Shown here: in pieces, positions 1 to 64,000 of the stretch
Numbering within the stretch: position 1 is the stretch's first letter
Layout: each line of letters opens with the position of its first letter
Source of the DNA: Candidatus Hydrogenedentota bacterium
Lineage (GTDB): Bacteria > Hydrogenedentota > Hydrogenedentia > Hydrogenedentales > JAEUWI01
Reading direction: 5' to 3'
DNA length: 64,000 nt
NCBI GenBank assembly: GCA_016791475.1
Contig: JAEUWI010000006.1
Location: forward strand, 62,001 to 126,000
The notes under the pieces: model-generated
What the model was told of the DNA's origin: nothing
Databases searched by the model: none
Seen by the model: only the letters and a program-made list of their open reading frames with translations
Program-made: the position numbers and the translations under genes

Positions 1-626
1 TGGCGCTGGAAATAGGCCCGTAGCATGGCGCCGGTGCGGGTCTCCTCTTCCAGCAGGATGAGTGGCTCCTTCACCAGCTTTTTGAGGGTGACTCTGCTCT
101 GCGAGGCCAGGGCATGCCCGCGCGGTGCCACAAGCACGAAGCGCTGGCGGAAGAGCTGCGCTTCCTCCAGTTCGGGGTGGCCCGTGGGCAGCGTCACGAT
201 GCCCAAATCCAGCGCGCCCGCCAGCACCTGCTCCGCAATCGCCGCGCTGCTCCGGTTCACCAGCACCAGATGGGTCTCCGGCATGATCGCCGAGAACTCA
301 CGCACCAGCGGCGGCAACACATAGAGCGCCGTCGTGTCGCTCGTCCCCACGCGCAGCTCTCGGCTCGCGGCCGAATCAAAATCCGCCACCTCGTGGGACA
401 GGCTCTCGACGGCCTGAAGGATGTCCCGCGCACGGGCATAGAGCAGCGCGCCCATGGGCGTCGGCCCGCCCGACTTTCGGTCGATGAGCGGATGTCCCGC
501 CTCCCGCTCCAGTACTTTTAGTGCCTGGCTGATCGCCGGCTGGGAACGGTGCAAACGCTCCGCCGCCGCACGGAAGCTCCGGGTTTCGATAATGGCGCAA
601 AGGCACCGCAGGGATTCCAGGGTCAC
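1..626 (-). CDS. LysR-family transcriptional regulator, truncated by left window edge
   Basis: The reverse strand from a GTG at 624-626 reads as a LysR-type regulator. Residues about 1-60 form the winged helix-turn-helix, recognisable from RSFRAAAERLHRSQPAISQA, and the rest is the start of the periplasmic-binding-like effector domain (ELRVGTSDTTALYVLPPLV). About 208 codons are present; the family is usually near 300 residues, so the C-terminus lies outside the window. LysR proteins are cytoplasmic DNA-binding regulators that respond to small molecules; the ligand and targets cannot be read here. The first ~36 codons are duplicated almost exactly at 2240-2350, where they are fused to another gene. 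Confidence 0.85.
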   Translation of the reverse strand, partial: MTLESLRCLCAIIETRSFRAAAERLHRSQPAISQALKVLEREAGHPLIDRKSGGPTPMGALLYARARDILQAVESLSHEVADFDSAASRELRVGTSDTTALYVLPPLVREFSAIMPETHLVLVNRSSAAIAEQVLAGALDLGIVTLPTGHPELEEAQLFRQRFVLVAPRGHALASQSRVTLKKLVKEPLILLEEETRTGAMLRAYFQR

Positions 627-700
627 TTCGGCAATTCCAATCCACGAGGCGCCACTAACGTGTTTCGCCCAGAGAACTTTGTCCAAACATTTGTGACCAT

Positions 701-1864
701 CTATCTCTCGTCCTCAATATTGCGCCACGTATCGATTACCACGGGTATGCCAGGGGTAATCACCGTTCCCGACCAGCCAAATGGATTCGGGGCGCGCTGG
801 GCGTAGGAACATTCCAGCCAAAAGTTGTACTCTCCAGCGAAGACCCATCCGACGTCCCGTGGAAATTCAGTCTCGAATTCCAATGCATTGTCGCCCGAAA
901 CCGCCCAACGTAGTTTTCGGGCCTGTTCGACGCCCGCCAAGGATGAGGCATCGTCGGATACGAATCCGACACTCCATTTCATGAAGTAGTCCCGCCAGGG
1001 CTTTAGGTCGGCTATTCCGCTACCTTCATTCGCCGACAGTTCGACCCTGAACCGGTAAGTCGTGACTTCAAACCCCTTTTCGTCTGGTGCGTTCATTTTA
1101 GAGGACACCGCGGTCAGGGTGGCAGACACTGGAGCGGGGCCTTTGTCGAACTTCGCGCGAGTCTGTCTTAGATAAGTCAGCGTAGCGCTCAAAGACATTA
1201 GTTCGCTTAACGGATTCTTGGCCTTCCATTGCGACTTTGGGGTACCAAATACATACGCCTTTGGCACGTCCCAATAGGCCTCTGAAAACCAGACCAGTAC
1301 TTCCTGCGCGCCATCCTTATCCAGATCGGTGACTTGAAATCGCTCGAATGCATAGATCTCTTTGAACTCATCTTTGAAAAGAACGGCGTCGCCTTGCACG
1401 AGACGCAGCTCACAACGCTCGGGAAAGAACACGTCGGTGCCCATCGTCGTCTCGACGACAAGACTGTCTTGAACGCCGTCGCTGCTGAAATCGCCGTCGA
1501 CTTTTTGTACAGAAACAGTACCCGGTTTCATCACCTCGCTGGATTTGTCTGCTTCCGTGTCGTCCTCAGAATCGTTCGGGCCATGCGCGCTGCCGATGAA
1601 AGCCTGAACGATGGCCCACTTCCCCTCTCTGGGCTCGAAGATTTTCACAAGATAGAGGTCCCAGCTCGCGTGGGACGAGTAAGGCTGTTCGATCTCATCT
1701 TCATGTATCAGCTCCAGATCACCATCGCCGTCCCAATCCTCCATGTGCAAGGACGCTCTGGAGCCCGTTGCGGGAAGCTCCCCTATCCGTCGAAATTCAC
1801 CAGCACCGGCCTGTGCGACCAGCAAAGCCACCAATGTTAAAACCAGCATCCACTTTGTCCGCAT
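701..1864 (-). CDS. Secreted VCBS/FG-GAP-like hypothetical protein
   Basis: The 387-residue product starts with a signal peptide (MRTKWMLVLTLVALLVAQAGA) and so is probably exported. Asp/Gly-rich calcium-loop-like motifs follow: DWDGDGDLELI near residue 43, DFSSDGVQDSL in the middle and DLDKDGAQEVL further on. These resemble the DxDxDG loops of VCBS/FG-GAP and EF-hand-like repeats. The C-terminal ~130 residues (YRFRVELSAN, WRDYFMKW, SGDNALEFETEFPRD, APNPFGW) form a separate domain that occurs again in the adjacent chimeric gene. The ATG directly abuts the TAG of that upstream gene, so the two are probably cotranscribed. I do not recognise the family beyond the calcium-loop motifs; the function is unknown. 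Confidence 0.7.
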   Translation of the reverse strand: MRTKWMLVLTLVALLVAQAGAGEFRRIGELPATGSRASLHMEDWDGDGDLELIHEDEIEQPYSSHASWDLYLVKIFEPREGKWAIVQAFIGSAHGPNDSEDDTEADKSSEVMKPGTVSVQKVDGDFSSDGVQDSLVVETTMGTDVFFPERCELRLVQGDAVLFKDEFKEIYAFERFQVTDLDKDGAQEVLVWFSEAYWDVPKAYVFGTPKSQWKAKNPLSELMSLSATLTYLRQTRAKFDKGPAPVSATLTAVSSKMNAPDEKGFEVTTYRFRVELSANEGSGIADLKPWRDYFMKWSVGFVSDDASSLAGVEQARKLRWAVSGDNALEFETEFPRDVGWVFAGEYNFWLECSYAQRAPNPFGWSGTVITPGIPVVIDTWRNIEDER

Positions 1865-2350
1865 CTATTCCGCCTCCTCTTTCGGCCCGGCATTCTCGAT
1901 CTTCACTTCTATGCGCGGCGTGATCAAGGTGCCGAACCACCCGAAAGGATTCGGCGCCCGCTCCACGCAGGGGCACTCCATCCAGAGTTCATACTCGCCG
2001 GGGCGAATCGAATCCCGGTCCCGTGGAAACTCTGTCTCGAACTCCAGTGCGTTGTCGCCCGAAGGTGACATTCTCATCTCCCGGACCTGCTCCACGTCAG
2101 GCTCTTCAATGGCTTGAACGTATCCGATACCCCATTTCATGAAGTAATCCCGCCAGAGGGCCGGATTGGTTACGCCGCCGCCGGCAATCGCTGAAAACTC
2201 TATACGGAATCGATAAGTTGGTTCGTCAGTGAATCTACCCTTGAGCTGCTGACTGATCGCGGGTTGGGAACGGTGCAAACGCTCCGCCGCCGCGCGGAAG
2301 CTCCGGGTTTCGATGATGGCGCAAAGGCACCGCATGGATTCCAGGGTCAT
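1865..2350 (-). CDS. Chimeric ORF: LysR N-terminal fragment fused to duplicated C-terminal domain
   Basis: This 161-residue frame begins with ~36 residues almost identical to the LysR start at 626 (TLESMRCLCAIIETRSF, then AAAERLHRSQPAISQQ). It then switches, near position 2240, to a domain paralogous to the C-terminus of the protein at 701-1864: WRDYFMKWGIGYV, SGDNALEFETEFPRD and APNPFGWFGTLITP. The LysR part covers only part of the helix-turn-helix and there is no signal peptide, so a working regulator or a secreted protein is unlikely. It looks like the product of a duplication with illegitimate joining. It ends in TAG directly before the ATG of the next gene. It may be a pseudogene whose frame happens to be open. 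Confidence 0.55.
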   Translation of the reverse strand: MTLESMRCLCAIIETRSFRAAAERLHRSQPAISQQLKGRFTDEPTYRFRIEFSAIAGGGVTNPALWRDYFMKWGIGYVQAIEEPDVEQVREMRMSPSGDNALEFETEFPRDRDSIRPGEYELWMECPCVERAPNPFGWFGTLITPRIEVKIENAGPKEEAE

Positions 2351-2767
2351 GGACCCTCCAATTGTTCAGGCCACGGATGAGACGGATTTTTTTGCCGCGA
2401 AAGGACGCAAAGAGCACAAAGAAAGGGTGCTTTTCGGCTCCAGATCTTTTGAACCGCAAATTATCGCAAATTTACGCAAATAGCTTGAACGCCTATGAGT
2501 CCAATGGAAGCTGATATTCTAATTTGCGTCCATTTGCGAAAATTTGCGGTTCAATTCTCTTCAGAAGCACTTTGCGGTCATCTATCCGTGAAGTCCATTT
2601 CATCCGTGGCAAGAAACTCGCCTCCACCTTCATAATTTTGTCTTATCACTTCCATCATATCATTTCATTGGACTTATATCACCTCCCCGGCGTATCCTAT
2701 CCCCCGTTCACGGTCGCGCCTTCCTCCAATCCCAGCGCGCCGCCCAACCAAACCGAGGATCTTTCCC
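2351..2767. other. Intergenic region with mirrored 10-11 bp repeat arms
   Basis: No gene is visible. The stretch holds an inverted repeat, 2451-2481 against 2522-2552, whose 31 bp arms are each built from about three copies of a GCAAATT-type 10-11 bp unit; roughly 27 of 31 positions pair. To its left, 2404-2420 carries a short run (GCAAAGAGCACAAAG) that reappears in a perfect hairpin at 47621-47664. The right part is AT-rich and presumably contains the purM promoter, but no convincing -35/-10 pair stands out. Confidence 0.6.
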
Positions 2768-3829
2768 ATGACCGAACCCACTCCCGGGTTGAGCTACCGC
2801 GACGCGGGTGTCGACATCGACGCCGCGAATGTTGCCATGAAGACCATCAAGGGCCTCGTGCAGCGCACGTTTAACGACAGCGTGCTGCAGGACATCGGCA
2901 GCTTCGGCGCGATGTACAGCCTGGACCTGAAGGGCATCGAGGAGCCGGTGCTGGTTTCCAGCGTGGACGGCGTTGGCACGAAGTTGAAGCTGGCCTTCAT
3001 GTCGGGCAAGCACGACACGGTGGGTATCGACATCGTGTCCCATTGCGTGAACGACATCCTGGTGCAGGGTGCGCGGCCCATGTTTTTCCTGGACTATCTG
3101 GCCGTGGGCAAGATGATCCCCGAGGTGGTGGTGGATGTGGTGAAGGGCTTGACGAACGGCTGCCGCTATGCCGGCTGCGCCCTCATCGGCGGCGAGACGG
3201 CGGAAATGCCGGACATGTATCAGGAAGGTGAATACGACCTCGCCGGTACCATCGTGGGCATTGTGGACCGCAAGAAGATCGTGGACGGTTCGAAGATCAA
3301 CGAGGGCGACGTCATCATCGGCATCCCCTCCTCCGGCCTGCACACGAACGGCTACAGCCTCGCGCGGAAGATCGTGTTTGAGGTGGCGGGCCTGGAAATT
3401 CACCAGCCCATCCCCGGTCTGGGGAAGACCGTGGCCGAGGCGCTGATGGAGCCCCACTTGAGCTATGCAAAACTGATGCAGATCGTGATGAAGGTGGTGG
3501 ACGTGAAGGGCATGGCCCACATCACGGGCGGCGGCATCACGGACAACTTCCCCCGCATCCTCCCCGCCGGTCGCGCGGGCGAAATTGACCTCCAGAGCTG
3601 GAAGGTTCCCCCGCTCTTCACCTATCTGCAGCAGACCGGCAACGTGGCCGACTCGGAAATGCTCCGCACCTTCAACATGGGCCTGGGCTTCCTCTTCGTG
3701 GTGCCGCGCGGCCAGGCGGACAAGGCCATGGAAACCGTGAGCCTCACGGGCACCGAGGCCTATCGCGTGGGCGAGATCATCGCGGGCGAGCCGCAGGTGC
3801 ACTACAAGGGCACGCTGAACCATGGCTAA
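2768..3829 (+). CDS. purM: Phosphoribosylformylglycinamidine cyclo-ligase (PurM)
   Basis: PurM (AIR synthetase) converts FGAM to 5-aminoimidazole ribonucleotide with ATP, the fifth step of purine synthesis in the cytoplasm. The 353-residue product has the family's usual length and landmarks: the start LSYRDAGVDIDA, the ATP/substrate motif SSVDGVGTKLKLA near residue 65, HCVNDILVQGA near 92, LIGGETAEMPDMY near 140 and the GIPSSGLHTNGYSLAR loop near 195. The ATG at 2768 gives the canonical N-terminus. Its 3' end overlaps the start of purL by 8 bp, implying one operon with translational coupling. Confidence 0.96.
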   Translation: MTEPTPGLSYRDAGVDIDAANVAMKTIKGLVQRTFNDSVLQDIGSFGAMYSLDLKGIEEPVLVSSVDGVGTKLKLAFMSGKHDTVGIDIVSHCVNDILVQGARPMFFLDYLAVGKMIPEVVVDVVKGLTNGCRYAGCALIGGETAEMPDMYQEGEYDLAGTIVGIVDRKKIVDGSKINEGDVIIGIPSSGLHTNGYSLARKIVFEVAGLEIHQPIPGLGKTVAEALMEPHLSYAKLMQIVMKVVDVKGMAHITGGGITDNFPRILPAGRAGEIDLQSWKVPPLFTYLQQTGNVADSEMLRTFNMGLGFLFVVPRGQADKAMETVSLTGTEAYRVGEIIAGEPQVHYKGTLNHG

Positions 3830-6767
3830 TCGCATTGAAGTGGCCATGCAGCCGGGCCGTCCCGATCCCGCGGGCGGGGCCGTGCGCAACAACCTGCGCG
3901 AAGATTTACACATCGAAGCGGGCGACGTTCGCGTCATTCAGGTCTACACGATTCACGCCGAACTCACTTCCGCGGAACTGGAAAAGGTCCGCGCGGAGCT
4001 CTTCACCGATCCCATCATTGAAGTTTCCGCCATCGACCGATCGCTAGCGGCCGACTTCGACTTTGTCGTCGAGGTGGGCTTTCGCCCCGGCGTCACGGAC
4101 AACGTGGGCAAGAGCGCGCTGGAAGGCATCCAGGACACGATAGGCCGCCACCTGCCCGAAGGGTCGGCGGTCTTCAAATCGAAGCAGTATGTCTTCAAGG
4201 GCATTTCGAAGGAGCACTGCCTCCGCGCCACGAAGCGCGTGCTGGCGAACGACCTCATCGAGCGCTGGGTGATGAAGTCCCCGGCGGAGATGGCCGCGCT
4301 GAACAACGCGCCCCTGCTCGACTTGCCCCTCGTGACCGATCTGAGCGACCCCGAAGTCCACGAGATCGATTTGGAAATCAGCGACGACGCGTTGATGACC
4401 TTAAGCCGCAACATGATGCTCGCGCTCGAACTCCGCGAGATGCAGGCCATCCAGGCCTACTACCGCGACGAGAAGACGCGCACCGCCCGCGCCAACGCGG
4501 GCCTGCCCGAGCGCCCCACCGACATCGAGCTGGAAATCATCGCACAGACCTGGTCGGAGCACTGCAAGCACAAGATTTTCGCGGCGGACGTGGATTACAC
4601 CGACGCCACCGGCGAGACGCGCCGCATCAACGGCCTTTTCCGCAACTATGTGAAGGCCACCACGGATATCGTGGGTGAAAAAGTGGACTGGCTCATCAGC
4701 GTCTTCCACGACAACGCGGGCATCATCAAATTCACCGACGACTACCATTTCGCGCTGAAGGCCGAGACGCACAACAGCCCCTCCGCGCTGGATCCCTACG
4801 GCGGCGCGATGACCGGCATCGTGGGCGTGAACCGGGATATCCTCGGCGCGGGCCAGGGCTGCCGCTGCATCCTGAACACGGATGTGTTCTGCTTCGCCTC
4901 GCCCGACTTCGACGGCGAAATCCCCGAGCGCCTGCTCCATCCCCGTCGCGTGCTCCGCGGCGTGCATCGCGGCGTGAAAGACGGCGGCAACGAAAGCGGT
5001 ATCCCCACGGTCAACGGCGCCATCGTGTTTCACGAGCGCTTCCTCGGCAAGCCGCTGGTCTTCTGCGGCACGGGCGGACTCATCCCCGTGACCGTAAACG
5101 GCCAGCCGAGCGAGGAAAAGGGCGCGCGTCCCGGTGACCGCATCATCATGGCGGGCGGCCGCATTGGCAAGGATGGCATCCACGGCGCGACCTTCTCCTC
5201 CGAAGAGTTGCACGAAGGATCCCCCGCCACGGCGGTGCAGATCGGCGACCCCATCACCCAGAAGAAACTCGCGGATTTCCTGATGGAAGCGCGGGATCTG
5301 GGTCTCTACACTTGCGTAACCGACAACGGCGCGGGGGGACTCTCCTCCAGCATCGGCGAGATGGCCGGCAAGCCCGGCGGCGCTGCGGTGCACCTTGACA
5401 AGTGTCCGCTGAAGTATGCCGGCCTGGCCCCCTGGGAAATTTTCCTCTCCGAGGCCCAGGAGCGCATGACCCTTTCGGTGGAGCCGGGCAAAGTGCAGGC
5501 CTTCCTCGATCTGGCGAAGCGCCGCGAAGTGGAAGCCACGGACATCGGCGAATTCAACGACTCCGGCAAGCTCGAAGCCTTCTACGGCGGCAAGCTTATC
5601 GGTTCGCTCACGATGGAATTCCTCCACGACGGCGTGCCGAAGATGTGCCTGCCCGCGAAGCTGGAAGACATCACACTGAGCGCGCCTGTCATCGAGCGCA
5701 AAGCCGATCTCACGGTCGATCTCAAGGCGGTGCTTGCCGCCCACAATGTGGCAAGCAAAGAAAGCTTCGTGCGTATGTACGATCACGAAGTGCAGGGCGC
5801 CAGCGTACTGAAGCCTTTCCAGGGCGCGGAAAACGACGGCCCCGGCAACGCGGCGGTGCTGAGTCCCGATCCCAATTCGCCCAAGGGCATCGCGGTGGCC
5901 TGCGGCATCACGCCGAAGTACGCCGACCTCGACGCCTACCACATGATGGCCTGCGCCATTGACGAAGCGGTGCGCAATCTCGTGGCCATTGGCGCGAAGA
6001 TGGGTACCATCGCGGGCCTGGACAACTTCTGCTGGCCCGACCCGGTGCAGAGCGAAAAGACGCCCGACGGTGCCCACAAGATGGCCCAGCTCGTGCGCTG
6101 CTGCGAAGCGCTGAAAGAGGTTTGTGTCGCTTATGACATTCCCCTCATCAGCGGCAAGGACAGCATGAAGAACGACTACAAAATCGGCGATACGAAGATC
6201 TCCATTCCGCCGACGGTGCTCTTTACCGCCGCCGCCATTCTCGACGACGCCACCCGCGTGACCTCCATGGATGTGAAGCGTCCCGGCGATGTGGTCTATG
6301 TCCTCGGCGAAACCCGCGATGAACTCGGCGGCAGCGAATTCCTCGCGCTTTCGGGCCAGTTGGGCGACAAGGTGCCCGTGGTCGATCCGGTTCGTGCCCG
6401 TGCGCGCTATGAAGCACTGCATCAGGCGATTGACTCTGGACTTGTGGCCTCGTGCCACGATTGCTCCGATGGCGGCCTCGGCGCGGCCCTGGCGGAGTCG
6501 GCCTTCGCCGGTGGCTTCGGCATGGATCTCGACCTGGCACCACTGGGACTCGACGATCCGATTGTGGCCCTTTTCAGCGAGAGCCAGAGCCGTTTTGTGG
6601 CGACGGTGTCGCCAAAGAACGTCGCGGCTTTCGAAGCCTTGATGAAGTCCACCGGCTGCTACCGAGTTGGCGCGGTGACCGAGTCCCAACGCCTTGTCAT
6701 CAAGGGTGCCATCGATGCGCCTCTGGCCGAGTTGAAAGAAGCCTGGCAGGTGCCGCTCAGATATTGA
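3822..6767 (+). CDS. purL: Phosphoribosylformylglycinamidine synthase, PurS-PurL fusion
   Basis: This is the synthetase subunit of FGAM synthase, converting FGAR, ATP and ammonia to FGAM. At 981 residues it is longer than small PurL (about 740) and shorter than the single-chain enzyme (about 1300). The extra ~200 N-terminal residues resemble PurS: a first part around IQVYTIHAELTSAELEKV and a second around EVGFRPGVTDNVGKSALEGI. The PurL body follows, with WSEHCKHKIF near residue 247, ETHNSPSALDPYGGA near 315 and a second AIRS-like half. No glutaminase domain is present; that is supplied by purQ downstream. ATG 3822 overlaps the end of purM. The gap to purQ holds a 10 bp repeat array. Confidence 0.95.
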   Translation: MANRIEVAMQPGRPDPAGGAVRNNLREDLHIEAGDVRVIQVYTIHAELTSAELEKVRAELFTDPIIEVSAIDRSLAADFDFVVEVGFRPGVTDNVGKSALEGIQDTIGRHLPEGSAVFKSKQYVFKGISKEHCLRATKRVLANDLIERWVMKSPAEMAALNNAPLLDLPLVTDLSDPEVHEIDLEISDDALMTLSRNMMLALELREMQAIQAYYRDEKTRTARANAGLPERPTDIELEIIAQTWSEHCKHKIFAADVDYTDATGETRRINGLFRNYVKATTDIVGEKVDWLISVFHDNAGIIKFTDDYHFALKAETHNSPSALDPYGGAMTGIVGVNRDILGAGQGCRCILNTDVFCFASPDFDGEIPERLLHPRRVLRGVHRGVKDGGNESGIPTVNGAIVFHERFLGKPLVFCGTGGLIPVTVNGQPSEEKGARPGDRIIMAGGRIGKDGIHGATFSSEELHEGSPATAVQIGDPITQKKLADFLMEARDLGLYTCVTDNGAGGLSSSIGEMAGKPGGAAVHLDKCPLKYAGLAPWEIFLSEAQERMTLSVEPGKVQAFLDLAKRREVEATDIGEFNDSGKLEAFYGGKLIGSLTMEFLHDGVPKMCLPAKLEDITLSAPVIERKADLTVDLKAVLAAHNVASKESFVRMYDHEVQGASVLKPFQGAENDGPGNAAVLSPDPNSPKGIAVACGITPKYADLDAYHMMACAIDEAVRNLVAIGAKMGTIAGLDNFCWPDPVQSEKTPDGAHKMAQLVRCCEALKEVCVAYDIPLISGKDSMKNDYKIGDTKISIPPTVLFTAAAILDDATRVTSMDVKRPGDVVYVLGETRDELGGSEFLALSGQLGDKVPVVDPVRARARYEALHQAIDSGLVASCHDCSDGGLGAALAESAFAGGFGMDLDLAPLGLDDPIVALFSESQSRFVATVSPKNVAAFEALMKSTGCYRVGAVTESQRLVIKGAIDAPLAELKEAWQVPLRY

Positions 6768-6775
6768 TCATCCAA

Positions 6776-6892
6776 CCATGGGTCGTATGGGTCCAATGGG
6801 TCGTATAGGTCTTATGAAGTTCGTCATCGGCAGTTCATAGGACCCATAGGACCCATAAGACCCATAAGACCCATAAGACCCATAAGACCCAC
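6776..6892. repeat. Mirrored 10 bp repeat array between purL and purQ
   Basis: The left half contains four imperfect units of the type GGGTCNTAT. After a short unique spacer the right half contains about six units of its complement (ACCCATAAG, period 10). The same unit occurs as a long one-sided array at 55720-55803. It lies entirely in the purL-purQ gap and could fold as a long imperfect hairpin. Confidence 0.85.
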
Positions 6893-6904
6893 GGAGTAGC
6901 CGCG

Positions 6905-7705
6905 ATGCAACCCAGCGCACTTATCCTAACCGGTTTCGGCATCAACTGCGATCACGAAACCGCGCGCGCCTTTGAAATGGCGGGCGCGAAGGCGGACCGC
7001 GTCCACCTGAACGATCTCGCCGAAGACCCCGCGCGATTGAAGCAATACCAAATCCTCGCCATCCCCGGCGGCTTCTCCTTTGGCGACGACGTGGCTTCGG
7101 GCCGCATCCTGGCGAACCGACTGCGCTATCGACTGGGCGGGCCACTGAAGGAGTTCGTGGCGGCGGGCAAGCTGGCCATCGGCATTTGCAATGGTTTCCA
7201 GGTCATGGTGAAGATGGGCCTGCTCCCGCTCTTTGAGGGCGACTTCGCCCAGGAAGTGACCCTGACCCACAACAACTCCAGCCGCTACGACAATCGCTGG
7301 GTGAATCTGAAGGTCGATCCCGCCTCGAAGTGCGTGTGGCTGAAGGGTATCGACACCCTCGAAGTCCCCGTGCGCCACGGCGAAGGCAAGTTTATTCCGC
7401 GCGACGACGCCACGCTCCAGCGCCTGCGCGACGCGGGCCAGGTGGTGGTGCGCTACGCCCTGAAAGACGGATCCCCCGCCGCAGGCGCTTTCCCGGCGAA
7501 CCCCAACGGCTCCACGGACGACATCGCGGGCATCTGCGATCCGACCGGACGTATATTTGGCCTTATGCCTCACCCCGAGGCCTTCCTGGATCGCACGAAC
7601 CACCCCCGCTGGACCCGCGAGGCCCTTCCCCAGGAAGGCGCGGGTTTGAAGCTCTTCCAGAACGCCGTCGCATTCGCGTCGCGGGAACTACTTCAGTCCG
7701 CCTGA
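6905..7705 (+). CDS. purQ: FGAM synthase glutaminase subunit (PurQ)
   Basis: PurQ is a class I glutamine amidotransferase that supplies ammonia to PurL. The start LILTGFGINCDHETARAFE is typical, followed by IPGGFSFGDDVASG near residue 57. The nucleophile elbow GICNGFQVM, with Cys near residue 97, and the His/Glu motif GLMPHPEAF near 220 complete the catalytic triad. At 266 residues it is somewhat longer than Bacillus-type PurQ (about 227), as in organisms whose PurL carries PurS. It follows purL in the same direction after a 137 bp gap filled by repeats and is expected to act in one complex with it. Confidence 0.95.
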   Translation: MQPSALILTGFGINCDHETARAFEMAGAKADRVHLNDLAEDPARLKQYQILAIPGGFSFGDDVASGRILANRLRYRLGGPLKEFVAAGKLAIGICNGFQVMVKMGLLPLFEGDFAQEVTLTHNNSSRYDNRWVNLKVDPASKCVWLKGIDTLEVPVRHGEGKFIPRDDATLQRLRDAGQVVVRYALKDGSPAAGAFPANPNGSTDDIAGICDPTGRIFGLMPHPEAFLDRTNHPRWTREALPQEGAGLKLFQNAVAFASRELLQSA

Positions 7706-7724
7706 CCCAAGAAGGAATCCGATC

Positions 7725-8183
7725 ATGTCCGAACCAAGAGAATCATCCCTGCTTCGTATGGACAATGTCGGTATTATCGTGGAAAACCTCGACGCGGCAA
7801 TCGCCTTCTTTGTCGAGCTGGGCCTGGAGCTGGAGGGCAAGGCGACGGTGGAGGGCGAATGGGTGGACCGCCTTATCGCACTGGAGGGCGCGCAGTGTGA
7901 CATGGCCATGCTGCGGACGCCCGATGGGAACAGCCGTATTGAGCTGAGCAGCTTTCGGAAGCCAAAGGCCATCGGCGGGGAACCCAACGCGCCGGTAAAC
8001 ACGCTCGGCCTGCGCCGCCTCATGTTCGCCGTCACGGACATAGACGACGTCGTTGAGCGCCTCCGGAAGCACGGCGCCGAATTGATGGGCGAGGTGGTGC
8101 AATACGAGGATTTCTACCGCCTCTGCTATCTGCGCGGCCCCGAGGGCATCATGATCGCATTGGCGCAACCGCTGCGCGATTGA
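7725..8183 (+). CDS. VOC (glyoxalase/bleomycin-resistance) superfamily protein
   Basis: The 152-residue protein has the paired beta-alpha-beta-beta-beta layout of the vicinal oxygen chelate fold. The first module begins MDNVGIIVENLDAAIAFF and the second LRRLMFAVTDIDDVVERL; the protein ends YLRGPEGIMIALAQPL, where the Glu is a likely metal ligand. Members include glyoxalase I, dioxygenases and antibiotic-modifying enzymes, and nothing here fixes the substrate. The start at 7725 has AAGGAA upstream (7712-7717). It sits 19 bp after purQ and may be read from the same transcript without being part of purine synthesis. Confidence 0.8.
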   Translation: MSEPRESSLLRMDNVGIIVENLDAAIAFFVELGLELEGKATVEGEWVDRLIALEGAQCDMAMLRTPDGNSRIELSSFRKPKAIGGEPNAPVNTLGLRRLMFAVTDIDDVVERLRKHGAELMGEVVQYEDFYRLCYLRGPEGIMIALAQPLRD

Positions 8184-8283
8184 GTCGACCCGCCGCCCGG
8201 CCGGAGACCAATGGCCCGAAGCGCCCCATTGCCCCCTGCGGGCCCGCGGAAATACGCTATATGCAATAGGGTGCGCTCTCCCG

Positions 8284-8289
8284 TATAAT
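8284..8289 (+). promoter_or_regulatory. Candidate sigma70 -10 box upstream of rnd
   Basis: A perfect TATAAT lies in the gap before the RNase D gene, with only a weak -35 candidate near 8260. Transcription would begin around 8296, leaving a very short leader if the GTG at 8308 is the start. Confidence 0.4.
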
Positions 8290-8307
8290 AGACGTATAGA
8301 AGGAGGC

Positions 8308-9492
8308 GTGTCGGTAGGCACCGCCTTGGGAAAGCCTGTGACGTTAGCACCTTGCGAATATATCGACACCCAGGCGGGCTGGGACCGCTGCGTTGCATTG
8401 TTTCATCAGGAGCCCGCGGTCGCCATTGACCTGGAGGCCAACAGCCTCTTCGCCTATCGGGAGCAGGTCTGCCTGCTCCAGTTCTCCACCGCATCGGCGG
8501 ATTTCATCGTGGATCCCCTGGCGGGTATCGATCTGACCGCCTTCGGCGATCTCCTCGCCGATCCCAATGTGGAGAAGGTATTTCACGCATCCGAATATGA
8601 TCTGATGCTACTCAAACGCGACCACGAGTGGGGCATCCGCAACCTCTTCGATACCATGTGGGCCGCCCGGATCCTGGGTTTCAAGAACATGGGACTCGCC
8701 TGGTTCCTCCGCGAATTCTACGGCGTGGAAGTCAGCAAGAAATACCAGAAGGCCAACTGGGCCGCCCGACCCCTCTCCCCCGATCTGCTGGCCTATGCCC
8801 AGACCGACACCCACTATCTCCTGCGCCTGCGCGACGATCTGTCGGCCCTGCTGGAAGAGGCCGGGTGCATGGAAGAGGCCCGGGAGATCTTCGCCCATCA
8901 GGCCGAGGTGCGCCTGCCCGACCAGGGCTTTGATCCGGAGGGCTTCTGGGCCCTGCGCGGCGCACGCGATCTTTCACAGGAACAGATGGCCGTCTTGAAG
9001 GCCCTGTATTTTTTCCGGGACGACGAGGCGAAGCGCCGCAACCAGCCCGCCTTCAAAGTGATCAACAACGAAGCGCTGGTCAGCATGGCGAAAGAATGCC
9101 CCAAAACGGACCAGGCCCTCGCCGCCATTCGGGGGATCGGTCCGCGCAATCTGGAGCGCTACGGGGCCCAGTTGCTCCGCGTCATACGCAATGCCAGGAA
9201 GGACCCGCCCCCCCAGCGTCCCGCACGCAAGCCCCGCCAGGACCCGCGCGTCCTGGATCGCTACGAACGCCTTTCCCAATGGCGCAAAGAGCGTGCCGTG
9301 GCGCGGGGTGTGGAATCTGACGTGATTATCTCGCGTGAGACCATGTGGAGCATCGCGCGAGACAACCCCAACTCCCTGGACGCGCTGTCCCGAATCAACG
9401 GCATTGGCCCCCAGCGCCTGAATCTGCATGGCGAAGATATCCTCGGTGAACTCACGGAGGGGGACGTCTCCCCCGCACCCGAAGGGGCCTGA
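8308..9492 (+). CDS. rnd: Ribonuclease D-like 3'-5' exoribonuclease with HRDC domains
   Basis: RNase D trims 3' ends of tRNA and other stable RNAs. The DEDD exonuclease core is visible: AIDLEANS (Exo I Asp and Glu) near residue 33, FHASEYDLMLL (Exo II) near 92 and YAQTDTHYLLRL (Exo III, with Tyr and Asp) near 157. Two HRDC-type helical regions follow, roughly residues 210-295 and 315-385, both ending in an I-GIGP motif. Length (394) is normal. The start is uncertain: an AGGAGG at 8301-8306 lies only one base before GTG 8308, so the in-frame TTG at 8326 or GTG at 8338 may be used instead. Confidence 0.9.
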   Translation: MSVGTALGKPVTLAPCEYIDTQAGWDRCVALFHQEPAVAIDLEANSLFAYREQVCLLQFSTASADFIVDPLAGIDLTAFGDLLADPNVEKVFHASEYDLMLLKRDHEWGIRNLFDTMWAARILGFKNMGLAWFLREFYGVEVSKKYQKANWAARPLSPDLLAYAQTDTHYLLRLRDDLSALLEEAGCMEEAREIFAHQAEVRLPDQGFDPEGFWALRGARDLSQEQMAVLKALYFFRDDEAKRRNQPAFKVINNEALVSMAKECPKTDQALAAIRGIGPRNLERYGAQLLRVIRNARKDPPPQRPARKPRQDPRVLDRYERLSQWRKERAVARGVESDVIISRETMWSIARDNPNSLDALSRINGIGPQRLNLHGEDILGELTEGDVSPAPEGA

Positions 9493-9676
9493 GCACCCCG
9501 GGGCAATTCCCATCCGCATCACCGATATGGTATATTTTTGCGATTGCGGGGCGCGCCCGAACCGGGCCGAAACCCCAGACCCGTAGAGGACCACCACCAT
9601 CCATTCAGCGCTCCAACATACTGAAGCACAACGGCTTCCCGATGGCCTCGGCAACCGTCTTGCTCAGGTCGCGGGC

Positions 9677-10903
9677 GTGGAATCCGTGCTGGCTGCGGTT
9701 CGCTACCTGCTGGTCATGCTCTACGGTGTACTGAGCTACAAGGAAGTCGCACCCTTCGGCCCCATTCCCTTCGGCCTGCTGTGCGCCTCCTTTCTCGCCC
9801 ACAACGCCTTTGTGCACTTTGTTCACTTCCGCGGCCGAAAGACCCAGTATCTCGGCCATACCAACCTGATGATACATGTGGCCCAGGCGACCCTGCTCGT
9901 CACCCTGACCGGCGCCGAGAAGAGCCCCTTCTGTATCCTCTATTTCTTTCTGCTCCTGGCCCAGGTGCTTTACGCCCCCCACTTCCGCCGGACCTATGCC
10001 GTGATGATTCTCTGCGCCGCGGCCTTTACGCTTGCGGTGTTCGTCCGCTGGACGGTGTGGGGACACGCCCCCGCGCTGCTGCCCCTGTGCGTCACCTACT
10101 TCGGACTCTTCATGTGCTACGAGCTCATCCGCTCCCTGGCGAACCTGCTCTATACCATCGAGCTTGGCCTCCAGATACGCGCCCAGGAACTCGCCTCCTC
10201 CAAGGCAACCCTGCGCACCATACTCGATTCCGCCGACGGCCCCATCGTCGTCTACGACGACAACGAGTTCATCTCCGAGGCCAACGAAAGCGCCTGCGCC
10301 TTTCTTCAATGCCCCCGCGAGTCCCTTCTCGGCACCCGCTTCCGCCAGTTCTTCTTCGACGACGGCACCCTGCCCGGCAAGCTGGCCACGTTAAAGGCCC
10401 GGGGCGAGTATCAGGGCGAAGTGATCGCCGTATTGCCCGAAGGCGACGAACTCAATGTGACCATCTCGGTACGCTCCTACATGCGCGAGGGCCGTCGCTT
10501 TTTCGTGGCCCTGCTCCACGATATCACCGAGCAGAAACACCTCCAGGAGGCGACCCGCAACGCAAACATCCAGCTCGCCAAGATCAACTGGGAATTGCAG
10601 CAGGTGGACACCCTGCGCAACGAGTTCTTCAGCACGATATCCCAGCGGCTCCGATCGCCCCTCTCCGCGATCCTGGGGTATACCGATTTGCTGCTCAACG
10701 AGGAGCTCGGCGAACTGAACGCGCCCCAGCGAAAAGCCCTGCAAACCTGCCGCCGCAGCGTCTCCCGCGTTTTTAGCCTGGTGGATGAAGCCTTCGAGGT
10801 GCAGACACCTAAGCAATTGACAAATCAGTTGACAGTAGATCCGCCGCAGGCGGAACAGTTGACAGCGAGAACGGACACTGCAACAAACGACGTCGCTGAA
10901 TGA
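9677..10903 (+). CDS. Membrane PAS sensor protein with degenerate, truncated histidine-kinase core
   Basis: About five transmembrane segments occupy residues 1-150 (for example VRYLLVMLYGVLSY and FCILYFFLLLAQVLY). A PAS domain follows at about 175-300 (TILDSADGPIVVYDDNEF to VALLHDITEQKHL). The next block, EFFSTISQRLRSPLSAILGY, is a HisKA dimerisation helix in which the phospho-accepting His is replaced by Gln. No HATPase domain follows; the last ~35 residues are encoded by the 5' arm of a repeat array. The protein therefore looks unable to autophosphorylate and may be a sensor/dimerisation partner or a decayed kinase. The frame is open upstream to about 9586 with AGAGG nearby, so a non-ATG start before GTG 9677 is possible. 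Confidence 0.75.
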   Translation: MESVLAAVRYLLVMLYGVLSYKEVAPFGPIPFGLLCASFLAHNAFVHFVHFRGRKTQYLGHTNLMIHVAQATLLVTLTGAEKSPFCILYFFLLLAQVLYAPHFRRTYAVMILCAAAFTLAVFVRWTVWGHAPALLPLCVTYFGLFMCYELIRSLANLLYTIELGLQIRAQELASSKATLRTILDSADGPIVVYDDNEFISEANESACAFLQCPRESLLGTRFRQFFFDDGTLPGKLATLKARGEYQGEVIAVLPEGDELNVTISVRSYMREGRRFFVALLHDITEQKHLQEATRNANIQLAKINWELQQVDTLRNEFFSTISQRLRSPLSAILGYTDLLLNEELGELNAPQRKALQTCRRSVSRVFSLVDEAFEVQTPKQLTNQLTVDPPQAEQLTARTDTATNDVAE

Positions 10904-10977
10904 TCGGACCGATCGGAGTTTTCCATAATCAGAACAGGACATTACTGTCATCTGTCAACTATCAACTGTCAACTGAA
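10805..10977. repeat. Mirrored CAGTTGACA/TGTCAACTG repeat arms
   Basis: Two to three copies of a ~10 bp unit (CAGTTGACA) lie inside the last codons of the sensor gene, and three to four copies of its complement (TGTCAACTG) lie at 10948-10977, with unique sequence between. The layout matches the other mirrored arrays in this window, but this one extends into a reading frame. Confidence 0.75.
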
Positions 10978-11079
10978 TTGCATCGCTCCCGAGCAGCGTG
11001 AGACAATACAGGCCCTCGGATTCATTTCTCGCGAATCCGCCAGATAGACCTCATTTACCCACAAAAGGGAGCCCATGCC

Positions 11080-12306
11080 ATGTCTCTGCCTGAAGGAAAG
11101 GCCCTCGTTGCCCAGGGTGGCGGACCTACCGCCGTTATCAACCAAAGCGTCGTCGGCGCCGTGCTTGAAGCCCGGAAATCGCCCCGCGTAACCCACGTCT
11201 ACGGCGCGCTCCACGGCGTGAACGGCATCGTCAACGAGAACTTCATCGACCTGACCGAAGCCACCACCGCCAATCTCGAAGCCGTGGGCAACACCCCCTC
11301 TTCCGGCCTGCTGTCCACACGCGACAAACCCGACGCGGCCTATTGCCAGCGTATCTTTGAGACCTGCAAGCTCCACAACATCCGCTGGTTCATGTACTGC
11401 GGCGGCAACGACAGCGCGGATACCTGCCGCATCGTCAGCGAAGAGTCCCAGAAGGCGGGCTACGACATGCAGGTCATCCACGTCCCCAAGACGATTGACA
11501 ACGACCTCCTCGTCACCGATCACTGTCCCGGCTACGGCTCGGCCGGTCGCTATGTGGCCCAGGCCTTCGCCGGCGCCAACCTCGACAACCGCGCGCTGCC
11601 CGGCGTTTACCTTGGCGTCGTCATGGGCCGCCATGCGGGCTTCCTCACGGCGGCCGCCTGCATGGCCCAGAAGTACAGTGATGACGGCCCCCACCTCATC
11701 TATCTCCCCGAGCGTCCCCTGAGCAAGAAGCAGTTCGTGGACGACATCAAGAAAGTCTACGAGAAGTACGGCCGCTGTATTGTGGCCGTTTCCGAGGGCG
11801 TCGTCGATGCCAAGGGCAAGGCCATCGCCGAGCAGTTCACCGGCGGCGAGAAAGACGCCCACGGCAACGTCCAGCTTTCCGGCACGGGCGCGCTCGGTGA
11901 CTTGCTCAGCTCCTGGGTGAAAGAGGGCACGGGCATTTCCCGCGTGCGCGCGGATACGCTCGGCTACATCCAGCGCAGCTTCGTGGGCTGCGTCAGCGAG
12001 AGCGATGCGCGCGAGGCCCGCGAAGTCGGCGAAAAGGCCGCCCAGTACGCGATCTGGCACAACCAGAGCGGCTCCGTGGCCATGCGCCGCGTCGGTAATT
12101 ACGCCATCGAGTATTTCCTCACGCCGCTGAGCACGGTGGCCCGCAAGAGCCGTGAGATGCCGGCGAATTACATCAACAAGGCCGGGAACCACGTGACCGA
12201 CGCTTTCCGCGCCTATGTCGCCCCGCTGGTCGGCGACCTGCCCAACTTTGAGCACTTTGATGCGCCGAAGGTGGCCAAAATCGCCGGCAAAGGCAAGAAG
12301 AAATAG
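11080..12306 (+). CDS. pfp: Phosphofructokinase, pyrophosphate-dependent type
   Basis: The enzyme phosphorylates fructose 6-phosphate in glycolysis. Two signatures suggest PPi rather than ATP as phosphoryl donor: GGNDSADT near residue 108, with Asp where ATP enzymes have Gly, and PKTIDNDL near 137, with Lys where ATP enzymes have Gly. The PPi reaction is reversible, so the enzyme could serve glycolysis and gluconeogenesis. MGRHAGFLTAAA near 184 binds fructose 6-phosphate. Length (408) fits the short PPi-PFK clade. ATG 11080 is preceded by AAGGGAG at 11065-11071. The gene stands alone between two repeat arrays. Confidence 0.9.
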   Translation: MSLPEGKALVAQGGGPTAVINQSVVGAVLEARKSPRVTHVYGALHGVNGIVNENFIDLTEATTANLEAVGNTPSSGLLSTRDKPDAAYCQRIFETCKLHNIRWFMYCGGNDSADTCRIVSEESQKAGYDMQVIHVPKTIDNDLLVTDHCPGYGSAGRYVAQAFAGANLDNRALPGVYLGVVMGRHAGFLTAAACMAQKYSDDGPHLIYLPERPLSKKQFVDDIKKVYEKYGRCIVAVSEGVVDAKGKAIAEQFTGGEKDAHGNVQLSGTGALGDLLSSWVKEGTGISRVRADTLGYIQRSFVGCVSESDAREAREVGEKAAQYAIWHNQSGSVAMRRVGNYAIEYFLTPLSTVARKSREMPANYINKAGNHVTDAFRAYVAPLVGDLPNFEHFDAPKVAKIAGKGKKK

Positions 12307-12311
12307 AGAAA

Positions 12312-12404
12312 ATAGTCTGGAGTCTGGAGGGACGAGTCTGGAGAAAGGAGACCGGTGTTTCGGTTCTTATCTCCAGACTCCCGACTCCGGACTCCAGACT
12401 TCCA
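12312..12404. repeat. Mirrored GTCTGGAG/CTCCAGAC 8 bp repeat dyad
   Basis: Right after the phosphofructokinase stop, three units of GTCTGGA(G) are followed by four imperfect complementary units (CTCCAGACTC type), giving a large potential hairpin. The same 8 bp unit occurs at about 55690-55720. It lies between two same-direction genes and could act as a transcript terminator, but there is no T-tract. Confidence 0.8.
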
Positions 12405-12417
12405 AGGAGTTCCATCC

Positions 12418-13290
12418 ATGTCCAGCGAAGAAAACGTCACCGGAGGTAAGCGCGTATTCCGCGCAACCTTCGCCTACCTGGTGTTCATTGCCGTTTTCAT
12501 CCTCGGCTGTCTCCTGATCATCCGCTGGGCCTATGGGGAAGAGATCGCCTCCACCACCGCCGGGCCCTCCCTGCTTCCCAATGCCCATTCCCACAATGAC
12601 TACCTCCGGGAGCGCCCCTTGCTTGATGCGCTCGAACGGGGCTTCTGTTCGGTGGAAGCCGACATATTTCTGGTTGACGGCCAGTTGCTTGTCGCCCATG
12701 ATCGCGACAAGTGCACGCCCGAGCGCACCCTGGATGCACTCTATTTGAAGCCCCTCTGGGAGCGTTTCCAGGCCCACGGCGCGGTCTATCCTCAGGCCGC
12801 CCCATTCACCCTCCTGATCGACATCAAGGCCGACGGCGAGGCCGCCTATGCCGCCCTGGACCGGCAACTGACCGTATACGACGCCATGCTGACCCATTTC
12901 ACCGATACCGCGACGGAACACGGCGCCGTGACGGTGGTGATTTCCGGTGACCGGGCCATCGACACGATCCTGAAATCGAGTCCCCGGCGCGCGGGAATCG
13001 ACGGGCGTCTATCGGACTTGGAGGGTCCCCTGAACCCCCACCAGATGCCCCTGATCAGCGACAACTGGCTGAAGCATTTCAAGTGGATGGGCCAGGGCGC
13101 CATGCCGGAAGCCCAGACGGAGAAACTGGCGACCATGGTGAAGAAGGCCCACGACGGCGGCGCGCGCCTTCGCTTTTGGGCCACCCCGCAGCACGAAGGG
13201 ATCTGGCGCGCCCTTCACGCGGCGGGGGTCGACTTGTTGAACGCGGATGACCTGGCGAAGCTGCAAGCCGTGCTGGTCGGCGGCGCCTAG
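12418..13290 (+). CDS. Membrane-anchored GDPD/AIM6-like phosphodiesterase-fold protein
   Basis: The product (290 residues) has one transmembrane segment at about 20-41 (AYLVFIAVFILGCLLIIRWA), placing its catalytic part outside the cytoplasmic membrane. The domain that follows resembles glycerophosphodiester phosphodiesterases and PI-PLC-like/AIM6 proteins: AHSHNDYLRERPLLDAL, then FCSVEADIFLVDGQLLVAHD, giving the His, Glu-x-Asp and His residues expected at the metal site. Later strands include LLIDIKADGE and ARLRFWATPQ. The substrate is unknown. ATG 12418 is chosen because AAGGAG lies 8 bp upstream; the frame is open further 5' through the repeat dyad. The TAG stop falls inside the terminal repeat of the element at 13288. 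Confidence 0.75.
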   Translation: MSSEENVTGGKRVFRATFAYLVFIAVFILGCLLIIRWAYGEEIASTTAGPSLLPNAHSHNDYLRERPLLDALERGFCSVEADIFLVDGQLLVAHDRDKCTPERTLDALYLKPLWERFQAHGAVYPQAAPFTLLIDIKADGEAAYAALDRQLTVYDAMLTHFTDTATEHGAVTVVISGDRAIDTILKSSPRRAGIDGRLSDLEGPLNPHQMPLISDNWLKHFKWMGQGAMPEAQTEKLATMVKKAHDGGARLRFWATPQHEGIWRALHAAGVDLLNADDLAKLQAVLVGGA

Positions 13291-13452
13291 CAGCCCGTCG
13301 CAAAAGTCGCACGAAGGCGAGAACGAGGATTCTTGCCCGAAGTCAAGGCGTGAAGCCGCCGGAAATACGAGTATTTTCAAGGTTTCGCAACGCAGAATTC
13401 GGGTAAGAAGACCGTTCGCAGCCCGCGTTCGAGTTTTGCAACGGGCTGCTAG
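13288..13452. mobile_element. 165 bp MITE-like element with ~18 bp terminal inverted repeats
   Basis: The left end TAGCAGCCCGTCGCAAAA (13288-13305) and right end TTTTGCAACGGGCTGCTA (13434-13451) pair at 17 of 18 positions. There is no gene inside. The left terminus supplies the stop codon of the preceding gene, and the right terminus directly touches the left end of the IS1380-family element. Confidence 0.75.
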
Positions 13453-15164
13453 CCCGGAAATTTCACGGCCCCATGAAATAGTTGGGCCGCTCAGGGTGTT
13501 AAATAGTTAAGGAACAACAACTTAACAACCCCTTGAGGAGCGGCCCAGTGAATACAGAGTGTACACCGATTCAGATGGAATTCCAAGGTCTTGGAAAGCG
13601 CAAGGTGGTGGCTTCCTTCGATGGCGGTCACCTTTCTTCTGATGGCGGTGTGCTTCTGCTTCGGGAGCTGGATTCCCGCTTGAACATCATCGACCGCCTC
13701 GCGGCCTGTTTCACGGATCATCGGGACGCCGAACTCGTTGAGCACACACTCCCGACACTGCTCAGGCAGCGGGTCTTCGGTCTCGCACTGGGCTATGAAG
13801 ACTTGAATGATCACGACCGTCTTCGGCTTGACCCCTTGATTGCCCTGGCGTCGGGTCGGGAGGACCTTGAAGGTAAGGAACGCCTGCACGAAGCCGATCA
13901 CGGCAAGCCGCTGGCCTCTCCCAGTACACTCAATCGTCTCGAGCTTACACCGGAAGACGCGAATGCGAGTTCGCGCTACAAGAAGCTTGTGTATCACCCG
14001 GAGCGTATCGAGGCGCTGATGGTGGAATTCTTCCTGGAATCCTTCAAGACACCGCCGGACGAGCTCATTCTGGACTTCGATGCGACGGACGACCCGCTTC
14101 ACGGCAATCAGGAAGGCCGGTTCTTCCATGGTTACTATGGGCACTACTGCTACCTTCCGCTCTACGTGACCTGCGGCGACGAGCTGCTGGTGGCCAAGTT
14201 GCGCCGCTCCAACATCGACGCCTGCGACGGGACCGTGCCGGAACTGGAACGACTGGTGACGGCCATTCGCGCGAAGTTTCCCCGCACGCGCATCATCATG
14301 CGCGGCGATTCGGGCTTCTGCCGCGAGGAAATCATGGCATGGTGCGAGATGAACAACGTCTACTATCTGCTGGGACTGGCCAAAAACGCGCGGCTCATCA
14401 GATTCCTGGAGCCGGCCTTGTTCAAAGCCGCTTTGCGCCACCGCCTGACCGGCGTGGCCTGCCGTGAGTACGTCTGCTTCGACTATCAGACCCTGAATTC
14501 CTGGAATCGTGCCCGACGCGTTGTTGGCAAGGCCGAACAGTTGTCCGGCAAAACCAATCCCCGCTTCATCGTCACCAACCTGCCCGAAGACTATGCAACG
14601 CCCGACGCCCTCTACGAGAAGCACTACTGTGCCCGTGGCGATATGGAGAACCGGATTAAGGAACAACAGCTCGACCTGTTCGCCGACCGCACCAGCACCC
14701 ACACCATGCGGGCCAATCAACTGCGCCTGTGGTTCTCCAGCATGGCCTACATCCTCATGAACCGAATGCGCGCCACCACGCTGGCCGCGACGGAAATGGC
14801 CAGCGCGACTTGCGGAACCATTCGTCTCAAGCTATTCAAAATAGCCGTAAGTCTCAAGGTGAGCGTGCGACGCATCGTCCTTCAGATGCCCGACGCCTGC
14901 CCCTTCCAGGAGATCTTCGTCAAGGCGTGGGAAGCCCTTCAGGCACGGCCTCGCGCGGCATAGCCACCCGCCAGCGCCACCCCCAGGGGCCAAGGTCGAC
15001 AAAATCGACCGGCCGGCGCGATAAGAACCTGTGGGGGTAGGGGGAGGTGTGTCAATACGCCGATACAAAGCGACCGAGAGGCCACCCGCCGCCCAAAAAT
15101 CCGCATCAAAATCAAAAAAACGACCTACAAGCGCGATGGCTCCCCGGGTGGTGAAATATCCGGG
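13453..15164 (+). mobile_element. Complete IS1380-family insertion sequence
   Basis: A transposase gene is bounded by terminal inverted repeats CCCGGAAATTTCAC (13453-13466) and GTGAAATATCCGGG (15151-15164), which pair at 13 of 14 positions. Flanks read CTAG on the left and TTAG on the right, compatible with a decayed 4 bp target duplication. Total length ~1.71 kb is usual for the family. About 190 bp between the transposase stop and the right end contain GC-rich inverted segments but no further gene. Confidence 0.85.
13548..14963 (+). CDS. IS1380-family DDE transposase
   Basis: The 471-residue protein is an intact DDE/RNase H-fold transposase that moves the surrounding element. Family marks are SFDGGHLSSDGGVLLLRELD near residue 27, DFDATDDPLHGNQEG (first catalytic Asp) near 175, IIMRGDSGFCREEIMAW (second Asp) near 250 and YCARGDMENRIKEQQLDLF (Glu region) near 370. 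GTG 13548 is preferred because GAGGAG lies at 13535-13540, 7 bp upstream; a TTG at 13533 is also open. No frameshift or internal stop is seen, so the copy could be active. Confidence 0.93.
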   Translation: MNTECTPIQMEFQGLGKRKVVASFDGGHLSSDGGVLLLRELDSRLNIIDRLAACFTDHRDAELVEHTLPTLLRQRVFGLALGYEDLNDHDRLRLDPLIALASGREDLEGKERLHEADHGKPLASPSTLNRLELTPEDANASSRYKKLVYHPERIEALMVEFFLESFKTPPDELILDFDATDDPLHGNQEGRFFHGYYGHYCYLPLYVTCGDELLVAKLRRSNIDACDGTVPELERLVTAIRAKFPRTRIIMRGDSGFCREEIMAWCEMNNVYYLLGLAKNARLIRFLEPALFKAALRHRLTGVACREYVCFDYQTLNSWNRARRVVGKAEQLSGKTNPRFIVTNLPEDYATPDALYEKHYCARGDMENRIKEQQLDLFADRTSTHTMRANQLRLWFSSMAYILMNRMRATTLAATEMASATCGTIRLKLFKIAVSLKVSVRRIVLQMPDACPFQEIFVKAWEALQARPRAA

Positions 15165-15220
15165 TTAGAGGATAACATACCCGGCCTTCCCGGTCCCCAA
15201 CCCGGCGTGAAAATGGAAAC

Positions 15221-15248
15221 GCGCCGGAGAACAGATGTTCTCCGGCGC
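15221..15248 (-). terminator. Strong hairpin downstream of the FGE-like gene
   Basis: Arms GCGCCGGAGAAC and GTTCTCCGGCGC form a perfect 12 bp stem with a 4-base loop, 25 bp past the stop of the leftward gene at 15274. On that strand the hairpin is followed by GTTTCCATTTTC, a weak T-rich tail, so intrinsic termination is plausible. Confidence 0.65.
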
Positions 15249-15273
15249 GCTGGAAACTACGAGAAGCCGGTGC

Positions 15274-16611
<1,338 letters not shown>

Positions 16612-16791
16612 GGGGGGCCTTTCGAATTCTAAGGGTAGACGCGCGGCAACGTGAAGCTTTCCGCACGGCAGAGTATGCCGGGAAGGAAAGGAATATGCAA
16701 GAACAGTGCGGCAAATCGCCGGAATTCATGGGTGCGGGCACCGTCCCGAGCTATGCTAAACTCGGCGGACCATCAACCTTGGAGTTTGCTC

Positions 16792-19700
16792 ATGTACGGC
16801 CTGCCCAACGTCGCTATACTTATCGCACTGGCTTTCTCGGCCGCGGGTGAAGGACCAGGCGCGCCCCGGCGACTTCGATGCGAGTACGCCGTCAATCCCC
16901 TCGCCATAGACGTTGAAGCGCCGCGACTCTCCTGGGAGGTAACAGATTCCCGACGTGGCGCGTGCCAATTCGCGTATGAGGTCCAGGCTGCCCGCCACGA
17001 GGACGATCTTCAGGCGGAAGTCAACCTGTTGTGGAGCACCGGCAAGGTGGACTCCGATCAGTCCATCCATGTGCCCTACGGGGGGGCCGAACCCGGCGCG
17101 GGAAAGCGGGTCTACTGGCGCGTGCGCACGTGGGACAACGCGGGCGTGGCGTCGCCCTGGTCTGAGGTGGCTTTCTGGCAGCGGGGGCTTAAGCCAGACG
17201 ATCGGAAGGCCCAGTGGATCACGCTGGACGAGCGCCGCGAAGGCACCCAGCCGGTCTTCGGCGACTGGATCTGGCACCCGGTGCTGACGGATGACGAGGA
17301 TACCCGTTATTTTCGCAAGATTGTCGAGCTGCCGGAAGACGCGGTGGTGCAATCGGCCCAGCTCTGGGGCGCGGCAAACAACGAGTTCTACTGCCACGTG
17401 AACGGCGAATATGCGGGAGGGTGCGACGAATGGAAGGCGGTGGAGGCGAAAGAATTCGGCGCGCTGCTGAAGCCCGGCAAAAACATTTTTGCGATTCGCG
17501 GTGTGCACGATCGGCTTGCGGCGGGCTTCACCTTCGGCGCGCGTATCGAACTGGCGGATGGCCAGGCGATCGAAGTGCGCTCCGACACGGAATGGAGATG
17601 TCACGACGACAAGCCCGAGGGCTGGCAGTCGGCCGAATTTGACGATACCGCTTGGGTCCCCGCGAAGTTCATGGGCCGCTATGGCGAGACGCCCTATGAA
17701 GCGGCGGGCGAGCGCCTGCCGAGCCGCTCCATCGCCCTGCGCAAGGATTTCGCCGCGCGGGGCGATGTCGTCCGCGCCAATGTTTTCGCCAGCGGCCTGG
17801 GCGTCTACCAGCTTTTCCTGAACGGCCAGCGGGTGGGAAAAGACGAACTCGCACCCGGTTGGACGCACTTCAAGAAGCGCGTGCAGTACCAGGCCTATGA
17901 CGTGACCGATCTTCTCCGCGAGGGCGACAACGCAATCGGCATGCTCCTGGGCAACGGCTGGTGGGGCGGCTGCATGGCGGGCGCGTGGAAGGACGGTAAC
18001 CACCGCGGTATCGCGCAACTCGAGATCACCTATGCCAACGGCGAGAAGGAAATCGTCGTTTCCGACGAAAGCTGGCGCGGCACGGAGTCGCCCATCGTCT
18101 CCGACAGCATCTACAATGGCGAGGTGCACGATGCGCGGCTGGAAATGCCGGGGTGGAACGCGCCCGGCTTCGATGCAAGCGCCTGGCGTGGTGTTGCGCC
18201 GGCGGAACAATCCACCGACGTACTCACGGCCCACGTGGGGCCGCCGATTCAGGTGACGGAAGAAATTAAGCCGGTTTCAGTCACCGAATTGAAGCCCGGC
18301 GTGTTCATCTTCGACTTCGGCCAGAACGCGGCGGGCCGCGCGCGGCTGACGGTGCGCGGCGAAGCGGGCACGGCGGTGCAAATCCGCCACGCCGAAGTGC
18401 TCAATCCCGATGCCACACTCCACACGGAAATCCTGCGCGGCGCGAAGTGTACCGATACCTACATTCTCAAGGGCGGCGAAGAGGAGGTGTGGGAGCCCGC
18501 CTTTACCTATCGCGGCTTCCGCTATGCGGAGGTAACGGGCTACCCCGGCACACCCACCAAAGACGCGCTGACGTTTCGCGTGATGCATGCGAACACGCCC
18601 CGGATCGGCGAGTTCACCTGCTCCGAAGATATCATCAACCGTGTGCAGAAGAATACTGTCTGGGGCGCGCGCTCGAATTTCTACAGCGTGCCCACGGATT
18701 GTCCCCAGCGCGACGAACGCCTCGGCTGGACGGGAGACATGCAGCTCTTTCTGCCTGCGGCCGCGATGAACTTCGACATCGCGGGCTACATGACCAAGTG
18801 GATGGCCGACATCGTGGATTCGCGCAATGAAGACGGATCGATCCCCGACGTAATACCGGCCCTCAGCGCCGCGCCCGGCGCGCCGGGCTGGTCCGACGTC
18901 GTGGTGACGCTCCCGTGGAGCATGCTGCGCTATTACGGCGACATGCACATAGTCGAAGAGAGCAAAGAGGCGATGGAAGGGCACCTCGCGTTCATGCGCG
19001 CCATGGCGAAGGACGGGCTCTTCTCGCGCGGGCGCTACGGCGACTGGGTCGCGTTGGAAGACACCCCCCGCGATTCGCTGGCGGGCGCCTATCAATACCT
19101 GTCCACAACGCGCCTTTCCGAGATGTCAAGTACAGTAGGTGAGGAAACAATTGCATCCACGCTGGACAAGGAAGCCGCCCAAATCGCGGATCGCTACAAC
19201 ACCCGCTACTTCGATGTCGCCGAAAAGCGCTATCAGACAGGCTCCCAGACGGCCCAGGTGATTCCGCTGGCCTTTGGGATCGCCCAGGGCGATCATCGCG
19301 CCACCGCGATCGCGGCCCTCACCGTCAATCTGCACGCGCGAAACAACCACCTCGCCACCGGTTTCATCGGCTCGGCCTATCTCATGCCCGCGCTGAGCGA
19401 CAGCGGCCTCGGCGATCTGGCCGGGGTTCTGGCGAACAACCGCACCTTTCCCTCCTGGGGCTACATGGCCGAATCCGGCGCGACCACCATCTGGGAGCGA
19501 TGGAACAGCGACACGGAAGAAGCCACCAAGTCGGGAATGAACTCCTTCAACCATTTCACCTTCGGCAGCGTGAGCCAGTGGTACTTCGAGTATCTGCTGG
19601 GGATTCGCCCTCTGGCGCCGGGTTTCAAAGCGATCGAGATCAAACCCCATGTCGAGGCGGCGACCTGGGCCAGGGGCAGCTACCACGCCATGTATGGCCC

Positions 19701-19890
19701 CATCCGCTGCGAATGGAACCGGGAGAACGGGTTTACCATGACGGTGGAGATCCCGGCGAATACGAGCGCGGTGATCGTGCCGCCGGTGAAATGCGATGCT
19801 GACAATTGGGAAGGCGTAAGCGAGTTGGAGGATGGTCGCTCGGCCTTCAAGGTGGGCGCGGGCCGATATACTTTCGTGGCGCGGAAGTGA
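16792..19890 (+). CDS. Secreted alpha-L-rhamnosidase, GH78 family
   Basis: GH78 enzymes release terminal alpha-L-rhamnose from plant or microbial glycans by inversion. The 1032-residue product starts with a short signal-like segment (NVAILIALAFSAAGEG). Fibronectin-like and N-terminal rhamnosidase domains follow (RLSWEVTDSRRGACQFAYEV; LFLNGQRVGKDELAPGWTHF). The (alpha/alpha)6 catalytic domain contains DCPQRDERLGWTGDMQLF near residue 636, GRYGDWVALEDTPRD near 745 and GATTIWERWNS near 896, which carry the expected acidic residues. A C-terminal beta domain ends the protein. ATG 16792 is preferred, with TTGGAG 7 bp upstream; the frame is open further 5' without a convincing signal. Confidence 0.93.
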   Translation: MYGLPNVAILIALAFSAAGEGPGAPRRLRCEYAVNPLAIDVEAPRLSWEVTDSRRGACQFAYEVQAARHEDDLQAEVNLLWSTGKVDSDQSIHVPYGGAEPGAGKRVYWRVRTWDNAGVASPWSEVAFWQRGLKPDDRKAQWITLDERREGTQPVFGDWIWHPVLTDDEDTRYFRKIVELPEDAVVQSAQLWGAANNEFYCHVNGEYAGGCDEWKAVEAKEFGALLKPGKNIFAIRGVHDRLAAGFTFGARIELADGQAIEVRSDTEWRCHDDKPEGWQSAEFDDTAWVPAKFMGRYGETPYEAAGERLPSRSIALRKDFAARGDVVRANVFASGLGVYQLFLNGQRVGKDELAPGWTHFKKRVQYQAYDVTDLLREGDNAIGMLLGNGWWGGCMAGAWKDGNHRGIAQLEITYANGEKEIVVSDESWRGTESPIVSDSIYNGEVHDARLEMPGWNAPGFDASAWRGVAPAEQSTDVLTAHVGPPIQVTEEIKPVSVTELKPGVFIFDFGQNAAGRARLTVRGEAGTAVQIRHAEVLNPDATLHTEILRGAKCTDTYILKGGEEEVWEPAFTYRGFRYAEVTGYPGTPTKDALTFRVMHANTPRIGEFTCSEDIINRVQKNTVWGARSNFYSVPTDCPQRDERLGWTGDMQLFLPAAAMNFDIAGYMTKWMADIVDSRNEDGSIPDVIPALSAAPGAPGWSDVVVTLPWSMLRYYGDMHIVEESKEAMEGHLAFMRAMAKDGLFSRGRYGDWVALEDTPRDSLAGAYQYLSTTRLSEMSSTVGEETIASTLDKEAAQIADRYNTRYFDVAEKRYQTGSQTAQVIPLAFGIAQGDHRATAIAALTVNLHARNNHLATGFIGSAYLMPALSDSGLGDLAGVLANNRTFPSWGYMAESGATTIWERWNSDTEEATKSGMNSFNHFTFGSVSQWYFEYLLGIRPLAPGFKAIEIKPHVEAATWARGSYHAMYGPIRCEWNRENGFTMTVEIPANTSAVIVPPVKCDADNWEGVSELEDGRSAFKVGAGRYTFVARK

Positions 19891-19983
19891 CAGACTCGAA
19901 GAGCGGTGCGCCAAAGATTGCGTTATTATAAGTGTGGGCCTGATAAAGGGATGTAGATCAAAAATTTCATAAGGAGTAGCGTC

Positions 19984-20208
19984 CTGACCATTGAAGAGCT
20001 CGAAAAGGAAGTTCTCTCACTTGAAGAGGACGAGCGCGCCAGGCTGGGAGAGATGCTCATCGCCCGTGTAAGAAGCGAGCCCGATTCTGAAATTGTTCAG
20101 CTTTGGGCCATCGAGGCCCAACGACGGCTGGACGAGTTCGAACAAGGGCTAACCGATGGCATGCCCGAAGAAGAAGTTTTCCGGCAAGTGCGCGAATCAC
20201 TTCGGTGA
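19984..20208 (+). CDS. Antitoxin, RelB-like addiction module component, probable CTG start
   Basis: The small frame encodes 74 residues starting TIEELEKEVLSLEEDERARL and ending VFRQVRESLR. It resembles the putative addiction-module antitoxins whose N-terminal helix reads EELxxExLxLxxEERAxL. No ATG, GTG or TTG is available in frame; a CTG at 19984 lies 7 bp after AAGGAG (19971-19976) and is the best start. Its stop (TGA 20206-20208) overlaps a GTG that would begin a toxin (TRIKFQARATEE), but that toxin frame stops resembling one after about a dozen codons. The antitoxin therefore seems orphaned. Confidence 0.65.
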   Translation: MTIEELEKEVLSLEEDERARLGEMLIARVRSEPDSEIVQLWAIEAQRRLDEFEQGLTDGMPEEEVFRQVRESLR

Positions 20209-20376
20209 CCAGGATCAAGTTTCAGGCTCGTGCGACTGAAGAAAATAGGGTGGCGGGTGGCGGTCAGATTCTTACGAATCGAAGGCGGGGGGGCGGTTTT
20301 CTCCAGCGGCCCAATGTGTGTGCTATCACATACCTGAGAGTTAAAGGGGCGCTTTTCATTCAATGGAGGTCCACTG
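20205..20376 (+). pseudogene. Remnant of the first RelE-type toxin
   Basis: A GTG at 20205 overlaps the antitoxin stop and encodes TRIKFQARATEE, like the first beta strand of a RelE/ParE toxin. The frame stays open to 20426, but after these codons it reads Gly/Arg-rich low-complexity sequence with no toxin features. The loss is probably due to a deletion or insertion that joined this locus to a second toxin module. Confidence 0.45.
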
Positions 20377-20439
20377 ATGATCCGGGAAGAAATAAGATCG
20401 GAAGATGCTCTGCGAGCGCTGCGTGAATCACGCTCGTGA
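20377..20439 (+). CDS. 20-residue ORF coupled to the second toxin (truncated antitoxin or leader)
   Basis: An ATG at 20377 with a good ribosome-binding site (GGAGGT at 20365-20370) opens a 20-codon frame reading MIREEIRSEDALRALRESRS. Its TGA overlaps the GTG of the following toxin by 4 bp, the coupling usual between antitoxin and toxin. It is too short for a full antitoxin, so it is either the remains of one or a leader peptide. Confidence 0.4.
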   Translation: MIREEIRSEDALRALRESRS

Positions 20440-20726
20440 AGCCAGTCCGGCTGCACCGAAAAGCGCACGCTGAATCAAAGCACATCGCCGCTCATTGCAG
20501 TGGACTCAAGCCGGGATTGGGCCTTCGATTCGTAGATGATGTGGATCGTACGCTTATGTTCTTGAGATCCAACCCCGAAGCGTTTCCGAAAGTTTTTCGA
20601 AATGCTCGGCGTACTACGCCGCGGAAGTTACCATACAATCTTGTCTACCTCGTTAAAGAGACACACGTTCTCGTATTGGCCGTCGCGCATCATCGCCAGC
20701 GGACGAATCTTGACCAAACCGGCTGA
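20436..20726 (+). CDS. RelE/ParE-superfamily toxin
   Basis: The 96-residue protein has the layout of type II ribosome-dependent or gyrase-targeting toxins: an N-terminal strand and helices (VRLHRKAHAESKHIAAH), a central stretch RFVDDVDRTLMFLRSNPEAF, and terminal strands PRKLPYNLVYLVKETHVLVL followed by AVAHHRQR, a typical ParE/RelE ending. The GTG start at 20436 overlaps the stop of the upstream mini-ORF. No full-length cognate antitoxin precedes it; the complete antitoxin at 19984 belongs to another, broken locus or was rearranged. Confidence 0.75.
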   Translation: MKPVRLHRKAHAESKHIAAHCSGLKPGLGLRFVDDVDRTLMFLRSNPEAFPKVFRNARRTTPRKLPYNLVYLVKETHVLVLAVAHHRQRTNLDQTG

Positions 20727-20785
20727 GGTAGTTTTTTCGTTGCGCGCCTCCGGGACCCATAGAACTGAAGTCCCCCGGCCACCCC

Positions 20786-21670
20786 TCAGGAGATGATGCG
20801 CACCTCTTCCTCCAGCACCACCCCGTGAGTCTCCGCCACCTTACCCTTCGCCAGCGCGATCAGATCCAGCACATCCTGAAAGCGCGCGTGGTTCTCGTTC
20901 ATGATGAAATTCGCATGCATCGGGCTGATGACCGCCCCGCCCTGGCGCGTACCCTTCAGGCCGCAGGCCTCGATCAAGGCCCCCGCATGGCCCCCCTCGG
21001 GATTTTTGAACACGCTCCCGCAGCAATAGCCTTGGGGCTGCTTCTCCAGCCGGCGCTGCTTGTAGTGGGCGTAAATCGCCCGCTGATCCGCCTCCGCCGG
21101 GGTAAACGCAAAGGTCCCGCCGAGGATCACATCCCCCGGCGCGCAAAAGGTCTGGCCGCGATAGCCATACAGCTCCGGCGACATGGGCACCGTCACCAGC
21201 CCCGACGGCTTCATCACCTCCACCGACGCCATCCACTGGCACGTGCTCCCCTTCACCGTGCCCGCGTTCATATAGATCGCGCCCCCCACCGAGCCCGGAA
21301 TCCCCGTGAACCCGCCCACGCCATCGTAATTGTGGACCAGCATCACGTTCTGCACCAGATCATCCAGATCGCGGCCCGAGCCTACATAATACTTGTGCTC
21401 CCCCACCTGCTCCATCCGGCGCAACTCCGTCGTAAACAACACGATGCCATCAAAGCCCGCGTCGTTAATCAACACGTTCGAGCCGCCGCCCAGGATCAGC
21501 TTCTTCCCCGGCTGCGACTGCATCCAGCGAAAAGCCAGTTCCACCTCGTGTTCATCGCGAGGCAACAACGCAACCCGCGCCGGCCCCCCGATGTTATACA
21601 GGGTGCAAGGCGCAAGGGGATAATCAAGACGAGCAAAATCAAAGGGTGGGGTTTTCATGGCAAGTAGCAT
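20786..21670 (-). CDS. murB: UDP-N-acetylenolpyruvoylglucosamine reductase (MurB)
   Basis: MurB reduces UDP-GlcNAc-enolpyruvate to UDP-MurNAc with FAD and NADPH, the second committed step of peptidoglycan synthesis. FAD-domain motifs are present: LILGGGSNVLINDAGFDG near residue 57 and GIPGSVGGAIYMNAG near 124. GSVFKNPEGGHAGALIE near 218 carries the catalytic Ser, and EEEVRIIS at the end supplies the Glu. Length (294) fits type II MurB. The start is either CAT at 21668-21670 or the Met four codons later (MKTPPF); neither has a clear Shine-Dalgarno. It sits alone among accessory genes rather than in a dcw cluster. Confidence 0.95.
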   Translation of the reverse strand: MLLAMKTPPFDFARLDYPLAPCTLYNIGGPARVALLPRDEHEVELAFRWMQSQPGKKLILGGGSNVLINDAGFDGIVLFTTELRRMEQVGEHKYYVGSGRDLDDLVQNVMLVHNYDGVGGFTGIPGSVGGAIYMNAGTVKGSTCQWMASVEVMKPSGLVTVPMSPELYGYRGQTFCAPGDVILGGTFAFTPAEADQRAIYAHYKQRRLEKQPQGYCCGSVFKNPEGGHAGALIEACGLKGTRQGGAVISPMHANFIMNENHARFQDVLDLIALAKGKVAETHGVVLEEEVRIIS

Positions 21671-21751
21671 ACCGCATATGGGGTGCTAGTTCCCAGTGGA
21701 ACGCAAATTCCCGACCAAACCTCACCACCACGACAATCAAGAAGATCGCGC

Positions 21752-21943
21752 AAGCTGGGAGCGCTGGCATCCCTGCCGGCATCATGCACCAAAGGTGCAT
21801 GCGAACAAAAGGTCGCCTGCGCGTCGTCCAAACACTTGACCCCATTCCCTATTCTGCGTTCCGCATTTGTAATCCATAATTCACTATTCATAATTCACAT
21901 TGCACCTCCGGTGCATGCCGGCAGGGATGCCAGCGCTCCCAAG
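21752..21943. repeat. BIME-like element A: two inverted REP hairpins
   Basis: The left REP reads GGGAGCGCTGGCATCCCTGC from about 21757 and the right REP is its reverse complement, ending near 21943. Each REP has a GGAG tetranucleotide next to a short GC hairpin with a TCCC-type loop. The core between them differs from copies B and C near 27.6 and 28.5 kb. Confidence 0.8.
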
Positions 21944-22014
21944 TTCCCCAACCCCTTCGCAGCACCAGGACAACGCCGCTGGAAAAAGGGCCAGATCTGG
22001 TGCATACTAAAATC

Positions 22015-22311
22015 ATGACACCCTCAAACAAACATCTCGGATCTTCCTTCGACGATTTCCTCGCCGAAGAAAATCTCCTCGCGGAATGCGAGACCCAGGC
22101 CCTCAAAGAGATCATCGCGATCCAGATTCGTCAATCCATGGAGACCGAAGGACTTTCCAAGACCCCCATGGCCCGCCGCATGAACACCAGCCGTCCCGCC
22201 CTGGAGCGACTTCTCGATCCCGGTAATACCTCCGTGACCCTGCACACCCTCCAACGCGCCGCTCAAGCCATAGGAAAACGCCTCCGCCTCGAACGCATTG
22301 GACCCAATTGA
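22015..22311 (+). CDS. XRE-family HTH protein, HigA-like antitoxin (orphan)
   Basis: The 98-residue product has an N-terminal helical stretch (SSFDDFLAEENLLAEC, then ETQALKEIIAIQIRQSM) and a C-terminal Cro/cI helix-turn-helix (LSKTPMARRMNTSRPALERL, then TLHTLQRAAQAIGKRL). This matches HigA-type antitoxins that pair with Gp49-like HigB toxins. No toxin gene lies directly on either side, so it appears to be an orphan antitoxin or stand-alone repressor. ATG 22015 is taken as the start; a GTG at 22000 is in frame. A TACTAAAAT run just upstream could be its -10 region, giving a very short leader. Confidence 0.75.
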   Translation: MTPSNKHLGSSFDDFLAEENLLAECETQALKEIIAIQIRQSMETEGLSKTPMARRMNTSRPALERLLDPGNTSVTLHTLQRAAQAIGKRLRLERIGPN

Positions 22312-22769
22312 AATCTCGCCCAACACTTGAGCGCCCCGCCCGACACAACACCCGCCAAGTCAGGGACGTGTCGTCTCTTCTTCGTTGTCCATTGTCCATT
22401 GTCCATTGAAGACATGCTCCCGATGCCACGCCAGCAACGCCGGGTCCGGAAGAAACCGGCGCGGCATCCGCAACACCGCCCCGTACCGCGTTCAACCACG
22501 GTGCAGACTCGGCGCACCCAGCTTCGTAGAACCCCACCAAATCTCGTCCGCTGACGCGTTCAATGACCGAGCAACCGTGAAGCACCCAGCTTCGTAGAAG
22601 CGGAAGTCATTAGCCTGGGGTGAAGCGCAGCGAAACCCCCGGCAAACGCATCTCCACGTTTCGAATCCGCGAAGCGGATGGCAGAGTTTCCCGCCCTGCG
22701 CCTGAGCGCCCAGCCCGACACAATACCCGCCAAGTCAGGGGCGTTTCGTCTGTTCTTCGTTGTCCATCG
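22312..22769. other. Intergenic region with a duplicated HNH-gene 3' end
   Basis: The stretch contains a diverged second copy of the 3' end of the HNH gene plus downstream DNA, at a period of about 375 bp (GAGCGCC at 22329 and again at 22704). Within the left copy, about 22420-22500, the minus strand encodes a fragment like the HNH C-terminus (RMPRRFLPDPALLAWHRE). TCCATTG is repeated three times at about 22387-22409. A short GCACCCAGCTTCGTAGAA repeat also occurs twice, near 22517 and 22582. Confidence 0.65.
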
Positions 22770-23558
22770 TCAATTGAAAACGTTTTCCCGATGCCACGCC
22801 AGCAGCCCTGGATCCGGCAAGAACCGCCGCGGCATCCGCAACGCCGCCCCCTCCACCTCCAACACCGCGCGCGCCTGTTCCAACCCCAACTTCCGCACCC
22901 GCGACGACACCGCCACGCGATACGATTCATCCACCGCGATCAGCCCACGGTCAAAGGCTTTGTCGTGCAGCACATTCAGACAAAGCCCATTCCGAGGATT
23001 CGTCCGATTCCCCGCATCCGCCGCCCACGGCACAATGTGACTCCCCACCAATAATTCCGGCACCGCCAACCCCGTGATGCAACACGCCCCGTCATACGAC
23101 GACAACACCGTCCGCCGAAAAAAGCCCTGATTCACCCGCTGCCGCACCACCGCCTCCCGCGTCTTGCCCTCGGGAAGAACAATGTCCTCCCCGTCGACCG
23201 CCGCCTCTTCCCGCACCACCTCCTCAAGGGACTTCTCCTTCAACGCCGCCATCCGCCGCTCGCTCTCGAAAACCATCCCATCCCAGTCCGCAAAGAACTC
23301 CGCCCACACCGCCCGGTCGAGCTTACCCACATTCGACGCGCCCTTGCGATCCAGATTCTCATCGATGGACGCAAAATTCGCCAGCTTATAACTCACCGAC
23401 CCCGGCGTCCGCCCCAGCAACGTCGCCAGCGCAATGATCTCCGGATTGCGGATATGAATCCGCCCAAAGGGCGTCTTGCAATAGAGATTGATTGCGACGA
23501 GAAGTTCGTCGCGAGTCCATTTGGAACCATCCTTATCGGGCATACCAGATTCCCACAT
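22770..23558 (-). CDS. HNH endonuclease, restriction-like
   Basis: The 262-residue protein has an N-terminal helical region that may recognise DNA (WTRDELLVAINLYCKTPFG, then LLGRTPGSVSYKLANF). A C-terminal HNH nuclease follows: RRTVLSSYDGACCITG, then GSHIVPWAADAGNRTNPRNG, then LCLNVLHDKAFDRGLI. The His, Asn and His of the beta-beta-alpha metal site are all visible. Such proteins are found as stand-alone restriction or anti-mobile-element nucleases; no methyltransferase is seen nearby. The start could also be the Met at codon 6 (MPDKDGSKW). Its 3' end is partly duplicated downstream. Confidence 0.82.
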   Translation of the reverse strand: MWESGMPDKDGSKWTRDELLVAINLYCKTPFGRIHIRNPEIIALATLLGRTPGSVSYKLANFASIDENLDRKGASNVGKLDRAVWAEFFADWDGMVFESERRMAALKEKSLEEVVREEAAVDGEDIVLPEGKTREAVVRQRVNQGFFRRTVLSSYDGACCITGLAVPELLVGSHIVPWAADAGNRTNPRNGLCLNVLHDKAFDRGLIAVDESYRVAVSSRVRKLGLEQARAVLEVEGAALRMPRRFLPDPGLLAWHRENVFN

Positions 23559-23586
23559 GACTTTAACTACGAGATCTACGCTATGC

Positions 23587-23922
23587 TCACGCCATCTCCA
23601 TCATCCGCTCATTCACCGCCTCCGTGTCCCAAATCACCGCCCCCGCCTTCTTAAACCGTTCTATCAGTTCCTCCGCAGTCACCTCCACTGTCGGCGCATC
23701 TTCCGTCGGCTCCGCCGATACGAGTTCGTGCCAGATGTGGTCGCAATCGCGGTAGGGAAACTCTTGGAGGTCGTCGAGGCCCACTTCGGAAGGCATGAAG
23801 TGATTGCGCTCGTAGAGATGGGGCCGCAGTTGGTCGAGGGTGAATTTCCCTGCGAGCACGACTTCGTTGTACTGCTTGTAGTTGTGCCCGTCTCGATACA
23901 GGTACTCGAATCGTGTGTTCAT
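23587..23922 (-). CDS. Conserved-looking hypothetical protein
   Basis: The 111-residue frame starts MNTRFEYLYRDGHNYKQYNE, has a central HFMPSEVGLDDLQEFPYRDC and ends in a helical tail (ELIERFKKAGAVIW). It is soluble, acidic and without a signal peptide. ATG 23922 is preferred because GGAGGGC lies just upstream; the frame is open a further 10 codons. It lies upstream of the HNH gene on the same strand, 28 bp away, and may be cotranscribed with it. I do not recognise a family or function. Confidence 0.6.
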   Translation of the reverse strand: MNTRFEYLYRDGHNYKQYNEVVLAGKFTLDQLRPHLYERNHFMPSEVGLDDLQEFPYRDCDHIWHELVSAEPTEDAPTVEVTAEELIERFKKAGAVIWDTEAVNERMMEMA

Positions 23923-24107
23923 CTGCCTGCCCTCCAATGGGGTTTCCAACATGCCTCGGGGGGATTATGCCGCAGGGGGGATCGCCGGGTCCAGGGGCCG
24001 CCCCGCGGGCGGAATGGTGAAATCAGTAACCACCGGTAGAACCGGTGGTATGAGGAAGGGCCCTAAGAGGGGCCGCGGTGGATTGAATGTAAAGTCACGT
24101 TGGGTTT

Positions 24108-24329
24108 TAGTCCCGCAGGGACGGCATATCGTAGCCCAGGCGCGAGCGAAGCGAGTCCTGGGATAGGGAACGAGGATTGACTAATCCCGCAAGGGGTGAC
24201 ATAGGAGAGACTGCAAACGCGATCCAGACTTTCCTATGCCGCCCCGCTGGGGCTGATTACGTTTTCTTATCCTACCCAGGACTCGCTTCGCTCGCGCCTG
24301 GGCTACGATATGCCGCTCCTTCGGAGCTA
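24108..24329. mobile_element. 222 bp element with 40 bp perfect inverted arms
   Basis: Positions 24123-24162 pair perfectly with 24275-24314 over 40 bp (arms begin GGCATATCGTAGCCCAGG). Weaker pairing extends outwards to TAG and CTA at the element ends, each outer part holding its own small hairpin. The core has no gene. Shape and size suggest a non-autonomous transposable element. Confidence 0.65.
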
Positions 24330-24538
24330 ATACGAGGGAAGGATATATTGTCAAAGGCGGTTAGCCTCCCGCATTATCGTCACAAAGATTGACGGCGGAA
24401 CGGCAGAGCCTAATGAATTCTCACCGGCAGAGCCGGTGGATTAGCTTGGATTTAGTAGCCATCCTAACATGGCGCAGAGCATCGGGCGATAGAATATGGC
24501 GGCAAGTACGGCAACGGCCTATGTGGATACGGCCACCA

Positions 24539-24718
24539 AGGATCTTGGACATTCTTGTCCGAGGCAAAACCCAACCGGTTGTTCGAGCGGCCTGTTGGCA
24601 TGTGCGTGATCCGCGCACACCAGAAACATTACTTTGGGAATCCAGACTGAACCACACATTCAACGATATTTTCCGAGCCGGAGAACGCTCTGCCTCGGAC
24701 ATGAATGTCCAAGATCCT
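24539..24718. mobile_element. 180 bp MITE, copy 1
   Basis: Terminal inverted repeats of 28 bp (24539-24566 and 24691-24718, 27 of 28 pairing) begin AGGATCTTGGACATTC. The interior is non-coding and closely matches the copy at 42890-43069, including GGGAATCCAGACT and ACCACACATTCAACGA. It lies just downstream of the sialidase gene. Confidence 0.85.
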
Positions 24719-24747
24719 CAAAGGTGCAATCTCTGGTGTAACTTGCA

Positions 24748-25830
24748 TTACCAGTTCTTCGGAAAATCCACGAAATACCCCGTGATCCTTTTGGACTCTT
24801 CGCGGATTTCGTAGTCCACCAGCAGGCGGCGATTCGGCCCAACGCTTACGGATGAAAGATAGCTTCCATCGGGGATGGTGGAACCCTCGGGGCCATAGCG
24901 ATAGCAGAGTAGTTGATCTTCCACGTCCCACGTGGTGAAGGTCGGATCTGAGGTGGTTGCCGCGGCCACGGATTCCATGCGGCGGTTTGGATAGATCACT
25001 GTCACTTTTCCGTGCTGCAGGGTTATCTCCGCCGGGCTGGGATAGCGGGCACTTACCAGATTGGTCCGCCGCGCGGGCGACCAGGTCTGGCCGAGATCCA
25101 GGCTCTCGCTGACCCAGAAATAGCCGTCGCCGCTCTTGTCGCTGCTTCGAATAATCCCGATGAGCCGCCTTGGCGAAACTTCCAGCACGTCCCACTCGTC
25201 GCCCACGAATTGATCAGTATTTTCGATAGCGGTGGTTTTCCACGTCTTCCCGCCATCCGTTGATCGGGCCGCCAGACTTTGGTCGCCGGGGGCGCGGTAG
25301 TAGGGCAGGAGCAGGGAGCCGTCCGACAACTCCACGACGGCGGCTCGGGTGCGCGTTTCGTCGAGACCGATGGGCGCGGGAGCGGACCAGCTTTCGCCAC
25401 CGTTCGAAGAGAAGGAACCCATGGTCTGGGATTTCAGATCGCGGGTATAGGTGTTGTACACCATGAATAGCCGCCCATCTTTCAATTGCTCGATGGCCAC
25501 ATTCCGATCATCGATCTCCGGCGCATCGATCACCGTACGGGCCTCGGTCCAGCTTCTCCCGTGATCGCGACTTATGGAAAGCATGATTTTCCCGGAGGGA
25601 GCGAAGCCGTGTTCCGTGCCTTCGCGAAAGGCGCAGTACAGCGTTCCATCCGATCCGGTGCAGATCCAGGGCCAGCCGGGATAGGCGCCTTCATGAATCA
25701 CCACGTCGGGTGCGGACTTGATAGTGCTCATTGCGGGTTCGGCGCCTGCAGAAGGGAATATGAGGCCGCTACAGGTTAGCGAGATAGCCGGCAGCGCAGC
25801 GCGCACGATCAGGCCTGAGAATGTTCGCAT
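24748..25830 (-). CDS. Exported sialidase-like BNR-repeat protein
   Basis: The 360-residue product has a signal-peptide-like N-terminus (IVRAALPAISLTCSGLIFPSAG) and a six-bladed beta-propeller of the sialidase superfamily. Asp-box motifs are visible at SRDHGRSW, SSNGGESW, STDGGKTW and SLDLGQTW. Near the start, GTLYCAFREGTEHG resembles the Arg-bearing first-blade motif, and EIDDRNVAIEQLKDG the second blade. True neuraminidases need an Arg triad and a nucleophilic Tyr, which cannot be confirmed by eye. It may instead act on another glycan. It lies downstream of, and parallel to, the redoxin-sialidase fusion with a 35 bp gap, implying one operon. Confidence 0.82.
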   Translation of the reverse strand: MRTFSGLIVRAALPAISLTCSGLIFPSAGAEPAMSTIKSAPDVVIHEGAYPGWPWICTGSDGTLYCAFREGTEHGFAPSGKIMLSISRDHGRSWTEARTVIDAPEIDDRNVAIEQLKDGRLFMVYNTYTRDLKSQTMGSFSSNGGESWSAPAPIGLDETRTRAAVVELSDGSLLLPYYRAPGDQSLAARSTDGGKTWKTTAIENTDQFVGDEWDVLEVSPRRLIGIIRSSDKSGDGYFWVSESLDLGQTWSPARRTNLVSARYPSPAEITLQHGKVTVIYPNRRMESVAAATTSDPTFTTWDVEDQLLCYRYGPEGSTIPDGSYLSSVSVGPNRRLLVDYEIREESKRITGYFVDFPKNW

Positions 25831-25865
25831 GGTGTATTTCCTCTTGTGACCGGGGTTGCACGCAA

Positions 25866-27437
25866 TCAGTTCGGACGTTCTTCGTGAACCAGCCAGCCCT
25901 CATCGAAGGCGACATGCTTGATGGTGTAACGGCGATAGGTGTAGCTGACGTGGATCATCCCATCATCCGTCTGGATGATGCTGGGATAAGAAAACTCGCC
26001 CCAGTCGGCCTCCAGCGTGCGCTGTTCTTCCCACGTCTTGCCGTCGTCCGTGGATTGGATAATGCTCAGCGGATAGCGATCGGACTGATCCGTGTCGTTA
26101 AAGATCAAGACAACGCGGCCACTCTTCAGTTTCGTCATGGCGATGCCGGAGCCGGGGTTCTTCAAGTTCGTTGGCGTGGCCTCGCTCCACGTCTGGCCTC
26201 CGTCGGACGAAGTGGCCATGGGAATACGGGGATCCCGGCGCAAGAGGGCGAGGAGTGAGCCGTCGTCGCGCTGAATGACGGTGGGCTGGCTGCCACCGTT
26301 CACGAAGCCACCCGGGGTCCAGGTTTTTCCATCAGAGCCGAGGAACAACAGATAAGAGCCCCGGCCTTCGTTCGTTTCTCCGCTGAGGGGGAGGGCGAAT
26401 CGCCCGTCTTTCAAGGTCAGCGGCACGTTGCGCGGCAGCGATCCGAAGAGTCCAGGGATCTCCGCGTCTTCGCTCCAGGTGCGACCGTTGTCCGCCGAGG
26501 TGCGATAGAAGAGGCGGCATTCGCCCCAGCCCGTGCCCCGGCGCATGGGACGGCTCTTTTCCATGCGGCCCCAGACGATGCCGACTTTATGGTCCGGCGT
26601 GCGGAATATGACCGCATTGCCGGGAGGTTGTTCGGGGTTCCACAACATGCGCTCCGGCGTCTCCCAGACGCGCTGTCCCTTCGGCATACGCGCGAGATAG
26701 AGGGCCTGATCCTCCGCGGATTCGTAGCTCCCGCCATACCACAGACAGAGCAGGTCGCCATTGGGCGCTTCCGCCAACGTGGAGCAATGCTGCACCGGCA
26801 CGCCGGGGAGTTCGTCAAACACGAAGCTGGAATAGAAACGCATGGAACCGTAAGGATTGTCGATTTCCTTCTTCTCGCCCGGAATACGCAACGGCGTGCC
26901 GGGAATCGGTGTTTCCGTCACCGTTACCGGCTTGTCGGCCATCAGAGCCTGAATCGCAAGATCCAGATTGGCCGCGCCATCGGTGCCGCGCAGACCGCCG
27001 TGATAGAGCAGCTTCCCCGCATCATCCAGCAGGAAGAATTCCGGCGTGCGTTCCGCGCCGAACTGCTTTGCGACGGCGCCTTCCGGATCGCGGTACACAG
27101 GAAATATCACACCCCGGTTCTGCGTGAAGGTCTTGATTTCTTCTGGTGTTTCTTCAGCCTTGGACACCACGCCGACAAAGAGCACTTCATCGGTTCGATA
27201 GCGTTCGTGGGTTTCGTTGATTTCAGCGATCTGCGATTCGGTCACGGGGCACCGCGTGGATAAGAACACCACCACGGTGCCTAGCCGGTCGCCGTAGTTG
27301 TCCATCGTGCGCGGGATGCCTTCAAGATTCACGAGGGACACCGGCCCGGCGGCCGACCCGAGATCCAGCGCCCCCACGGGCAGTCCCGTGAACAACAGCA
27401 ACAAAACGATCCAGATAACACCACGTAGTCCCGACAT
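25866..27437 (-). CDS. Redoxin-sialidase fusion protein, exported
   Basis: The 523-residue protein joins two unrelated domains behind a signal peptide (GVIWIVLLLLFTGLPVGA). Residues about 28-175 are a thioredoxin-fold redoxin (TVVVFLSTRCPVTESQIAEI to GAERTPEFFLLDDAGKLLYH); one Cys is present where a CxxC would have two. Residues about 195-520 are a sialidase-type propeller with Asp boxes SADNGRTW, SSDGGQTW and STDDGKTW and a YGGSYESAEDQALYLAR first-blade region. AAGGAG lies 8 bp before ATG 27437. What links a redox domain to glycan processing is unclear; it might be a peroxiredoxin-like or structural module. Confidence 0.85.
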   Translation of the reverse strand: MSGLRGVIWIVLLLLFTGLPVGALDLGSAAGPVSLVNLEGIPRTMDNYGDRLGTVVVFLSTRCPVTESQIAEINETHERYRTDEVLFVGVVSKAEETPEEIKTFTQNRGVIFPVYRDPEGAVAKQFGAERTPEFFLLDDAGKLLYHGGLRGTDGAANLDLAIQALMADKPVTVTETPIPGTPLRIPGEKKEIDNPYGSMRFYSSFVFDELPGVPVQHCSTLAEAPNGDLLCLWYGGSYESAEDQALYLARMPKGQRVWETPERMLWNPEQPPGNAVIFRTPDHKVGIVWGRMEKSRPMRRGTGWGECRLFYRTSADNGRTWSEDAEIPGLFGSLPRNVPLTLKDGRFALPLSGETNEGRGSYLLFLGSDGKTWTPGGFVNGGSQPTVIQRDDGSLLALLRRDPRIPMATSSDGGQTWSEATPTNLKNPGSGIAMTKLKSGRVVLIFNDTDQSDRYPLSIIQSTDDGKTWEEQRTLEADWGEFSYPSIIQTDDGMIHVSYTYRRYTIKHVAFDEGWLVHEERPN

Positions 27438-27516
27438 AATCGCGCTCCTTGTTGGTTTGCGGCGATTATAGCACCGGGCTCGGGCGGTATCACTTCAACA
27501 ATTCGAACGAAACGCG

Positions 27517-27664
27517 AAACTTGGGAGCGCTGGCATCCCTGCCGGCACGTGCGCCGAAGGCGCGCGAGATGTGAATCGGCCTCTTTCCTTCGGGCGGGAA
27601 CTGGGCGCGTGTTCGGGTTGCGTCCCGCGGATCTGCCGGCAGGGATGCCGGCGCTCCCAGCTTG
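27517..27664. repeat. BIME-like element B, left of the RAYT gene
   Basis: Two REP units in opposite orientation flank a ~95 bp core. The left unit reads GGGAGCGCTGGCATCCCTGC and the right ends CGGCGCTCCCAG. The core, including TTTCCTTCGGGCGGGAACTG, is nearly identical to that of element C. Confidence 0.88.
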
Positions 27665-27700
27665 TGGATGACTTTTGTTGTCGGGGCCGAGAATTCAAAT

Positions 27701-28273
27701 TTAGGAATCTTCTGTTCGGAGCCTCGCGCTGCTGAAGGGCCAGTCCGCTTGTGCGTGAACCAATCCGGCGGCAACCGGGTTATCTTCTATGTAGAAGAGG
27801 GTACGCTGGTAGTGCACGACCCCGCGCATGTAGCGGTCAAATACTTCCCGCTGCCAGAACGTGCCACCGCGGCCCAGTATTCGGTTCGCTTGTAGCGCGG
27901 TATAGGACTTCCAGGAGTGCGTTACGCTATCGAGCGAGTGGCCTTCGATTGTTTCAATAAGTGTGTGTACATGGTTGGGCATGACGCACCACGCGTTGAG
28001 ATGATAGCGCTGTCCGTCAAAATAGTGCAGTGCGTCCACGATCATCTGGGCGATGGCGGGATTGCGCAGCCAGCAGGCTCCATGCCCCTTGTCGAGATAA
28101 CGCTCGATCTTGCGCATTCGTTCCAGCTCGTCAAACTCTTTTCGACGCAGCGCCTCGTCGTAGGCGTCGAGAACTTCTCTCGGCATGGAGTCATGCAGTC
28201 GGAATGTGATGAATTGAACCCGGCCCGGCTCGTCGCAGTGAGGAAGGTAGCCCCGAGAATACCAGCCGCGCAT
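27701..28273 (-). CDS. REP-associated tyrosine transposase (RAYT, Y1-HUH superfamily)
   Basis: RAYTs are single-copy, IS200-like Y1 transposases that cut and rejoin DNA at REP hairpins. The 190-residue product shows the family start with GRVQFITFRLHDSMPREVL, the HUH-like metal motif WCVMPNHVHTLIE near residue 95, and the tyrosine helix region WQREVFDRYMRGVVHYQRTL near 145. It ends FYIEDNPVAAGLVHAQADWP. The gene is flanked on both sides by REP pairs (27517-27664 and 28416-28564), the classical RAYT arrangement. It appears intact, with no frameshift. Confidence 0.92.
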   Translation of the reverse strand: MRGWYSRGYLPHCDEPGRVQFITFRLHDSMPREVLDAYDEALRRKEFDELERMRKIERYLDKGHGACWLRNPAIAQMIVDALHYFDGQRYHLNAWCVMPNHVHTLIETIEGHSLDSVTHSWKSYTALQANRILGRGGTFWQREVFDRYMRGVVHYQRTLFYIEDNPVAAGLVHAQADWPFSSARLRTEDS

Positions 28274-28415
28274 AGAATGTAGTCTCCGAGTGTTGATTCG
28301 CTATAGAGGTAAGGCTTTTATACGATTAAGCTATCAGTATATAGCTTTGTTTTCAAGTGGTTGGTTGAAAGTCCCGGCGCTAAGGCGATGTTCGAGGCTC
28401 ATCAAAAGAGATTCG

Positions 28416-28564
28416 CAAGCTGGGAGCGCCGGCATCCCTGCCGGCACGTGCGCCGAAGGCGCGCGAGATGTGAATCCGGCCTCTTTCCTTCGGGCGGGAA
28501 CTGGGCGCGTGTTCGGGTCTGTTTCCACATATCTGCCGGCAGGGATGCCGGCGCTCCCAACTTG
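28416..28564. repeat. BIME-like element C, right of the RAYT gene
   Basis: The left REP reads GGAGCGCCGGCATCCCTGCC, where GCCGGCA and TGCCGGC pair around a TCCC loop next to GGAG. The right REP is its inverse. The core matches element B over almost its whole length, so the two probably derive from one mobile unit. Confidence 0.88.
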
Positions 28565-28671
28565 CGCTTTCCTTTTTGTGGTTCGGGTGGCGATCGTCAA
28601 CGCGGAGACGCAGAAGGCCCCTCCGCCGACTTGGCGGAGGGGCGAGTAACTTTGTCCACCTGCTCTACTAT

Positions 28672-31600
28672 TTATTTCACTTCCAGCGTCACCGGTGCCG
28701 CGCTGGCCTCCAGTTCGGTGTTGTAGTAGGCGTAGACCCGGGAGGCCGGGGTCTGGGCCTTGAGCGGGAATTTCGCACGGAGGCCGTAGCTGAAGTCGAC
28801 GGTGGCGTTGGCCTGGATCGCGTCGAAGTAGAGGATGATCTGGCGTCCGGCCACGTCGTAGCGGGTGATCGTCTTCGCCTCTACGAGTTTATCGAGATCG
28901 GCGCGCTCGACCTGGAAGCCCGGGGGCACGCCGAGATCGACGATGGTCATTTCGGTCTGGGCCGGCATGTTGTTCTTCACGGTCACCTTCGCGGTGACGA
29001 GATCGTTCACGGCCAGCGCGGTCTTGTCGTAGTCCACGCTGATGCTGAAGGGCTCCTGCTTTGCCTGTTTCTGTGTCCAGGGGGTGTAGTGGCGCCCCAC
29101 GACCTGGTAGAGCAGGCTGCCCTCGCCACTGAACTCGATGCGGACTTTATTGGCACCCGCCCGGGTCTGTTCGCCCGCATCAACAAGGCGCATGACGTCG
29201 GCGTCTTCGTTGGTGACCTTGAACTCGCTCACCACGGCGTCGTTCACGAGCACGCGTATGCTGGCGTTCACGTCTTTGGTCTGGTGTTGCAGCGAGAGGG
29301 TCAGCACTTTCAACGCGAGGATGGTGGACTGGGTGGAGCCCCAGTGGCCGCTGGCTTCTTTTTTCTGGATGATCCAGGTCAGGCCCTCGGTGGTGGTGTC
29401 GGCGTATTTCCCGGCTTTCATGAAGGCGATGAGAGCGAGGGCCGTTGCTTCCACGTCGGCCGCATCGCCGTGGGTGAAGGTGACCGTGGCGCTGCCCTTC
29501 CAGTGCGTGGTCTTGTCCTCGGTCACTTTCATGCCGTGGAGTTTCTCCAGCACCGCGCCGGCATCGGCGTCGTTCTTGTTCCACGACACCAGGGCATTCG
29601 CGACGAGGGCGAGGGTATAGGCGTCCTCCGCCTTGCGCCAGTTGGCCTTGATGTATTGCATGGCGCGATCCACCTTGTCGTCGCGCTGGCCGTTGGTCAA
29701 GAGCGCGTCGGCGATGTAGGCCGTGACCAGGAGATCGCCGCTCTGGATGTTGCCCCAGGATTCTGCGTGGAGATAGTTCGCATCGGGCGACCAGTGTCCG
29801 TCGGACTCCTGCTGGCTGGTGAGCCACGCGTGGGTGCGCTCCATCACGTTCGGGTCCACTTCATGCACTTTGGCCATGTCGTAGAACTCTTTCAGGCCCC
29901 AGGCCGTGAGTACTTTGTTCGCAGGCGGATCGCCAAACCAGGAGAAACCGCCGCCGGGCACTTCATAGGTCAAGAGGCGCTGATAGCCCGCATTGATGAA
30001 GCCCTCGGCCTTCAGTTGCAGCTCGGGGTTAATCTGGCCCGTCTCGGTCATGTACTGCACGATGAGGATGTTGGGATAGGTCGTGGAGCTGGTCTGCTCG
30101 AAGCAGCCCGAGGGCATCTGGAGCATGCTGTCGAGGCCGTCCACGATCTGGCTGAAGACGCCGGGATACACGCGCACGAGGATCTTCTGCGCGCCCGCCA
30201 CGCTGCCTTCGGGGATGGTGATGGTGTGGTCCACGGTGGCCGAGAGGCGATCGCTGATGCTCTCCTCCATTTTCTCACCATCGGGCGCCACTTCCACCTC
30301 GCGGCGGATGGCATCCTGCATGGTCTTGCCGTGGGCGAAGACCGTGAGTTTGTGCATACCCAGTTGCTTCACCTGGATAGGGAAATACATGGAGCGCACT
30401 TCGCCGGGAGCCATGTTTACGGTGACTTCCGACTCACCCTCCAGGGTGAACCAGTCGGCCGCCTCAAAAACCAGGCGCACGTCCTGGGCTTCTTCAAGGT
30501 AGTTGTAGAGCACCACGGGGATGGAAACGCGGTCGTTCTGCGTCAGGAATACGGGCAGGTCGAGGTCCACGAAGAATTCCTGAAATACGCGCAGTGGCGT
30601 CTCCGTGCTGCCCAGCGCGCCCGTCGCGCTGGAGGCCATGGTGGTCATGCGCCAGGTGGTGATGCTGTCCGCCAGGCCCACGGCCATGGTGGCGCGACCC
30701 TGACCGTCGGTGATGAGCGCGGGCTCGAAGAGGAGCGTCTCGGGGAAATACTCGCGAATGCGGATGGGCGCGGCACCCGAACTCTCTTTGTCCGATTCGA
30801 GTGCTTCGACCCGTGGCGATTCTGCGGCAACGGCGGCCATCTCCGGCACGGGCGCGGCCATGGGCATGGCCACATCGGCCACGGCATTCTTGAAGCGCCG
30901 TACGGCGCCGCCAAATCCGCCGCCGCCACGACCGCCGAATCCGCCACCACCGCCAAACCCACCGACCATGGCGCCCAACTTCGCCTGCACCCAGGGCAGG
31001 TCCTGCGTGATGTCGTCGCTCGTGTTTTCGAGGCCGTCCATGCCTTTTGAGCGCATCTGGAACCAGCCACCGGTATTTTGAAGCTGGGAGAAATCAAAGA
31101 CGTAGCGGTTGCCCCAGGGATCTTCCAGCTCGCGGGGCGCCAGGTATTTCTGGCGCAAGAGCGTATCTTCCACATCCGCGGGTGCCTTCCAGTCGTGCTT
31201 TTCAAGATAGCGGCGCACGGCGTCCTGCACGCGCTTCATGTCCGCCGCGAAGCGCTCGGCCAGGGCGCTCTCCGTGGCGCTGCGTTTCGCGGTGAAGCTG
31301 TTCTGGTGGATGGGCGGGGCCGGGGGCGCTTCCGCCGAGGCGAGAAGCACCTTTGCCGCTTCCTGCTGCTGGTCGTCCCAGATCATGGGCACAGGGCGGG
31401 GCAGGGGAATCGGCTGGCCGGGATCCTTGATGATGTCGTCGAAGTGGAAGCCATGAATCTCGTAGCGCGGCTTCATGATCTCCTGCTCCAGGGTGAAGAA
31501 GATCTTCTCCAGGCCGGGGTGGAGTTCCTGGAGCGCGAAGACGCTTTCATCCACGATAGCAATGCCCAGTGCGGCGGCGGCGGGATTGCCCTGCATGTCG

Positions 31601-33618
31601 GTCACGGCGAAATTCAGCGTGGCCTCTTCGCCGGGCCGGTAGGTGTCGTGATCCATGGAAATGGCCAGGTTTAACTGATCCGCGGGATTGATGTAGAGCA
31701 GGCGCGTGTCGCGGATGAGATCCGTGGTGGGTGAAAACATGTATGCGTGGAGCACGACGCTGCCCATGAGTCCCGGATCGAGATCCAGATCCAGTGTGGC
31801 TTTGCCGTTCTCGATTTTGCCACTGCGCGTCATCACGGTCTGCCCTTCACGCACGAGGTCGAAGTAGACGTTGCCCCGCTGCTTCGTGGCAATGACTTCC
31901 GCGTGGAGCGTGTCGCCCGCCTGGTAGAGGGTCTTGTCTGTGCGCACGAGGAGGGCGTTGGCGCCAACTTCGGTTTCGAGCGTGGCCTGGGCGCTTCCGC
32001 GCTGGCCCGATTTCTCCTGAACGTCGAGCGTTAGCGATACTGGGCCGGTCTGGGGCGTGAAGCGCAGCGTCGCCACGCCCAGGGCATCGGTGGTCGCGCG
32101 CAGTTCACCCTGTGCCTGGGGGCTCGTTGCGGTCACGTTGGCGCCTTCCAGCGGTGTGCCGTCGGGCCGGGCCACCAGTACATACACGGCGTTTTCCACG
32201 CCCGGCGCCAGGTTGCCGCCTTCGGCAATGGCGTGGATCTGCATGGCCGAACCCGCCACGGGCTTCATCACGGTCTTCTGCTCCGCGTGATCCGCCGTGT
32301 CGGTCACTTCCACCTCCAGCCGCACCGAAGCCTGGCCCTGCTCCAGCTCCGTGCCCACGAAGTGCGCGGGCAGGGGCAGGGTAAAGGACCAGTGGCCGTC
32401 CTCGTCCAGCGTGCCGTCCAGCTCCGCGAAGGTCTCGAAGTTCACGGCGAAGGTGGAGGCCGTGATCTTCACCGCACCCCCCGCCACGGGCTTGCCGAAG
32501 AAGTAATCCGACTGTATTTCGCCCTTGAGCGTCTCGCCGGGTTGATAGAATTCCCGATCCGTCGTGGCTTCAATTTCAAACTTGGGCAATACATAGCGAT
32601 CCACCTGCACCTGCTTCTCGCTCTGGTCCTCGCCCAGGATCGCACGGACGATGTAGCCGCCGAGATTGACCTCGGTGGCCAGTTGAAAGCGCGCGGAGGC
32701 GATGCCGAAGGCGTCGGTCTTCGGAGACTCCTTGAAGACCTTGTTGCCCTTGCCGTCCATCACCTCGAAGGTGAGGGCGCTCTCCGCGGCGGGCTTCAGC
32801 GTGCCCGCATTGAGGCACAGGGCGCGCATCTCGATGAACTGGCCCGGCTGATACTGAGGCTTGTCGGTGCTGAGGAGAATCTTGGCCTTGCGCTGCACGT
32901 TGACCGGCTGCTCCAGGCGATCCTCGCCGTAGCCCGCCGCCGTCATCGTGATTTCAATCTGGCCTTTGCCCGCGTCTTCCGGTTTTACCGTGAAGGCGGC
33001 GTCGAGGCCGCCATCGGCGTTGGTGGTGCCGCTGAAAAGGGGAATGCGTTTCGCATCGCGCACGAGGGTGAGGGTGGCCTCCGCACCGGGGACCGGCTCA
33101 CCCGTGGCATGGTTCAGCGCCACGAGCTGGAGCCCGGCGGTACTGCCCGCGATGAGGTCGGGAAAGCCGACCAACCGCGTTTCCAGTTGGGCGATGGTGT
33201 CGATGAAGAGGAAGCCGCCCTCCTCGCGATGGTCGCCGGAGCCGAAGGTGTAGTTCACGAGGCTGTCGGCCTGCTGGCCATCCTGCAGGCGTCCGATGAA
33301 GGGCAGCACGACCTCGTTTGCGCCCGGCTTCAGGGTGAGCCGTCTGGAGGCCTCCAGGCGCTGCTGGCCGTTCATCCCCACGATGGCCACGCGGAAAAGC
33401 TCGTTGGCGGGCGTCTTTTTGGGATTGTTGATGCTCGCGTGGACCGCCAGGCCGCCAATTTCGGAGCGGATCTGGAAGTTTTCCCGATCAACCCACGCGG
33501 GGGCGTTTTTTTCCTGGGCGTAGGCGGGCGTGAAGGGGCTCGGGTCGGTATCGCCGGGTATCAGCCAGGCGCCAAGGGCCAAGGTGGCCGCGATCAGGCC
33601 AAAATGATGCAGTTTCAT
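28672..33618 (-). CDS. Alpha-2-macroglobulin family protein with inserted pseudopilin-like module
   Basis: The 1648-residue protein starts with a signal peptide (FGLIAATLALGAWLIPG, cleavage near AYA-Q). Macroglobulin MG domains follow (LLSTDKPQYQPGQFIEMRAL, LVRTDKTLYQAGDTLHAEVI). A bait-like central part contains a GspG-like insert (DPWGNRYVFDFS, about residues 835-870) and a Gly-rich segment. The A2M domain is followed by the thioester motif PSGCFEQTSSTTYPN near residue 1166 in an alpha/alpha toroid (WLTSQQESDGHWSPDA). Such proteins trap proteases in the periplasm, often next to PBP1C; none is seen here. The Met at 33618 with GGGAGG upstream is preferred to an upstream start at 33672. Confidence 0.93.
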   Translation of the reverse strand: MKLHHFGLIAATLALGAWLIPGDTDPSPFTPAYAQEKNAPAWVDRENFQIRSEIGGLAVHASINNPKKTPANELFRVAIVGMNGQQRLEASRRLTLKPGANEVVLPFIGRLQDGQQADSLVNYTFGSGDHREEGGFLFIDTIAQLETRLVGFPDLIAGSTAGLQLVALNHATGEPVPGAEATLTLVRDAKRIPLFSGTTNADGGLDAAFTVKPEDAGKGQIEITMTAAGYGEDRLEQPVNVQRKAKILLSTDKPQYQPGQFIEMRALCLNAGTLKPAAESALTFEVMDGKGNKVFKESPKTDAFGIASARFQLATEVNLGGYIVRAILGEDQSEKQVQVDRYVLPKFEIEATTDREFYQPGETLKGEIQSDYFFGKPVAGGAVKITASTFAVNFETFAELDGTLDEDGHWSFTLPLPAHFVGTELEQGQASVRLEVEVTDTADHAEQKTVMKPVAGSAMQIHAIAEGGNLAPGVENAVYVLVARPDGTPLEGANVTATSPQAQGELRATTDALGVATLRFTPQTGPVSLTLDVQEKSGQRGSAQATLETEVGANALLVRTDKTLYQAGDTLHAEVIATKQRGNVYFDLVREGQTVMTRSGKIENGKATLDLDLDPGLMGSVVLHAYMFSPTTDLIRDTRLLYINPADQLNLAISMDHDTYRPGEEATLNFAVTDMQGNPAAAALGIAIVDESVFALQELHPGLEKIFFTLEQEIMKPRYEIHGFHFDDIIKDPGQPIPLPRPVPMIWDDQQQEAAKVLLASAEAPPAPPIHQNSFTAKRSATESALAERFAADMKRVQDAVRRYLEKHDWKAPADVEDTLLRQKYLAPRELEDPWGNRYVFDFSQLQNTGGWFQMRSKGMDGLENTSDDITQDLPWVQAKLGAMVGGFGGGGGFGGRGGGGFGGAVRRFKNAVADVAMPMAAPVPEMAAVAAESPRVEALESDKESSGAAPIRIREYFPETLLFEPALITDGQGRATMAVGLADSITTWRMTTMASSATGALGSTETPLRVFQEFFVDLDLPVFLTQNDRVSIPVVLYNYLEEAQDVRLVFEAADWFTLEGESEVTVNMAPGEVRSMYFPIQVKQLGMHKLTVFAHGKTMQDAIRREVEVAPDGEKMEESISDRLSATVDHTITIPEGSVAGAQKILVRVYPGVFSQIVDGLDSMLQMPSGCFEQTSSTTYPNILIVQYMTETGQINPELQLKAEGFINAGYQRLLTYEVPGGGFSWFGDPPANKVLTAWGLKEFYDMAKVHEVDPNVMERTHAWLTSQQESDGHWSPDANYLHAESWGNIQSGDLLVTAYIADALLTNGQRDDKVDRAMQYIKANWRKAEDAYTLALVANALVSWNKNDADAGAVLEKLHGMKVTEDKTTHWKGSATVTFTHGDAADVEATALALIAFMKAGKYADTTTEGLTWIIQKKEASGHWGSTQSTILALKVLTLSLQHQTKDVNASIRVLVNDAVVSEFKVTNEDADVMRLVDAGEQTRAGANKVRIEFSGEGSLLYQVVGRHYTPWTQKQAKQEPFSISVDYDKTALAVNDLVTAKVTVKNNMPAQTEMTIVDLGVPPGFQVERADLDKLVEAKTITRYDVAGRQIILYFDAIQANATVDFSYGLRAKFPLKAQTPASRVYAYYNTELEASAAPVTLEVK

Positions 33619-33693
33619 GGGATGTTGCCTCCCGGGTTGGGGTTTTGGGTCGCTCGATACCACTTTGGACACCGGAAGAACGCCGGGGTTCGG

Positions 33694-33762
33694 AGAAAAT
33701 CAGACGGATCAGACGGATCAGACCGATCAGATCAGTCGGATCGGTCTGATCCGTCTGATTGG
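33694..33762. repeat. Mirrored CAGACGGAT 10 bp array
   Basis: Three units of about CAGACGGATC are followed directly by three units of the complement (GATCCGTCTG type), giving a near-perfect hairpin of about 30 bp per arm between the divergent A2M and xylulokinase genes. The unit is related to arrays at about 52.98 and 58.60 kb. Confidence 0.85.
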
Positions 33763-33774
33763 CCCCTGGTTCCC

Positions 33775-33804
33775 TTGCGCAGCCGCGCCACTGATCGGTA
33801 TAAC
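33775..33804 (+). promoter_or_regulatory. Candidate sigma70 promoter for xylulokinase
   Basis: TTGCGC (33775-33780) and TATAAC (33799-33804) are separated by 18 bp and lie just upstream of the xylB ribosome-binding site (AAGGAGAG near 33820). Confidence 0.5.
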
Positions 33805-33835
33805 TTAGCCCCAACCAACAAGGAGAGCACACACC

Positions 33836-35359
33836 ATGGGTATTGTCATCGGCCTCGACGTGGGCACCAGCGGCACCAAAGCCATCGCCATGAACCAAAA
33901 GGGCGAACTCCTCGCCTCGGCCCTGGTGGAGTATCCCCTGCACGCGCCAAAGCCCAACTGGGCCGAGCAGGACCCTGCGGACTGGAACCGGGCGGCCTTT
34001 GCGGCCCTGGCGGAGCTGGCGGGCAAGGTGGACGCGAAGGAGGTCAAGGGCATCGGCCTCACGGGGCAGATGCACGGCAGCGTGTTCCTGGATAAAGACA
34101 ACAACGTGATCCGTCCCGCGCTCCTCTGGTGCGACCAGCGGACCGCCGCCCAGTGCGACGCCATCACGTCGAAAGTGGGCGAGGCGCGTCTTATCGAGAT
34201 GGTGTCCAACCCCGCGCTCACGGGCTTCACCGCGCCGAAGATCCTCTGGCTGCGGGACAACGAGCCGGAAAACTACGAGCGAGTGAAGAAGGTGCTCCTG
34301 CCCAAGGACTACATCCGCCTGCTGCTCACGGGCGAATTTGCCACGGATGTGGCCGACGCCTCGGGCACGCTCCTCTTCGATGTGAAGAACCGCAAGTGGC
34401 ACACGGAACTCATGGGCATCCTGGGCATCGACACGGATTTCGTGCCCCGCGCCTATGAAGGCCCCGAGGTGACCGGCACGCTGACGGCCGAGGCCGCCGC
34501 GAAGACGGGCCTGCCCGCGGGCATCCCCGTGGTGGCGGGTGGCGGCGATCAGGCCGCCAACGGCGTAGGCTGCGGCATCGTGCGCAAGGGCATAATCTCC
34601 TCGTCCCTTGGCACGAGCGGCGTGGTCTTCGCCTTTGCCGACGACGTGAGCACGGACCCCCTCGGGCGCGTCCACACCTTCTGCCACAGCGTGCCCGGCA
34701 AATGGCACGTGATGGGCGTCATGCTCAGCGCCGGTGGCTCCCTGCGCTGGTACCGCGATACCCTGTGCCAGGCGGAAATCGCCCAGGGCAAGGAAAGTGG
34801 CAAAGACCCCTACGAATACATCACGGCCGCCGCCGCCGAAATCCCCATCGGCTCCGAGGGCCTGGTTTTCCTGCCCTACCTCACTGGCGAACGCACGCCC
34901 CACAAAGACCCGGATGCGAAGGGCGCTTTCATTGGCCTTTCTCTGCGCCACACGAAGGCCCACATGAGCCGGGCCGTCCTGGAGGGCGTGGCCTATGGCA
35001 TGCGCGACAGCCTGGAGATCATGCGCGGCATGGGCGTGGCCGTGGCCGAAGTGCGCACCTCCGGCGGCGGCGCGCGCAGCAAGGTCTGGCGCCAGATGAT
35101 GGCCGACACCGGCAGCGCGCCCATGGTCACCATCAACGTGGACGAAGGCCCGGCCTACGGCGCGGCGATCCTCGCCAGCGTGGCCGCGGGCATGTATGGC
35201 ACGGTGGAAGAAGGCTGTGACGCGATCATCAAAGAGATCAGCCGCCTGGAGCCCAATGCCGCCGCGGTGAAGGCCTATGATCCGTGGTTCGACGAGTACC
35301 AGGCGCTCTACGGCGCGCTGGCGCCAAGGTTCAAGGCGCTGGCGGGGTTGTTGGGGTAG
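33836..35359 (+). CDS. xylB: Xylulokinase (XylB), FGGY kinase family
   Basis: The enzyme phosphorylates D-xylulose to xylulose 5-phosphate for the pentose phosphate pathway. The N-terminal phosphate loop GLDVGTSGTKAIAM, the substrate region GLTGQMHGSVFLD near residue 78, the QRTAAQCD segment and the second-domain motif PVVAGGGDQAANGVGCG near 230 identify FGGY kinases of the xylulokinase type. SGGGARSKVWRQMMADT near 408 is the adenosine-binding motif. Length (507) is typical. No xylose isomerase or transporter is adjacent, so its substrate context is not visible here. Confidence 0.93.
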   Translation: MGIVIGLDVGTSGTKAIAMNQKGELLASALVEYPLHAPKPNWAEQDPADWNRAAFAALAELAGKVDAKEVKGIGLTGQMHGSVFLDKDNNVIRPALLWCDQRTAAQCDAITSKVGEARLIEMVSNPALTGFTAPKILWLRDNEPENYERVKKVLLPKDYIRLLLTGEFATDVADASGTLLFDVKNRKWHTELMGILGIDTDFVPRAYEGPEVTGTLTAEAAAKTGLPAGIPVVAGGGDQAANGVGCGIVRKGIISSSLGTSGVVFAFADDVSTDPLGRVHTFCHSVPGKWHVMGVMLSAGGSLRWYRDTLCQAEIAQGKESGKDPYEYITAAAAEIPIGSEGLVFLPYLTGERTPHKDPDAKGAFIGLSLRHTKAHMSRAVLEGVAYGMRDSLEIMRGMGVAVAEVRTSGGGARSKVWRQMMADTGSAPMVTINVDEGPAYGAAILASVAAGMYGTVEEGCDAIIKEISRLEPNAAAVKAYDPWFDEYQALYGALAPRFKALAGLLG

Positions 35360-35484
35360 AGTTATCGTCTAACAGCGCGATCAGGATACAATCATCTAGC
35401 CGGTTGACTCCGGCTGTTGATTCATGGCTTGTTGTACCCAGCGCGTCTTGGACGGTCTTCCATTCGCCCCAGAAAGGGTCTGAA

Positions 35485-36609
35485 GTGAGTAATTTAAAAC
35501 TGAATACTCTCGACATAAAGAACTACCGTTCTCTGGAGAACGTTCACGTCGAAAAGCTCGGCAGACTTAACCTGATAACGGGTCGAAACAATGTTGGGAA
35601 GTCCTCGCTTCTAGAAGCAGTTCGCCTTTGGGCTTCACGCACAGATGCAAACGCACTCCTGGACATTATAGAAGCACGGGATGAGTCGCTATTGCCAGAC
35701 AATGAAATAAAACCTGAACGGGACGAACGCCAGGGCGATAACTCGCTATTGGGATGCCTATGCCTGTTTGCCGGTTATCCAACAATTGATTTAGTAAGAG
35801 ATCGCATTGAAATTGTTGGTAACGGTGCGACCTTGTCAATCTCAATAATAGAGAAGGAGATGGAGCAGGAAAACCTTCCGGGACTTCAACAGCAACTGGA
35901 CAGTCTGTTTACGAGAACTAAAGTCCTTGAACTTAGCTTCGATTCTCCCCAGAAATCGGTCTATTTGTCTCTTCCAGCGTATTACTCAAGATATCGTAGA
36001 CAAAGATTTCGAGAACCGCGATTCCGGGAGAAGCAGGTAAACATACCGTGCGTCTCTCTGGGCTCCAGTACCCTCGATAGCATAGAGTCCTTCAGTACGG
36101 CCAGTCTTTGGGACAACATCGCACTAACAGATAAAGAAGAATTTGTACTTAGAGGGCTCAAACTAATAGAGCCTCGCATTGATCGAATTAACTTTATTCA
36201 AGGTGGGCGACTAGGGCGTTTTCCAGTTATTCGAGTATCTGGAATTGATCGGCCAATCCCCTTGCATGGGCTTGGCGATGGCGTGACGCGCATATTTGAA
36301 ATCATGCTTGCATTAGTCAACGCGGAGAATGGCTTCCTGCTCATTGATGAATTCGAGAATGGACTACATTATTCCGTACAAGCGATGGCTTGGGAAACTG
36401 TGTTGGAACTTGCGACTATCCTGAATATTCAGGTGTTCGCCACTTCGCATTCGAATGACTGCGTCGAAGCTTTTGAAGTAGTCTCGGAGAACGCGGCTGA
36501 TGAAATGGTTCTAATTCGTCTGACCAGAGGCGATGAAGGAGTCCGAGCAGAAACGCTGAGCAGTTCCAAGCTTTCTCGCCGACTGGAACTCGGCAGGGAG
36601 GTCCGTTAG
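35485..36609 (+). CDS. AAA/ABC-type ATPase (OLD/AbiL/PARIS-like), candidate defence gene
   Basis: The 374-residue protein is a single SMC/ABC-like ATPase domain. It begins NLKLNTLDIKNYRSLENVHV and has a Walker A GRNNVGKSSLLEA near residue 36. A coiled-coil-like insert spans about 80-200. The signature region GDGVTRIFEIMLAL, Walker B GFLLIDEFENGLH and a switch His in VFATSHSNDC follow. This is the ATPase type found with TOPRIM proteins in OLD, PARIS and AbiL-like systems. GTG 35485 has AAAGGG 6 bp upstream. Base composition is visibly more AT-rich than neighbouring genes, suggesting acquisition. Its stop overlaps the next start by one base, so the pair is translationally coupled. Confidence 0.85.
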   Translation: MSNLKLNTLDIKNYRSLENVHVEKLGRLNLITGRNNVGKSSLLEAVRLWASRTDANALLDIIEARDESLLPDNEIKPERDERQGDNSLLGCLCLFAGYPTIDLVRDRIEIVGNGATLSISIIEKEMEQENLPGLQQQLDSLFTRTKVLELSFDSPQKSVYLSLPAYYSRYRRQRFREPRFREKQVNIPCVSLGSSTLDSIESFSTASLWDNIALTDKEEFVLRGLKLIEPRIDRINFIQGGRLGRFPVIRVSGIDRPIPLHGLGDGVTRIFEIMLALVNAENGFLLIDEFENGLHYSVQAMAWETVLELATILNIQVFATSHSNDCVEAFEVVSENAADEMVLIRLTRGDEGVRAETLSSSKLSRRLELGREVR

Positions 36610-37337
36610 TGGCACTCGACGCGCGGCACGTCATTCTTGTAGAGGGGATGGACGATTTACATACGATTGCTGGATTCTTCAATCGACTTAAACTCACAGA
36701 GTTCCGTGCAAAGGAGAAACAAACACTTTCGCTGCGGTGGCGCGATAGCGAGGTAAACTTGGACATTGTGTCGTCGGGCGGGATCGACGAGGCCAAGGAT
36801 TTTGCCAAAACCCTTGCCGACATTGAAATGCTGGACGACTGCAAGGCGCTTGCGCTGGTCGTGGATGCCGATGAGAACCCAATTGATCGCTGGCGCTCCG
36901 TGGCGGCCACGCTACGGTTAAACGGGCACGAGCCGCCGCCGATCCCTTCGCCGACCGGAACCATCCTGAATTCCGCTTCCGCCGTGATTCCCCGCATCGG
37001 CGTTTGGATCATGCCGGACAATCAGCAGGCGGGCATGCTGGAGACTTTTCTCGGCATGTGCGTCCCACAACGTGGCGAGAACCCCATCTGGCAACGGGCG
37101 CTTGCTCAGACCGACTTCGTGAAGACCGAAATTTCGGAATCTTCGCGTTTTAAGGACGTGCATTTGGACAAGGCCCGAATCCACAGCTATCTTGCGTGGA
37201 ACGACCCGCCGGGAGTTCCGCTGGGGCAGGCGGTATTGAAGAAGATTCTCGATCCGAGTAGCGAGCAGGCGGCGGTATTTCTTCAGTGGATTCGGGATGT
37301 GTTTGAGTTTCGCAGTCCTTCGGGGGATGAAAGCTAA
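36609..37337 (+). CDS. TOPRIM-like (DUF3226-type) protein partnered with the ATPase
   Basis: The 242-residue product starts RHVILVEGMDDLHTIAGFF, in which VEGMDD matches the TOPRIM glutamate motif. About 70 residues later KALALVVDADENPIDRW supplies the DxD motif. This is the DUF3226-like form of TOPRIM, a metal-dependent nuclease or nucleotidyl-transfer fold. A C-terminal helical part (KARIHSYLAWNDPPGVPLGQ) follows, similar to that of known DUF3226 proteins. GTG 36609 overlaps the ATPase TAG by one base. Together they form a two-gene cassette with the composition of PARIS (AriA/AriB) or AbiL, although sequence identity to either cannot be judged by eye. Confidence 0.78.
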   Translation: MALDARHVILVEGMDDLHTIAGFFNRLKLTEFRAKEKQTLSLRWRDSEVNLDIVSSGGIDEAKDFAKTLADIEMLDDCKALALVVDADENPIDRWRSVAATLRLNGHEPPPIPSPTGTILNSASAVIPRIGVWIMPDNQQAGMLETFLGMCVPQRGENPIWQRALAQTDFVKTEISESSRFKDVHLDKARIHSYLAWNDPPGVPLGQAVLKKILDPSSEQAAVFLQWIRDVFEFRSPSGDES

Positions 37338-37506
37338 CGAGCCGGATTGGGGCCATTTCTAGTGCCCAAGCTCGTCTCCCTCTTGGCATCCTCCTCCGGC
37401 GGATCTAAGACCCAAACTCGCCGGAGGCGAGATTGAGGTGGCACCCGGGGTTGATTAGCGTCGTGTCATATGACCCATTGGCCTCATAGGCCCCAGCCCC
37501 TCCCCG

Positions 37507-38319
37507 CTATTTCTTCCGTTGCTTCAGCAGCCACTTGATGGCTTTTTCGTCCCCATACGCCGCGTCCCAACTGTTGTGGTTGGTGTTTTTCAGTTCGTCG
37601 TATTTCACGTCGCCGCCCGCGTCTTTCACGGCCTTCACCATCTCCCGTGAGCGCTCGGGCGGGACGACATCGTCGTCCGCGCCGTGGAAGGCCCAGATGG
37701 GCACGGTGCTGAGGGCCTGGACGCGTTCTTCCATCGTGCCGAACCTGGCGGCTTCTTTCTCGTCCATCTTGCCGAGGACGTCCGCCGGATTGCCGCCGCC
37801 GCAGATGGGCATGAGGGCGGCAAAGGTGTCGGTTTTCGATGCGCCCCAGATCCACGTGGCATAGCCGCCGAGGGAAAGTCCGGTCAGGGTGATGGCCTTC
37901 GGGTCCACGTTGTACTCCGCCCGCACCTGGTCCATGGCCGCTTCGATGGCGGGTACGGCTTTGTCCCAGAAGGCGCCGTCGGGGCACTGGGGCATCAGCA
38001 CGAGGGCGGGGAAGCGGTCCCGGTGGAGGCGGATGGCGTGGCCGATGCCCTCATCGGTCTGCTTGAGATTGTCATCGCCCCGCTCGCCGGATCCGTGGAG
38101 AAAGACGATAAGGGGCCAGGTTTTTTCCGGATCGTAGTCTTCGGGCACGTAGAGGGCGTAGCGCGCGGCCTTGCCGTCCAGCGGCGCGGCCTTATCGAGG
38201 AAGCCCGTGGCTTTTTCGCGGGTGGAGGCGGCAAAGGCCTCGTGGCGGGGCTCTGCGTTGCACCCCGCCAGAAGCGCCGTGCCGGCGCATACCACTGTGA
38301 CCCATGCCGCGCGTACCAT
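37507..38319 (-). CDS. Lipoprotein alpha/beta-hydrolase (esterase/peptidase-like)
   Basis: The 270-residue protein has a lipobox (TALLAGC, Cys near residue 20) and an alpha/beta-hydrolase fold. The oxyanion region reads PLIVFLHGSGERGDDN, the nucleophile elbow TLTGLSLGGYATW (Ser near residue 150), the acid AFHGADDDVVPPERS and the histidine KNTNHNSWDAAYGDE. This is the phospholipase/carboxylesterase and predicted-peptidase branch, often acting on acylated or feruloylated sugars. It is probably anchored to the outer membrane. The gene reads leftward away from the DUF6807 gene. Confidence 0.87.
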   Translation of the reverse strand: MVRAAWVTVVCAGTALLAGCNAEPRHEAFAASTREKATGFLDKAAPLDGKAARYALYVPEDYDPEKTWPLIVFLHGSGERGDDNLKQTDEGIGHAIRLHRDRFPALVLMPQCPDGAFWDKAVPAIEAAMDQVRAEYNVDPKAITLTGLSLGGYATWIWGASKTDTFAALMPICGGGNPADVLGKMDEKEAARFGTMEERVQALSTVPIWAFHGADDDVVPPERSREMVKAVKDAGGDVKYDELKNTNHNSWDAAYGDEKAIKWLLKQRKK

Positions 38320-38641
38320 GAAAAAAATCCTTTCGTAACAAGACGTACTGGTACTACTTTACCGGGAAACAGGCGAAATGTCACGAAAGGGGGCGCCGTT
38401 TCGACGTTGCACCTCCCCCGGGGTTATGGTAGAGTGGCCGACGGTTTATTGCCTGAATTGCTGGGTATTCCGGCTGGCGGGGGACCCCGGCCCGTTCCCA
38501 GGCCCGCCCGTCCCGCCGCGGCCGATTGGAAACTCGCGAAGCGGTCCGGGGGTCTACTGTCCGCTGGTTTGCATGGCCGTGCCACGGCCCAGGGCCGCCC
38601 TGTCGGGATGCAAGCCGAACGTGTAACGAGGAGAATATCGA
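38320..38641. other. Divergent intergenic region (322 bp)
   Basis: The stretch separates the leftward hydrolase from the rightward DUF6807 gene and must hold both promoters. No strong -35/-10 pair or repeat is evident. GAGGAG at about 38626-38631 is the ribosome-binding site of the rightward gene. Confidence 0.5.
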
Positions 38642-39916
38642 ATGCGTAAACGTACCTGTGGATGCCTGGCGCTGCTGCTGGCGGTCGCGCCCCTGGCCGG
38701 AGCCGAAGGCCTCGCCAATGCCAAAATCACCCTGAAGACCGGCGACACAAAGCTCGCCAATTCGCCCGTGGCCATTGCCTATGACGGCGCCGCTCCGGAA
38801 GGCCGCATCGTGGTGGAAGAGGCCAAGACGGCGAAGAAGTTCCCGGCCACCCTGCGCGACGGGGAGTTTGTCTTCATTCCCGAAGGCGCCATGCCCGGCA
38901 CGGAGCACACCTACACCGTTCTGGTGGAACCCGCCACGGACTCCATCTCGCCCAAGGTCCGGCTGGAGCAGCAGGCCGACAAGCCCATCGTGGATGTCTT
39001 CATCGACGACGTGCACTTCACGAGCTACCACTATTCCAACGACAACAAGAAGCCCTTCCTCTGGCCTGTAAATTCGGAGGGTCAGGTCGGCGTAACCCGC
39101 GACTTCCCCATGGCCCCGCTTGAAGGCGAGCGCGGCAAGGACCACCCCCACCACAAATCCATGTGGGCCGCCTATGGCGAGGTCAGTCTGGTCGATCCCA
39201 ATGCGGCCCCCGGCGCCGAGCCGGCCACCTGGGATTGCTGGGCGGAAGGTGAAAACTCCGGCTTCCAGCACAGCGGCGAAGTCACCTTTGGCTCGGGCGA
39301 TGCCTACGGCTGGGTGAAGGCGAAGAACGTGTGGCAGGACAAGGACCACAAGCCCCTGCTGACCGAAGAGCGCGAATACCGCTTCTACGCCACGCCCGAG
39401 AGCGGCCGCCTCATCGACACCCTCGTCACCTTCACGGCGGACTACGGCACCGTGCTCTTCAGCGACACCAAGGAAGGCGGCATGGTCGCCATTCGCATGC
39501 GTCCGGAGCTCTCCTATGAGGCCGGCGTCATCACCAATGCCCAGGGCGACGTGGGCGAAGAGACCCTCTGGGGCAAACCCTCCCCGTGGTGCGACTATTC
39601 CGGCCAGATGGACGGCATCGGCTGGCGCGGTCTGGCCGTCTTCGACAACCCTTCCAACCTGCGCTACCCCACGAGCTGGCACGTGCGCAGCTACGGCCTC
39701 ATGGGCGCCAACCCCTTCGGCTATTCCTATTTCAAGGAGAAGGAATACAACAAGGGCCTGCTCCCCACGGAAAATGGCGACACCATCATCAAGAACAAGG
39801 AGAAACTCTCCTTCAAGCACCGCGTCTACGTGCACAGTGGCGACGTGAAGAAAGCCGAAGTGGCCGAGCGCTTCGCCAACTACGCCACGCCGCCCGAAGT
39901 AAAGTGGGCCAAGTAA
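38642..39916 (+). CDS. Secreted DUF6807 (PmoA-like) protein
   Basis: The 424-residue protein has a signal peptide (CLALLLAVAPLAGAEG) and the DUF6807/PmoA-family core: PFLWPVNSEGQVGVTRDFPM near residue 140, then the histidine-rich DHPHHKSMWAAYGEV near 166. WCDYSGQMDGIGWRGLAVFD and SWHVRSYGLMGANPFGYSYF come near the end. The family is frequent in Planctomycetes and relatives, commonly near sugar-processing genes, and its biochemical role is not established. GAGGAG lies 8 bp before ATG 38642. A clear terminator follows. Confidence 0.85.
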   Translation: MRKRTCGCLALLLAVAPLAGAEGLANAKITLKTGDTKLANSPVAIAYDGAAPEGRIVVEEAKTAKKFPATLRDGEFVFIPEGAMPGTEHTYTVLVEPATDSISPKVRLEQQADKPIVDVFIDDVHFTSYHYSNDNKKPFLWPVNSEGQVGVTRDFPMAPLEGERGKDHPHHKSMWAAYGEVSLVDPNAAPGAEPATWDCWAEGENSGFQHSGEVTFGSGDAYGWVKAKNVWQDKDHKPLLTEEREYRFYATPESGRLIDTLVTFTADYGTVLFSDTKEGGMVAIRMRPELSYEAGVITNAQGDVGEETLWGKPSPWCDYSGQMDGIGWRGLAVFDNPSNLRYPTSWHVRSYGLMGANPFGYSYFKEKEYNKGLLPTENGDTIIKNKEKLSFKHRVYVHSGDVKKAEVAERFANYATPPEVKWAK

Positions 39917-39942
39917 GCCCCACCGAAAACCGATCATATGCC

Positions 39943-39975
39943 AAGCCCTCCTTCGATGAAGGAGGGCTTTGTTTT
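39943..39975 (+). terminator. Rho-independent terminator after the DUF6807 gene
   Basis: AAGCCCTCCTTC and GAAGGAGGGCTT form a 12 bp stem with a GAT loop, followed by TGTTTT. Confidence 0.9.
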
Positions 39976-40361
39976 GGGGACAGCGTCGCCCGGTGAACCG
40001 CACGGGGCTACCCCCTGGACCCCGCAAGCGGGCCCGTCGATTTAATGCCGGGAGACGATATGGGCAACAAAATTCAGAAACTATAAGGAGGCTGTCTTTC
40101 CCGCGCATGCGGGAATCCAGAAATTTCGCGAAATTAACCTTGCTCGGCCTCTGGATTCCCACTTTCGTGGGAATGACAGAAGTCCGGAAATATGATTAAG
40201 AAGTCGGATTTGAGTATAAATCGACAGGCCCAAGCGGGGGGAACCTAACATTTCAGAGCGGTACTCTTGTCCCCCCGCTTGCAGGGGGGTAGGGGGGGTA
40301 AATTCTCGGACACGGTGCATGTCCGCTGAAGCGCCACAAGGGACTGCTCCGCCCGCCGCCC
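39976..40361. other. Intergenic repeats: inverted REP-like pair and C-tract hairpin
   Basis: No gene is seen. Positions 40092-40120 and 40151-40179 form an imperfect inverted pair (CTGTCTTTCCC at one end, GGGAATGACAG at the other), each arm holding its own small hairpin around GGGAATCCAG. At 40270-40300 a CCCCCC/GGGGGG hairpin around GCTTGC resembles the longer one at 54198-54239. Confidence 0.65.
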
Positions 40362-40712
40362 TCACACGTTGTGCGACAAACCCCTGATCCACGCCCGGAC
40401 ACGTCGGCTCCGGGCCCGGCCCTCGGGATCAATAAAGCTCATGGCAAAGCAGGCCAGCCAGAAACCCAGATTCAGCAGCCCGTTCTGAAACCACCACACC
40501 GCCACAGCAAGCGCCGCGAATACAACCAAGCGGTACTTGAAGGGGAGTCGATACACCGCCGGATCACTCGCCAACAGCACGATGATAAGCCGATAGAGCA
40601 CCATCAGTGGTCCAAATACATAGGGCAATTGATCGATTCCACCATCAATCGCAAAGGCCCCGAGAATGACAAAGGCCGGATAGCCGATCAGCTTCGCAAT
40701 ATCCCGTTTCAA
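40362..40712 (-). CDS. Small membrane protein, tandem paralogue 3
   Basis: The 116-residue protein begins LKRDIAKLIGYPAFVILGAF and has about three or four hydrophobic segments (FGPLMVLYRLIIVLLA, LVVFAALAVAVWWF, GFWLACFAMSFI), followed by an Arg-rich tail. It is the third of three adjacent paralogues. A TTG start at 40712 overlaps the stop of the preceding gene as TTGA, giving translational coupling. Unlike the others it lacks the FGQSRSDD ending. The family and function are unknown to me. Confidence 0.6.
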   Translation of the reverse strand: MKRDIAKLIGYPAFVILGAFAIDGGIDQLPYVFGPLMVLYRLIIVLLASDPAVYRLPFKYRLVVFAALAVAVWWFQNGLLNLGFWLACFAMSFIDPEGRARSRRVRAWIRGLSHNV

Positions 40713-41047
40713 AAGTCGTCGCTCCGCGATTGGCCGAATACGTCGGCTCCGGGTCTGGCCCACGCGAATAACCCCATGGTATGAGCAGCCATCATCCAGC
40801 CTATGTACAACGGCCAAATCTGTATCCACCACGCGGCTACGGCAAGAATTGCGAGGACAATTAGGCGGCCAATGAAAGGAAGTTGATACGCCGCCGGATC
40901 GCTCGCCAATAGCATGATAACCAACGGATACATCAGCATCAGAGGAACGAAAAGCCAAGGGAATTGCTTGGTTGCCCCATCTACCACCACGGCCCCCAGG
41001 ATGACAAAGGCCAGATAGCCGATCAGCTTCGCAATATCCCGTCTCAC
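40709..41047 (-). CDS. Small membrane protein, tandem paralogue 2
   Basis: The 112-residue product starts RRDIAKLIGYLAFVILGAVV, contains hydrophobic segments VPLMLMYPLVIMLLA and LIVLAILAVAAWWI, and ends VFGQSRSDDF. Its GTG start overlaps the stop of paralogue 1 as GTGA, and its own stop overlaps paralogue 3. N-terminus and C-terminal tag are conserved among copies, while the middle varies. No known family is recognised. Confidence 0.65.
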   Translation of the reverse strand: MRRDIAKLIGYLAFVILGAVVVDGATKQFPWLFVPLMLMYPLVIMLLASDPAAYQLPFIGRLIVLAILAVAAWWIQIWPLYIGWMMAAHTMGLFAWARPGADVFGQSRSDDF

Positions 41048-41433
41048 AGGTCGTCGCTCCGCGATTGGCCGAACACGCGGTTATAGGCCCGTTCTTCCCG
41101 GTCTTTCCACCAGGGATCTCTCTGCCGTGCCACCAAGAGACAGGTCGTGACAGCCACAAACGGCAACCAGACCAGAAACAATCCGATGACTCGTAGTTCC
41201 AACACGTACAACAAAATCATAATCAGCCCCGGCACACCCATGCTCATCCGCAGGTGCGTGTGTGGTACACGAAGGATCGCGGGGTCGAAAGCAATCACGA
41301 ACGTCCCAATGAAGTATGCCGCGAGCGCACAGAAAAAGATGAGAGGCGCATAGTGCAGGGACTGGTCCACCACCACGGCCCCTGGAAAGATAAAGGCCGG
41401 ATAGCCAATGATTTTCGCGATGTCCTTCGTCAT
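41044..41433 (-). CDS. Small membrane protein, tandem paralogue 1
   Basis: The 129-residue protein begins MTKDIAKIIGYPAFIFPGAV, has hydrophobic stretches around IFFCALAAYFIGTFVIAF and PGLIMILLYVLELRVIGLFL, and ends RVFGQSRSDDL. It is the first gene of a three-gene coupled set read leftward. Directly upstream, the minus strand encodes a short open stretch (ILVRTLERWGF) that is also found upstream of the separate paralogue at 42360, so the duplication unit was larger than one gene. The function is unknown. Confidence 0.65.
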   Translation of the reverse strand: MTKDIAKIIGYPAFIFPGAVVVDQSLHYAPLIFFCALAAYFIGTFVIAFDPAILRVPHTHLRMSMGVPGLIMILLYVLELRVIGLFLVWLPFVAVTTCLLVARQRDPWWKDREERAYNRVFGQSRSDDL

Positions 41434-41615
41434 AAGTCAGGCTCCTGCGGCGCAGGGAAGCCCCAGCGCTCAAGAGTCCGCACCAGGATCAGCCGCTGGG
41501 TTGAGTGTACGCCGAGGTCGCTTGGATTACAACACCATGCGTGGTCACGTGGCGATAATTGACAAATATTGCCATCGCTGATAGGATTGTCGTACGGCAA
41601 ATAAAATTGGAGTTC

Positions 41616-41849
41616 ATGGTTATGGCCAGCAGCCTGAATCTATCTTTGACAGACGAATTGCGACGTTTTGTCGATTCCCGCACAGGTGACGGGGGTCTTT
41701 ATTCGACGCCCAGCGAGTACGTTCGTGATCTAATCCGGCGCGACATGCAGGATTGGAAAATCGCGGCGGACATTGCTCAGGGCATCCGGGAAGTGTCGGA
41801 AGGGCGATTTGCGAACGAGTCCATTCTCGATATTCTGAACGAGGATTAG
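41616..41849 (+). CDS. parD: ParD-like antitoxin
   Basis: The 77-residue protein starts MVMASSLNLSLTDELRRFVD, an N-terminal ribbon-helix-helix, and continues STPSEYVRDLIRRDMQDWKI, the usual ParD/CopG dimer core, with an acidic C-terminal tail that would wrap the toxin. It should neutralise the downstream ParE-like protein and repress the operon. The ATG at 41616 or 41622 gives the family length; the frame is open further upstream. It is followed after 6 bp by the toxin. Confidence 0.82.
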   Translation: MVMASSLNLSLTDELRRFVDSRTGDGGLYSTPSEYVRDLIRRDMQDWKIAADIAQGIREVSEGRFANESILDILNED

Positions 41850-41855
41850 ACTCGG

Positions 41856-42236
41856 GTGGCCCGGAAAGAGTGCGGCTATGTCCTTTCGCCCACGGCACGA
41901 AATCACCTCCGGGAGGCGAAGCGGTGGTCGTTGGAGCGATGGGGAAGGAAACTTACCGAGGCCTACTTCTCGGATTTGGACGCGTCGGCCCGAAAAATTG
42001 CCGCCAACTACACCAGCCTGCCTTCGCGAATCGACCTGACCGGCGACGCCATTCTTCACGCCTACCCCGCGCGAGAGCACTTTCTGATTTATGTTCCGCT
42101 TGAGACGGGGCAAATTGCCATCGTCGCCGTGATTCGACAAGGGCGTGATCTGCCCAGAGTACTTGCCCAGTATCGTTTCACGATAAGGAAAGAATTGGAG
42201 GCCCTCCACAAGTCCAAGGGTCAACGCTCAGAGTAA
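41856..42236 (+). CDS. parE: ParE-like toxin
   Basis: The 126-residue protein has a RelE/ParE fold: YVLSPTARNHLREAKRWSLE, then KLTEAYFSDLDASARKIAAN, then AREHFLIYVPLETGQIAIVA and VIRQGRDLPRVL. ParE toxins poison DNA gyrase; other family members cut mRNA. A GTG start at 41856 follows the antitoxin by 6 bp. The pair is inserted next to a truncated member of the membrane-paralogue array, consistent with mobility. Confidence 0.82.
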   Translation: MARKECGYVLSPTARNHLREAKRWSLERWGRKLTEAYFSDLDASARKIAANYTSLPSRIDLTGDAILHAYPAREHFLIYVPLETGQIAIVAVIRQGRDLPRVLAQYRFTIRKELEALHKSKGQRSE

Positions 42237-42362
42237 TCCTTGGGCACCGTATGGCGAGCGCGTATTCCAACGGAATGCAGCCACCGATTCCGCCATCAGT
42301 CGCCAGGGCCCCAAAAATAAAGGCGGCCGGATAGCCGATCAGCTTCACAATATCCCGCTCTA
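42237..42362 (-). pseudogene. Truncated copy of the small membrane paralogue
   Basis: Reading leftward from about 42362, ERDIVKLIGYPAAFIFGALA matches the start of the paralogues at 41433, 41047 and 40712. Similarity stops after about 30 codons, close to the end of the ParDE module. The copy seems to have been cut by that module's insertion or an associated deletion. Confidence 0.6.
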
Positions 42363-42740
42363 GAGGTCGTTGCTCCGCGATTGACCGAACACGCGGGTGC
42401 GCACCCGTCCCCGGACACTTGCCCAGAAGCGCCGAAGGCGTGCCCGCTCCGCCGTATAGTTCGGACCCGTCAACCAGATGGCTGCAATAACCATGAACTG
42501 TAGTGGCCAACGCTGAAGCCAACAGGATATTGCCACGGCAATCCCGCTAACCAGCGCGCGGTAGAAGAAGTGAGGGCAATCCATCAGGGGATCGCGCGCC
42601 ATCAGAATAACAATGACGGGGTAAATCACGATCAAGGGAAGAAACAGAATCGGCGCATGGAGAATCGACCAATCAAGCGCCAGACCGCCTAGCAATACGA
42701 AGAGCGGGAATTCGATCATTTTTTCCCAGTAGAGATTCAT
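42360..42740 (-). CDS. Small membrane protein, tandem paralogue 0
   Basis: The 126-residue product has hydrophobic segments FPLFVLLGGLALDW, ILFLPLIVIYPVIVILMA and LQFMVIAAIWLTG. It ends RVFGQSRSNDL, the same C-terminal tag as paralogues 1 and 2, and its stop overlaps the start of the truncated copy at 42362. Its N-terminus (MNLYWEKMIEFPLFVLLGGL) is more diverged. The upstream ILVRTLERWGF-encoding stretch is shared with paralogue 1. I recognise no function. Confidence 0.6.
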   Translation of the reverse strand: MNLYWEKMIEFPLFVLLGGLALDWSILHAPILFLPLIVIYPVIVILMARDPLMDCPHFFYRALVSGIAVAISCWLQRWPLQFMVIAAIWLTGPNYTAERARLRRFWASVRGRVRTRVFGQSRSNDL

Positions 42741-42889
42741 AGTTCACCCACCTGCGGCGAAAGGAAGCCCCAGCGCTCAAGAGTCCGCACCAGGATCTGC
42801 CGCTGGAATAAGTGTTTCCCGATGTTGTCTCGTTTGCAATACGGATGCGCAACAGGTGGCGACGCTTGACGGAAATCGTCATTGCAAAC

Positions 42890-43069
42890 AGGATCTTGGA
42901 CATTCATGTCCGAGGCAGAACCCACTTGATTGTTCGGGCGGCCCGTTGGCGTGTGCGCGATCTCCGCATACCGGAGATGTTACGTTGGGAATCCAGACTA
43001 AACCACACATTCAACGACATTTTCCAAGCCGGAGAACGCTTTGCCTCGGACATGAATGTCCAAGATCCT
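42890..43069. mobile_element. 180 bp MITE, copy 2
   Basis: The 28 bp terminal repeats (42890-42917 and 43042-43069) begin AGGATCTTGGACATTC and match copy 1 at 24539-24718. Here the inverted symmetry continues outside the element (TTGCAAAC on the left, GTTTGCGA on the right). It lies 22 bp from the 3' end of the citramalate synthase gene. Confidence 0.85.
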
Positions 43070-43090
43070 GTTTGCGATGGTCCCTTCGAT

Positions 43091-44674
43091 TCACCCATGC
43101 CCGCGCGTGCGCAGCAGCTTGTACTCGATGCTGTCCACCAGCGCGCGGTAGCTCGCGGAGATGATGTTTTCCGACACGCCCACGGTGCTCCAGGACTGGT
43201 CGGCGTCGCTGCTCTCGATAAGCACCCGGGTCTTGGCCTGGGTGGCGAGCTGGCCGTCGAGGATGCGGACTTTGTAGTCGTCCAGATGGACGTCGCCCAG
43301 CTCGGGGTAGATGGGCTCCAGGCTCTTGCGGAGGGCCATGTTGAGGGCGTCCACGGGGCCGTCGCCCTCGGCCACGGTGTGCATAATCTGGCCGTCGGGC
43401 AGCTCGATCTTGATGGTGGCCTCGGAAAGGGTGCGGTCGCCGTTGGCGCTGTAGTTGATGTGGGTGTGGAAGGCGTGGGTAGTAAAGAAGTGGCGGTAGG
43501 CGCCGGTCGCCTTGCGCATGATGAGTTCGAGGGAGGCATCGGCCCCTTCGAATTCGTAGCCCTGGCTTTCGAGCACCTTGACCTGCTCCAGAATGTTTTT
43601 CGTGGCGGGATCGTCCCGCTCCAGGGTGATGCCGAACTCCACGGACTTCTGCATGAGGCTGGAGCGGCCGGACATCTCGCTGACGGCGATGTGGGTGCGG
43701 TTGCCGATGAGCTCGGGGTCGATGTGCTCGTAGCTCGCTTTTTTCTTGCGCACGGCGTCGGCGTGCATGCCACCCTTGTGGGTGAAGGCGTCGCGCCCGG
43801 TGAAGGGGGCGTGGTCGCGGGGGGTCATGTTGGCCAGTTCGGCCACCAGGTGGGCCGTGTGGGTGAGCTGGCGAAGCTGCTCGGGCGTGATGACGTCGTA
43901 GCCCATTTTGAGCTGCAGATTCGGGATGACGGAGCAGAGGTCCACGTTCCCGGTGCGCTCCCCATACCCGTTGATGGTGCCCTGGACGTGGACGGCCCCT
44001 TCGCGGACGGCCGCGAGGGTATTGGCCACGGCGCAGCCGGAGTCGTTGTGGGTGTGGATGCCGATCTGGGCGTCTTTCAGGCGCGCGCGCACGGCCCGGG
44101 TGGCTTCGGCGATGTCATGGGGCAGGCGCCCGCCGTTGGTTTCACAAAGAATGAGCACCTCGGCCCCCGCGCCCCAGGCGCGCTCCAGCACACTGAGGGC
44201 GTACTCGGAATCCTCGAAGTAGCCGTCGAAGAAATGCTCGCCGTCCAGGAAGACCCGGCGGCCCTGGGCCTTCAGATAGGCCACGGACTCTTCCACGATC
44301 TTCAGGTTCTCGTCCAGGCTGACCCGAAGCACCTCTTCGGCGTGGGAGGGGGAAGACTTGGCGAAAATGGTGACAATCTCGGTCTGGGCGCTCAGGAGGG
44401 CCTTGATGTTGGCGTCGTCCTCCACGGCGGACTTGGGGTTCCGCGTGCTGCCGAAGGCCGCCATTTTGGCATGTTTCAGGTCCAGATCGCGGGCCCGCTC
44501 GAAAAGCTCCACCGCTTTGGGGTTCGAGCCGGGCTGGCCGCCCTCAATATACAGAATGCCCAACGCGTCCAGCGCCCGGACAACCTGCAACTGGTCGTCC
44601 GAGGAAAACTTAACCCCCGGCCCCTGGGCGCCATCGCGCAGGGTGGTGTCATACATTTCGATGCGTTGGGACAC
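43091..44674 (-). CDS. cimA: (R)-citramalate synthase (CimA)
   Basis: CimA condenses pyruvate with acetyl-CoA to citramalate, a threonine-independent route to 2-oxobutyrate and isoleucine. The 527-residue length suits the CimA branch of the isopropylmalate/homocitrate synthases. Motifs: MYDTTLRDGAQGPGVKFS at the start (metal-binding Asp), the catalytic-domain His pair in GIHTHNDSGCAVAN near residue 205, GTINGYGERTGNVDLCSVIP near 230 and HADAVRKKKASYEHIDPELI near 302. The C-terminal ~130 residues form the LeuA-type allosteric domain (GATLxF-like AYRHFFTTHAFH). The start is ATG 44674. No other branched-chain gene is adjacent. Confidence 0.93.
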   Translation of the reverse strand: MSQRIEMYDTTLRDGAQGPGVKFSSDDQLQVVRALDALGILYIEGGQPGSNPKAVELFERARDLDLKHAKMAAFGSTRNPKSAVEDDANIKALLSAQTEIVTIFAKSSPSHAEEVLRVSLDENLKIVEESVAYLKAQGRRVFLDGEHFFDGYFEDSEYALSVLERAWGAGAEVLILCETNGGRLPHDIAEATRAVRARLKDAQIGIHTHNDSGCAVANTLAAVREGAVHVQGTINGYGERTGNVDLCSVIPNLQLKMGYDVITPEQLRQLTHTAHLVAELANMTPRDHAPFTGRDAFTHKGGMHADAVRKKKASYEHIDPELIGNRTHIAVSEMSGRSSLMQKSVEFGITLERDDPATKNILEQVKVLESQGYEFEGADASLELIMRKATGAYRHFFTTHAFHTHINYSANGDRTLSEATIKIELPDGQIMHTVAEGDGPVDALNMALRKSLEPIYPELGDVHLDDYKVRILDGQLATQAKTRVLIESSDADQSWSTVGVSENIISASYRALVDSIEYKLLRTRGHG

Positions 44675-44757
44675 GATGAACTCTCCTGATACATACTTCG
44701 GGTGGACCCGTGATCATACGCTAAAGGGGGGATAAATGGGAAATGGGGGGGAGTCAG

Positions 44758-44940
44758 GCTTGAGGCTTGAGGCTTGAGGCTACAGGCTACAGGCTTCAGG
44801 TTTCAGCCTACAGCCTACAGCCTACAGGCTACAGGCTACAGCCTACAGCCTATAGCCTACAGCCTACAGCCTACAGCCTACAGCCTACAGCCTACAGCCT
44901 ACAGCCTACAGCCTACAGCCTACAGCCTACAGCCTACAGT
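44758..44940. repeat. Heptanucleotide array (CCTACAG type), about 25 units
   Basis: The left part has GGCTTGA and GGCTACA units; the right part is a run of ACAGCCT units with few mismatches (about 44805-44938). All steps are 7 bp, which rules out simple codon repeats. The same unit in reverse orientation appears at 55640-55686. The array fills most of the gap between cimA and the lipoprotein gene. Confidence 0.9.
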
Positions 44941-45104
44941 TGACTGCGCCCCCGTGGCTGGGCTAGGCTCTTCCATGGTGCATGGCGTCTTGCCTGTCCG
45001 TGTCATCGCGATGCGTGTGAATGGCGTTGCCCGTGCAGTCCGGCCCGTTTGCGGGTCCAATTTCTCTCACCCTGGCACCCGCGGCAAGCGGGCGGAGCGT
45101 TTAC

Positions 45105-45533
45105 ATGATCAAGCGTACAACCCTCACCCTCGGCCTCGTTTCTCTGCTGGCGGGCTGCAATTCCCTGGGCGGCGTGCCCGAGTTCAAAGCGGGGGGTATC
45201 GTGCCCGCCCAGTTGCACCCCGGCGATACGGCCCTCATCACAATTGAGGTCAAGGACAAGAACGCCATCGTCCACGCCATTACGGGCGTGATCAAGGAAG
45301 TACCTTCCATCCAGCTTAAGCTCCACGACGACGGCCTGGAGGGCGATGTGGCCGCGGCCGATGGTATCTGGTCCCTTGCGGTGCTGGTGCCGGACGAGTC
45401 TCCGGAGGGGCAGTTCAACGTGACTTTCACGGCCTACCGGAAGGACGGCGTTCCCGTTCCGATCCGGGGCGAGGGCGGCGCCATCCATCCGCTGGCCCTG
45501 GAACTTCCGATGATTATTTCACCGAAAGCCTAG
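45105..45533 (+). CDS. Small lipoprotein with choice-of-anchor-X-like domain
   Basis: The 142-residue protein has a lipoprotein signal (TLTLGLVSLLAGC, Cys near residue 18). After it, LHDDGLEGDVAAADGIWSLA near residue 68 resembles the DDGxxGDxxAxDGxYS motif of extracellular beta-sandwich (choice-of-anchor X) domains. It likely sits on the outer or inner membrane facing the periplasm. The Met at 45105 is chosen for its signal peptide. A sulfatase-fold gene follows after 10 bp, so the two are probably one operon. The function is unknown. Confidence 0.7.
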   Translation: MIKRTTLTLGLVSLLAGCNSLGGVPEFKAGGIVPAQLHPGDTALITIEVKDKNAIVHAITGVIKEVPSIQLKLHDDGLEGDVAAADGIWSLAVLVPDESPEGQFNVTFTAYRKDGVPVPIRGEGGAIHPLALELPMIISPKA

Positions 45534-45543
45534 CAGGTCCACC

Positions 45544-46818
45544 GTGAGATCGCTGATTCTAGCGGGATTCTTCCTCTGTGCCGCTGTGGCGGGGGCGGCT
45601 CCCAATATCGTTCTGTTCTCCGTGGATACCCTCCGGGCGGATCGTCTCGGGGCCTATGGCTACCCGCTGCCGACCAGCCCCCATCTTGACGCTTTCGCGG
45701 CCGAGGCCCGGGTCTTTGAGGATGCCGTCTGCGAGATTCCCCTCACCAATCCCTCCTTCGGCGCCATGCTCAGTGGTCGCTTCCCTCGCATGAATGGGAC
45801 CACGCGCAACGGTCTGCCCATGCCGGCGGAGGTGCCTCTTGTGACGGAGCAGTTCAAGGCGGCGGGCTATCACACCTTCTGCGTGCAGAGTAACTGGACA
45901 CTGAAGGACAAACTGAGCGGTCTGGGCCGGGGTTTCGACATCTACGACGACGCCTTCACGAAGAAGCGCTGGGGTTTCCTCAAGGCCGAGCGGGATGGTG
46001 ATGACGTGACGCGTCTGGCGCTGGAGTACCTCCAGAAGCGCCCGGCCGACAAGCCTTTTTTTGCCTGGATTCATTATTCCGACCCCCACGCGCCCTATAA
46101 GATGCATAAGGGCCTGAACCCTGCCGGGAAGCGCGCCATCATGCAGGGGCGCAAGGAAAAGGTCCGGGTACGCTATGATTCGGAGGTCGCCTTTACCGAC
46201 CGGGAGATCAGCCGGGTGCTGGCGGCCCTGCCCGCAGATACCATCGTGCTCTTTGTGGCCGATCACGGGGAAAGTCTCTTTGAGCACGACTACCTGGGCC
46301 ACGGGCGGCGGATATACCACGACAACCTCCATATCCCCCTTATGGTGCGCGGCGCCGACATTGAGCCTGGCCGGAGCGCGGCCCCCGTGCGCGGTATCGA
46401 CGTGGGGCCCACGCTTCTGGGTCTCGCGGGCCTGCCGAAGGTGGAGGGCATGCTGGGGCTGGATCTTCTTCGCGACGCGGCGCCCCAGGACCGTCACCGG
46501 GTCGTGGAGACGTATGGCGGCGCGGTGCTCAATTTGCCCGGTGTGAAGGACGCCATGGCCGAGTCGGGCCCGTCCCACCGGAGCGTGATCCACCAAGGCT
46601 GGAAGCTCATACTGGACGGAGACAAGCCCGAACTGTATTACCTGCCGGACGATCCCGGCGAATTGACGGATCGCGCGGCAACGGAACCGGCGAAAGTGGA
46701 GGAATTGAACGCGTTCATCCAGGCCTGGGAAAGCGCCGCACCCGCCACCGGACAGGCCACGGAGAACCTCGACGCGGACGACCGAAAGGCCCTGGAGGCC
46801 CTGGGGTATCTGGAGTAG
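45544..46818 (+). CDS. Sulfatase-fold hydrolase lacking the formylglycine cysteine
   Basis: The 424-residue exported protein (signal LILAGFFLCAAVAGA) belongs to the alkaline phosphatase/sulfatase superfamily. Metal-site motifs are present: IVLFSVDTLRADRLGAYGY near residue 21, IHYSDPHAPYKMH near 178 and LFVADHGESLFEHDYLGHG near 237. The nucleophile motif, CxPxR in formylglycine sulfatases, reads PLTNPSFGAMLSGRFP near residue 67, with Thr in place of Cys and Phe in place of Arg. The enzyme may instead use Thr directly, as phosphodiesterases and phosphatases of this fold do. It is coupled to the upstream lipoprotein gene. Confidence 0.85.
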   Translation: MRSLILAGFFLCAAVAGAAPNIVLFSVDTLRADRLGAYGYPLPTSPHLDAFAAEARVFEDAVCEIPLTNPSFGAMLSGRFPRMNGTTRNGLPMPAEVPLVTEQFKAAGYHTFCVQSNWTLKDKLSGLGRGFDIYDDAFTKKRWGFLKAERDGDDVTRLALEYLQKRPADKPFFAWIHYSDPHAPYKMHKGLNPAGKRAIMQGRKEKVRVRYDSEVAFTDREISRVLAALPADTIVLFVADHGESLFEHDYLGHGRRIYHDNLHIPLMVRGADIEPGRSAAPVRGIDVGPTLLGLAGLPKVEGMLGLDLLRDAAPQDRHRVVETYGGAVLNLPGVKDAMAESGPSHRSVIHQGWKLILDGDKPELYYLPDDPGELTDRAATEPAKVEELNAFIQAWESAAPATGQATENLDADDRKALEALGYLE

Positions 46819-46946
46819 GGTTGGGGACACAGCGCTTGCCTCCTACTTGCGGGCGGTGGCGTATCGCTGCTCGGGATTTATCTTGTTGCAGCGAGATCGT
46901 AAGCGCGCGTGCCCGTCTCAGAGGATGGGCGGCACACGTCGCCCCG

Positions 46947-47357
46947 CTAAGCCAATCGTTGGAGAAATTCCGTTGGGCTCAATGTGGGGACGGGCGAGTT
47001 ACGGAAATCGAGACTGTTGCGCGTGACAATAGCATCGCATTGGCACTCAGATGCGGAATAGGCCACCACTGCATCCTCAAAGTCTTTGAATTCTGCCACT
47101 GCCGCCTGTTTGAGCACAACGATATTGCATGGGGCGATTTCAAACGCGCCCAGCAGCCAGCTTACAGCGTTCGCCGCAGTGGTTTGGTCGGTATGCTTTC
47201 GCAAAACATAGGAAATCGTCGGAACGGCGTGTGCCGGGAAATAGCCGGTCACACTACCCTCAATCGCGGCATTAAGAGCGAGCGCGGACGCTTCGTAAAA
47301 TAGCTCTCGACGCTGGAAGACATCGAGTACTATATTGGCGTCATATAACACTTTCAC
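46947..47357 (-). CDS. vapC: PIN-domain toxin (VapC-like)
   Basis: The 136-residue protein starts KVLYDANIVLDVFQRR, carrying the first catalytic Asp of the PIN nuclease fold. It continues with YFPAHAVPTISYVL, EFKDFEDAVVAYSA with the middle Asp pair, and CDAIVTRNSLDFRNSPVP with the last Asp. PIN toxins cut tRNA or rRNA. The GTG start at 47357 overlaps the antitoxin stop by 4 bp (GTGA), the usual arrangement. The frame continues open upstream, but that sequence belongs to the antitoxin locus. Confidence 0.85.
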   Translation of the reverse strand: MKVLYDANIVLDVFQRRELFYEASALALNAAIEGSVTGYFPAHAVPTISYVLRKHTDQTTAANAVSWLLGAFEIAPCNIVVLKQAAVAEFKDFEDAVVAYSASECQCDAIVTRNSLDFRNSPVPTLSPTEFLQRLA

Positions 47358-47563
47358 GCGTGCTTGGCCCGCATGGCTTCGTAATACTCGGATTGGATGT
47401 CTATGTCTTGCGGGATAATGCCTGTGAAGCGAACGATATCTGGGTGTAAGGAACCTGCGGACGCTGCTGAAATCAGTTGAACGAACACTGCTGCCCCTTC
47501 TGGCAGATCCACCGCGTCTTCCAGGACAATGCACCCCTTTTCAATGTGGCCTTTGTATACCAT
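47354..47563 (-). CDS. vapB: VapB-like antitoxin of the PIN toxin
   Basis: The 69-residue protein begins MVYKGHIEKGCIVLEDAVDL and continues PEGAAVFVQLIS, an AbrB/DUF104-like beta-rich DNA-binding module seen in antitoxins. The C-terminal part (IIPQDIDIQSEYYEAMRAKH) would bind the toxin. ATG 47563 is preferred because AGGAG lies 7 bp upstream on that strand. It overlaps the PIN gene by 4 bp. Confidence 0.75.
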   Translation of the reverse strand: MVYKGHIEKGCIVLEDAVDLPEGAAVFVQLISAASAGSLHPDIVRFTGIIPQDIDIQSEYYEAMRAKHA

Positions 47564-47620
47564 GAGTTTGCTCCTTTTTCGTGTCATTTTATCACGAACT
47601 TGCTCAAACAGGGGCAATGA

Positions 47621-47664
47621 ATGCAAAGAGCACAAAGAGGAACTCCTCTTTGTGCTCTTTGCAT
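47621..47664 (-). terminator. Perfect 20 bp hairpin after the cytochrome c biogenesis operon
   Basis: The arm ATGCAAAGAGCACAAAGAGG pairs perfectly with 47645-47664 around an AACT loop, 18 bp past the CcsA stop. No T-tract follows on the leftward strand. The arm sequence also occurs as a single arm near 2404-2420, so it may be a mobile or repeat-derived hairpin used as a transcription end. Confidence 0.55.
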
Positions 47665-47682
47665 ACTTTCTCGGCTAAATCA

Positions 47683-49746
47683 TCAGGCCTTCGCTGGCTT
47701 GGCCTTCTTTGGGAGTTTGGTTTCCTTTGGCGCTTCGGGCGGGGCGGGCTCCCGTTCGCGCATCCACACCCAGGCGCCCGCGGCGATGGTGAGGGTCTCG
47801 AAGGCCCAGTAGACCACCAGGGCGTTCATGATGCCGCTGGTGAAGCCGTAGCTGTGGAGACCGACGCCGAGCTGGTTCACGCCCCACCAGGAGAAGGCCA
47901 CGATCATGGCCAGCACCACGGCGCCCTGAGAAATGCCCATGTCCTTGATATGGCGGCCCATTTTGGCGTGGAGAATTACCAGACTCCACAGGCAGATCAT
48001 GAGCGCCCCGTTTTCCTTGGGATCCCAGCCCCAGAAGCGTCCCCAACTGTCGTTGGCCCAGATGCCGCCCAGGATGGTCCCGACGGTGGAGAAGAGCAGG
48101 CCGAAGCACAGCACGCCGTAGACCATGCGGGTCAGGCTGCGGTAATACTCCTTGTTGTCGGCCTTGAACTTGAAGAGCCGGCTGAAGATGTAGATATGGG
48201 CCAGGGCGCCCGAGAGCATACCCGCGGCGTAGCCCACGTTGATGATGGTCACGTGGGTGGCGAGCCAGAAGTTGGTGTCCAGCACGGCCACGAGGCTGGG
48301 CATGGTGTCCACGCCCTCTTTCATCTCATAGCGGAAGGCCAGGAACATGCCGGCCATACCCAGGAAGGAGGCCATGGCCAGGGCGATGCGCTGGCGGTTG
48401 GCGTATTCGATGAACATCGCGACAAGCACGGCGCAGGCCGTAATAAAGAGCACGGTTTCATAGAGCGTGGAGATGGGCGGACGCTCGCGGATGATGCAGC
48501 GCAGCGTGATGCCGATAATCAGCAGGGCCGTGGGGAACAGCACGCCGGCAATGGCCGCCTTGTGCAGGGCGCCGCTGCGGGGGAACAACCAGCCGAAGGC
48601 CACGAGGATGAAGGACAGCACATAGAGCCACTGGCTGTAGAACAGGTACTTGCCCTTGTAGTAGTGGACTTCGAGGGGGACTTTGGCGTACTCCCCTCGT
48701 GATTCGGCGCGGGCCACGGTGCCTTTGTGGAATTCCTGCGCGGCGGCCAGGAAGGCGGGGCGATCCTTAACCAGCGAAGGAAGCTTTTCCAGCGTGCCGA
48801 GCAGGGCAAAGGTTTCGGGCTCGTTCTGGGTCATGCCAATGGCCGCGGAAAGGATGTCGGCGGGCGTCTGCCAGGCCTTGGTTTCGGCGTTCGCGGGGGG
48901 GAAGAGGGGCAGGCCCTGGGCGCGGCCCGCGGTGGCGTCGAACTCGTCCAGCAGTTTGCTGAAGGCCGCCACCTCCGCCTGGACGGCATCGTTGCTCAGA
49001 CCGGCGGGATTGCCCTTCAGGCTGGCGAGGACCTTGGCGGCGCGCTCCAGCGCCACGCTCATGGTCACACCGTCGGCCTCGGGAAAGGACTTGGCCAGGG
49101 ACGTGTCGCCGGTTACCGTGAACCGCTGGCCCGCGAAATCCATGAAGTGAATAAGCTGGGTGAAGGTGAAAAATTTGTTGGCCAGATCGAGGACGCCCTG
49201 CTGCACCAGATCGCGCTTCTTGGCGTCGATGGCGTTGTAGTCGTCGGCCAGCCTCATCAGCTTCTCAAAACCGGGTTCAAGTTCGTTGTAGGAGTAGCGG
49301 CTGCGCCGGTTGTCGTGGATGTCCACGCCGATGGCCGACACGACATCGTAGTTGTCCACCACGAAGTGCTGGTAGGTCTTGGCGATCTCGGGATAGAACA
49401 AGGCGTCGAGCAACCAGGGAATCGGCGTGAGCTTCTCACCGGACTCGGTCTTGAAGGTTCGCTTGCCGTTCATCTGGAGCATGGCGAACTGGGCATAGGT
49501 GTCCAGGGGTTTCACACGACCGCCGTCCTGTACGGGCAGGGTGGCGAAGGTCTCCACAATCTCTTTGCTCCAGGGCTCGCGGGCTTCCGGGGCGGGCTTG
49601 GCGGCTTCCGGAGCGGCGGCCTCGGGAGCGGCGGCTTCGGCGGCCGGTGTCGGGGTCGCGGGCGTCTCCTGCGCCTGTGCGCCCGCCAGCGTGGCGAGGC
49701 CGAGGGCCAGGGCAAGGGTCAGCAGCAGGGGGGTACGGGCGATCAT
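47683..49746 (-). CDS. ccsA: Cytochrome c biogenesis protein CcsA/ResC
   Basis: CcsA, with ResB, exports haem and attaches it to apocytochrome c outside the membrane (System II). The 687-residue product starts with a signal-like segment and an Ala/Pro/Glu-rich linker (residues about 25-50). A ~330-residue extracytoplasmic region follows, starting EIVETFATLPVQDGGRVKPL. The C-terminal ~300 residues carry about eight membrane helices and the haem-handling WWD motif, WANDSWGRFWGWDPKENGAL. Conserved His residues lie in LATHVTIINVGY and LWSLVILHAKMG. The ATG at 49746 overlaps the resB stop as ATGA. The long exported insertion is typical of larger CcsA forms. Confidence 0.92.
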   Translation of the reverse strand: MIARTPLLLTLALALGLATLAGAQAQETPATPTPAAEAAAPEAAAPEAAKPAPEAREPWSKEIVETFATLPVQDGGRVKPLDTYAQFAMLQMNGKRTFKTESGEKLTPIPWLLDALFYPEIAKTYQHFVVDNYDVVSAIGVDIHDNRRSRYSYNELEPGFEKLMRLADDYNAIDAKKRDLVQQGVLDLANKFFTFTQLIHFMDFAGQRFTVTGDTSLAKSFPEADGVTMSVALERAAKVLASLKGNPAGLSNDAVQAEVAAFSKLLDEFDATAGRAQGLPLFPPANAETKAWQTPADILSAAIGMTQNEPETFALLGTLEKLPSLVKDRPAFLAAAQEFHKGTVARAESRGEYAKVPLEVHYYKGKYLFYSQWLYVLSFILVAFGWLFPRSGALHKAAIAGVLFPTALLIIGITLRCIIRERPPISTLYETVLFITACAVLVAMFIEYANRQRIALAMASFLGMAGMFLAFRYEMKEGVDTMPSLVAVLDTNFWLATHVTIINVGYAAGMLSGALAHIYIFSRLFKFKADNKEYYRSLTRMVYGVLCFGLLFSTVGTILGGIWANDSWGRFWGWDPKENGALMICLWSLVILHAKMGRHIKDMGISQGAVVLAMIVAFSWWGVNQLGVGLHSYGFTSGIMNALVVYWAFETLTIAAGAWVWMREREPAPPEAPKETKLPKKAKPAKA

Positions 49747-50918
49747 GCGGTGCGCCTCCGGTTTTCGGCTCGCAGGTACGAGATGAGTTTTTGAAGGAAG
49801 TGGATCAGCAGCCCCGCCGAAATAACGAGGCAACTGTAGAGCGGCCACTGATCGGCCGGATTCTTGACGACGGAGAAGGTGGAGAAGAGCCGCTCGCCCG
49901 GTTTGGCATTTTGCGGGCCCCAACCGGACTGGAAGAGGGTATAGCCGTTGTGGCGGAGCGGTTCGTTCATGCGGATATTGACCTTACGGTCAATCGGGCC
50001 TTCGGTCTGGGTCACCACGCTCTCAAAGTTCGCCGCCATGCCCGTGCGGGGGTGGAGATCCCGGATAAACTCGTCCAGCGTGATGGTGAAGGGCAGGGGG
50101 AAGGTCTTGTGGCGCAGGTCGATGGCGTAGTCCTGGCCCTTGACGGTGACCACCCAGGGGGCCATGGAGAAGCCGAAGAGAATGCCGTTTTGAACCTGTT
50201 TGGTTTCCTTGTCCATGACCATGGCGTAGGCCCCGGCCACGTTTTGCTCCGCGTTCATTTCCGGCTCCCGGGAAACCAGGCGAAGGCCGTCCACGCCCGT
50301 GCCATCCGTCGAGGGAGCCGGGGCGCAATTGAACAGAAAGTTCTCCACCATCAGGCTGAAGGGCAGATTGGGATGGCGGAATTCCCGGGTGTCCTCCGGG
50401 GACATGTCGGAGAATTGTTCGTCCTGGATAATGTAGGACTTGCCGTAGAAGCCGTCCTTGAGCTCCGAGATTTCAATTTCCCAGTCGTAGTAGCTCTGGT
50501 ACTGGCTTGACTTGTCCTGGGGGTACAGGGTCATGTGGCCGGAGGTGGAATAGTGAAAGGTGACGAATCCGGCGATGAGCATGTAGAGGATGCCGCCGTG
50601 GGCGATGATCATCCCGGGGTGGCGCCAGTCTTTTTTTACCCGGATAATTCCGCCGCACACGAGATTGATGAAAAGAAGGACCGACAGCAGGTAAACCCCG
50701 GGAAGGGGGATGGGGATCTTGTTGAACAGGTGATGCACGAGGATGAACGAGTTGAAATACTTGTTCTGCACGTCGAAGAGACTGGATTCGGTCTGCTCCA
50801 GTGTCCCGAAGAGGGTGAGGATGGTGAGGAGAATCAACACCACCACGGCGAAGCCGTAGGAGGCGAAGAAGTCGAAAACTTTCTTGGGTACGGATTTTTC
50901 AGAAGTCATGGGTATCAC
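49743..50918 (-). CDS. resB: Cytochrome c biogenesis protein ResB (Ccs1)
   Basis: ResB is the partner of CcsA in System II cytochrome c maturation. The 391-residue protein has membrane helices near residues 18-40 (YGFAVVVLILLTILTLFGTL), 70-90 (GVYLLSVLLFINLVCGGI), 100-120 (MIIAHGGILYMLIAGFVTFH) and 360-378 (LYSCLVISAGLLIHFLQKL). A large extracytoplasmic domain between the last two includes GYTLFQSGW, a conserved ResB feature. The start is GTG 50918 or ATG 50909; neither has a strong ribosome-binding site. It overlaps ccsA by 4 bp and follows the triple-repeat lipoprotein by 14 bp. Confidence 0.92.
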   Translation of the reverse strand: MIPMTSEKSVPKKVFDFFASYGFAVVVLILLTILTLFGTLEQTESSLFDVQNKYFNSFILVHHLFNKIPIPLPGVYLLSVLLFINLVCGGIIRVKKDWRHPGMIIAHGGILYMLIAGFVTFHYSTSGHMTLYPQDKSSQYQSYYDWEIEISELKDGFYGKSYIIQDEQFSDMSPEDTREFRHPNLPFSLMVENFLFNCAPAPSTDGTGVDGLRLVSREPEMNAEQNVAGAYAMVMDKETKQVQNGILFGFSMAPWVVTVKGQDYAIDLRHKTFPLPFTITLDEFIRDLHPRTGMAANFESVVTQTEGPIDRKVNIRMNEPLRHNGYTLFQSGWGPQNAKPGERLFSTFSVVKNPADQWPLYSCLVISAGLLIHFLQKLISYLRAENRRRTA

Positions 50919-50932
50919 GCCGTAAGTTGGGT

Positions 50933-52714
50933 TCAGTGGAGGGAAGCGCAGAAGGCGGTGAAGTTTGCCTTTTGCGCGTCCACTTCACTTGCGGGTCCGG
51001 TCAGTTTGATAAAGATGGTGCTGCCGCCTTTGGACGCCAGCGCGCCCAGCAGCTTGTAGTCCGGTTTGGCCGCGCCACCCATGTCGGTGAAGCTGCCCGC
51101 GAATTCAACCAGAGGCGATTCCACGCCGAGTACGCTAATCTTCGGCAGGGCCGCGATGGCCGCTTCGTCCAGGGGCGCATTGCCCATCTGGTTGGCCCAG
51201 CGGTTGATGTTGGACACCGCGCCGCCGCCTTCACCCGCCAGGGTCGTAACATAACATTCCACGCCACCGACGTTGTAGGTCACCGCGCGCATCATTTTTT
51301 CCGGTCCAAGCTGCCAGCCTTCGGGTGCGGTCCACTGGAGGGCGTTCGGATTGAAGCCGCCCTCGGGTGTCGGATCGGCCACACCGTGAGGATTCTCTGC
51401 CGACGCCACCGGCGCGGGGGCCGGCGCTTCGGGCATGGGCGCGGCCTCTGCGGGGGCGGCCGCTTCGGGCGCGGCGCCTTCGGCGGACTTACGCAGTGAT
51501 GCGGCGAAGGCCAGGAAATTGGCTTCCTCCGCCGCCAGCAGGTCTTTCGGGCCGGTCATTTTCACGAAGTAGGAGGTGGTCTCGTTCATAAGGGCCAGGC
51601 CGTACATGCGGAAGTTTTCTTTGACCACCGCGCCGCTCATGCCGCCATAGGAGCCGTCGATGGTAACGAAGGAGGCCTCGCCGCCGAGTAGGGGATGCTT
51701 CGGCAGGGCCGCGATCTGCTCGGGGGTGAGGGCGGGCTGGCCCATTTGCTGCTGCCAGCGATTGATGTTCGAATCCAGACCGCCGGCGGTCCCGCTCAGC
51801 TCGGTCAGGTAGCATTCCACGTCCGGTTGGCCCGTGATGCCGAGATTGGCTACGCGCATCATGCCGGGCTCTTTGTTCTCCCAGCCGGCGGGGACAGTCC
51901 AGGTATACCCGGAGTCGGCGGCGGTCGGCGCGGGCTTTACCTCGCCGGGGGCCGCCGCGGCGTGGTCGTGTCCGTCGCCTTCGGTGTGGACATGGCCGTC
52001 GCCTTCAGCCGCACCGTGATTGTGGTCGTCACCGGGCGCCACGGCGTGCAGGGTCGATGCGATCAGGTCGAAGTTCGCTTCCTGACCTTCCAGCACGGCC
52101 CTGGGTCCCGTCATCTTCAGAAAGAAGCCCTGCTCCCGGCCCGATTCGGGATCGGTGTGGGTAAGCATCAGGCCGTACATGCGATAATTCTCCTTGGGAG
52201 CCGCATTGTTCATGCCGCCGAAGGTCCCGTCGATGAGAATAAAGGTGCCGGGCTGGCCGAAGATCTGCTTCTTTGGCAGGGCCTCGATGGCTTCCGGCGT
52301 CAAGGGGTCCAGGCCCATCTGGCCGCGCCAGCGGTTCAGATTGGCCGCCAGGCCGCCGCCGCCGCCGGGCAGCAGCGTGAAGTAGCATTCCGCCTCGGGC
52401 GTTTCGGTCATGCGCAGGTTGACCTGGCGCATGTCAGTCTTGGCCACCGCTTCCCAGCCCTGGGGCATGTCGTGGTGAAAGGTGATACCGCCCAGGGGAT
52501 CCTCGGAAGCGCCTTCCTGCTGGCCGCCGTGGCCCGCCATGCCGCCGGACTGGGACATGCCCAGGCGCTGCTCGGTGGAGGCCTTTGCCGGGGCCGGACG
52601 CGCTCCGGCGCCGGGTTCGCGAACTTCCGTTATTTCCTGTTGGGCGGGTTGGGAGCAACCCGAAATCAGGAGAAGGGGGGTCATCATGGCAAGAGTGAGA
52701 ACACGAAGGGACAT
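50933..52714 (-). CDS. Lipoprotein with three tandem homologous domains and a His-rich linker
   Basis: The 593-residue protein has a lipobox (LLLISGC, Cys near residue 20) and three ~140-residue repeats at about 75-225, 265-405 and 455-593. Each repeat has a W-x-x-P-GW start (WTVPAGWE, WTAPEGWQ), an NxNRW-x-x-QMG centre, a P-E/D-x-I-x-ALPK helix and an F-x-KMTGP near the end. Between repeats 1 and 2 lies a His/Asp-rich linker (DDHNHGAAEG, then DGHVHTEGDGHDH) that could bind metal. It is the first gene of the ResB-CcsA operon, so a role in haem or copper delivery, or in apocytochrome handling, is possible. I do not recognise the family. Confidence 0.75.
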   Translation of the reverse strand: MSLRVLTLAMMTPLLLISGCSQPAQQEITEVREPGAGARPAPAKASTEQRLGMSQSGGMAGHGGQQEGASEDPLGGITFHHDMPQGWEAVAKTDMRQVNLRMTETPEAECYFTLLPGGGGGLAANLNRWRGQMGLDPLTPEAIEALPKKQIFGQPGTFILIDGTFGGMNNAAPKENYRMYGLMLTHTDPESGREQGFFLKMTGPRAVLEGQEANFDLIASTLHAVAPGDDHNHGAAEGDGHVHTEGDGHDHAAAAPGEVKPAPTAADSGYTWTVPAGWENKEPGMMRVANLGITGQPDVECYLTELSGTAGGLDSNINRWQQQMGQPALTPEQIAALPKHPLLGGEASFVTIDGSYGGMSGAVVKENFRMYGLALMNETTSYFVKMTGPKDLLAAEEANFLAFAASLRKSAEGAAPEAAAPAEAAPMPEAPAPAPVASAENPHGVADPTPEGGFNPNALQWTAPEGWQLGPEKMMRAVTYNVGGVECYVTTLAGEGGGAVSNINRWANQMGNAPLDEAAIAALPKISVLGVESPLVEFAGSFTDMGGAAKPDYKLLGALASKGGSTIFIKLTGPASEVDAQKANFTAFCASLH

Positions 52715-53020
52715 GGCGATGATGTAATCCTTTGTACGGTGCTATCCGGGGTTTGATGCACCGCTGGGGAAAATCCAGTGGCCTCCACGAATCATTTTTC
52801 GCGACTGCCCTGCCCCCGACCTGATTGCGCAGAACTGCGCGCCTTGTTAGATCCACGGGCAATAGTCTACCCGTCGGAGGGAACTTAAGTCAAAGATTCG
52901 GGCCTGCTTCCGGCGCTGAATGCCATACCTCGGCCGCGGAAAAGGTTCCAGGAAATTTGGGCTCCAGGACGGATTGGAGCGATATGACGGATTGAATCGG
53001 TCGTATTCGTCGTATCGGTC
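52715..53020. other. Intergenic region upstream of the cytochrome c maturation operon
   Basis: No gene is visible. The right end (52979-53035) holds another short array built on TCGTATCGG-type 10 bp units, extending up to the stop of the acyltransferase gene; it is less regular than those at 33.7 and 58.6 kb. The rest should hold the operon promoter, but none is clear. Confidence 0.5.
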
Positions 53021-54154
53021 CTATCGGGACGGCGAGAGCACTTCCCTCTCACAGCGTGCCACCACGTCCGCCAGATGGAGGATCTGGTTCACGTGATACT
53101 TCACGGGGTTCACCGTGCGGTACCGGGTGTCCATTTCGGGGCAGGCCAGCACGGTGGCGGGGTCAAGCAGGATGCGGTCGCCGCGCAGGTTCAGGATGCG
53201 CTGGCGCCGCAGGTAGTCCAGTGCGTCGCGGAGGTCGCGGTCAAAGTCCGAATCCAGCGCGGGATCGAGATAGCGGTGGCGCAGGGCATCGCGCATCCGG
53301 CGCACGGCGTCGGCCAGCACCGTTTTCGCCACTTCGGGGGGATGTTGATGGAGGCATTTGAGATAAATGAACATGCTCAAAAAGTGCAGCATGTGCAATT
53401 CCACCAGATCGGAAAGATCGCAAAACAGCGCCGCATCGAAGTCGCGCTGGGCCTCCCGACGCGCGTTGGGCTCCAGGTGGCGGGGCGTTCCGACGATGAC
53501 CGCACTGACCTTCTTGATGGGATTATAGGTTCGCCCTACCGGTACGCCGGGCACGGGAAGGTCCGGATTGCGTCGTTGGGCCTGGGCCACAAAGAAGGCC
53601 ACCGAGCCGGGCTCGTCGCCGCCGGTATGTACCTCCAGCCAATGCCCGCTCCGGCTTCGCCCGCCGCAGGGGAAGATGACAAAGGAGTCGGGCTCCAGCA
53701 GAATATCGATCAGCGGCTTGAGCTGGGCGAGGGAGGGGCTGCCCTGGGCGATGTTGTAGGAGCCGCCCATTTCCGCCACCTCGTTCATATCGATGGGAAT
53801 CCAGTTCCAGGGAAAGCCGCCAAAGTAATCGTCGCGCATGACGAAGCGCGTTTTCATCGTGTAATCACTGGCTTCCTGCACGGCGTAGCACACGAAGAAT
53901 TGATCGTCCAGCTTGAGGTGGTTGCCGACGTAGACGGCGGGGTGCTGCTTCGGGCAGCGCTCGGTGTGGCGCACACGGATGCGGGGATCCATGCGGGTGA
54001 TCTGGCGGTAGGCCACTTCCACGCGCCACCAGTGCCGCACAAAGCTGGGTCGTTTGCCCAGATGGAGGCGGTAGAGCACATAGCGGAAGAGCAGATAGAG
54101 GGTCACGGCCCAGCACCAGAGCCGGGTGAGGAGCGGGGGATTGCGGCGGCTCAT
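53021..54154 (-). CDS. PlsC-like glycerophosphate acyltransferase family protein
   Basis: The 377-residue protein has an N-terminal membrane segment (LWCWAVTLYLLFRYVLY) and an acyltransferase core. The HX4D active-site motif appears as VGNHLKLDDQFFV near residue 87, and the second motif as FVIFPCGGRSRSGHW near 170, where the usual EGTRS is CGGRS. GVPVGRTYNPIKKV corresponds to a later block. A ~120-residue C-terminal helical extension follows. Enzymes of this type acylate glycerol 3-phosphate or lysophosphatidate at the membrane; the altered second motif makes the acceptor uncertain. Confidence 0.75.
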   Translation of the reverse strand: MSRRNPPLLTRLWCWAVTLYLLFRYVLYRLHLGKRPSFVRHWWRVEVAYRQITRMDPRIRVRHTERCPKQHPAVYVGNHLKLDDQFFVCYAVQEASDYTMKTRFVMRDDYFGGFPWNWIPIDMNEVAEMGGSYNIAQGSPSLAQLKPLIDILLEPDSFVIFPCGGRSRSGHWLEVHTGGDEPGSVAFFVAQAQRRNPDLPVPGVPVGRTYNPIKKVSAVIVGTPRHLEPNARREAQRDFDAALFCDLSDLVELHMLHFLSMFIYLKCLHQHPPEVAKTVLADAVRRMRDALRHRYLDPALDSDFDRDLRDALDYLRRQRILNLRGDRILLDPATVLACPEMDTRYRTVNPVKYHVNQILHLADVVARCEREVLSPSR

Positions 54155-54197
54155 CGGGACGGTCCCGGCGGGACATAAGTTTTGCCGCTCGGAAATT

Positions 54198-54239
54198 TAC
54201 CCCCCCTGCCCCCCCGCTTGCGGGGGGGCAGGGGGGGTA
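54198..54239. repeat. Perfect 19 bp C-tract/G-tract hairpin
   Basis: TACCCCCCCTGCCCCCCCG pairs perfectly with its complement around a CTTG loop. A shorter relative is at 40270-40300. G-runs of 7 could also form a quadruplex. It lies in the gap between two leftward genes. Confidence 0.75.
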
Positions 54240-54336
54240 GACTCCGCACGGGTATGTTATCGTCGATAGAAATTTCCAGTGCTTCCAAGGTCGGGATCAT
54301 ACGCTTGAAAAGTTCAAAATATATATAAGGCTAAAC

Positions 54337-55560
54337 CTAGAACACCAGCACAGGCTCGCGAATCATCCGCTCGATGAGCGTATAGCCGTCTTCAATCAGC
54401 ACATGGGTGTTGGCCGCAATCTTCTCCGAATAGGCGGTCTGGCCGTCCACGGGCACACCCGCGCCACAGAGACCGAAGGGCACCGGGCCCCCCGCGTGGG
54501 TGCGGGTCTGGATGGTCGTGTAGTGGTCGGGCGCAATGAGAATCCGCATGTCCGGGTGGCTGTCGTGATAGGCCAGGGCCGGCGCCACAATGCGCGCATC
54601 GTAGTCCTCGATGGCCTGAATCTTGAGATCGGCGCGACCCTGGTGGGCGGTCTCGTCCGGGGCTTCCAGGTGGACGTAGACGAAGTCGTGGTCCTCCAGC
54701 GCCTTTAGTCCCGCCTGGATCTTGCCTTCATAGTTCGTATCGATCCACCCCGTGGCTCCGGGTACGTCAATCACGTCGAGACCGGCGCAGACGCCGATGC
54801 CCTTCACGAGATCCACAGCGGAGATGACGGCGCCCGTGAGGCCGAAGCGATCCGCGTAGCTTTCCATTTCGGGGGCCTTGCCCTGGCCCCAAAGCCAGAT
54901 TGAGGTGACCGGACGCTTGCCATCGGCGATGCGCTGTTGATTGATGGGGTGATTGTGCAGGATCTCCTGAGAGCGGGAAATCATGGCCCGGGCCATGTCG
55001 CTACCCTTGCCCTGGGGGAGCCACGCCTCCGTGGCCTGGTCGGTGATGTTGTGGGGCGGCTCGCAGCGCATGCGCACCATGTCGTCCAGCGACGCGGCAG
55101 GGGAGTCGGTGACGATAGCCAGATGGCGATAGCTTACGCCGGTGTGAAAGACCGCTGGAAATTCCTTGCCCAGGGTTTCATTTAGAATCGGGATGATCTC
55201 AGCCGCCTCTTCGGTCGCGATATGACCGGCGGTGAAGTCGCGCATCATGCCGTCTTCAATCGTGACCAGATTACACCGGTAGGCGACCTGATTGGCCGCC
55301 AGCGGTATGCCCTGATTTGCCGCTTCGATGGGCGCGCGACCGCGGAAGCTTGCCTTGGGATTGTAGCCGAAGAGAGAGAGATTACCGATGTCGCTGCCGG
55401 CGGGTAGACCATCGGGGATGGGACAGAACTGGCCCGTCATGCCACGGGCGACCAGGGCGTCCATGGCGGGGGTCTTTGCCACTTCGATGGGCGTGCGGCC
55501 GCCATATTCGGGCAGGGGCCAGTCCGCCATGCCATCGCCAAGAAGGATAAGGTATTTCAC
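54337..55560 (-). CDS. apgM: Cofactor-independent phosphoglycerate mutase, ApgM type
   Basis: ApgM interconverts 3- and 2-phosphoglycerate in glycolysis using two metal ions and a phosphoserine intermediate. The 407-residue protein begins MKYLILLGDGMADWPLPEYG, with the first metal-site Asp. PDGLPAGSDIGNLSLFGYNP near residue 48 contains the catalytic Ser. The second metal site appears as YVHLEAPDETAHQG near 300 and ILIAPDHYTTIQTRTHAGG near 353. GTG 55560 is the start, with GGAG 8 bp upstream; an earlier frame start is poorly supported. The archaeal-type enzyme is scattered among bacteria. It pairs logically with the PPi-type phosphofructokinase in this genome. Confidence 0.92.
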   Translation of the reverse strand: MKYLILLGDGMADWPLPEYGGRTPIEVAKTPAMDALVARGMTGQFCPIPDGLPAGSDIGNLSLFGYNPKASFRGRAPIEAANQGIPLAANQVAYRCNLVTIEDGMMRDFTAGHIATEEAAEIIPILNETLGKEFPAVFHTGVSYRHLAIVTDSPAASLDDMVRMRCEPPHNITDQATEAWLPQGKGSDMARAMISRSQEILHNHPINQQRIADGKRPVTSIWLWGQGKAPEMESYADRFGLTGAVISAVDLVKGIGVCAGLDVIDVPGATGWIDTNYEGKIQAGLKALEDHDFVYVHLEAPDETAHQGRADLKIQAIEDYDARIVAPALAYHDSHPDMRILIAPDHYTTIQTRTHAGGPVPFGLCGAGVPVDGQTAYSEKIAANTHVLIEDGYTLIERMIREPVLVF

Positions 55561-55936
55561 GACAATTCTCCGGTGATTTGGGGTGTTTCGGGCATGTGGG
55601 GCATACGATAGCATACGGGGCGGCGGCGGTGCATTTTTAGGCTTCAGGCTTCAGGCTGTAGGCTTCAGGCTGTAGGCTGTAGGCGTTAGGCCTGGAGTCT
55701 GGAGTCTGGAGTCTGGAGTCTTATGGGTCTTATGGGTCTTATGGGTCTTATGGGTCTTATGGGTCTTATGGGTCTTATGGGTCTTATGGGTCTTATGGGT
55801 CCTTGGGACGCGACGTGATGCATACCAGTAATTACAGCCTGCCGCCTGAATCCTCAATCATTGCGTTAGTGACCGCCGGGCGCGTAGGATCCCTTGACCA
55901 ACTCAGCAGTCCCTTCTACCCCCGGAGTTCCATGTA
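55561..55936. other. Intergenic region dominated by a composite repeat array
   Basis: Positions 55640-55803 are repeats (listed separately). The remaining ~130 bp before rsmG are unique and should hold its promoter and ribosome-binding site, but no clear element is seen. Confidence 0.6.
55640..55803. repeat. Composite array joining 7 bp, 8 bp and 10 bp repeat families
   Basis: Three blocks follow one another: GGCTTCA/GGCTGTA heptamers (55640-55686), CTGGAGTC octamers (about 55690-55720, four copies) and TCTTATGGG decamers (about 55720-55803, eight to nine copies). These match the arrays at 44.8, 12.3 and 6.8 kb respectively. Confidence 0.9.
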
Positions 55937-56572
55937 ATGCCCGATATCGATTGGTTTGACCGCGTTGCCCGCCATGGCGTTGTACTGGATGCGCGTCAGT
56001 TGGAGCAGTTGACCCAGTACGGATTCCTGTTGCGGACGTGGAGCGCTTTCACGGCGCTGGTGTCGTCGGGGAATCTGGCGGAGCTGGAGTCTCTGCATTT
56101 TGTAGACTCCCTGAGTCTGGTGGACGTGGTGCGGGGAAATGTGGCGCCGGGCGAGACGTTGCTGGATATCGGCACGGGTGGGGGCTTTCCGGCCATTCCG
56201 CTGGCGGTGGCGCTGCCGGACCGGAAGTTTGTCCTGATGGAACGGAGCGCAAAGAAGGTCTCGTTCCTGAGGAAGGTGATGGGGGCCCTGGGTCTGGGGC
56301 ACGTTTCCCTCATCCATGGGAGCTTTCCGGAGGATGTGCCGGAGGAGCCGCCGGTGGCGATTACCGCCAGGGCCGTAGAGCGTGCGGATGCGATTTTGGC
56401 CGATATCGTGGATATTCTGCCGGATAATTGCGTGTTTCTCTGCCAGTCCGGCGATCCGACGGATAAAATTGACGGAAAAGTGTTCCACGTGGAACATGTG
56501 GAGGATGAATGGACCCGCAGCGGAGACCGGCGGGGCAGTCTCCATCTGGTGCGCCTCCGGGAGCAGGGCTGA
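55937..56572 (+). CDS. rsmG: 16S rRNA (guanine-527-N7) methyltransferase (RsmG/GidB)
   Basis: RsmG methylates N7 of G527 in 16S rRNA. The 211-residue protein has the normal length. FVDSLSLVDVV near residue 56 and the SAM-binding loop LLDIGTGGGFPAIPLAVALP near 76 identify it, followed by VLMERSAKKVSFLRKV and ITARAVERADAIL. Its 3' end contains a 16 bp palindrome typical of parS, and a second copy lies just downstream. In many bacteria rsmG precedes parA-parB near oriC, but here no parAB follows. Confidence 0.92.
   Translation: MPDIDWFDRVARHGVVLDARQLEQLTQYGFLLRTWSAFTALVSSGNLAELESLHFVDSLSLVDVVRGNVAPGETLLDIGTGGGFPAIPLAVALPDRKFVLMERSAKKVSFLRKVMGALGLGHVSLIHGSFPEDVPEEPPVAITARAVERADAILADIVDILPDNCVFLCQSGDPTDKIDGKVFHVEHVEDEWTRSGDRRGSLHLVRLREQG
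56481..56496. promoter_or_regulatory. parS-like site 1
   Basis: TGTTCCACGTGGAACA is a perfect 16 bp palindrome of the ParB-binding parS type (consensus TGTTNCACGTGNAACA). It lies inside the coding sequence of rsmG. Confidence 0.8.
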
Positions 56573-56582
56573 AGGGCGGAAT

Positions 56583-56598
56583 TGTTCCACGTGGAACA
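56583..56598. promoter_or_regulatory. parS-like site 2
   Basis: The same 16 bp palindrome is repeated 102 bp further on, 10 bp past the rsmG stop. Two identical copies this close make chance occurrence unlikely. Confidence 0.8.
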
Positions 56599-57257
56599 TT
56601 CCGGGGGACGGACCCGCGCCCCAGTGATGCCGGATCGCGCAAATCATCCGGTACCGCAACGGAAGACGGACATTGGCGGCGTGTGTTCGATGCGTGGGCC
56701 TGTCCCGGTGGAGGTGTGGGAGCGCGAAGTGCAGCAAGACACCCATCTTCCAGGACCCTTATTGTGAACGCCCACGTCGCGACCTTACATCCTCGGGGAC
56801 ATGCCGCCGCCTCCGGGCGCCCGTCTTCGACCCGGTAGCGCGAGGTTGTGCCTGGGGTGCTTCTCTTGACCTGGCGGGCTTGCGGCGGTACGTCCCTCGG
56901 GACGGACCCGCGCCCCTGTCTGCGGCGAGGGCCGAAATCGTTGCAAGCTGTTGCCAAGGTAGTGTGACGTGTATGACAATGCGTGTTGGAGCCGGGCGGT
57001 CTTCTCGGCGGCATCGGGGTCAAATCACGTTTGAACGGGCTTTCGACGCGTTGTTTTTCCCTTTCCGTGAACTTCCGTGCCCTTCCGTGGTCAAAAGCGA
57101 ACATAGACCACGGAAGGGCGCGGAAGTTCACGGAAAGGGAAGTGCAGGGGCACATGCATTGCTATATGCCGCCATGCAAGCTGTACTGTTATAGTGTGTT
57201 TTCGGACAGATTGTCACAGAACGGAGGTTCTTATTGGGGCTTCTGCCGCGAACCGTC
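56599..57257. other. Gene-free region downstream of rsmG
   Basis: About 0.65 kb without a believable reading frame. GGGACGGACCCGCGCC occurs near 56606 (one mismatch) and near 56918. A very long hairpin occupies 57057-57141. No parA or parB fragment is recognisable. Confidence 0.6.
57057..57141. repeat. 36 bp inverted repeat hairpin
   Basis: Arms 57057-57092 and 57106-57141 pair at 35 of 36 positions around a 13-base loop. Each arm contains CCGTG three times at steps of 10 to 11 bp (TTTCCGTGAACTTCCGTGCC), so it is built like the mirrored arrays elsewhere. Confidence 0.85.
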
Positions 57258-58289
57258 CTAGCTGTGGAGCAGCTCGACGCAGGTGTCGTACACCATTTCC
57301 GGGGTGATCTTGCGGAAAAGTTCGTCCGCATTCGCGCGGTCGATGCTCTTCACCGGAATCTCCGGGCCCGCATAGAGCACCTTGGAGGGCTGGCGCAGGG
57401 GGGCGTGCTGGCTGGGGTGCGTGCCGCCGAAGATCGCCACTACGGGGGTGCCCATGGCCGACGCGATGTGCATGGGTCCCGTGTCGCCGCCGCAATAGAG
57501 GTCGCACTGGTCCACCAGAGCGGCGTAGTGCTTCAGGTCCGGGGTCTCGGGGGCCACATGGGGTTTGCCGTGGATAAGCTTGATGAGCTGATTAATCGTA
57601 GCCCGCTGGCCGGGGCCCCAGGTGAGCAGCACCTCGTAGCGACCGTCGCTCATGATCATCTCGGCCAGTTCCGCGTAGAACTCCAGGGGCCACTGCTTCT
57701 CCGGGCGGTCCACCGGAGCGTGGAGCGCGATCACCTTCTTGGCGCCGTGGAAGACCTTGTGGAAATAGGCGTCGATGGTGTCATCCACATCCTCGGGGAT
57801 GTCGATAACGACGTCCAGGGAGTGGCATTTTGCTTCGAGGACCTTGCAGAGTTCGAGGTTCTCTTCGATCCGGTTCATGAACTTTGAGGGCAGGGCCACG
57901 CGACGATTGGTGGTCAGGAAACTGAGCTCCTGGCTCCGGGGACGGCTGAAGCCGTAGCGCAGTCCGGCACCGGAGGCCAGGGTTAACAGACCCGTCTTGA
58001 AAATGCCGTGGAAATCGATGATCCAGTCGTAGCGATTGGCCCGGATGGTCCTGCACAGTTCGAGGAAACTGCCCACGCTGTGTGGCGCGTTGCCGCCGCG
58101 ATCAAAAACATGGATCTGGTCGAGGGCTGGATGGCCGGAGATGATCTCGTAGGACTTCTGCTCGATCACCCAGTCGATCTGGGCGTTGGGATAGCGGTTG
58201 CGCAGGGCGTGCAGGGCGGGCAGAACGCGGACCACGTCGCCAATGGCGCTCAAGCGTATGATGAGAATACGAGGTACGCCATTGATCAT
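57258..58289 (-). CDS. Glycosyltransferase family 9 (ADP-heptose:LPS heptosyltransferase-like)
   Basis: The 343-residue protein shows the GT9 fold: RILIIRLSAIGDVVRVLPAL at the start, DWIIDFHGIFKTGLLTLASG near residue 88, IALHAPVDRPEKQWPLEFYA near 190 and the nucleotide-sugar motif CGGDTGPMHIASAMGTPVVA near 267. Members transfer heptose (or related sugars) to the inner core of lipopolysaccharide at the cytoplasmic face of the inner membrane, implying an outer membrane. Which residue it adds cannot be told. It is a single gene with the tRNA-Ser upstream on the same strand. Confidence 0.9.
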   Translation of the reverse strand: MINGVPRILIIRLSAIGDVVRVLPALHALRNRYPNAQIDWVIEQKSYEIISGHPALDQIHVFDRGGNAPHSVGSFLELCRTIRANRYDWIIDFHGIFKTGLLTLASGAGLRYGFSRPRSQELSFLTTNRRVALPSKFMNRIEENLELCKVLEAKCHSLDVVIDIPEDVDDTIDAYFHKVFHGAKKVIALHAPVDRPEKQWPLEFYAELAEMIMSDGRYEVLLTWGPGQRATINQLIKLIHGKPHVAPETPDLKHYAALVDQCDLYCGGDTGPMHIASAMGTPVVAIFGGTHPSQHAPLRQPSKVLYAGPEIPVKSIDRANADELFRKITPEMVYDTCVELLHS

Positions 58290-58452
58290 CGTTTCGGTCC
58301 AACCAATCCAGAATACCCTTTGGGCAAGGAATGTCTGTCCGGACCCCAGTTACCGCACAGACGCGGCGCAATGTGCCGGAAGACAGGTGCGTGGCCAGCG
58401 CCCCCGGCTGGACTGTGTCAGCCGCCTGGCGGCTGTAAAACCTGAAAAAAAA

Positions 58453-58542
58453 TGGCGGAGAGTGAGGGATTCGAACCCTCGGTACGCTTTCACGCACACA
58501 CGCTTTCCAAGCGTGCTCCTTTAGCCACTCGGACAACTCTCC
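58453..58542 (-). tRNA. tRNA-Ser, anticodon GGA
   Basis: The reverse strand folds as a class II tRNA of 90 nt. The acceptor stem pairs GGAGAGT with ACTCTCC, followed by G73 and an encoded CCA. The anticodon loop TTGGAAA gives GGA, reading UCC and UCU serine codons. The long variable arm is as expected for serine, and GGTTCGAATCC forms the T loop. It stands alone, about 160 bp from the GT9 gene. Confidence 0.96.
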
Positions 58543-58603
58543 ACGGGGCAGATCAGTATAGGGTTTTACGGTGCCGGAAGTCAAACGCGCTACTGGAAAC
58601 AGA

Positions 58604-58673
58604 TCGATTGGACGGATAAGACGTACAGGACCGATGTGATCCCATCCGTCATATCGGTCCTATCCGTCCCTGG
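58604..58673. repeat. Mirrored GGACGGATA 10 bp array
   Basis: The left half GGACGGATAAGACG... and right half ...ATCGGTCCTATCCGTCC are complementary over most of about 30 bp each, with ~10 bp internal periodicity. Related to arrays at 33.7 and 53.0 kb. It lies between tRNA-Ser and trxA. Confidence 0.75.
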
Positions 58674-58693
58674 AGGCCACCCCCATTCCCGAC

Positions 58694-58723
58694 TTTACCC
58701 GCGTGCGCGGCCTCGGCTATAAT
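58694..58723 (+). promoter_or_regulatory. Candidate promoter for thioredoxin
   Basis: TATAAT at 58718-58723 lies 72 bp before the trxA start, with a weak -35 (TTTACC, 58694-58699) 18 bp upstream. Confidence 0.45.
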
Positions 58724-58794
58724 TTCCCCTTAACTGGTCAACCGCCCTTCCCGTCGGCACGCAGGAAGGTTCAACGCCAAGGAGCTTCGTTTCA

Positions 58795-59115
58795 ATGAGC
58801 AATGCCACGGAACTTACGGAAGATAATTTCAAAGACACGGTCGCCCAGGGCGTTACCCTGGTGGATTTCTGGGCCGAATGGTGCGGACCCTGCCGCATGA
58901 TTGCCCCCGCGCTTGACGAGCTGGCCGTGGAGTTCGCCGGCAAGGCGACCGTTGGCAAGGTGGACGTGGACAGCGCCGCAAACCTCGCCCAGGAGTTCAG
59001 CGTCTCCAGCATCCCCACGCTTCTGGTGATGAAAGACGGTGCGGAAGTGCGTCGCTTCATCGGCGTGACGAGCAAGACCGAGCTCAGCCAGGCGCTCAAC
59101 GCCGCGATTGGGTAA
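58795..59115 (+). CDS. trxA: Thioredoxin
   Basis: A 106-residue classical thioredoxin that reduces protein disulfides in the cytoplasm. The active site WCGPC is at residues about 30-34 within LVDFWAEWCGPCRMIAPAL; the conserved cis-Pro motif is SIPTLLVMKDG near 75. The length is standard and there is no signal peptide. It is a single gene with its own promoter-like element upstream and a clear terminator downstream. Confidence 0.96.
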   Translation: MSNATELTEDNFKDTVAQGVTLVDFWAEWCGPCRMIAPALDELAVEFAGKATVGKVDVDSAANLAQEFSVSSIPTLLVMKDGAEVRRFIGVTSKTELSQALNAAIG

Positions 59116-59132
59116 ATATAGATAGTTCTTGA

Positions 59133-59162
59133 AGCCCCGGCGTGATCGTCGGGGCTTTTTTT
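59133..59162 (+). terminator. Rho-independent terminator after trxA
   Basis: AGCCCCGGCG and CGTCGGGGCT form the stem, followed by seven T residues. Confidence 0.9.
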
Positions 59163-59398
59163 GTTCGACGATGACTTCTCTATCTTGCAGGGACATCAGC
59201 GACTTCAGGGACGGCAGAAGAAATACCGCCGACCCTGCTTTTTCGCGCACACGCCCCAACTTTCGTTGGGCCCCCGCGTTGCGCTATACTAAACCAGTCC
59301 GCTTCTGGACTCATCCGGGCCTTCCAGTCCCGTCACCCTTCGAATTCCTGAGGGCCCCCGGTATGCATAGGCCCCGATCCCACTAAGGAGAGTTCCCC

Positions 59399-60403
59399 AT
59401 GAATCCAAAACACGTTGCCGTTGCGGGCGCCACCGGCGTGGTGGGCCAGCAGATGCTGCGGGTCCTGGAAGACCGCAACTACCCCATCGCCTCCATCAAG
59501 TTTCTGGCCTCCGCCCGTTCGGTCGGCCGCACGCTCACGTTCAAGGGTGAGGAAATTCCGGTGGAAGAGCTGACCGAGCAGTCCTTCAAGGGCGTGGATG
59601 TGGCCCTCTTCAGTGCGGGCGGCGGGACGAGTACCCACTTTGCCCCGTTCGCGGCGAAAGATGGCTGCGTGGTGGTGGACAACTCCAGCGCCTGGCGTAT
59701 GGACCCGGAAGTGCCCCTGGTGGTGCCGGAGGTGAACGCCGCCGCGATCAAGACGCACAAGGGCATCATCGCCAATCCCAACTGCTCCACCATCCAGATG
59801 GTCCAGGTGCTCCAGCCCATCCACGCGGCGGCCGGGATCAAGCGCATCGTGGTATCCACCTACCAGGCCGTCTCCGGCGCGGGCAGCGCCGCATTGAACG
59901 AGATGATGGACCAGATGGCTTCCGTGATGAAGGGCGATGCCGCCGCCTGCACGATTTTCCCCAAGCCCATCGCCTTTAACGTCATTCCCCAGATCCCCCA
60001 CAAAAATGCTTTTGGCGACAATGGCTACAGTTCCGAAGAGATGAAGATGGTGAAGGAGACGAAGAAGATCATGGGTGACGACAGCATCATGGTTACCGCC
60101 ACGACCGTGCGCGTCCCGGTGCATACCGGGCACAGCGAATCGGTCAACGTGGAAACCGCGAAGAAGCTCACAGCCGCCCAGGCCCGCGAACTGGTTGCCT
60201 CCGCCCCCAATGTCATCGTGATGGACGACCCCACGAAGGACCTGTTCCCCACGGCGCTCGACGCGGCGGGCAAGTTTGAAACCTATGTCGGCCGCATCCG
60301 CGAAGACATTTCGCACCCGTCCGCCATTGATATGTGGATCGTGTCGGACAATCTGCTGAAGGGCGCCGCCCTGAACGCCGTGCAGATCGCGGAACTGCTG
60401 TAA
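59399..60403 (+). CDS. asd: Aspartate-semialdehyde dehydrogenase
   Basis: Asd reduces aspartyl phosphate to aspartate semialdehyde, the branch point to lysine/diaminopimelate, threonine and methionine. The 334-residue product has the NADP loop VAVAGATGVVGQQMLRVLED, FSAGGGTSTHFAPFAA near residue 75, the catalytic Cys in IANPNCSTIQM near 130 and the active-site His in VPVHTGHSESVNVETAKKL near 240. The length matches the family. A TATACT hexamer at 59285-59290 may be its -10 box. A terminator follows at 60423. Confidence 0.96.
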   Translation: MNPKHVAVAGATGVVGQQMLRVLEDRNYPIASIKFLASARSVGRTLTFKGEEIPVEELTEQSFKGVDVALFSAGGGTSTHFAPFAAKDGCVVVDNSSAWRMDPEVPLVVPEVNAAAIKTHKGIIANPNCSTIQMVQVLQPIHAAAGIKRIVVSTYQAVSGAGSAALNEMMDQMASVMKGDAAACTIFPKPIAFNVIPQIPHKNAFGDNGYSSEEMKMVKETKKIMGDDSIMVTATTVRVPVHTGHSESVNVETAKKLTAAQARELVASAPNVIVMDDPTKDLFPTALDAAGKFETYVGRIREDISHPSAIDMWIVSDNLLKGAALNAVQIAELL

Positions 60404-60422
60404 TTATATTTTGAACACGTTC

Positions 60423-60450
60423 AGGCGCGTCCTCCGGGGCGCGCCTTTTT
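60423..60450 (+). terminator. Rho-independent terminator after asd
   Basis: AGGCGCG and CGCGCCT form a stem around a CCGG-containing loop, followed by five T residues. Confidence 0.85.
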
Positions 60451-60466
60451 CGTGGTCCGCAGGCCA

Positions 60467-61003
60467 TCAGGCCGCCGCAGACTCCACGTGCTTCAGCACA
60501 CGCCCCGCCGCTTCGCGAAACCACACCGTAAAGTGCTCCGGGTGAGCCGCTATCTCCTCCATCAAATCCACACCCTGAATCCACCGCCATTCGCATACCT
60601 CGGCCGGGTCCGGTTCAGGTATGCCCTCGAAACGCCCCACGAATACGTGGTCCAGTTCGTGCTCGATCAGTCCATTGTCGAAGCGGGCATGGTAAAGAAA
60701 CTGAAACAGCGGGGTGATGGGCGTTTCTATCCCCATTTCCTGGCCGAGGCGAATCCGGGCCGCTTCCATGGTCTCCTGGCCAGGCTGCGGGTGGCTGCAG
60801 CACGTATTCGTCCAGAGGCCTCCAGAGTGATACTTGTCTGGGTGGCGCCGTTGCAGCAGCCACCGGCCCTGCCCGTCGAACAGGAAGACCGAAAAGGCGC
60901 GGTGCAATTCTCCCGTCTGATGGGCCGCAAGCTTTTCACAGCGGCCCAGCGGCTTGTCCGCACTGTCGACCAGAATAACTTCACCAAACATAGCCACGTT
61001 CAC
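60467..61003 (-). CDS. idi: Isopentenyl-diphosphate delta-isomerase, type 1
   Basis: IDI-1 converts IPP to DMAPP for isoprenoid synthesis. The 178-residue Nudix-fold protein begins VAMFGEVILVDSADKPLGRC. It has LHRAFSVFLFDGQGRWLLQR near residue 33, the catalytic Cys motif TNTCCSHPQPGQ at about 66-72 and the second catalytic region IEHELDHVFVG near 115. The length matches Idi. It is divergent from the crt operon, sharing a ~200 bp promoter region, so precursor supply and carotenoid synthesis may be controlled together. Confidence 0.95.
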   Translation of the reverse strand: MNVAMFGEVILVDSADKPLGRCEKLAAHQTGELHRAFSVFLFDGQGRWLLQRRHPDKYHSGGLWTNTCCSHPQPGQETMEAARIRLGQEMGIETPITPLFQFLYHARFDNGLIEHELDHVFVGRFEGIPEPDPAEVCEWRWIQGVDLMEEIAAHPEHFTVWFREAAGRVLKHVESAAA

Positions 61004-61067
61004 TCCATCGGGTTTCGGGCGTCAGTCTACTTCGTTCCGCCTCCAGAAATGTAACACGGCGTCTATG

Positions 61068-61099
61068 TTTTGTCAAAATAAACCTTGACAAAATATAAT
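61068..61099 (+). promoter_or_regulatory. Crt operon promoter with an operator-like dyad in the spacer
   Basis: TTGTCA (61070-61075) and TATAAT (61094-61099) are 18 bp apart. A perfect 9 bp inverted repeat, TTTTGTCAA (61068-61076) and TTGACAAAA (61085-61093) with 8 bp between, covers the -35 and ends at the -10. Because the dyad is symmetric it also offers a -35-like TTGTCA on the other strand towards idi. This geometry suits a regulator acting between -35 and -10. Confidence 0.65.
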
Positions 61100-61206
61100 A
61101 TGCCCGGTAAGATGGGTTTAAGAGGGTCGCAAGATGATCCCTCCATGATGTACCCGGCGTCGGTGCTGCGTGCGCGCACCACGTCCATAATCCTGAGGCA
61201 AATGCG

Positions 61207-62373
61207 GTGGCGAATCCGGCGGTACATACCTTCAACCACCTGCTGGTCGGTGGCGGACTCCAGAACGGCCTGATTGCGTGGCTGCTTCTGAAGCGTGATC
61301 CCGAGGCCCGGGTGGCGCTGATTGAGGCGGGGGACTGCCTCGGCGGCAATCACACCTGGTCCTACCATGCGTCCGACGTGCCCGAGTCCCACGCGTGGGA
61401 GCTGAGGCCCCTGGCGCAATATAGCTGGGATACGTATCAGGTGCACTTTCCGCGTTTCATTCGGGAGCTACGCCTGGGCTACCGCTCGCTGCATTCCAGC
61501 CACCTGAATCGACTCCTCCTCCACCAGTTCCAGCGGTCGTCCCAGGCTCGTCTGATTCTTTCCACCCGCGCCACGGAAGTCCGTAGTGACCGTGTGGTGC
61601 TGGAAACCGGGGAAGTGCTCCACGGTCGCAGCGTGATCGATGCCCGGGGCCCGGTGTTGGATGACACGCCCCGGGCGGCCACCGGCTATCAGAAGTTTGT
61701 GGGTCTGGAATTGCGGCTGGGCGCGCCGGGTCGGGCCCGGGTGCCGATCCTGATGGATGCCTGCGTACCCCAGGAAGACGGCTTCCGCTTTTTCTACGTT
61801 CTCCCCTATGGGCCCGACCGCGTACTGATCGAGGATACGCGCTTTTCCGATAATCCGGACCTGGACGTGGCGGCGCTTGAAGCGAGCGTGCTGGCCTATG
61901 CCGCCGAGCGTCGCTACGACGTGAAGTCGATAATCCGCAAGGAGTCGGGCGTACTGCCCATGCCCTGGACGGCGCGCACGGACTGGCCCAACGCCATGCC
62001 GATGGTCGCGGGTTACGGTGGCGGTTTTATTCACCCGGCCACCGGCTACTCTTTCCCGGTGGCGTTGCGCGTGGCGCTCCATGTGGCCAACGCGGCGCCG
62101 GGCAATCCCCTGGGCCCGGCGTGGGCGGACCTCCTCACGGGGCACCAGCGGCAATACCGCTTCGCCGCGTTTCTCAACCGGCTGCTCTTCACGGCCTACG
62201 AACCGCAGGACCGTTTTCATATCTTCAAGCGCTTCTATCATCAGCCCGAAGAGACCATCGCCCGCTTCTACCGGCTGTCCCTGGAGCGCGCCGATATGGC
62301 CCGCATGTTCACGGGGCGACCGCCCAAAGGATTCTCCGTCAAACGCATGGTAAAAGGAGCTCTTCATCGATGA
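61207..62373 (+). CDS. crtY: Lycopene beta-cyclase, CrtY type
   Basis: CrtY cyclises the ends of lycopene to beta-ionone rings, giving beta-carotene. The 388-residue flavoprotein starts with a dinucleotide fold (HLLVGGGLQNGLIAWLLLKR), then GGNHTWSYHASDVP near residue 48 and VIDARGPVLDD near 143. FRFFYVLPYGPDRVLIEDTR near 195 and YGGGFIHPATGYSFPVALRV near 273 are CrtY/CrtL signatures. The length fits bacterial CrtY. GTG 61207 is the start, at the end of a ~100 bp leader. Its stop overlaps the next start as ATGA. Confidence 0.93.
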   Translation: MANPAVHTFNHLLVGGGLQNGLIAWLLLKRDPEARVALIEAGDCLGGNHTWSYHASDVPESHAWELRPLAQYSWDTYQVHFPRFIRELRLGYRSLHSSHLNRLLLHQFQRSSQARLILSTRATEVRSDRVVLETGEVLHGRSVIDARGPVLDDTPRAATGYQKFVGLELRLGAPGRARVPILMDACVPQEDGFRFFYVLPYGPDRVLIEDTRFSDNPDLDVAALEASVLAYAAERRYDVKSIIRKESGVLPMPWTARTDWPNAMPMVAGYGGGFIHPATGYSFPVALRVALHVANAAPGNPLGPAWADLLTGHQRQYRFAAFLNRLLFTAYEPQDRFHIFKRFYHQPEETIARFYRLSLERADMARMFTGRPPKGFSVKRMVKGALHR

Positions 62374-63440
62374 TTGGACCCGCCATCGCCGAAACGTCGG
62401 CCCCATCGGGGCCCCTGGCGCCCGCCCGTATCCGCGCACGTCTCCTGCATCAATTGCGACTTGAGCTGGAGCCCTATTCACTTCGACGTCAGGGCGCGGG
62501 AAACGGGGTGGCCCTGCCGCGCCAGTACTGGCAGAAAGCCCTGGGGACGCCTCTGCGCGATTTTCTCGGTCGGGGCTCGAAGATGTTTCGGGCCCACATG
62601 GCCGAGTGGGCCTGGTCCGCGGCCGGTGGCGAAGGGGAATTGTGCATTTCCATACCGCTGTCGGTGGAGGCGCTCCATGCGGGCTCGCTGATTATTGACG
62701 ATATTCAAGACAAGGCCAGTCTGCGCCGGGGCGACGTGGCGCTTCACGAGCGCTATGGGCTCGCCACGGCGCTGAATGCCGGAAACTGGCTCTATTTCTG
62801 GCCGGTGCGACTGCTGTCGGAGGCCAATTTCTCGCCCGAGCAGGAACTGGCGGCCCTGAGGAAGCTGGCGGAAACCCAGCACCGCTGCCATCTGGGCCAG
62901 GGCCTGGACGTATCGCTCAAGGTTCACGATATCCACCAGCAGGACATGGTCGGTGTGGTCCGTTCAAAAACTGCGCTGAAGACAGGCGCCCTCATGGGCC
63001 TCTCCGCCTACCTCGGCGCCATGGGCGCGGGTGCGGATTCGGAAGCCCGGGAGGCCTTTGCTCGATTCGGTGAAGGCCTTGGCGGCATCCTGCAGATGCT
63101 TGACGACGCGGGATCCATCACGAGCGAGGACCGATCGGAGAAGGCCCGGGAGGACCTGATGCAAGGCACGCCGACCTGGCCCTGGGTCTGGGCTGCGGAG
63201 CGCCTGGAAGGGGCCGCGTACCGGGAACTCGTGAATCTGTCCCACGATGTTCAGGCGGGTCATGTCGATTTCACCTTTCTCCGCCAGCGCCTTCGCCATG
63301 TGCTGCCCGCGGATCTTTCCGTACTGTTGCGTGGTGAGCTGGACCTGGCGCTGGAGGCGGTCCGCCCCGCGATTGTCCGCCCGGCCACCGTGGAAGCCAT
63401 CCACCGCGAGTTCACCCGCCTGGAGCAAAGCTATGCCTGA
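62370..63440 (+). CDS. crtE: Geranylgeranyl diphosphate synthase (CrtE-like polyprenyl synthetase)
   Basis: This trans-prenyltransferase makes the C20 precursor of carotenoids from IPP and allylic diphosphates. The first Asp-rich motif DDIQDKASLRRG lies at residues 110-121. The second, normally DDxxD, reads LQMLDDAGSITSED, so its third Asp is replaced; in the C-terminal half QGTPTWPWVW corresponds to the GKxTLP-like block. The length is 356 residues. The second-motif change could alter metal binding or mark a partner-dependent subunit. It overlaps crtY by 4 bp and crtI by 8 bp, so translation is coupled. Confidence 0.88.
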   Translation: MIGPAIAETSAPSGPLAPARIRARLLHQLRLELEPYSLRRQGAGNGVALPRQYWQKALGTPLRDFLGRGSKMFRAHMAEWAWSAAGGEGELCISIPLSVEALHAGSLIIDDIQDKASLRRGDVALHERYGLATALNAGNWLYFWPVRLLSEANFSPEQELAALRKLAETQHRCHLGQGLDVSLKVHDIHQQDMVGVVRSKTALKTGALMGLSAYLGAMGAGADSEAREAFARFGEGLGGILQMLDDAGSITSEDRSEKAREDLMQGTPTWPWVWAAERLEGAAYRELVNLSHDVQAGHVDFTFLRQRLRHVLPADLSVLLRGELDLALEAVRPAIVRPATVEAIHREFTRLEQSYA

Positions 63441-64000
63441 AGTACTCTCCCCGGTCAACCCCCCGGCCCGGCACCCAGGGGCCGATCATCCGCCCCGTCC
63501 CACGGCGGCCGTTATCGGCAGTGGTTTTGGCGGTCTGGCCGCCGCCATACGCCTGCAGGCGGGCGGCGTTCAGGTGACCCTTTTTGAGGGCCGCGACAAG
63601 CCAGGCGGGCGGGCCTATGTCTACGAGGATCAGGGCTTCATATTCGACGGGGGCCCGACGGTCATCACGGCGCCCCAGTGCCTGGAAGAACTCTTTGAAG
63701 TGGCCGGGCGAAGAATGTCGGACTATGTGACCCTGCTCCCGGTTCATCCTTTTTACCGCCTTCAGTGGGACGACGGTGATACGCTGGATTATACCGGGGA
63801 TCTGGACGCCATGCTGGCCCAGATCAACGCCCGAAATCCGAAGGATGCCGAAGGCTACCAGCGCTTTCTCGAATTTACACGCAAGGTATTCGTCAAAGGC
63901 TATGAGGAACTGGCCCACGTGCCCTTTCTGCGTTTTGGCGACATGGTGCGGGTGGGACCGGACCTCGCGCGTCTGCGGGCGGATCGGAGTGTGTACAAGA
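63433..64000 (+). CDS. crtI: Phytoene desaturase (CrtI-like), truncated by right window edge
   Basis: CrtI introduces double bonds into phytoene to form lycopene or neurosporene. About 189 codons are present. After a short Pro-rich leader, TAAVIGSGFGGLAAAIRLQA is the FAD-binding loop, followed by GRDKPGGRAYVYEDQGFIFD and GGPTVITAPQCLEELFE, standard for bacterial CrtI-type desaturases. ATG 63433 overlaps the crtE stop by 8 bp. With idi, crtY and crtE this makes a carotenoid cluster; crtB (phytoene synthase) would be expected beyond the edge. A related CrtI-type desaturase or CrtD/CrtO enzyme cannot be fully excluded. Confidence 0.9.
   Translation, partial: MPEVLSPVNPPARHPGADHPPRPTAAVIGSGFGGLAAAIRLQAGGVQVTLFEGRDKPGGRAYVYEDQGFIFDGGPTVITAPQCLEELFEVAGRRMSDYVTLLPVHPFYRLQWDDGDTLDYTGDLDAMLAQINARNPKDAEGYQRFLEFTRKVFVKGYEELAHVPFLRFGDMVRVGPDLARLRADRSVYK

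Follow-up and report, generated by a model that had tools for sequence, protein, structure and literature searches.

A mobile ATPase–DUF3226 TOPRIM gene pair in Candidatus Hydrogenedentota: a probable immune cassette akin to AbiL and PARIS

The window analysed here – 64,000 nucleotides of contig JAEUWI010000006.1 from a Candidatus Hydrogenedentota bacterium – contains, among metabolic genes, a cassette of two genes on the forward strand. The first (35485..36609) encodes an OLD-type ABC ATPase of 374 amino acids and the second (36609..37337) a DUF3226 TOPRIM protein of 242 amino acids; both begin with GTG and both reading frames are intact. The initial annotation described the genes as overlapping by one base, and indeed the single base G36609 is common to the ATPase stop and the TOPRIM start (TTAGTG). 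A leader on the same strand (35360..35484) separates the cassette from a xylulokinase-like gene. It carries the sequence AAAGGG, which resembles a ribosome-binding site, shortly before the GTG of the ATPase, and a pattern scan of the leader revealed no convincing sigma-70 promoter on the forward strand. The next gene downstream of the cassette is an esterase on the opposite strand. Assignment of the two proteins to Pfam families is far beyond chance: the ATPase matches AAA_15 (1.2e-23) and the TOPRIM protein matches DUF3226 (PF11536, 1.6e-50).

That the ATPase gene is richer in AT than its neighbours had been remarked upon from the letters alone, and measurement bears this out. Its GC content of 47.1% is the lowest of 503 window stretches of equal length (mean 60.8, sd 3.2), and its third-position GC stands at 45.6% versus 88% in the adjoining kinase gene; the TOPRIM gene, at 56.7%, falls in between. 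At a distance of 4 kb from the cassette, in a region of lower GC, lies a likely ParD/ParE-type toxin-antitoxin pair (41559-42236), the ParE_toxin match scoring 22 bits against a cut-off of 23. Several similar small frames, reminiscent of membrane proteins, are arranged in tandem on the reverse strand between 40362 and 42740 (for example 40709-41047, 41044-41433 and 42360-42740), and the 40-43 kb stretch of the window is variable among relatives.

All of the motifs quoted in the initial annotation – GRNNVGKS, LLIDEFENGLH, VEGMDD and LVVDADEN – are present. In the ATPase they form part of an ordered series comprising Walker A (GRNNVGKS, residues 33-40), a signature-like LGDG (263-266), Walker B (LLIDEFENGLH, with D288/E289), a D-loop-type histidine (H295), an H-loop histidine (H322) and a C-terminal tail, E372-V-R374. 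H295 lies seven residues after the Walker B aspartate D288, a spacing identical to that of the D-loop histidine of P2 OLD (D299/H306; PMC7049728), and the catalytic columns of the alignment, including the residues of ATP hydrolysis, are kept. The predicted model (mean pLDDT 76.8) has an SMC/Rad50-type head, and fold comparison places it as close to the heads of PtuA, AriA and GajA (Z 16.7-17.8) as to condensin and Rad50 (all within Z 16-18).

The C-terminal tail, encoded at 36598-36609, is a conserved feature. An exact C-terminal E-x-R was found in 63 of 70 ATPases, and most of the remainder carry the motif, or one closely similar, within a few residues; it is not seen in ten ATPases, AriA-type or fused, whose genes adjoin AriB-model matches. 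Residues 364-374 fall below pLDDT 50 in the monomer model, and the tail is probably disordered in the monomer. From these two sets of ATPases we infer that E-x-R serves in docking or control and is peculiar to the branch that contains PDC-M38 and AbiL.

The TOPRIM protein, which has a helical C-terminal part, carries E12, D16, D86-x-D88, E145 and K188 in the order characteristic of OLD nucleases. E12, G142, E145 and K188 are invariant in 40 relatives, D86 and D88 are nearly so, and D16 lies four residues after E12, at the E+4 position. In BpOLD, metal A is bound by E400, D455 and D457, metal B by E404, T506 and E508, and the lysine is K562 (PMC6755086). Mapped on to these residues by sequence order and fold rather than by coordinates, the TOPRIM protein agrees with BpOLD in residue order and in E+4 spacing, and thus the OLD two-metal site appears to be present, complete apart from T506, for which the window protein has no clear counterpart. 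The initial annotation had named loss of the acidic residues as grounds for abandoning its reading; E12, D16, D86, D88 and E145 are all in place.

Further evidence comes from the predicted structure of the TOPRIM protein (mean pLDDT 80.4, pTM 0.82), which, like that of the ATPase, rests on an alignment of only 11 sequences. Its closest solved fold is 2p62, the uncharacterised protein PH0156 of Pyrococcus horikoshii (Z 14.9 over 201 residues), followed by BpOLD (6nk8, Z 9.2) and XccOLD (Z 8.8). Glyoxalase-like proteins, ranked after 2p62 by Foldseek alone, gave poor rmsd and were regarded as noise. The comparison with AriA and AriB proposed in the initial annotation, made here with separate monomer models, gave a divided answer: the AriA head matches the ATPase at Z 16.9, but AriB matches the TOPRIM model at only Z 7.0, which does not rise above the general background of VIA-align (around 7, a value shared by nucleoside phosphorylases and Arf GTPases), and therefore the AriB fold match alone proves nothing. 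A profile search of the PDB placed AriB as the top match to the TOPRIM protein, but with an E-value of only 0.026.

The two genes are consistently linked. The survey covered 79 DUF3226 loci, drawn from proteobacteria, cyanobacteria (the stronger matches, about 40 weaker ones being set aside), the window's own phylum, plasmids and viral contigs; contig ends truncate two of them. A Walker-A ATPase gene lies directly upstream and on the same strand in every one of the 77 loci with enough upstream sequence (in seven that escaped the Walker-B pattern it was found by direct inspection), and the gap between the genes is mostly -11 to +9 nt. Across 68 genomes of the window's phylum, a search with the ATPase returned exactly the same eight genomes and places as DUF3226; in none of the 68 does either gene occur alone. 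The ATPase and DUF3226 genes are obligately linked. Homologues that never co-occur, or that sit in conserved housekeeping contexts, were named in the initial annotation as telling against a defence operon; co-occurrence is the rule in these surveys, and this objection, like that of missing acidic residues, did not hold. One proteobacterial genome carries two complete cassettes in tandem (locus L093, G549:C199:27200-29600), in the order ATPase-DUF3226-ATPase-DUF3226, both ATPases ending in EIR.

The pair is patchily distributed, present above the family cut-off in 8 of 68 genomes of the window's phylum and in 56 of 292 and 12 of 398 genomes of two further phyla. Of the three other genomes of the genus, two are without any DUF3226 and the third has a different copy. 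Homology between the window and relatives ends at the stop codon of the kinase gene (35357-35359) and resumes at about 37503, the cassette filling the gap between two blocks that the relatives conserve; since the kinase and esterase genes reside on different contigs in those relatives, we conclude that the cassette fills a breakpoint. On a phylogenetic tree, copies from the window's own phylum are not clustered (six changes, versus a mean of 6.8 when shuffled), and at least three of the own-phylum changes are forced by well-supported branches, a scatter that fits horizontal transfer.

The pair is carried on mobile elements. Plasmids of 3.8-13 kb from Salmonella, Klebsiella, Citrobacter and Acinetobacter hold the pair as cargo (among them a 4.07 kb plasmid of Klebsiella, a 6.4 kb plasmid of Citrobacter, and plasmids of 9.7 and 13.1 kb of Acinetobacter), and it is the main cargo of two plasmids of about 4 kb: a Klebsiella ColRNAI plasmid of 4167 bp (L174:1984-3731) and a Salmonella plasmid of 3793 bp (L173:535-2289). 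With the ATPase of a distant relative as query, 144 plasmid records were returned, 131 of them from Klebsiella, of which one from Klebsiella and the Salmonella one were examined. Of 5426 complete E. coli genomes, just one has the Salmonella version. While tblastn found no match among phage GenBank records, viral contigs gave five places with a match. One of these contigs (L138, 10.2 kb) belongs to a filamentous phage, with a Zot-like assembly protein, an SSB, a minor coat protein and a repressor-like gene, directly downstream of which lies the ATPase/DUF3226 pair (7812-9907).

The genes that surround the pair are less telling. When 139 proteins encoded near the pair at 25 loci were scanned with PADLOC, with no matched control, no model matched more than four of them, and Pfam matches of neighbouring genes, likewise with no matched control, were mostly to housekeeping families. 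The argument from a defence island is weak: the pair sits among metabolic genes in the window and has few defence-model matches nearby elsewhere. In some related cyanobacteria (L102, L103, L104 and L109) the pair lies near a gene with the length and family of alanyl-tRNA synthetase (alaS), a proximity that probably reflects shared descent of the insertion site.

To which system, then, does the pair belong? Among PADLOC models the best match of the ATPase is PDC-M38A (PDLC04611, 9e-85, residues 6-373 of 374) and that of the TOPRIM protein is PDC-M38B (PDLC04624, 9.1e-42), so that the model search envisaged in the initial annotation leads to a candidate anti-phage system for both proteins. PDC-M38, which already stood in PADLOC-DB in 2023, has two genes in the same order and a DUF3226 effector; nothing decisive sets the window pair apart, and its proteins share no more than about 40% identity with the closest relatives found in our searches. 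The pair is therefore not a new system but one already catalogued as a candidate. Our literature search found no paper naming DUF3226, PF11536 or PDC-M38 as an anti-phage system, and no report of anti-phage activity for any DUF3226 pair.

Close to PDC-M38 stands AbiL of Lactococcus (AbiLi/AbiLii), likewise a plasmid-borne two-gene operon with a TOPRIM/RloB-type effector. The window ATPase matches the AbiLi model (PDLC02336) at 1.3e-57 over its full length, including the last profile position, but the window TOPRIM protein has no match to the AbiLii model in a PADLOC search with E up to 1, and AbiL as an exact identity is ruled out. The PDC-M38B model matches all 40 aligned DUF3226 relatives, whereas the AbiLii model matches two, both distant, and the AriB model one. 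Because those two relatives match AbiLii and every aligned ATPase matches AbiLi, the pair is not sharply separate from AbiL, and by these sequence models the boundary between the two is gradual. The idea that this is a DUF3226-effector version distinct from AriB and AbiLii is thus upheld in that neither model recognises the window TOPRIM protein, but is tempered by the existing entry for PDC-M38 and by the gradual boundary with AbiL.

PARIS (AriA/AriB) shares with the window pair an OLD-type ABC ATPase and a TOPRIM effector as separate proteins. The window ATPase matches AriA models at 7.5e-23 and 7.9e-22, far below its matches to PDC-M38A and AbiLi. The AriB model has no match to the window TOPRIM protein (same search, E up to 1), which rules out PARIS as an exact identity, and the E-x-R tail is not seen in the ten ATPases encoded beside AriB-model matches. 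By structure and by its ATPase the pair nonetheless falls in the same wider group as PARIS and AbiL. With the OLD nucleases (BpOLD, TsOLD, GajA) it shares the order in which the residues for metal A and metal B and the lysine follow one another, as well as the OLD-type histidine at the D-loop position. It differs from them in that ATPase and TOPRIM domains, which share one polypeptide in OLD classes 1-3, are encoded by two genes in the window and the other loci examined, and in having no helicase partner. Gabija is ruled out by the lack of an adjoining GajB helicase, the downstream gene being the esterase on the other strand, and Septu by the nature of the partner, a DUF3226 TOPRIM protein and not the HNH nuclease PtuB. 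For MADS, in which MAD3 and MAD4 belong to the larger mad operon, the mad4 match to the window pair is only weak (7.9e-5).

What we have observed is a gene pair, obligately linked and mobile, in which both proteins retain catalytic residues. We think it probable that this is a mobile OLD-ABC/TOPRIM immune cassette, kin to lactococcal AbiL and following the same logic as PARIS, in which the ATPase would sense infection and otherwise restrain a nuclease that aborts it. The ATPase would assemble into an ATP-bound multimer that binds the TOPRIM protein and holds it in check; once it sensed part of a phage, or some action of the phage directed at the host, it would release or switch on its partner; and the TOPRIM protein, as a two-metal nuclease, would cut nucleic acid such that growth stops before phage is made (abortive infection). 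Complex formation, restraint, triggering, cleavage and growth arrest are steps that we infer by analogy with relatives. In PARIS, an ABC ATPase serves as sensor of a phage protein and activates the tRNase AriB (PMC12409363, PMC12839542), and AAA/TOPRIM_OLD pairs of Clostridium and Streptococcus were reported to act in E. coli as toxin and neutraliser (PMC10440598). As to substrate we lean slightly towards RNA or tRNA, on the analogy of AriB, over DNA, for which the analogy is with the nucleases of OLD and Gabija, whose active site the TOPRIM protein keeps. Published observations count against this explanation, as does the weak case for a defence island: in E. coli, lactococcal AbiLii showed no toxicity (PMC3985639), a pair of AAA type that has a different toxin gave no protection against BASEL phages (PMC10440598), and some OLD ATPases act in the cell cycle and not in defence, as does the archaeal Cran1 (PMC12796447). 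The reading of the locus as a defence operon has come through nearly every computational test run and is largely right: the genes are inseparable, patchily distributed and mobile, the acidic residues are in place and the best models are those of PDC-M38, while the neighbouring genes scanned show no clear enrichment for defence.

The conserved OLD two-metal site and catalytic lysine, as in the processive DNase BpOLD (PMC6755086), together with the place of OLD DNases as the closest characterised folds behind 2p62, raise the prospect that the TOPRIM protein acts on DNA, destroying that of invading phages or plasmids in the manner of Gabija or Wadjet and leaving the host alive. We judge this unlikely, though worth serious consideration: RNase M5 and the tRNase AriB work with a similar site, a helicase partner is absent, and the closest two-gene relatives are described as abortive infection systems. 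Improbable, too, is an addiction module, in which the ATPase would only neutralise a toxic TOPRIM nuclease and the pair would serve to keep plasmids or genomic segments, defence being incidental or absent. Such a role would sit well with the pair being the main cargo of several tiny plasmids, with the neutraliser gene coming first, and with reports that related AAA/TOPRIM_OLD pairs of Clostridium and Streptococcus behave in E. coli as toxin plus neutraliser (PMC10440598). It accords poorly with complete catalytic machinery in both proteins (a mere neutraliser has no need of ATP hydrolysis residues), with the relatedness of AbiL and PARIS, both phage-exclusion systems, and with a filamentous phage that carries the pair next to a repressor-like gene. 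A chromosomal housekeeping or repair function resembling that of Cran1 in the cell cycle (PMC12796447) is very hard to credit. In its favour, the ATPase fold resembles SMC/Rad50 heads as closely as it does defence ATPases, and some cyanobacterial copies lie near alaS; against it stand the patchy distribution of the pair, its lack in close relatives, its carriage by plasmids and phage and its scatter on the tree. Equally remote is the idea that horizontal transfer left behind a copy now decayed or inactive, which the long end branch of the TOPRIM row (1.27) might suggest but which intact frames and kept catalytic columns contradict.

New in this study are the obligate linkage of the genes, their co-occurrence in the same eight genomes, their carriage as plasmid and phage cargo, the scatter of copies on the tree, the apparent two-metal site and the E-x-R tail. 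By tying an uncharacterised domain, DUF3226, to a fixed ATPase partner, an apparently complete nuclease active site and a mobile lifestyle, these data make a database candidate directly testable. Compact natural versions are suggested by plasmids of about 4 kb that carry little else, and the conserved C-terminal tail supplies a specific hypothesis for how a sensor may control its nuclease in the branch of AbiL and PDC-M38. If confirmed, the cassette would extend the split OLD-ABC/TOPRIM systems by a further arm and help to explain why filamentous phages and tiny plasmids carry such pairs. More tentatively, and as a possibility that we would not press, DUF3226 pairs may constitute a separate and widespread class of split OLD systems with a trigger and target unlike those of PARIS, in which E-x-R would act as a latch, either restraining the nuclease or setting it off, and which filamentous phages and small plasmids would use against competitors.
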